This document shows positions 1 to 21,112 of a stretch of 21,112 nt of DNA, piece after piece; positions within the stretch are counted from its first letter, which is position 1, and each line of letters begins with the position of its first letter. A model generated the notes under the pieces. That model made no database searches, was not told where the DNA came from, and saw nothing but the letters and a program-made list of their open reading frames with translations. Source of the DNA: a virus; the IMG/VR virus record IMGVR_UViG_3300048694_000935, positions 1 to 21,112 of that record; one strand, written 5' to 3'. Both the position numbers and the translations under genes were made by a program.

Positions 1-208
1 ACAACCTCAAACATTAACCTGGACTGGATCTGTAGGAACTTCTACCATGGCTACAACTAAAGTTCTTGCTTTTGCTTATAATCCTATTTTATCAGCTAAT
101 TTTTGGCAAGGACAATTAGCCGAAGTACTGTTGTACACTAGAACATTAAATTCTACAGAAATTTCTGGCGTGGAAAGTTACCTAAGTTCAAAATGGGGAA
201 CACCATAA
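1..208 (+). CDS. C-terminal end of LamG/concanavalin-A-like domain protein, probable tail fibre or adhesin (partial)
   Basis: The gene enters from the left edge; the reading frame starts at base 2 and ends at TAA 206-208, giving 68 residues. The end has the signature of a LamG/concanavalin-A-like jelly-roll: a strand ending in FWQGQLAEVLLYTR, then an acidic helix (STEISGVESYLSSKWG) that closes on a Lys-Trp-Gly. This ending is common in carbohydrate-binding domains of fibres and large surface proteins. In a phage the likely role is receptor binding at the tail or virion surface, but the N-terminal part that would show this lies outside the window. The domain call is fairly safe; the virion role is inferred from context. 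Confidence 0.65.
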   Translation, partial: QPQTLTWTGSVGTSTMATTKVLAFAYNPILSANFWQGQLAEVLLYTRTLNSTEISGVESYLSSKWGTP

Positions 209-214
209 TAAATA
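207..214 (+). promoter_or_regulatory. Weak T4-type late promoter candidate
   Basis: AATAAATA, 7 of 8 matches to TATAAATA, overlaps the stop codon of the fibre gene and lies 26 bases before the nuclease start. A late start would fall near 220, leaving a leader with AAGGA at 231-235. In an A+T-rich genome this match alone is weak evidence. Confidence 0.3.
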
Positions 215-240
215 AACTTTATACATAATTAAGGATTATT

Positions 241-1065
241 ATGAAAAAGTTTATTTTGAGCCTATTACTAGGATTTTCATTAGTTACAGCAGATGCTTGG
301 GACCAACGTGCTCCGCTTCCTGTACAAAGTTGTCAAGTTCATAGCCCTTATGGATTTGCACAAACTCAACGACCTGCACAGCCTATTTGTCGTGAAGCGT
401 ATCTAGTAGCTTACGATGCTCCTGCTAAGATTCCTGTCTATGTGGCCTACACACTATTACCACAAAATGCGCTAGGTTGCTTTCCTAGAACAAATGCCTT
501 CGTGGCAGATCAATCATTAAATGGTACTGGTGCTACTCCTGCTGACTATGCAGGTACAGGTTACGATAAAGGACACGCTGCACCCGATGGAGACCTAAGT
601 TGGAGCCAACAGGTAGAATACGAAAGTTTCTTAATGACCAATATGTATCCGCAACACGGATCACTTAACAGAGGAATATGGAAACTATTAGAGACCAGTG
701 TTCGTGGTTGGGCAGTACAACGAAATCAACCTTTTACAATCTATGTTGGAGCACTATATGGTGCCGGTAATGAAACTATTGGTAAAGGAGTTGTTGTTCC
801 TAATGGTTTCTACAAGATTGTAGTAAACAATGCTACTAAAGAAATAGCAGGTTGGGGATTTCCACACACTAAGCCTTATGTTAATTTAGGCAATGATCTA
901 ACTAAATTCCGTGTGCCAGTGGCACAAATACAGCAACAGGCTGGAGTACAGTTTGGATTCCCAGCAGGTGCTAAAGAATTACAACCAGGACAGGAGTGGC
1001 CAGTAGATTATGGACAACTTACTAACGCCAAACGTGCTAAGTGTGGTGCTAACGCTGCTGATTAA
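241..1065 (+). CDS. Secreted DNA/RNA non-specific endonuclease (NUC/EndA family)
   Basis: A 274-aa nuclease of the beta-beta-alpha metal (Serratia nuclease) family, which cuts DNA and RNA without sequence preference. Residues 109-112 are DKGH, the family's DRGH-type motif with general-base His112. Asn143 in NRGIWKLLE (143-151) is the expected Mg2+ ligand and Glu151 the downstream acidic residue. Residues 1-19 are a clear signal peptide (Lys-Lys, then a Leu-rich core, then small residues), so the protein should leave the cytoplasm. Several cysteines (31, 50, 80) could form disulfides outside it. AAGGA at 231-235 supports the start. Possible roles are degrading extracellular or periplasmic DNA, scavenging nucleotides, or excluding competitors. 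Cargo or virion-bound use cannot be ruled out. Family call is strong; biological role is inferred. Confidence 0.9.
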   Translation: MKKFILSLLLGFSLVTADAWDQRAPLPVQSCQVHSPYGFAQTQRPAQPICREAYLVAYDAPAKIPVYVAYTLLPQNALGCFPRTNAFVADQSLNGTGATPADYAGTGYDKGHAAPDGDLSWSQQVEYESFLMTNMYPQHGSLNRGIWKLLETSVRGWAVQRNQPFTIYVGALYGAGNETIGKGVVVPNGFYKIVVNNATKEIAGWGFPHTKPYVNLGNDLTKFRVPVAQIQQQAGVQFGFPAGAKELQPGQEWPVDYGQLTNAKRAKCGANAAD

Positions 1066-1216
1066 TGGTCTTGCTCGTTATGGATATGACATAGCAAATG
1101 TTCCATATCCTATAGAATTATCACCCTTAGGACCGTTATAGCTTACGGGTGTAGGCGGCTGCTGCCAGTGTAACTTAACGCCATTCGTTACCAAAGTGAG
1201 CGCTAAATAATAGATT

Positions 1217-1648
1217 ATGCGAGCTAAAGAATTTATCTACGAAGAAGATCTTAGTAATTGGAGAAATTACCAGGGCTTGCGTCCTGCCAAAAATGAACCA
1301 GGTGTAAACTTATTTCCTGGGAGAGATATTGTAGGTCAACGTGTTTACCACGTTACTAACAAGCTTGTCGCCATAGAAAAAAGTGGCGGTCTAAAACCTA
1401 AAAAAGATGAAACAGGAGCTAAAGAATATGGTAGACTCAGTACCAACGAGCATCCATTTATTCCTGTTATTGGTATATGGTTTAGTGTAGGCAAACCTGC
1501 TTGGTTCGGTAAGTATGTACTAAGCTGGGTAATTGAACCTACTGATCAAGTCTATGTGGCCTATGCCGGACACAGTCCTGGCAAACTTACACCTGATGTT
1601 CAATTAAATCCTGTTCCTATGGATAGGATTACTGTGGAAAAACGATAA
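1217..1648 (+). CDS. Phage protein of unknown function with capsid-targeting-like N-terminus
   Basis: 143 aa, no family recognised. It starts MRAKEFIYEED, which resembles the capsid-targeting peptides of T4 internal head proteins and contains I-Y-E, a fit to the (I/L)-X-E prohead-protease site. The middle carries a YHVTNK segment (about 44-49) followed by a Gly/Lys-rich loop, then aromatic stretches (GIWFSVGKPAWFGKY, about 86-100) and VLSWVIEPTDQVYVAY. HVT followed by a later W/Y-rich strand is loosely reminiscent of ADP-ribosyltransferase-like folds, but this is too weak to call. No clear Shine-Dalgarno site precedes the ATG. The stop overlaps the ATG of the next gene (TAATG), so the two are translationally coupled. 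The next gene begins with nearly the same bases (ATGCGAGCTARAGAATT), showing the N-terminal tag is shared. Confidence 0.75.
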   Translation: MRAKEFIYEEDLSNWRNYQGLRPAKNEPGVNLFPGRDIVGQRVYHVTNKLVAIEKSGGLKPKKDETGAKEYGRLSTNEHPFIPVIGIWFSVGKPAWFGKYVLSWVIEPTDQVYVAYAGHSPGKLTPDVQLNPVPMDRITVEKR

Positions 1649-2820
1649 TGCGAGCTAGAGAATTCAATCAACCAAAAAAAGATCTCGTCATCTTTGATAT
1701 TGATGATACTCTGCTTCACACGACCGCTAAAATTAATGTTGTGAAAAATGGTCAGGTTATTCGACAGCTAACTAATCAAGAATTTAACAATTATACATTA
1801 CAACCCGGCGAGCAGTTTGATTTTGGCGAATTTCAAAGTGCAGAAAAATTTAACAAAGAAAGCTTACCTATCAAACCAATGATAGACAAGCTTAAAACTA
1901 TTTTAAATCATGCACAAAATGCAGATGTTATAATGTTAACTGCTAGGTCTGATTTTGATAATAGAGATCTATTTTTAAAGACATTTACAGATTTAGGTAT
2001 TGACATGAGTAGGGTTCATGTTCATAGAGCTGGAAATTTACCTGGAGATTCAGCACCAGCAGAAAAGAAAGCGGTCTATGTTAGAAAATATGCCGATACA
2101 GGAAAGTATGGGCATATTCGTTTATACGATGACAGCAGAACAAATTTAATAGTTTTCAAAGCATTAGAAAACGAGTATCCAGATATCGATTTTAGAGCAT
2201 ATTATGTAGGACCTAAAGGCACAACAAGTCCTATTAGGGAAAGCAGAGAAGAGTTGTTAAATCATAAAAACAACTTTGTAGAAATGTTTGGAAAATTCTT
2301 ACCAATAGCCATGCATTATCTACATTTGGATTCTCTACCTAAAATGAAATTTCAAGCACATATAGATGACGAAGATCAGCCAACATTTGGTAGATATGTT
2401 AACGAAGAAAATACATTATATGTTGCGCTAATGAATCGTCATCCTAACGATATTTTAAGAACAGTAGCACACGAGCTATGTCATCATAAACAGAATGTTG
2501 AACACGAATTAAATCCTAGAAGTGGAGAAACTGGTAGTCCAGAAGAGAATCAGGCTAACCAAATGGCAGGTATCATTATGCGCCATTTCAATAAAAAATA
2601 TCCTGAATATTTGAATAGTAAACCTATAACCGAAACTTTAGATGAAAATTTCGCCGACGGTCGTAATCCACAAGACAAGGGCGACAGCGCAAGACACGGT
2701 ATTAAAAAAGGTAGTAGTTTAGCTGCATTAGATAAAATTGTTCACAGCAAAACCGCAAGCCCTAGGAAAAAACAATTAGCTCATTGGCAAGCTAATATGC
2801 GACGCGGTCGCAACAAATAA
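1648..2820 (+). CDS. HAD-like phosphatase fused to HExxH metallopeptidase-like domain
   Basis: 390 aa with three parts. Residues about 11-195 form a HAD-superfamily domain: motif I DIDDT (17-21, nucleophile Asp17 and acid Asp19), motif II Thr98 in MLTAR, and motif IV YDDS (160-163). This layout suits a phosphatase acting on nucleotides or polynucleotide ends. Residues about 200-325 carry HELCH (275-279) inside a helix, with SPEENQAN (297-304) about 20 residues on, as expected for a gluzincin-type zinc peptidase with Glu300 as third ligand. The tail (about 335-390) is basic and contains KKQLAHWQANMRRG, a type of ending I recall from other phage proteins. The N-terminus MRAREF matches the tag of the upstream gene but lacks a Glu cleavage site. 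Substrates are unknown. Domain calls are good; activity as a peptidase is inferred. Confidence 0.8.
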   Translation: MRAREFNQPKKDLVIFDIDDTLLHTTAKINVVKNGQVIRQLTNQEFNNYTLQPGEQFDFGEFQSAEKFNKESLPIKPMIDKLKTILNHAQNADVIMLTARSDFDNRDLFLKTFTDLGIDMSRVHVHRAGNLPGDSAPAEKKAVYVRKYADTGKYGHIRLYDDSRTNLIVFKALENEYPDIDFRAYYVGPKGTTSPIRESREELLNHKNNFVEMFGKFLPIAMHYLHLDSLPKMKFQAHIDDEDQPTFGRYVNEENTLYVALMNRHPNDILRTVAHELCHHKQNVEHELNPRSGETGSPEENQANQMAGIIMRHFNKKYPEYLNSKPITETLDENFADGRNPQDKGDSARHGIKKGSSLAALDKIVHSKTASPRKKQLAHWQANMRRGRNK

Positions 2821-2822
2821 AT

Positions 2823-2930
2823 GTCAAGTGCCAATTTACCCGTAGTCAAATACTACCTGAACTTTTAAACTTGCCGAGACTGAGAAAAAGCAAGCATCAG
2901 GGTCCTTGGATGCTCAGTCGACCACTTGAC
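2823..2930 (+). other. Intergenic element with nested inverted repeats (candidate structured RNA)
   Basis: The gap between the HAD/peptidase gene and the superoxide dismutase gene is closed by a perfect 8-base inverted repeat, GTCAAGTG (2823-2830) with CACTTGAC (2923-2930). Inside are GTAGT/ACTAC (2842-2846 with 2852-2856, 5-base loop), GACTGAG/CTCAGTC (2878-2884 with 2913-2919) and GCATC/GATGC (2894-2898 with 2909-2913, competing for one base), plus AGG/CCT in the terminal loop. The layout is a closing stem around two hairpins, about 108 nt. It lacks the T-arm of a tRNA and has no U-tract, so it is neither a tRNA nor a plain terminator. It ends 12 bases before a late promoter. Either strand could encode it. 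Confidence 0.45.
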
Positions 2931-2942
2931 CATCTATTTAAC

Positions 2943-2950
2943 TATAAATA
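2943..2950 (+). promoter_or_regulatory. T4-type late promoter of the superoxide dismutase gene
   Basis: Perfect TATAAATA. With T4 spacing the transcript would start near 2956, one base before the ATG at 2957, so the late mRNA would be essentially leaderless. Confidence 0.6.
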
Positions 2951-2956
2951 CGCTGT

Positions 2957-3499
2957 ATGTATAACTTTATTAAAACTATCGTTGAAGGACGGACTCCTAA
3001 AACTCTTGAGCGTATAAAATTGCCCTATGCCTTAGATGGGCTGGGCCGTAGTCTAAGCAAACGAGCCGTAAATTATCACTATAACAAACTATATAAAGCC
3101 TATTGTGATCGCTATAATGCCGGCGAAGGTGATTTAGATTTTAACGAATCTGGAGCATTCCTCCATGCCAAATATTTTAGCCAATTTACCGCACCCAAAG
3201 GTAATAATACACCGACTGGTGCTTGTTTAAATTTCATCAATGAATCTTTTGATAGCTTTGAAAACTTTAAAGATAGATTTTTGAAAGTGGCTATGGCTGT
3301 TCAAGGCAGCGGATGGGTATATCTTGCCCGTAATGGCGAAATCAAAACTATCACTAACCATCAGATCAAGAACGATATTGTTCTACTAATTGACTGGTGG
3401 GAGCACTCCTTCCAATTTGATTTTGAAAATGATAAGGAAAAATATTTGGAAGGTCAATGGCGTATCATTGATTGGAGTGTAATAGAACAGCGACTATAA
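2957..3499 (+). CDS. Mn/Fe superoxide dismutase-like protein
   Basis: 180 aa, slightly shorter than the usual 190-210. The family fold is visible from LPYALDGLG (22-30) to the C-terminal Trp/Ile-rich helix. All four metal ligands are present: His41 (in NYHYNK), His70 (in FLHAKYF), Asp146 and His150 (in DWWEH). The gateway Tyr (Tyr49) is kept, but the two histidines that follow the first ligand in most members are Leu45 and Tyr46. Gly66 together with Gln136 (in TNHQ) is the Mn-type arrangement of the second-sphere Gln rather than the Fe-type. It should convert superoxide to H2O2 and O2. The N-terminal extension MYNFIKTIVEGR looks like a capsid-targeting peptide with an I-V-E protease site, so the enzyme may be packaged. 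No Shine-Dalgarno site is visible. Fold and ligands are seen; activity and location are inferred. Confidence 0.85.
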   Translation: MYNFIKTIVEGRTPKTLERIKLPYALDGLGRSLSKRAVNYHYNKLYKAYCDRYNAGEGDLDFNESGAFLHAKYFSQFTAPKGNNTPTGACLNFINESFDSFENFKDRFLKVAMAVQGSGWVYLARNGEIKTITNHQIKNDIVLLIDWWEHSFQFDFENDKEKYLEGQWRIIDWSVIEQRL

Positions 3500-3505
3500 A
3501 ATAAT

Positions 3506-3533
3506 AAACCCTGGATATTGCTACCCAGGGTTT
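3506..3533. terminator. Bidirectional rho-independent terminator
   Basis: Perfect 9-base stem AAACCCTGG (3506-3514) / CCAGGGTTT (3525-3533) with a 10-base loop. It is followed by a T-run on the + strand and by a T-rich stretch on the - strand (complement of 3495-3508). It lies between the convergent superoxide dismutase gene (+) and the 90-aa gene (-), so it can end both transcripts. Confidence 0.8.
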
Positions 3534-3592
3534 TAGTTGCATAATATAATATTAGGCTATGCCGATATAAGTTATTATTTTAGTATTATAAA

Positions 3593-3865
3593 TTATTTCT
3601 TACCAGAACCGGCGTTGACAAAGCTGTACATCTTTTCAGCAGTTTCTAAAACTTTGTCTAGACCAGGAAATTGAGGCATAGCAACAGTGGTAACGATCTG
3701 GCCAGTCTTGGCATCACGTTCGGCCTTCATTTCCCAACCTTGGAAAGCAACACGGTATTCGCTTTCTACTAGATCTTTAGCCATTGCTAGGATATCTGTG
3801 CGGATTTCGTATCCGTTCTTATTGAACTTAACTTCTGGTAACTTAGGTGTAGTAAATTCAGACAT
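3593..3865 (-). CDS. Small phage protein of unknown function
   Basis: 90 aa on the minus strand. The core FNKNGYEIRTDILAMAKDLVE (in two halves around residues 14-34) is a short strand plus amphipathic helix, followed by an aromatic, charged segment and a second helix near the end. I recall similar small proteins in marine T4-like phages but cannot name a function. AAGGAGAATAA precedes the ATG, a near-ideal ribosome binding site. A strong sigma70-type promoter lies at 3928-3956 on the same strand and the bidirectional terminator lies downstream, so this is probably a short, well-expressed transcript. The codons used (for example AAC, GGT, CGT) suggest good expression. Function unknown. Confidence 0.85.
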   Translation of the reverse strand: MSEFTTPKLPEVKFNKNGYEIRTDILAMAKDLVESEYRVAFQGWEMKAERDAKTGQIVTTVAMPQFPGLDKVLETAEKMYSFVNAGSGKK

Positions 3866-3927
3866 TTTATTCTCCTTGTGTATGTGTCTGTAACAAGCAA
3901 CTACTTCTATTTCGCTGCTGTGTATTA

Positions 3928-3956
3928 TTATATATCTAAACTAAAAAAATATCAAG
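3928..3956 (-). promoter_or_regulatory. Sigma70-type promoter for the 90-aa gene
   Basis: Reading the minus strand: TTGATA (complement of 3951-3956), a 17-base spacer, then TATAAT (complement of 3928-3933). This is 5/6 and 6/6 to the consensus with ideal spacing. The predicted start near 3921 gives a leader of about 55 bases ending in AAGGAG. The -35 box overlaps the last codons of the acetyltransferase gene. It fits host-polymerase (early) expression. Confidence 0.75.
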
Positions 3957-4515
3957 AGGTTTCCGGTAAAAATGACCAAGGTAATTTAAATCTTTTACCC
4001 ATATAATCTAACATTGCAAGATTACTGTCAATGTTCTCGCTCACATAGGTAGTGAGTTGAGGTACATCTAAATCTACCTGACCCGTAGTTTCTCCCATCT
4101 CAGAATATAAATGTATGCCGTTTTTAACACATAGATGCTTAATAGCTTGATTTCTGCTAAGACAAACCATCTTACCATGCAGTAGGTTGTGAGTCCTACA
4201 CCATTGAATACATCTACGCATTAGTGTATCACCGATTCCTAGTCCTTGATATTCTTTTAGAACAGAAAATGCTAGTTCCATTTCACCATTACTTTTAGCT
4301 ATATGTCCGATTCCGACAAAATTTAAATCTACATTTTCTACTGCAAAAATTATGTGATTTTCATAATCGTCAACAATTCTTTTACAGAATGCTACAATCA
4401 TTTCGTCGCTGATAGGATAACCAAATCGTAGAACTTTGCTATCTGCATCTAGTGATTTGATATGATTTTCATATTTTGAAAGCTCTTTTTGAAGTATTAA
4501 ACGAGGTGTAAACAT
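3952..4515 (-). CDS. GNAT-family N-acetyltransferase
   Basis: 187 aa. The acetyl-CoA pyrophosphate-binding motif A is clear: a beta strand (MELAFSVL, 79-86) followed by EYQGLGIGDTLMRRC (88-102), matching (Q/R)xxGx(G/A) with Gln90, Gly93 and Gly95 at the start of a long helix. A GIGHI strand (68-72) is the usual beta4, and the segment after the helix (HGKMVCLSRNQAIKHLC) is motif B-like. The N-terminal half should hold the acceptor pocket. The substrate cannot be read from sequence; small molecules, antibiotics or protein N-termini are all possible. AGGAG lies 8 bases before the ATG. It is the middle of three minus-strand genes and probably shares a transcript with the 49-aa gene upstream. Confidence 0.85.
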   Translation of the reverse strand: MFTPRLILQKELSKYENHIKSLDADSKVLRFGYPISDEMIVAFCKRIVDDYENHIIFAVENVDLNFVGIGHIAKSNGEMELAFSVLKEYQGLGIGDTLMRRCIQWCRTHNLLHGKMVCLSRNQAIKHLCVKNGIHLYSEMGETTGQVDLDVPQLTTYVSENIDSNLAMLDYMGKRFKLPWSFLPETS

Positions 4516-4568
4516 TTAAGAGCTCCTGGGTCGATTGAATATGATCGCCAGTATTACTGCTAAATTTG

Positions 4569-4718
4569 TTAGATCCATCTTGTGCTAGCTACCATGTAGT
4601 CGTATTGCTTTAACCAATGATCAACTTCAGCAGGATGTTGAGGATTTTTACTGATGATGTAACGTTCTACATCTGTTTGAGGGGCTCGTGTGAACCATTT
4701 GATAATTTTTTGAAACAT
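4569..4718 (-). CDS. 49-aa small protein of unknown function
   Basis: A short minus-strand gene. The protein starts MFQKIIKWFTRAP, a basic aromatic segment, then has DVERYIISKNP and HPAEVDHWLKQYD, which read as an amphipathic helix, an Asn-Pro turn and a second amphipathic helix. I recall similar short proteins with a 'YI.SKNP...AEVE.W...Y' pattern in bacteria and phages, but no function. AAGGAA lies about 10 bases before the ATG and a sigma70-type promoter lies 93 bases upstream. The spacing, codon pattern and conserved-looking helices support a real gene despite its size. Confidence 0.7.
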   Translation of the reverse strand: MFQKIIKWFTRAPQTDVERYIISKNPQHPAEVDHWLKQYDYMVASTRWI

Positions 4719-4810
4719 TGTGTGTTTTCCTTGTGTGTTTGAGAAACTCGTGGTTTCTACTGATATTATTTAGCAATCAAATGCTGCGATCGCACATTTT
4801 AATTTCGTAA

Positions 4811-4839
4811 ATTCTATGTTATACTATTAGAGGATTCAA
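4811..4839 (-). promoter_or_regulatory. Sigma70-type promoter for the 49-aa gene
   Basis: Minus strand TTGAAT (complement of 4834-4839), 17-base spacer, TAGAAT (complement of 4811-4816). The start would be near 4804, with a leader of about 86 bases that contains a 10-base palindrome (4785-4794) and a small hairpin (4742-4758). It overlaps the + strand promoter element at 4817-4825. Confidence 0.5.
4817..4825 (+). promoter_or_regulatory. Extended -10 promoter for the gene at 4865
   Basis: TGTTATACT is an extended -10 element (TGn followed by TATACT) with no good -35 box. The start would be near 4832, giving a leader of about 33 bases that holds AAGGA at 4852-4856. It overlaps the divergent minus-strand promoter. 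Confidence 0.4.
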
Positions 4840-4864
4840 CTAAATATTGAAAAGGAAAAATAAG

Positions 4865-5164
4865 TTGAAAAGAGCTACCAAAAGTTTATTAGAAGAACTC
4901 AACTCAATTTCTGTCAAGAAGAACAGTGAAGCTGTAATTGAAAGCCGTGCTGTTCATGTTATTGACAGTGCTATAAATCTTTTAACTCTAATTCGAGAAA
5001 ACTTTAGTCCTGAAGAAGCTTATGAATTAGAACGTAGGCTTATCAATAGCATCAAAGGTTCGGATTCTGCCAAGTTTGTTCGCAGTATACGCAGACTGCG
5101 TGATAGTAGGGAAACCGTTAAAAATCTTCGAATCATCGAAGGTGATCTAAAAGACGAAGATTGA
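4865..5164 (+). CDS. Small helical phage protein of unknown function (TTG start)
   Basis: 99 aa if it begins at TTG 4865, which has AAGGA at 4852-4856 eight bases upstream. A TTG at 4847 in the same frame would add six residues but is worse placed relative to that site. No ATG is available near the start. The product is almost entirely alpha-helical and charged: KRATKSLLEELNSISVKK, a helix around ESRAVHVIDSAINLLTLI, then EEAYELERRLINSIK and an Arg-rich helix. This pattern of a basic start, central helix and Arg-rich end suggests nucleic-acid or protein binding, but no family is recognised with certainty. I recall related sequences in marine T4-like phages. It is the first + gene after the minus-strand island. 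Confidence 0.75.
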   Translation: MKRATKSLLEELNSISVKKNSEAVIESRAVHVIDSAINLLTLIRENFSPEEAYELERRLINSIKGSDSAKFVRSIRRLRDSRETVKNLRIIEGDLKDED

Positions 5165-5194
5165 GACCCATTTCAATAATTTTTTTCCAAATTG

Positions 5195-5202
5195 AATAAA
5201 TA
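5195..5202 (+). promoter_or_regulatory. Late promoter-like box before the codon-biased gene
   Basis: AATAAATA, 7 of 8 to TATAAATA. A start near 5208 would give a 52-base leader with a hairpin (ATCCCG 5217-5222 / CGGGGT 5226-5231, one G-T pair) ahead of AAGGAG. The leader hairpin could stabilise the mRNA. Confidence 0.35.
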
Positions 5203-5259
5203 ATATTATGTAAAACATCCCGGAGCGGGGTGGACATAACGAGAATAAGGAGAAAAATT

Positions 5260-5649
5260 ATGTCATACGGAATCGGAAGAAAACACGGCCACGCTTTTGC
5301 AGCTGGCTTTTATGGCTATCAACCAGCCCTAGTTACAATCACATCTACAAACAGAATTACTGCTGACAGTTCCAGTGGTGGTTTCATTGTTGACGGTGGT
5401 TATACTAAAGTTATGCGTGCTCTAGAGCAATTCGCAAGCATCGTTGTTCTTGGCGACCAAGACGGTGGTAACGATAACTTCTCTGCTATCGTTGATCTAG
5501 CTAGCTTCAACCAAGGTGACGGTATGGGCGGCCAAGGCGGCAGCACCAGCGACCTAAGCGCTCTTAAGGCTGCTGTTGACGCAGCTATCGGCGGAACTTG
5601 CTCTGTAACAGTTGCTACAACTCTACAAGCTGACGGTTCTTGGGCCTAA
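5260..5649 (+). CDS. Probable abundant virion protein, unknown family
   Basis: 129 aa from ATG 5260, chosen because AAGGAG lies just upstream; an in-frame GTG at 5230 has no such support. The sequence opens MSYGIGRKHGHAFAAGFYG, then is rich in Thr, Ser, Gly, Ala and Val, with a Gly-rich loop (GDGMGGQGGSTSDLS, about 81-95) and a short Ala-rich helix, and no Cys until the end. It looks like a small beta-rich structural protein. Codon choice is visibly different from the neighbours: GGT/GGC, GAC, AAC, ATC, ACC and GCT dominate, which points to very high expression. It stands alone between a late-type box with a leader hairpin and a strong terminator. A decoration or minor capsid protein is the best guess, not proven. 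Confidence 0.75.
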   Translation: MSYGIGRKHGHAFAAGFYGYQPALVTITSTNRITADSSSGGFIVDGGYTKVMRALEQFASIVVLGDQDGGNDNFSAIVDLASFNQGDGMGGQGGSTSDLSALKAAVDAAIGGTCSVTVATTLQADGSWA

Positions 5650-5667
5650 TCTGTAATATACAGAACT

Positions 5668-5698
5668 AAAAAGCGATCTTTACAGGTCGCTTTTTTTT
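5668..5698 (+). terminator. Strong rho-independent terminator
   Basis: Stem AAAAAGCGA (5668-5676) / TCGCTTTTT (5687-5695), extendable by a G-T and a C-G pair, then eight T residues. It ends the 129-aa gene's transcript immediately before the next late promoter. Confidence 0.9.
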
Positions 5699-5701
5699 GA
5701 C

Positions 5702-5709
5702 TATAAATA
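5702..5709 (+). promoter_or_regulatory. T4-type late promoter
   Basis: Perfect TATAAATA directly after the terminator. The expected start near 5715 leaves a 12-base leader that still holds the TAGG of the ribosome binding site for the gene at 5727. Confidence 0.65.
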
Positions 5710-5726
5710 AATTATATAGGTATATT

Positions 5727-6155
5727 ATGGATGTAATTGAAATTCGAACCTTGGTTGATATAACCAATACTCGCGTGAATCGTAGCAGTCAAGGTACTTC
5801 ACTTGAGATCAATCAACAGAGGAATTTTGTTACACTTAATCAATGCATTGAATTAAGATCCGTAGTATATTATGAAACAGGGCCTACAAGTCAAATTCAG
5901 GATCTTAAAAGTTTAGGATTTGGTTCAGCATATAAAGGTAAACATAAGATATGGACATTTGTGTTTAGACCTGATAGGGAAGATGTTTATAGAGATAATG
6001 ATGGTAATGAAATTGGATTTTTACTTGAAGATCTGCACGAAGTTCCGGTAATTAAAAACTTAACAGAAACAATAAATATTGACAAGGCCATTTTTAATTT
6101 AAAAGATGGTCAATTTAAAAACACTATCATCAAGGCAATCCCTGGCACAATTTAG
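5727..6155 (+). CDS. Phage protein of unknown function, probably late-expressed
   Basis: 142 aa from ATG 5727, which has TAGG upstream and a late promoter at 5702-5709; an upstream in-frame start at 5697 would lie inside the terminator. The protein starts MDVIEIRTLVDITNT and contains FVTLNQCIELRSVV, GFGSAYKGKHKIWTFVF (about 72-88), an acidic loop DREDVYRDNDGNE, and VPVIKNLTETINIDK near the end. The alternation suggests a beta-rich fold. I recall proteins with this pattern in several marine myoviruses, with no known role. It begins a run of five small genes ending at 7388 without a terminator. Confidence 0.75.
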   Translation: MDVIEIRTLVDITNTRVNRSSQGTSLEINQQRNFVTLNQCIELRSVVYYETGPTSQIQDLKSLGFGSAYKGKHKIWTFVFRPDREDVYRDNDGNEIGFLLEDLHEVPVIKNLTETINIDKAIFNLKDGQFKNTIIKAIPGTI

Positions 6156-6190
6156 GCTCGACAACAGATAAAAATTGCGGAGAACAATTG

Positions 6191-6433
6191 ATGCCATCAT
6201 CGCCCACGACAGAATTAGAAAAAACTAGTTTAGAAGCACACGTAGATCTGTGTGCCCTTCGCTACGGACAATTAGAAAAACGACTAACAACGATAGAAGA
6301 AAAAGTAGAAACTCTACAACAAACTGTACAGAATAGTCATAACAGTATGATTAAGGTTATTATTGGTACAGCAGGAACAGTCGTAACAGGTGTACTCAGT
6401 GTATTGGTGGTAATTCTTACTAAGATGAGCTAA
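6191..6433 (+). CDS. Small coiled-coil membrane-anchored protein (XhlA/holin-accessory-like layout)
   Basis: 80 aa from ATG 6191, with GGAG eight bases upstream. Residues about 6-52 are a heptad-rich helix (ALRYGQLEKRLTTIEEKVETLQQTV), and residues about 55-78 form one transmembrane helix (IIGTAGTVVTGVLSVLVVIL). This order, a coiled coil then a C-terminal membrane segment, is like haemolysin XhlA-type proteins that work with holins in phage lysis. No endolysin or holin is seen near it, so a lysis role is only a possibility; it could also be another membrane-associated phage factor. It is followed after one base by the next ATG. Confidence 0.7.
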   Translation: MPSSPTTELEKTSLEAHVDLCALRYGQLEKRLTTIEEKVETLQQTVQNSHNSMIKVIIGTAGTVVTGVLSVLVVILTKMS

Positions 6434-6434
6434 T

Positions 6435-6725
6435 ATGAAAATATACGAATTATTTGAACAAATAGGCTCTGTAGGCTCTTCCGGAGAACTTGTTGGGGGC
6501 TCTACAATTCCTACTACATCTGGATCTACTTCGGCTACAGCTTCTACTACCCCCACAGTATCTGGTAATGTACCAGATATAACTGATCCTAAAGTACAAG
6601 CCGCTCAATTAGCAAAACAAAAAAATCAACAATTAGCGCAGAAAAAAGCTATTCAGGATCAGATTGCAAAATTGCAACAGCAGCTTGCATCGCTTAACAC
6701 AGGTGCTGCAACTGGTATTGTTTAA
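6435..6725 (+). CDS. Low-complexity phage protein with capsid-targeting-like N-terminus
   Basis: 96 aa in three parts: MKIYELFEQ (a short amphipathic peptide with L-F-E, matching the (I/L)-X-E prohead-protease pattern), a Ser/Thr/Gly-rich linker (about 11-45), and a Gln/Lys/Ala-rich coiled coil (about 52-88, KQKNQQLAQKKAIQDQIAKL). There is no catalytic motif. The composition and tag fit an internal or scaffold-associated head protein that is processed during maturation. Start ATG 6435 follows the previous stop by one base. Confidence 0.65.
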   Translation: MKIYELFEQIGSVGSSGELVGGSTIPTTSGSTSATASTTPTVSGNVPDITDPKVQAAQLAKQKNQQLAQKKAIQDQIAKLQQQLASLNTGAATGIV

Positions 6726-6727
6726 TT

Positions 6728-6937
6728 ATGAAAATACATCAGTTATTATCCGGATTAGGTATTGTTGTTACTAACGAAGAACAACAATTTATTGATAAAC
6801 ATAGTGGTGATGTTAGACTTACTGCATTAGATGACCATGACCAATGGTTAGCTCAAAACCTTGTGCGTAAAGGCGTATATTCAGTAAGTAATGATAACAG
6901 ACGACTTATCAAATCCATAAATGAAAAAAATAACTGA
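6728..6937 (+). CDS. Small phage protein of unknown function
   Basis: 69 aa, MKIHQLLSGLGIVVTNEEQQFIDKH at the start, then LDDHDQWLAQNLVRKGVYSVSNDNRRLIK. The helix-turn-helix spacing and the short basic end are compatible with a small winged-helix or similar fold, but this is not demonstrable. No Shine-Dalgarno site is visible. The gene starts two bases after the previous stop and overlaps the next gene by 17 bases, so translation is probably coupled. I recall related short ORFs in T4-like phages of marine bacteria. Confidence 0.65.
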   Translation: MKIHQLLSGLGIVVTNEEQQFIDKHSGDVRLTALDDHDQWLAQNLVRKGVYSVSNDNRRLIKSINEKNN

Positions 6938-7388
6938 CGATATTATTAAAAAAATAGAAAAATTAGGCGTCGAAGTGGAAACCAATTTTCGACGAAAGGG
7001 TGTTGCCATTCCTGTAAAAAATGAAGACGGCTCTATCACTATGGGCTATTATACTATAGTTAAAAACAGTAATAATCTGTTTGACATTTTAGACTATAGC
7101 AATGAGCCTGTTGTTGCCGGTATTAACCTAGCACAGAGCGCTGTGCTAGTAGCTAATGATCTTGCCCTCGGTAAGTTTATCAATAAATCTATAGTGGAAA
7201 AAGATCGTAACTACGGATATGCATTGTTTGAAGAGCAGTTAGTTGGTAAATTTCTACGTAAAAAACGTAGAACAACTATGGATCGAAAAGAAGTTTTGTT
7301 AACTAAATGCCTAATTGCTCAGGCTAAAAAGAATTTTTATAAAACCGAAATATCTCGGAGTTTTGAAAAACTGCGTAGCATTGTATAA
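6921..7388 (+). CDS. Phage protein of unknown function
   Basis: 155 aa, overlapping the previous gene by 17 bases. The N-terminal half (MKKITDDIIKKIEKLGVEV, then DGSITMGYYTIVK and DILDYSNEPVVAGINL) looks alpha/beta. The middle is a helix (LAQSAVLVANDLALGKFINKS). The end is strongly basic (FLRKKRRTT) and helical. No motif is recognised. The stop codon region overlaps the late promoter of the following head-core-like gene, marking a transcription boundary. Confidence 0.7.
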   Translation: MKKITDDIIKKIEKLGVEVETNFRRKGVAIPVKNEDGSITMGYYTIVKNSNNLFDILDYSNEPVVAGINLAQSAVLVANDLALGKFINKSIVEKDRNYGYALFEEQLVGKFLRKKRRTTMDRKEVLLTKCLIAQAKKNFYKTEISRSFEKLRSIV

Positions 7389-7391
7389 ATA
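7384..7391 (+). promoter_or_regulatory. T4-type late promoter of the head-core-like gene
   Basis: Perfect TATAAATA overlapping the previous stop codon. The predicted start near 7397 leaves a leader of 22 bases that carries GGAAG before ATG 7419. Confidence 0.65.
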
Positions 7392-7418
7392 ACAATAACC
7401 ACTTTTTTGGAAGCTTCT

Positions 7419-8999
7419 ATGAAAACTACGGATTTTAATAAAAAGATCACTAGCTCTAAATTAAAAGAGAACCTTAATAAACAATTTGGTGCCAATGTTA
7501 ATTTAGGGAAATATTCAAGAGAGCAATTAGAAGACATTCGTAATAAATTGCGCACTCGCGTATTTCAACAAGAAAGCGCCGCTGGTATTAACGATTTACT
7601 TACGAACGAAACTTATCAAAAAGACAAAGCAATGTTGCAGTTGCTTAACACAAGGATTAAAGAAATGCTAGGTGAAGACATCAAAAAATTAAAAGACAAA
7701 ATGGTCGAATTAAGTGAAGCTAAGAAAGGTGTCAGAGCACCTAAGTTTGTGAAGCATGCCAAGGGCAGCGAAGGCGGCAACGACGGCAATCTAGCCAATA
7801 ACTATCCTCCCTATGACAAAGTAACACGCGGCGATGTTATTGCCGGTGCTACTGGCAAAGATCAAAAAGGTGGAAAGAAGGCTGAAGAATCTGTAGAAGA
7901 AGGTTTGCCAATGACAACTGTAAATGGAAAGAAAGTTCCTAAGTTTGCCGCAGACGGTAAAGGTAAGAATGACCTAAAGAAAGAAGGTTGGGACGAAATG
8001 GAAAAAGACGTTAAAAAACGTCAACACGATACAACTACTATGAAACCTGGCGAAACAAAAACTTCTAGCACCGGCGGTACTATTACTAAAACTAAAACTG
8101 GTCTACGTCACAGTGCTGGCAAGGCTTACGGCGGAAGCGAAGCACCTGCAACACCTGATAGCGATAAGAAAAAGACGAAGAAGATGAAAGAAGCCGCAGA
8201 AGAAAAATGTGATGAATGCGGTATGTGGGAAAGCAAATGCAAGTGCCCAACTAACGAAGCTGCTCCTAGCGCCGGCCTAAGCAAGAAAGAAAAATCTGCT
8301 GTTGTTAAGAAAGCTAAAAAAGGTGGCGACATCGGCAAACCAGGTAAAGGATTTAAGAAAGTTGCAGCCGCAGCTAAAAAAGGTGGCGCAAAAGATCCTG
8401 AAGCAGTAGCCGCAGCAGCAATGTGGAAAAATATTAAACGTGAAAGCCTAGAAGCATTCAAACAAAATGTTCGTATGGTTAATGAAGGACTTGTCCGTTT
8501 ACTAGCTGAAGATGAAGAAGGTAAGGCTAAAGCTATTACCGCTGCCGGCGATATGGTCAATGACTACACAAGCTGGATGCAGCGTGTTGGTCAATATCAA
8601 ACAAAATCTATGATTGAATTAGCCGATGCCATTCGTGCTGACTTTGGTGCAGCCGAAGCAGAAGCATTCAAACAAGCAGTTGGTCCAGCTCTAAGTTCTA
8701 CATTAGACGTATTAACACAACAACGTGAAGCTATTAGCCAAGCTGTTGCAGTTCTAGCAGGCGAAGCTGCTCCTACAGAACCAATGGGAATGGAACCAGG
8801 TGCTGACCTAGGTGCTCCCGAAGAGCCAGGCCTAGATACAGCCGCTCCTGATGAAATGAATCCAGAACCGGCAGGTGATGAATTCGCAGCCAGCGATGCT
8901 GCCGCAGGTGCAGGTACTCCTGGACGTGAAATGCGTGAAAGTCAGTTTGCTCGCAAATTGGCTGAAAGTCACAGCATTATCGCTAAACTAGCTAAATGA
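7419..8999 (+). CDS. Large Lys/Ala/Glu-rich virion protein, prohead core/scaffold-like
   Basis: 526 aa from ATG 7419 (GGAAG just upstream; an in-frame TTG at 7407 is less likely). Residues 1-100 are helical and charged. About 100-340 is low complexity, rich in Lys, Gly, Ala and Thr, with repeated 'KKGG' and 'AAKK' blocks. A four-cysteine cluster (Cys264, 267, 274, 276; CDECG then CKC) could bind zinc. About 340-450 is helical (AAAAMWKNIKRE, then a coiled segment with AFKQAVGPALSS). About 450-510 is acidic, rich in Pro, Gly, Ala and Met, and the C-terminus is a basic helix. Composition and the late promoter fit an internal head or scaffold protein, as in T4-like prohead cores. Short (I/L)-X-E sites occur within it. 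GC content and codon bias are higher than in neighbours. Confidence 0.7.
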   Translation: MKTTDFNKKITSSKLKENLNKQFGANVNLGKYSREQLEDIRNKLRTRVFQQESAAGINDLLTNETYQKDKAMLQLLNTRIKEMLGEDIKKLKDKMVELSEAKKGVRAPKFVKHAKGSEGGNDGNLANNYPPYDKVTRGDVIAGATGKDQKGGKKAEESVEEGLPMTTVNGKKVPKFAADGKGKNDLKKEGWDEMEKDVKKRQHDTTTMKPGETKTSSTGGTITKTKTGLRHSAGKAYGGSEAPATPDSDKKKTKKMKEAAEEKCDECGMWESKCKCPTNEAAPSAGLSKKEKSAVVKKAKKGGDIGKPGKGFKKVAAAAKKGGAKDPEAVAAAAMWKNIKRESLEAFKQNVRMVNEGLVRLLAEDEEGKAKAITAAGDMVNDYTSWMQRVGQYQTKSMIELADAIRADFGAAEAEAFKQAVGPALSSTLDVLTQQREAISQAVAVLAGEAAPTEPMGMEPGADLGAPEEPGLDTAAPDEMNPEPAGDEFAASDAAAGAGTPGREMRESQFARKLAESHSIIAKLAK

Positions 9000-9367
9000 G
9001 ATTATTTGAAGTAGATTCAAGTATCGATGTAGGCGGGGCCAAGTTGGCCCTGTCTAATTATCGAGATATGGCCAATAAAAGTGGCAAACCTATGGAACTA
9101 AGCTTTCCAGAAGTTCTTAACATTCTTAAACCTTTTAAATTGCCATTAGGTGGAATGAACAGCGATCGCGACAAGATTATGATCGCACTGAAAAATATGA
9201 TTGATGTACCCGGCGATGTCTTTGATGTAAAAGGCGATGGTAAAGGCACAGTCATTTTAAATACCGGTGTTAAAGATCCAACTCAACAACCTGCTGCAAA
9301 TAAACCAGTCGGACCCAGTGTTGATAAAATGGCAAAAAGCAATACCGATTTAACTCCAAATATTTGA
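8996..9367 (+). CDS. Phage protein of unknown function with capsid-targeting-like N-terminus
   Basis: 123 aa. Its ATG overlaps the stop of the head-core-like gene (ATGA), so translation is coupled. It starts MRLFEVDSS, again with an L-F-E near the N-terminus. Then come a short helix (AKLALSNYRDMANKSGK), a PFKLPLGGMNSDRDKIMIALKNM region (partly helical), a GDVFDVKGDGKGTVIL strand pair, and a disordered Pro/Lys/Ser-rich tail. No family recognised. Coupling to the head-core-like protein suggests a head-assembly or packaged-protein role, by inference only. Confidence 0.65.
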   Translation: MRLFEVDSSIDVGGAKLALSNYRDMANKSGKPMELSFPEVLNILKPFKLPLGGMNSDRDKIMIALKNMIDVPGDVFDVKGDGKGTVILNTGVKDPTQQPAANKPVGPSVDKMAKSNTDLTPNI

Positions 9368-9406
9368 CATTATAATTTTTAGTGTTATAATTAACACTAT
9401 GTCAAA
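9363..9406 (+). promoter_or_regulatory. Sigma70-type promoter inside nested palindromes, leaderless start
   Basis: TTGACA (9364-9369), a 16-base spacer and TATAAT (9386-9391) form a near-perfect promoter; the start would be about 9398, at the ATG (9399). It is embedded in nested inverted repeats: TTTGACAT (9363-9370) with ATGTCAAA (9399-9406), and AGTGTTA (9381-9387) with TAACACT (9392-9398). In addition ATTATAA (9369-9375) pairs with TTATAAT (9385-9391). The region could be an operator, and in a read-through mRNA it would hide the start codon. Confidence 0.7.
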
Positions 9407-10121
9407 CTATACTCCTCCCCCATTTGTAGAACGATTTCAATACAAAAACTGTGTTCAGGTTACTGATCCAATTACTCGTAAACGTGTATACCGAACACCT
9501 GATGGAGAAAGCCTTCCTAGTGTAACAACCATTCTTAGCGCAACTAAGGATATGACACATCTTAATGAATGGAAGAAACGAATAGGTGAAGAAAAAGCCG
9601 CTCAGATTACAAAAGAAGCTGCCGGGGTTGGCACGGCAATGCACGGCAATTTAGAAAGATTTATCGCCGGTATTCAACGACAGCCAGGTAATAATCCTGT
9701 TCATGTGCAGGCTAATCAAATGGCTAATATGATTATTGAAAACGGATTGAAACACGTTGATGAAGTTTGGGCTATGGAACAAAGTCTTTATTTTCCCGGC
9801 TTATATTCCGGCACCACAGACTTGGTAGGAGTCTTTAAAGGCAATCCCTGTGTAATGGATTATAAGCAAACTAACAAGCCTAAAAAAGAAGAATGGATTG
9901 ACGATTATAAAATGCAACTAGTGGCCTATATATTAGCACATAATGAAGTTTATGGAACTGATATAAAAGAAGGTCACGTGTTTATGTGTAGCCGAGATTT
10001 TCAATATCAACAATTTGATTTATGGCCTGATGAATTTACCCATTGGGAAAATCAATGGTTAGACAAGGTTCAAGAATTTTACACTACAGGAATGCGCGGC
10101 CTCAAACAACTATTAACCTGA
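9399..10121 (+). CDS. PD-(D/E)XK nuclease (RecB/MGME1-like)
   Basis: 240 aa. The motif series of a RecB/Cas4/MGME1-type nuclease is visible: His82 and Glu86 in GTAMHGNLERF (78-88), Asp141 in SGTTDLVG (137-144), Asp154 and Lys156 in MDYKQTNK (153-160), and Gln173/Tyr177 in KMQLVAYIL. A conserved LPSVTTILSATK (39-50) at the N-terminus also fits this group. Such enzymes are exonucleases or flap-cleaving nucleases acting on single-stranded ends. Likely roles are replication, recombination or degradation of host DNA. It has its own promoter, unlike the neighbouring late genes, so early or middle expression is likely. There is no Shine-Dalgarno site because the promoter would produce a leaderless transcript. 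Confidence 0.85.
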   Translation: MSNYTPPPFVERFQYKNCVQVTDPITRKRVYRTPDGESLPSVTTILSATKDMTHLNEWKKRIGEEKAAQITKEAAGVGTAMHGNLERFIAGIQRQPGNNPVHVQANQMANMIIENGLKHVDEVWAMEQSLYFPGLYSGTTDLVGVFKGNPCVMDYKQTNKPKKEEWIDDYKMQLVAYILAHNEVYGTDIKEGHVFMCSRDFQYQQFDLWPDEFTHWENQWLDKVQEFYTTGMRGLKQLLT

Positions 10122-10145
10122 TAAATATCCTTATACAAGGATATT
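10120..10145 (+). promoter_or_regulatory. Late promoter-like box and SD-sequestering hairpin before the beta-helix gene
   Basis: GATAAATA (10120-10127, 7 of 8) overlaps the nuclease stop codon. A perfect 9-base hairpin follows, AATATCCTT (10124-10132) / AAGGATATT (10137-10145), loop ATAC, and its 3' arm contains the AAGGA ribosome binding site of the gene at 10149. A late transcript starting near 10133 would lack the 5' arm and leave the site free, whereas read-through from the nuclease gene would hide it. Confidence 0.55.
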
Positions 10146-10148
10146 CAC

Positions 10149-11693
10149 ATGGCCGTTATCGAGATAGCAAAAATACAGGTCCGCCGCGGACAAGAGCTTC
10201 AAACAGGTATCCCACAACTTGATCCCGGTGAATTAGGTTGGGCAGAAGATACCCAACATCTTTACATTGGTAAAAGAATCGATGAAGGTGCAAATTCTGA
10301 CGAAAATACCAGAATTTTGACTGAAAACGACCTTGAAAACATCTTTAATTTAATCAATACGACAAGTTCTAGTGTACTTACATACGAATATAGAGATGGC
10401 ATACTTCCTAGTACTGGCATTAGAACTGTTTCTAGAAAATTAGATGATAATGTTTCTGTAGCAGATTTTAGCGGCAGCATATACTATGCTATTGCTGATC
10501 TTTTTGCTGCACCCGAAGATCGTAGAGAATTAAAAATTCCAGCGGGCACATATGTTATTAGTAACACAATACCTTTGCCTCCTTATACAACTATTGTAGG
10601 AGAAGGTTCTGGCCTTACAACAATTATTAGTACAGCTACAATTTTTAAAACAGTAGATGCTGCTGGAAATGACTACAACAATGGAATGTCTACCGGTGCT
10701 AGCAGATCTCGTAGTGTGAAAATTAAAGGAATATCTTTAGTCCACTCTACTCCAGTTGATGCGCCGTTACTGAATTTAGATAACACCCTTGATGCTATCA
10801 TTGAAGATGTAGAATTTAAAATTGATACAACTGCAACTTTGGTAAGCCACGGTATTGGTATTGAGATTCGAGGAACAGGCGGCGGTCTTGGCAGCGGTAG
10901 TGTTAATCTTTGTGAAAATATTCATATTTCAAAATGCAAATTTAACACACTAGCTACTGCTATTGATTCTACTGGTAGTGTAATTCGTCCTGTTATTACA
11001 GATTGTGTATTCAGTAATCTAGATCGTGGTATTGCAATGTACACTATTGACTCGACAGCTGCTCCTAGCAATGGTGAATTCACAAATAACAGATTTGAAA
11101 ATATTGTTCGTGAAGCTATATTTGTTGGCACAAGTAGTAATCGAGCAAATCACATAAGTGAAAATAATTTCTTTATTCAAGTTGGCAATAGCACAACATT
11201 AAGTGATAATACTACAACTGCTGCAAGCCCTATCATTTCTTTCTTTGCAGATGGAAATAGATCTGTTAATGATTATTTTCATAGACAAGTTTTCGCTCAT
11301 TCAACAACAAATACTAATTTTTATTACAATCCTTTAGTAAAAGGTGTAGGTGTTATTGATGTTAGTTCAGTATTCACCGCAACTGTGGCAGGATCAACAA
11401 CATCATTAGTTGAACGATTATCATTAATTGGTCAAGAGCAAATGCTATCAGTTCGTTATAAATTATATAATAATAACTACTCAAGGAAAGGTAATTTAAT
11501 TGTAAACATTGCTTCAGACAATTCCGCATCAATTAGTGACTATTATAATTACTCTTATACAAATACAGTCACAGATGCAACTTTTGTTATAGACTCTACA
11601 TATGTTGCAAAAAATTATCTCGTATTGAATTGTAATAATTCTTTGTGTGCCGATCCTTATCAAATCGAATATCAAATATCTGCGTTACTTTGA
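10149..11693 (+). CDS. Right-handed beta-helix tail fibre/tailspike-like protein
   Basis: 514 aa. The first 45 residues (IQVRRGQELQTGIPQLDPG, ELGWAEDTQHLYIGK) are the short module seen at the start of many phage tail fibres and lyases ('GELGWA.DT..LYIG'). From about 95 to 340 the protein has the rhythm of a pectin-lyase-type right-handed beta-helix: YYAIADLF, LKIPAGTYVI, TTIVGEGSGLTTI, VKIKGISLVH, then repeated Asn/Cys turns (CENIHISKCKFN, ITDCVFSNL, EFTNNRFENI, ISENNFF). The C-terminal third is Ser/Thr/Asn/Tyr-rich beta sheet and ends without a visible catalytic site. It should be a receptor-binding or polysaccharide-recognising virion part. Specificity is unknown. Confidence 0.8.
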   Translation: MAVIEIAKIQVRRGQELQTGIPQLDPGELGWAEDTQHLYIGKRIDEGANSDENTRILTENDLENIFNLINTTSSSVLTYEYRDGILPSTGIRTVSRKLDDNVSVADFSGSIYYAIADLFAAPEDRRELKIPAGTYVISNTIPLPPYTTIVGEGSGLTTIISTATIFKTVDAAGNDYNNGMSTGASRSRSVKIKGISLVHSTPVDAPLLNLDNTLDAIIEDVEFKIDTTATLVSHGIGIEIRGTGGGLGSGSVNLCENIHISKCKFNTLATAIDSTGSVIRPVITDCVFSNLDRGIAMYTIDSTAAPSNGEFTNNRFENIVREAIFVGTSSNRANHISENNFFIQVGNSTTLSDNTTTAASPIISFFADGNRSVNDYFHRQVFAHSTTNTNFYYNPLVKGVGVIDVSSVFTATVAGSTTSLVERLSLIGQEQMLSVRYKLYNNNYSRKGNLIVNIASDNSASISDYYNYSYTNTVTDATFVIDSTYVAKNYLVLNCNNSLCADPYQIEYQISALL

Positions 11694-11696
11694 TTA

Positions 11697-12131
11697 ATGT
11701 TTAATTTGTCCATAGACGACCGGCTATCCGCTTGGGCGCAACATCGTGCCTATTTAGAAACTTGTACAGATCCTTTGTTGGAAGTGGAGCTATTTTGGCA
11801 AGCCGCTCCATTTGTACCATATAATCATAAAGTTGATCCACATTATCAAAGAAGTTGGCCAAGCCCTTGGGAAATCATAGTACATAACAAATATGATGAT
11901 TTTACCAAGGCCTTGATGAAAGCTTGGAGCCTTAAATTGATTAAACGATTTGAAAATTCTAAAATAGAAATTCGAATCTATGTTGACAAATCTAGAACCA
12001 GTGTCTATAATTGTGTTTGTATTGATGAAGAATGGCTTATTAACTACAGTGAGAATGAGCCGATTTTGTTAAAAAGTTTACCAGAGTCGTTTTTACTTGA
12101 AAATGTTATTGAAGTTAGCACCTCCAGGTAA
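11697..12131 (+). CDS. Phage protein of unknown function
   Basis: 144 aa, starting three bases after the beta-helix stop. Notable parts are DDRLSAWAQHRAYLETCTDPL (two pieces, helical), ELFWQAAPFVPYNH, a Trp-rich turn SWPSPWEIIVHNKYDDFTKALM (about 54-74), and IEIRIYVDKSRTSVYNCVCIDEEWLINY (beta strands). The Trp/Pro-rich turn and the alternating strands suggest a compact alpha/beta protein. I recall similar proteins in marine phages without assigned function. Its position between a fibre gene and the nucleotide-metabolism operon gives no strong hint. Confidence 0.7.
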   Translation: MFNLSIDDRLSAWAQHRAYLETCTDPLLEVELFWQAAPFVPYNHKVDPHYQRSWPSPWEIIVHNKYDDFTKALMKAWSLKLIKRFENSKIEIRIYVDKSRTSVYNCVCIDEEWLINYSENEPILLKSLPESFLLENVIEVSTSR

Positions 12132-12167
12132 ATATCTTCCTCGACATTTTTAAGAAAGAATAATAAT

Positions 12168-14516
12168 ATGATCACTGTGGTCAAACGCAATGGAGGCCGC
12201 GTTCCTCTAGATATCTCTAAAATTCAAAGACAAGTAGCAAATGCATGTCGAGGTATCGAAGGCGTTAGTCCTAGTATGATTGAAATTAATGCCCAAATAG
12301 AACTACACGATGGCATTAGTACAAAAACCATAGATGAATTACTATTAAAGGCTATGGTTAATTTGATCGACGAGACAGAAAATCCAGAAATACATAATGT
12401 AAATTATCAATATGTAGCTGGCCGGCAACGTGTTAGTATGCTGCGTAAAGAAGTTTATGGTACATATGCTCCTCCTAAACTCTATGACATAGTAAAGAAG
12501 AATATTGAGTTAGGAATGTATACTCCAGATCTTCTTACTTGGTATACAGAAGCAGAATGGAATATTATTGATTTATTCATCGACCATGATAAAGATCAAA
12601 ACTATACCTATGCGGCTATAGCACAACTGTGTGAAAAATATCTAGTGCAAAATCGTGCAACAGGTCAAATTTTTGAAACTCCACAAATTCGTTATGCCAT
12701 AGCAGCAGCTACAGCTTTTCATGCCGAGCCAAAAGAAACAAGATTAAAATATGTTAAAGAATATTATGAATGTGCGAGCGAGGGGCACTTTACTCTTGCT
12801 ACTCCTGTGCTTGCTGGCCTGGGCACTACAACTAAACAGTTTAGCAGTTGTGTCCTTATTAGCAGCGATGATACATTGGATTCAATATTCGCTGCCGGAG
12901 AAATGATGGCCAAATATGCTAGCAAACGAGCTGGCATTGGACTAGAGATTGGTCGTATTCGTCCACTAGGTGCTCCTATTCGTAATGGAGAAATTAAACA
13001 TACAGGAATGATCCCATTCCTTAAAAAATGGTTTGCAGATCTTCGAAGCTGTTCCCAAGGCGGGATTCGTAATGCTAGCTGTACCGTGACATTTCCAGTA
13101 TGGCATTACCAGTTCGAAGACCTCATCGTATTAAAAAATAATCAAGGCACTGAAGAAACCCGTGTGCGTCAAATGGACTATAGCGTGGTTGTAAATGCTA
13201 TGTTTTGGCGTCGTTATAAAAACGGAGAAACTATTACCTTATTTGATCCTCACGATGTTCCTGATTTGTATGAAGCATACTACAGAGACAGTAAAGAGTT
13301 TGAAAGGCTTTATCTTCAATATGAACAAGATAAGACAAAGAAGAAAAAAGTTGTATCGGCGGATGAAATATTCAAAAATGGCATACTTAAAGAACGTACT
13401 GATACTGGTCGCATCTATCTTGTATTCATCGACAACGTCATCAATCAAGGCCCGTTTGATACAACCCTTGATCCCATATATCAATCAAACCTATGCCAGG
13501 AGATATTATTACCCACTAAACCTTTCCAAAGAATTGAAGATCCTAATGGACGAATCGCTCTTTGTACTCTTGGGTCGATAAACTGGGGTGCTTTCCGTAA
13601 TCCTCAAGATATGCGTAAGGCTTGCCGTGTATTAGTCCGTAGTCTTAGCAATCTATTAAATTATCAAGATTTCTTAAGTGTTCAAAGTAAGCTAGCCAAT
13701 GAAGACTTTGAACCACTAGGTGTTGGCATTACTAACCTAGCCTACTGGCACGCTCGACGTAGTTTAAAATATGGTCAAGCAGATAGTCTAGCAGAAGTTA
13801 AACGCTGGATGGAACATCAGGCATACTATCTAACTGAAATGAGTGTTGAACTAGCACAAGAGCGTGGCGCCTGTAAGCGCAGTGACCATACTTGGTATGG
13901 ACGCGGAGTATTTCCTTGGGAAAGAAGATCTAATGGTGTTAACGAACTCGCAGATTTTACACCTAGTCTAGATTGGGAACCTTTACGGGAAAAGATGAAA
14001 CAGCATGGAATTAGAAATGGTACATTAATGGCTGTCGCTCCGGTTGAGTCTAGCAGTGTAGTTTTAAACAGTACCAATGGCATCGAAATGCCAATGGAAT
14101 TAATTTCAGTTAAAGAAAGCAAAGCAGGAAGTTTTGTACAGGTAGTGCCCGATTATAAGAGATTAAAAAATCGCTATCAATTAATGTGGGATCAAAAAGA
14201 CTGTGTTGATTATTTGAAAACCGCAGCAGTACTAGCAGTATACATTGATCAAAGTTTAAGCACCAACACCTTCTATAACCCTGCACATTTTAAGGATGCT
14301 AAGGTACCGGGCACACTAGTTGCTAAAAATCTTATGTTGGCCTATAAGTGGGGTTTGAAGACCATATACTATAGTTTGATTAACAAAGTGGGTGCAAAAG
14401 CAGGTGTTACAAATACAAATTTAGTTTCTCAACCTACTACAAGTTTTATTACCACTAACGATGCTGTAGATAAAATAGAAATCATCGACGACGATTGCGA
14501 AGCTTGTAAATTATAA
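12168..14516 (+). CDS. nrdA: Ribonucleoside-diphosphate reductase alpha subunit, class Ia-type
   Basis: 782 aa, full length. Residues 1-95 form the ATP-cone (VVKRNGGRVPLDISKIQ), the allosteric activity site. The catalytic centre is complete: Cys228 (SSCVLI), Asn441-Cys443-Glu445 (SNLCQE), Cys466 (ALCTLGS), Tyr734-Tyr735 (radical-transfer pair) and the C-terminal CEAC (777-780), which is re-reduced by glutaredoxin or thioredoxin. It reduces ribonucleoside diphosphates to deoxy forms with NrdB, in the cytoplasm. It starts a run through nrdB and the glutaredoxin gene with gaps of only a few bases. The leader has a poor ribosome binding site (AAGAAAG). No intein or intron is seen. Confidence 0.97.
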   Translation: MITVVKRNGGRVPLDISKIQRQVANACRGIEGVSPSMIEINAQIELHDGISTKTIDELLLKAMVNLIDETENPEIHNVNYQYVAGRQRVSMLRKEVYGTYAPPKLYDIVKKNIELGMYTPDLLTWYTEAEWNIIDLFIDHDKDQNYTYAAIAQLCEKYLVQNRATGQIFETPQIRYAIAAATAFHAEPKETRLKYVKEYYECASEGHFTLATPVLAGLGTTTKQFSSCVLISSDDTLDSIFAAGEMMAKYASKRAGIGLEIGRIRPLGAPIRNGEIKHTGMIPFLKKWFADLRSCSQGGIRNASCTVTFPVWHYQFEDLIVLKNNQGTEETRVRQMDYSVVVNAMFWRRYKNGETITLFDPHDVPDLYEAYYRDSKEFERLYLQYEQDKTKKKKVVSADEIFKNGILKERTDTGRIYLVFIDNVINQGPFDTTLDPIYQSNLCQEILLPTKPFQRIEDPNGRIALCTLGSINWGAFRNPQDMRKACRVLVRSLSNLLNYQDFLSVQSKLANEDFEPLGVGITNLAYWHARRSLKYGQADSLAEVKRWMEHQAYYLTEMSVELAQERGACKRSDHTWYGRGVFPWERRSNGVNELADFTPSLDWEPLREKMKQHGIRNGTLMAVAPVESSSVVLNSTNGIEMPMELISVKESKAGSFVQVVPDYKRLKNRYQLMWDQKDCVDYLKTAAVLAVYIDQSLSTNTFYNPAHFKDAKVPGTLVAKNLMLAYKWGLKTIYYSLINKVGAKAGVTNTNLVSQPTTSFITTNDAVDKIEIIDDDCEACKL

Positions 14517-14524
14517 GGTGTAAA

Positions 14525-15292
14525 ATGAAAATAGCGATTTATGGTGATAGTTTCGGTGTATCGCCCTCAGTAAAAAGGAAAGATCCGTGGTATAATATTT
14601 TAGCAGATATGTTCGATGCGGATGTTAAAAGTTTCGCACATCCGGGCAGCTCAAATTTTTATAATTACAATAATTTTTTAAAATATAATCAAGATTTCGA
14701 TTTAAATATTTTTATCCATACATCTTCTTTAAAATACCCAGTGCCTGTTAAGTTAAGCAATATAAACGGTAAAAGTTTTGAAAATATGTGGCCCAGTAGT
14801 CTTTCGGCAGTAGAATTTTATAGAGACGAATGGTTTGAAGGTCCGATGGATCAAATGTCAAAAGAATTTCTAAATCAGTTGGCTGCATGGTATATTGTAT
14901 CAGATGACAGCTTTATGTCATTGACCGTGGAACTTATGATGAATGATATGGAATCTCGTAGGCCAAATACAATTTTTCTTGCCAGTTTTCCATACAATTC
15001 TACTTGGGAAAACAATCCGTATTACAATACTACTAAAAGAAATAGAACAGAAAAATTAGGTATAAGGTTTATTGATTTCGTTAGGTCCCAGTCACGTGGA
15101 TTAGGTATACAAGGCGAAGAACACACTTGGCAAGAAAATCTTGAAATTATGTCTTGTCATTTTACTCCTGAAACTAATGCGTTATTTGCACAAGCGGTAA
15201 AGAATTTCATCGATACTGGTAAATTGACTCCACCTCCGGATAAAATTGATCATTTGTACGGAGTAGAATACTATTTTATAAAATCAAAATAA
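14525..15292 (+). CDS. SGNH-hydrolase-like protein, copy 1
   Basis: 255 aa. [14 protein letters not shown] carries the GDS block I with nucleophile Ser9. [12 protein letters not shown] (38-49) is a block II-like region, and FIHTSS (63-68) sits where block III would fall. [15 protein letters not shown] holds the likely catalytic His212, but the Asp three residues before it, usual in SGNH block V, is not present (IMSCH instead). That loss or change makes activity uncertain. AAGGTG lies before the ATG. The second copy (16523) shares the GDSF start, HP.(T/S)S.FY, DLNIF and CHFT.ETN..FA, so the two are paralogs. They flank the isocitrate lyase gene. Substrate unknown; such enzymes are usually esterases, lipases or acyl-carbohydrate deacetylases. 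Confidence 0.75.
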
Positions 15293-15302
15293 AAGGAAAA
15301 AA

Positions 15303-16520
15303 ATGAAAAAGAGAAATTACACACTGGACACAGTAAGAAGGCTACAAGGTAGCGTACAGATTGAACACACACTGGCAAAGCGAGGAGCACATAAACTACG
15401 TGAACTACTTGAAAAAGAACCATATGTCGCCACCCTGGGTGCTTACAATGGACAAATGGCAGTACAACACGCTAAGGCAGGGTTGAAGGCAATTTATCTA
15501 AGCGGTTGGCAAGTTGCCGGTGCCAATAATACAGCAAATCAAACCTATCCTGATCAAAGCTTATATCCTGTTGACAGCGTACCACGTGTTGTTAAAGGTA
15601 TTAATAATGCTTTCCGCCGTGCTGATCAAATCCAATATAGCGAAGGTACTCCAATCGGAGAACATCCGTTAGATTATTTCTTACCAATCGTGGCAGATGC
15701 CGAAGCAGGTTTTGGTGGTGCACTAAATGCCTATGAGCTTATGTATCATATGATTGAAGCTGGTGCTGCTGGTGTTCATTTTGAAGATCAACTTGCTAGT
15801 GAAAAGAAATGCGGTCACTTGGGTGGTAAGGTTCTTGTCCCTACTAGTCAAATGATCCGTACATTGAACGCTGCACGACTAGCCGCAGATGTAGCCGGTG
15901 TTGACACAGTTATCATGGCACGTACAGATGCTGAAGCAGCAACATTAATTACCAGCAACCACGATCCACTAGATAAGGATTTTGTTATCGATGAGCGAAC
16001 TGAAGAAGGTTTTTACAAATTTAAAAATGGCCTTGAGGCTTGTATTGCAAGAGGTCTTGCTTATGCCCCTTACGCTGATCTCCTTTGGTTTGAAACTAGC
16101 ACACCTGATCTCGCACAGGCTAAGAAATTCGCAGATTCTATCCATGCTGAGTTTCCGGACCAAATGCTTGCTTATAATTGCAGTCCTAGCTTTAATTGGC
16201 GCAAGTATCTTAGTAGAGAAGAATGTGTAGCATATCAAAGTGAATTAGCCAAATTAGGTTACAAGTTCCAATTCATTACATTGGCAGGATTCCATAGTGT
16301 AAACTTAGCAACATTTAGTCTTGCTGAGGCTTATGCTAAAGAAGGTATGGGAGCATATAGTGATTTGCAACAATTAGAATTTGCTGCCGAATCTCGTGGA
16401 TTCACAACAGTTAAACATCAACGTGAAGTAGGTGTTGGCTATTTTGATTTAATCAGTGAAGCAGTTGGTGCAGTAAGCACTGTGGCTAATAAGACAAGCA
16501 CAGAACACGATCAATTTTAA
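15303..16520 (+). CDS. aceA: Isocitrate lyase
   Basis: 405 aa. It aligns from [10 protein letters not shown] through to the C-terminal STEHDQF, the counterpart of the STEESQF end of E. coli AceA (434 aa), with a shorter N-terminus. Active-site features are all present: KKCGH (168-172, catalytic Cys170), ADAEAGFGG (131-139, metal-binding Asp), ARTDA (206-210), ETSTPD (264-269), NCSPSFNW (292-299) and TLAG (326-329). It splits isocitrate into glyoxylate and succinate, the first step of the glyoxylate shunt. AAGGA precedes the ATG at good distance. Codon use does not stand out from neighbours, suggesting long residence in phage genomes. No malate synthase or phosphoenolpyruvate gene is seen, so glyoxylate would rely on host enzymes. 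Identity is certain; benefit to the phage is inferred. Confidence 0.96.
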
Positions 16521-16522
16521 TT

Positions 16523-17158
16523 ATGAAATTAGGAATTTACGGTGATAGTTTTGCTACTGGATCCGCATTTATAGAAAATTGGTATGACCACCTTGCAAAA
16601 ATGCTAGGAGGATCTGCCACATCCTATGGGCATCCGGCTACCAGTACATTCTATAGTTTTGAAATTTTTAAGGAAAAATATAAAAAGTACGATCTAAATA
16701 TTTTTTTAGTTACACATAACGATAAAAATTTATCTAAGAGAGATGTAACTGTGTTAAATGACCTTAGGTCTTGGTTCTTATCTTCAGACGAATCGTTTTT
16801 AAAAGTTGCACAAGATCTAATTGTAGACGAAATTAGACGACTTTGTCCTGATGTTATTTTAATACCTTGCTGGTCTAAAGATAGTTCAATGTCTACTTCA
16901 AAACACGCTGAATTAAATATAAAAGAAACAGGAAATTGCGAAACATTTTTTCATCGACAACTTGAATGGTTTGGGATCTATGATTTGCCGAGCCTTCAAG
17001 AAAACCCAAAGAAAGTTGGTTGCCATTTCACAGTAGAAACAAATAAAGCTTTTGCTGAATGTGTATACAATTTAATAAAATATAATACATCTTTTGAATG
17101 CCCGGCCACTATTCCTCATCGTCAAAATTTTGATTTCTATTTTAAAAAAATAATATGA
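16523..17158 (+). CDS. SGNH-hydrolase-like protein, copy 2
   Basis: 211 aa, a shorter paralog of the gene at 14525. MKLGIYGDSFATGSAF gives Ser9 in the GDS block. GHPATSTFYSF, DLNIFLVTHND, then GCHFTVETNKAFAECV with likely catalytic His168 follow the same order. As in copy 1, the residue three before the His is not Asp. Copy 1 has an extra segment of about 45 residues in the middle. There is no ribosome binding site; the ATG comes two bases after the isocitrate lyase stop. Its TGA overlaps the nrdB ATG (ATGA), so nrdB translation depends on this gene. The arrangement places one copy on each side of aceA. Confidence 0.75.
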   Translation: MKLGIYGDSFATGSAFIENWYDHLAKMLGGSATSYGHPATSTFYSFEIFKEKYKKYDLNIFLVTHNDKNLSKRDVTVLNDLRSWFLSSDESFLKVAQDLIVDEIRRLCPDVILIPCWSKDSSMSTSKHAELNIKETGNCETFFHRQLEWFGIYDLPSLQENPKKVGCHFTVETNKAFAECVYNLIKYNTSFECPATIPHRQNFDFYFKKII

Positions 17159-18255
17159 GTAAAGCACAATACGATTTTAGTAAACCAACGAACTACCTTA
17201 AACGTAGAATGTTCTTGGATCCGGAAGGACCAGTCACGGTTCAACGTTTTGAAGAAGTTAAATATCCTAAACTTCAAAAGTTTGAAGAACTAGCACGGGG
17301 GTTCTTTTGGGTACCTGAGGAGATTAGTCTTACTAAAGATAAGATGGATCATAAGGAAGCCAGTGACGCTGTTAAGCATATCTTTACCAGCAATCTTCTA
17401 CGGCAAACAGCCTTAGATAGTATTCAAGGTCGGGCACCGTTTCAAGTATTCGGACCAGTTATTAGTATTCCTGAATTGGAAGCACTAACATTGACTTGGA
17501 GCTTTTTTGAAACCAGTATTCATAGTAAAAGTTATAGCCATATTATAAGGAATGTGTATGGAGTTCCTAAAGAAGAATTTAACAAAATTCACGATACTGC
17601 TGAAATTGCAGGAATGGCTGCAAATATTGGTCGATACTACGAAGACTTACATATGCTTAATTGTAGAAAAGAGTTGGGCGAAGAAATTTCGGTCCACGAT
17701 CACAAACGAGCAATTTGGCTTGCATTACACGCCTCCTATGCACTCGAGGCGTTACGCTTCATGGTGTCTTTTGCCACATCATTGGCTATGGTAGAAAATA
17801 AAATCTATATCGGAAATGGAAATATTATTAGTCTGATACTGCAAGATGAAATCCTACACTCTGAATGGACTGCTTGGCTAATTAATAATCTTATTAAAGA
17901 CGATCCAGATTTTATTTCCATTGAACAAGAATGTAAGGAAGAAGTATATTCTATGTATACGTCTGTAATTGAAGAAGAAAAAGCCTGGGCAGATTATCTT
18001 TTTAGAAAAGGTGTGGTTATTGGTCTTAATGCAAATATCCTTAAAGATTTTGTAGATTATACTGCTTTTACCAAGCTAAAAGATATTGGAATTAAATACC
18101 TGGCAGAACATCCAAAAACTACACCTATACCTTGGTTTAATAAACACGTTAATATTAATAAGAAACAAACAGCATTACAGGAAAATGAAAGTACAAATTA
18201 TGTTATCGGTGTAATGTCAGAACAGGTAGACAACGAAGAGCTACCAGATCTCTAA
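17155..18255 (+). CDS. nrdB: Ribonucleoside-diphosphate reductase beta subunit, class I
   Basis: 366 aa. It provides the radical for NrdA. Metal ligands and radical Tyr are placed as Asp88, Glu119, His123, Tyr127, Glu198, Glu232 and His235, compared with Asp84, Glu115, His118, Tyr122, Glu204, Glu238 and His241 in E. coli NrdB. One residue is inserted between the second and third ligands: ETSIH here, ETIH in E. coli. The C-terminus (VDNEELPDL) is the acidic tail that binds the alpha subunit. The ATG overlaps the stop of the preceding SGNH-like gene and there is no separate ribosome binding site. Class I enzymes need oxygen, agreeing with an aerobic host. Confidence 0.95.
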   Translation: MSKAQYDFSKPTNYLKRRMFLDPEGPVTVQRFEEVKYPKLQKFEELARGFFWVPEEISLTKDKMDHKEASDAVKHIFTSNLLRQTALDSIQGRAPFQVFGPVISIPELEALTLTWSFFETSIHSKSYSHIIRNVYGVPKEEFNKIHDTAEIAGMAANIGRYYEDLHMLNCRKELGEEISVHDHKRAIWLALHASYALEALRFMVSFATSLAMVENKIYIGNGNIISLILQDEILHSEWTAWLINNLIKDDPDFISIEQECKEEVYSMYTSVIEEEKAWADYLFRKGVVIGLNANILKDFVDYTAFTKLKDIGIKYLAEHPKTTPIPWFNKHVNINKKQTALQENESTNYVIGVMSEQVDNEELPDL

Positions 18256-18264
18256 GGAGCTATC

Positions 18265-18378
18265 ATGGCAAGAAAAACATCAACAAGCCCAAGACCTAAA
18301 AGTATCAATGAAATGGCAAAACGTGCTGCCAAAAAATATGTTAGTAAACGAACAGCATCACCTAAAAGGAGAAAATAA
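18265..18378 (+). CDS. 37-aa highly basic small protein
   Basis: A short gene between nrdB and the glutaredoxin gene. It has AAGGAG six bases before its ATG and ends directly at the ATG of the next gene. The product, MARKTSTSPRPKSINEMAKR to RTASPKRRK, has about 13 Lys/Arg in 37 residues and a short helix in the middle (NEMAKRAAKKYV). It could bind nucleic acid, but no family is recognised. The good ribosome binding site and perfect packing make it a likely real gene. Confidence 0.65.
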   Translation: MARKTSTSPRPKSINEMAKRAAKKYVSKRTASPKRRK

Positions 18379-18606
18379 ATGCAAGCTATAGTATGGAGTA
18401 AATATCACTGCCCTTATTGCGACCAAGCTAAAATGTTACTTCAACAGCGAGGAATCGAATTCGAAGAACGTAAAATCGGTGATGGGTACACTAGGGAAGA
18501 ATTACTCGAAGCAGTACCCACTGCTAGAACAGTACCACAGATTTTTCTAGACGGAAAACTAATCGGTGGATTCACTGAATTAAAGGAATACTTCAATGGA
18601 AAATAA
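18379..18606 (+). CDS. nrdC: Glutaredoxin (NrdC-like)
   Basis: 75 aa, the small dithiol glutaredoxin size. The redox motif is CPYC (Cys11, Cys14). The cis-proline is Pro53 in TVPQIF, and Gly63-Gly64 in LIGGF binds the glutathione tail. This would re-reduce NrdA's C-terminal cysteine pair during deoxynucleotide synthesis, matching its place in the nrd operon. AAGGAG precedes the ATG within the end of the 37-aa gene. Its last codons overlap the next gene by 11 bases. The symbol follows the T4 name for the ribonucleotide-reductase-linked redoxin. Confidence 0.93.
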   Translation: MQAIVWSKYHCPYCDQAKMLLQQRGIEFEERKIGDGYTREELLEAVPTARTVPQIFLDGKLIGGFTELKEYFNGK

Positions 18607-19003
18607 CGAAGAAGAGACCGTTGATGCAAATTCTTTGAAATATGATTATTCAACCGCTTATGGCGCCAAAGGTTCTTTAACTATAGGTTCGTATGGTTCT
18701 ATGGCACCGACCTATGGTAATATAACTATTAACAGTAATAATTCTGGCCCATATGTTTACTCAGCGGCTCCAACAATTTACACTACAAACAATACAGGTA
18801 ATAGTCTTCATGTTAAAGGGCCTGCAGAGTTTGAAGGTGATATCATGGTCAAAGGTCGCAGCCTAGAAAAAATGTTTCAAAAGATTGAAGATAGGTTAGC
18901 TATATTACAGGAACCTGATCCTGAAAAATTAGAAAAATTTGCTGCCCTTAAAAAGGCCTACGAACATTACAAAACATTAGAAAGATTAATTGGCGAGGAC
19001 TAA
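18596..19003 (+). CDS. Phage protein of unknown function, virion-type
   Basis: 135 aa, overlapping the glutaredoxin gene by 11 bases. The N-terminal half (about 15-72) is Tyr/Ser/Thr/Asn/Gly-rich with regular beta-type alternation (GSLTIGSYGSM, GNITINSNNSG). Then comes LHVKGPAEFEGDIMVKGRSL (about 72-91), a strand-turn-strand, and a charged helix MFQKIEDRLAIL to ERLIGED. This combination of a beta-rich head and a helical coiled end resembles small trimeric structural proteins. I recall similar 'HVKG.AEFEGD..VKGKSL..M' proteins in T4-like phages without certain roles. Confidence 0.7.
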   Translation: MENNEEETVDANSLKYDYSTAYGAKGSLTIGSYGSMAPTYGNITINSNNSGPYVYSAAPTIYTTNNTGNSLHVKGPAEFEGDIMVKGRSLEKMFQKIEDRLAILQEPDPEKLEKFAALKKAYEHYKTLERLIGED

Positions 19004-19488
19004 TGGATAAGCCAAACTCTGCCAAGGGTAGAGATAGTTATGATTCGACCTCTACCGGTGAGGTAATTGCGTTTTTTAATAAAAACATTACTCCATACGC
19101 AACAGAGGCTGGAGGATTTAAATTCGATCTAGTTCCAGTTGAGCGTCAAAAGGACATAATGCTCAATGTGGCAAGAATGCACGCTCAACAGGAATACGAT
19201 AGGATAATGCAATTAGTTGCTGTATTACAACGGCAGGCGGAACAAATAAAAAGAAGATTGGAAATTACAGATGCTGTGCATTCGGCAAAATATGATTTCC
19301 AATTATATCACGGACAAATCTATTGGCTTGCATTTGATACTAAAAAACAGTATACTATACTGGCACATCACGGACCAAATGAATGGTATACTGGTGCACC
19401 CGAATGGTATCAATATATCTGCAGGGTTAAGTGGTTAGGTGACCACACTTGGATAGAAGTAGACGAAGAGGGAAATAATGTTAATTGA
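19003..19488 (+). CDS. DUF2452-like protein
   Basis: 161 aa. The C-terminal half, YDFQLYHGQIYWLAFDTKKQ (97-116), GPNEWYTGAPEWYQYI (124-139) and VKWLGDHTWIEVDEE (142-156), resembles DUF2452 as I recall it: a short strand with Tyr/His, a 'P.EW....P..' turn, and an 'L.D.TW' end. The N-terminal half has a helix (ERQKDIMLNVARMHAQQEYD) and a heptad-like stretch up to RRLEIT. Function is unknown. Its ATG overlaps the previous stop by one base. Assignment to DUF2452 is from memory of the pattern, so moderate. Confidence 0.6.
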   Translation: MDKPNSAKGRDSYDSTSTGEVIAFFNKNITPYATEAGGFKFDLVPVERQKDIMLNVARMHAQQEYDRIMQLVAVLQRQAEQIKRRLEITDAVHSAKYDFQLYHGQIYWLAFDTKKQYTILAHHGPNEWYTGAPEWYQYICRVKWLGDHTWIEVDEEGNNVN

Positions 19489-19765
19489 TAAAGGATTTTC
19501 AAGCGGAGATATCGTTAGCTTAAAACTAACTAACGGTGATGAGCTGATCGCTAGATTTGAAAGCGAAACCGCAGAAGAAGTTAAAATTGTAAAGCCATTA
19601 GCTATTACGATTGGTGCACAGGGCCTAGGAATGATGCCTTGGATGTTTTTAGGTGACAAAGATACTATCACACTTAAAAAACAGCATATTTTCACAATGA
19701 TGACTAGCAAAAAAGATGCGGCCAATCAGTATATGCAGGGCACAACAGGTATTTCTTTACTATAA
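19478..19765 (+). CDS. Small beta-barrel-like phage protein of unknown function
   Basis: 95 aa, overlapping the DUF2452-like gene by 11 bases. FSSGDIVSLKLTNGDELIARF (about 7-27) has the shape of an Sm-like first motif (strand, 'NG.E' turn, strand). It is followed by EEVKIVKPLAITIG, GLGMMPWMF, then a strand (TITLKKQHIFTMM) and a helix AANQYMQGTTG. I recall this protein in several T4-like marine phages. An Sm-fold or RNA-binding role is possible but not shown. It ends the operon-like run, with a late promoter at its stop. Confidence 0.7.
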   Translation: MLIDKGFSSGDIVSLKLTNGDELIARFESETAEEVKIVKPLAITIGAQGLGMMPWMFLGDKDTITLKKQHIFTMMTSKKDAANQYMQGTTGISLL

Positions 19766-19768
19766 ATA
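19761..19768 (+). promoter_or_regulatory. T4-type late promoter before the 247-aa virion gene
   Basis: Perfect TATAAATA overlapping the previous stop codon. The start near 19774 leaves a 16-base leader with AAGGAG before ATG 19790. Confidence 0.65.
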
Positions 19769-19789
19769 TTTTAGAGCCAAGGAGATATT

Positions 19790-20533
19790 ATGCCAACTGA
19801 TCCATTAGTAGCCGGCGCAATTAAAGAACAAACAGCCATGCAATTGGCCCAGTTCACTAAAGAACTGGCCACAATGGGGGAACTTGCAGTAATAGCAGGT
19901 ATATTAGATGCCAGCATAGGCGCAACTTCCTATGCTACTCCGGGTTCTGTTAGAACTTCTTTAGATAATCTTGTTACGAAAATGGCAGATATTGACGCTA
20001 CGTTAGACAAGATAGTTACTAATCAGTCGGCTTTAGAGAGTCAGTTGAAAGAAATGGCATTTGCCTTACAGGCCCAAACAAATGCCGCTACACAGCAGAC
20101 TTACTTGCAGTCAGTAGCACTTATGGATCAATTAGAAAACAATGCTATTACACAGGCCGAAACTCGAGCAGCATTAGAAAGAAATGGTATCGAACCGCAA
20201 CCTGCTGTTGATGTTAAGACCTTGGTTAAGAAAAGTGTTAGCAATGCTGGCATAATGAAAACTACAACAGAATTTAGCTCAGCAGTATCAAATACAGTTA
20301 ATGGTATTATTGATTCTACTCTAAATTGGATTAAAACTTCGGGCCCGGTTGTTTATGCGCAAGATGCTATAAAACAAACTTTTGAAAATGTAGCTATTTT
20401 TAAAACAGTCAAAGCTGCATTTAATCCTACCTCTGTAAATAACGCTGCAATCAAAGCTAAAAATAATCTTGCTATCAGTGCAAAATTACCTGCTGCTGGT
20501 CCAGCAGCTACGCCAGATCCAACTGCTTATTAA
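19790..20533 (+). CDS. Probable virion structural protein, unknown family
   Basis: 247 aa with AAGGAG and a late promoter upstream. The first 150 residues are mostly helical with coiled-coil character (IKEQTAMQLAQFTKELATM, LDNLVTKMADIDATLDKIV, QLKEMAFALQAQT). The rest has Ser/Thr/Asn-rich parts (TTTEFSSAVSNTVNGIIDST) and an Ala/Pro-rich end. It has no Cys and no enzymatic motif. It is coupled to the PAAR spike-tip gene one base after its stop, so a baseplate or tail role is plausible. Confidence 0.65.
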   Translation: MPTDPLVAGAIKEQTAMQLAQFTKELATMGELAVIAGILDASIGATSYATPGSVRTSLDNLVTKMADIDATLDKIVTNQSALESQLKEMAFALQAQTNAATQQTYLQSVALMDQLENNAITQAETRAALERNGIEPQPAVDVKTLVKKSVSNAGIMKTTTEFSSAVSNTVNGIIDSTLNWIKTSGPVVYAQDAIKQTFENVAIFKTVKAAFNPTSVNNAAIKAKNNLAISAKLPAAGPAATPDPTAY

Positions 20534-20534
20534 A

Positions 20535-20795
20535 ATGGCTGAACGTAAAGTTGCTAGAGTAGAATTGGATAGAGCAAAAGCACCTATCATCTCAGGTGCA
20601 ACTACGGTATTCACAAATAATAAATCGACAGCATTTAGCGGTAGTGTAACAGCTAAGGGTGAAGTAGTTATTCAAGGATATGTGCCTAGCGTATTTGTAG
20701 AAGGCAAACCTATCGCACGAGCCGGTGATATGACATCATCTGGTATTCCAATTCAAACCGGTTCTCAAAATGTTTTTGCAGGAGATCGACAATGA
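20535..20795 (+). CDS. PAAR-domain spike tip protein (gp5.4-like)
   Basis: 86 aa from ATG 20535. The PAAR pattern is visible: PIISGATTVFTNNKSTAFSG (17-36), VVIQGYVPSVFVEGKPIARAGD (44-65), GIPIQTGSQNVFAGD (70-84). 'V.GKPIAR.GD' followed by a 'G.PI.TGS..VF.G' repeat is the signature of phage PAAR tips. PAAR proteins form the sharp cone at the end of the central spike that pierces the outer membrane, like gp5.4 of T4. It starts one base after the preceding stop. His ligands for metal are not evident in this copy, unlike many PAAR tips. Confidence 0.85.
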   Translation: MAERKVARVELDRAKAPIISGATTVFTNNKSTAFSGSVTAKGEVVIQGYVPSVFVEGKPIARAGDMTSSGIPIQTGSQNVFAGDRQ

Positions 20796-20813
20796 TTTTG
20801 GTAAAACTTTCGG

Positions 20814-20842
20814 TTGCCCAATGACAATATTTCGGCTATAAT
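20814..20842 (+). promoter_or_regulatory. Sigma70-type promoter for the Cys-rich gene
   Basis: TTGCCC (20814-20819), 17-base spacer, TATAAT (20837-20842). The start near 20849 leaves a very short leader beginning at the AAAGGAG site (20848-20854) before ATG 20860. Confidence 0.55.
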
Positions 20843-20859
20843 AATACAAAGGAGCAGCA

Positions 20860-21112
20860 ATGAGTACAGAGCAGGACAAATTCAAACATAGTAAACGGCT
20901 CCAAAAAGATGAAAACGCTGTAAAAAAGCAGGTTAAAATTGCAAAAGCTCACAGGACATTTAACGAAGCAAATATTAAACAACCTCATCGATTAACTAAA
21001 CATCATGCCATGGATTGCGGTAATCCTGGTTGTTATCTATGCGGAAATCCACGCAAGACACATAAAGACAAATTAACCCAACAAGAAAAAAGCTTATTTC
21101 AAGATTTGGATA
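20860..21112 (+). CDS. Small Cys-containing protein, unknown function (runs off the right edge)
   Basis: 84 residues are visible and no stop is reached. AAAGGAG lies five bases before the ATG. The first half is basic and helical (KHSKRLQKDENAVKKQ, KIAKAHRTF). The second half has HRLTKHHAMDCGNPGCYLCGN, then PRKTHKDKLTQQEKSLFQ. The Cys at 'DCGNPGCYLCGNPRK' (CGNPxCxxCGNPRK) is a probable zinc site. I recall this short motif in small bacterial and phage proteins of unknown function. Its own sigma70-type promoter suggests early expression. Confidence 0.75.
   Translation, partial: MSTEQDKFKHSKRLQKDENAVKKQVKIAKAHRTFNEANIKQPHRLTKHHAMDCGNPGCYLCGNPRKTHKDKLTQQEKSLFQDLD

Follow-up and report, generated by a model that had tools for sequence, protein, structure and literature searches.

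A phage Fe/Mn superoxide dismutase with a predicted capsid-targeting propeptide and a divergently oriented structured RNA beside its gene

Why should a phage carry a superoxide dismutase (SOD), and where might such an enzyme act during infection? These questions are raised by a 21,112-base IMG/VR virus fragment (the window) in which an open reading frame on the plus strand at 2957-3499, beginning with ATG, encodes a protein of 180 residues that had been read, from the letters alone, as an SOD with a possible capsid-targeting peptide. The chlorella virus PBCV-1 packages an SOD in its virion, but PBCV-1 is an algal virus and its SOD is of the Cu/Zn type, with an unrelated fold. A literature search of open-access papers found no report of an Fe/Mn SOD packaged in a phage.

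That the product of 2957-3499 is an Fe/Mn SOD, with predicted dismutase activity, is near certain from sequence and model. Both Fe/Mn SOD domains are recognized by Pfam (Sod_Fe_C, 4e-22; Sod_Fe_N, 5e-6), and many solved SODs are matched in PDB sequence and fold comparisons. An AlphaFold2 model built from 43 relatives has a mean pLDDT of 92.4, and its residues 15-180 adopt the two-domain SOD fold, aligning with solved SODs at Z ~24 and an rmsd of ~1.6-1.7 A. Residues 1-14 form a separate short helix, modeled with lower confidence, that has no counterpart in the solved SODs compared. The original identification of the gene is therefore borne out by the domain matches, the model and its likeness to solved structures. 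The protein shares with the bacterial Fe/Mn SODs (SodFM, PF00081/PF02777) the fold, the four metal ligands, the active-site Tyr and the dimer-interface Glu. It differs from them in its compactness, the alpha-hairpin being ~20-25 residues shorter, in the replacement of both His that close the H-x-x-x-H-H motif, in a propeptide-like N-terminal extension and in belonging to a clade only ~30% identical to cellular SODs.

The metal ligands His41 (3077-3079), His70 (3164-3166), Asp146 and His150, which the original prediction had listed as kept, show no variation in the 43 phage relatives; the last two lie, together with the dimer-interface Glu, in the invariant DWWEH stretch Asp146-Trp-Trp-Glu-His150 (3392-3406). 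Tyr49, the equivalent of Tyr34 of bacterial SOD, is likewise invariant in these relatives, as are Gly66, Trp120, His135, Trp148 and Glu149. The reported substitution of two His after the first ligand also holds for the family, in that all phage homologues have Leu45 where bacterial enzymes have the first His of the H-x-x-x-H-H pair, and at position 46, occupied by the last His in those enzymes, they have Tyr or Ala. The assignment to the Mn type, drawn from Gly66 and Gln136, was mistaken. Gly66 is indeed constant, but position 136, taken to be the second-sphere Gln, may be Q, E or K among the phage relatives, and a profile-profile alignment with cellular SODs places Asn134-His135 on Asn145-Gln146 of SodA. 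Since His135 (3359-3361) is both invariant and aligned with Gln146, and its neighbor 136 is variable, His135 is predicted to be the water-coordinating second-sphere residue. Alignment with bacterial and phage SODs thus yields an enzyme of the His type, with Leu144 (3386-3388) at the metal-preference position XD-2, which is Leu in the phage SODs and Ile in some. In the SodFM survey, enzymes with a C-terminal water-coordinating His were mostly Fe-preferring (9/13), and Gly or Ala at XD-2 was associated with Mn (PMC10172142). Given the C-terminal His and the Leu or Ile at XD-2, a Mn-specific enzyme is not the expectation; these indicator residues, which are statistical, lead us to expect Fe-preferring or cambialistic metal use.

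The motif residues also set the phage proteins apart from named SodFM groups. The Mn-type SodFM1, with its C-terminal Gln, is ruled out by the invariant His135 in the Gln146 position. A C-terminal His is found in most members of SodFM3 and SodFM4, the latter lacking the last His of the motif (PMC10172142), and the phage SOD has this His as His135. SodFM3, however, requires an intact H-x-x-x-H-H where the phage SODs have H-x-x-x-L-Y/A, and SodFM4, judged on motif residues, loses only the last His, whereas the phage enzymes have lost the first His of the pair as well (Leu45) and carry a bulky Leu or Ile at XD-2. Replacement of the gateway His and loss of its usual Tyr partner might be taken to mean that the protein sits in the head as a poor catalyst with a mainly structural, DNA-binding or metal-binding function, and the invariance of Leu45 and the variability of residue 153, the partner position, across the phage family would fit such a role. 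We hold this to be very improbable, for the ligands, Tyr49, His135, Trp148 and Glu149 are all invariant, and variants of His30 in human MnSOD have been solved and studied (as judged from structure titles), which indicates that the SOD fold tolerates a change of the gateway His.

Relatives of this SOD occur in at least 595 viral contigs, mostly environmental phage fragments. The same scan of 84,980 cellular genomes returned, besides two short matches on MAG contigs (Polaromonas, Methylophilaceae), only SODs of ~30% identity. Among isolated phages, members of the family, 38-39% identical, are found in the PA5oct-like Pseudomonas jumbo phages and in Vibrio phage 2.275.O, where these Mn/Fe SODs are annotated only as SOD or as hypothetical protein and neither a tag nor an RNA appears in the annotation; the window itself gave no match when compared by BLAST with isolated phages. 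Several SOD-holding "phage" records resemble bacterial contigs or contaminants, for example those with Salmonella and Acinetobacter chromosomal SOD genes, and were left out of the phage evidence.

The N-terminal extension of the window protein, MYNFIKTIVE (2957-2986), which is helical over residues 2-9 in the model, is a predicted 10-residue capsid-targeting propeptide with cleavage expected after Glu10, between 2986 and 2987. T4 gp21 cuts after L/I-X-E, and in the T4 capsid-targeting sequence (CTS) residues 4 and 7 serve targeting and residues 8 and 10 are required for processing (PMC9026906). A T4-type CTS is a propeptide of 10-20 residues ending in L/I-X-E, and the phage extension has this form, as a pattern only, with IVE closing at residue 10. 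As in the gp21-cleaved T4 proteins IPI-IPIII and Alt, a 10-residue N-terminal peptide ends in I-x-E before a small residue; compared with the IPII/IPIII propeptide as read from T4, MKTYQEFIAE/A (the slash marks the cleavage site), MYNFIKTIVE/G has an aromatic residue at position 4, Ile at 8 and Glu at 10, but Thr rather than Phe at the T4-critical position 7. Close relatives begin at the same Met, and an N-terminal extension is present on all examined phage homologues whose 5' end is intact, the exceptions being L078 and the protein of the Vibrio phage. A regular expression for [LIV]xE matches 65 of 70 distinct extensions, against an average of 25 for shuffled extensions, and 68 of 70 once three of the five misses, which were mis-cut or mis-started, are corrected. 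The Glu is followed by G, S, A, N or D in 64 of the 65. In a comparison of 267 close-relative pairs, dN/dS is lowest in residues 2-10 (0.035), intermediate in the enzyme core (0.076) and highest in the spacer that follows the Glu (0.17), as expected if tag and enzyme are conserved and the spacer between them is flexible.

The homologues that lack this N-terminal extension offer a separate observation. In L083 (5986-6555) and L078 (919-1479) the SOD bears a C-terminal extension instead; the copy of Vibrio phage 2.275.O ends in ...MLDE/SVNIRHLINFISK, an L-x-E site followed by a tag-like peptide that recalls the C-terminal processing of T4 Alt.

Related phages that carry the gene encode a protease of the gp21 type and other proteins with similar starts. 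A gp21-type protease (PF03420, Peptidase_S77), a further likeness to the T4 internal proteins, was found in 11 of 11 searched SOD-phage records of at least 200 kb and in four SOD-carrying records shorter than 200 kb; none was seen in the 21-kb window, itself a fragment. Starts resembling the T4 CTS, defined as M[KR]...[EDQN][FILY][ILVM]xE, were found in 29 of the 438 proteins that begin M[KR], and only 3 of 990 internal M[KR] sites match (odds ratio 23, p=1e-12). They are borne by 17 unrelated protein families in SOD phages, some of the SODs being among them (MKLNDFLIE/A, MKLHDFLTE/D), and their density is 3.2-fold higher within 2.5 kb of SOD (p = 0.003). In the window, the neighboring plus-strand open reading frame at 1217-1648 begins with such a tag, MRAKEFIYE/E, of a class seen in relatives. 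The SOD homologue of PA5oct begins MNDSIKKYISIAE/A, with an IAE/A site, and its GenBank entry carries an ESI-MS/MS note. Ribonucleotide reductase, thymidylate synthase and FtsH are also on the PA5oct mass spectrometry list, and since such metabolic enzymes are possible contaminants the note on the SOD is supportive only. Between the detected and the undetected PA5oct proteins no significant difference in the [LIV]xE motif was found.

A more ordinary account of these data is possible, although we are inclined to doubt it, namely that the SOD is an auxiliary metabolic enzyme of the cytosol late in infection, its N-terminal helix serving oligomerization or partner binding and the [LIV]xE residues lying in the interface. 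The extension is predicted to be helical, [LIV]xE alone is not diagnostic, and a search for the MYNFIK version of the tag on other proteins yielded no convincing case, so that this form is found on SOD alone. In six sequences, moreover, the bare motif [LIV]xE[AGSN] was not enriched at N-termini relative to inner windows, and the case for a tag accordingly rests on conservation, selection and the tag shared with other proteins rather than on the motif. An interface helix accounts less readily for a Glu that moves between residues 7 and 14 across the extensions yet stays within [LIV]xE before a small residue, or for the finding that constraint is weakest in the spacer behind it. Nor do the solved SODs compared match residues 1-14 of the model, and some homologues share a T4-CTS-like tag with unrelated proteins. 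Capsid targeting and cleavage of the SOD are therefore likely on sequence grounds. Of the tag first proposed, with its I-V-E cleavage site, what stands is the interpretation, through the conserved site, the selection on it, the protease of the relatives and the tagged neighbors; the motif by itself does not identify it.

The timing of expression is suggested by short elements ahead of the gene. A copy of TATAAATA, the T4 late-promoter consensus, lies on the plus strand at 2943-2950, 6 nt before the SOD ATG. The motif occurs four times in the window (2943-2950, 5702, 7384 and 19761), on the plus strand only, and three of the four copies are just ahead of called gene starts; in several relatives it is found near gene starts more often than permuted motifs are. 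TAAATA precedes the SOD ATG by 4-7 nt in 55 of 100 distinct SOD loci. If the element works as in T4, its position would make the SOD mRNA nearly leaderless.

Together these observations make it probable, in our judgment, that the phage expresses a catalytically competent SOD late in infection and packs it into its head. We infer that the enzyme would be expressed late, from the late-promoter-like element, and that its first ten residues would dock it on the prohead scaffold in the manner of a T4 CTS. The gp21-type protease of the phage would then cut after Ile-Val-Glu, releasing a mature enzyme that begins at Gly11 inside the capsid and that would be ejected with the phage DNA; its predicted activity may then benefit the phage by clearing superoxide from the surroundings of the entering genome or from the newly infected cell. 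If this is correct, phages bring a ready-made antioxidant enzyme into the cell together with their DNA, and redox stress at infection becomes a testable part of the phage-host conflict. The few kinds of cargo known to be packaged by the T4-type route would extend from anti-restriction proteins and an ADP-ribosyltransferase to redox enzymes, the predicted packaging of a redox enzyme being one difference from the T4 internal proteins, and the result would point to a general route to packaged effectors in uncultured phages.

The region before the gene contains a second element that was missed in the first reading and is the most novel part of the locus. A conserved non-coding block (2822-2930) is found just ahead of the SOD gene; it corresponds to an RNA of ~100 nt which, folded on the minus strand with its 5' end near 2930, comprises an outer stem P1, a stem P2, a hairpin P3, a weakly aligned P4 and a pseudoknot P5. 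In 37 RNA sequences, changes on both sides of a pair were counted in 114 cells, compared with 42 in shuffles, and affect 22 of the 29 pairs; slid versions of the fold drop to 6-32 cells. Pairing in the same sequences reaches 97% in P1, 100% in P2 and 98.6% in P5. P4 is the weakest helix, 53% paired, and stems of 4-8 bp can be drawn for it sequence by sequence, without a control. The block was considered as a tRNA and as a known RNA and rejected as either: ARAGORN found no match, and the Rfam 15 covariance models gave none at gathering nor at E up to 5. A BLAST comparison of the RNA with isolated phages was likewise without a match. The SOD-linked RNA, whose structure covaries strongly and which belongs to no known family, is previously undescribed and offers a concrete new target.

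The linkage of this RNA to SOD emerged when 2.9 million viral contigs were scanned twice for DNA patterns that did not include SOD. The wider scan gave 60 contigs. SOD lies no more than 40 nt from the RNA in 58 of them and 518 nt away in one, and the remaining contig ends within the first part of the SOD gene, so that SOD adjoins the RNA in all 60. The RNA accompanies the gene in many of the phage fragments and is absent from many other SOD loci, and among SOD-phage genome tiles totalling 1.55 Mb its sole match was the SOD-adjacent copy of one genome (G001).

A distance of only 11-28 nt between the RNA and the SOD start in nearly every case would be natural for a cis-acting, riboswitch-like leader of the SOD mRNA. 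Three observations make this unlikely. In P1, P2 and P5, G-U pairs outnumber A-C mismatches by 18 to 1 when read on the strand opposite SOD, and this excess indicates that the RNA most likely runs opposite to the gene. The RNA lies opposite SOD in 54 of 59 scored loci, being on the same strand in five. Finally, its own TAAATA stands 4-7 nt before the RNA 5' end in 49 of 49 distinct loci; in the window this late-promoter-like element is at 2935-2940 on the minus strand, 4 nt upstream of the 5' end. An orientation that is not fixed, combined with a promoter-like element of its own, makes an independent RNA more probable than a leader, and in most RNA-bearing loci its transcription apparently starts at a late promoter and runs away from SOD. 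Given that it is found in both orientations relative to SOD, it is most likely a trans-acting or virion-associated non-coding RNA. Tentatively, the two elements may form a single late locus, in which a head-packaged, protease-matured SOD is accompanied by a pseudoknotted RNA from a divergent late promoter that would act with the enzyme, either within virus particles or within infected cells; such a pairing, for which we would claim only a modest chance, would constitute an undescribed class of phage system.

Turned-round copies of the RNA, codirectional with SOD, are seen in L217, L227, L216, L339, L342, L343, L352 and L356, and these retain the structure and their own TAAATA.

Other genes of the window, all on the plus strand, also deserve mention. 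A full-length isocitrate lyase (15303-16520; NCBIfam equivalog, 675 bits) lies within a ribonucleotide reductase operon composed of nrdA (12168-14516), nrdB (17155-18255) and glutaredoxin (18379-18606). Among isolated phages it has a clear homologue only in Phage C48C1 (63%, annotated as hypothetical), and none was found in 15 SOD-carrying relatives. It is flanked by two related-looking open reading frames (14525-15292 and 16523-17158) that both start MK.[AG]IYGDSF and have no Pfam match. Closer to SOD, the product of 1648-2820, which starts MRAREF, fuses a HAD/polynucleotide-kinase-like domain to a putative metallopeptidase (AHELCHH), and relatives carry tagged, separate versions of these two domains near SOD. 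The gene at 241-1065 encodes a DNA/RNA non-specific endonuclease with an apparent signal peptide.
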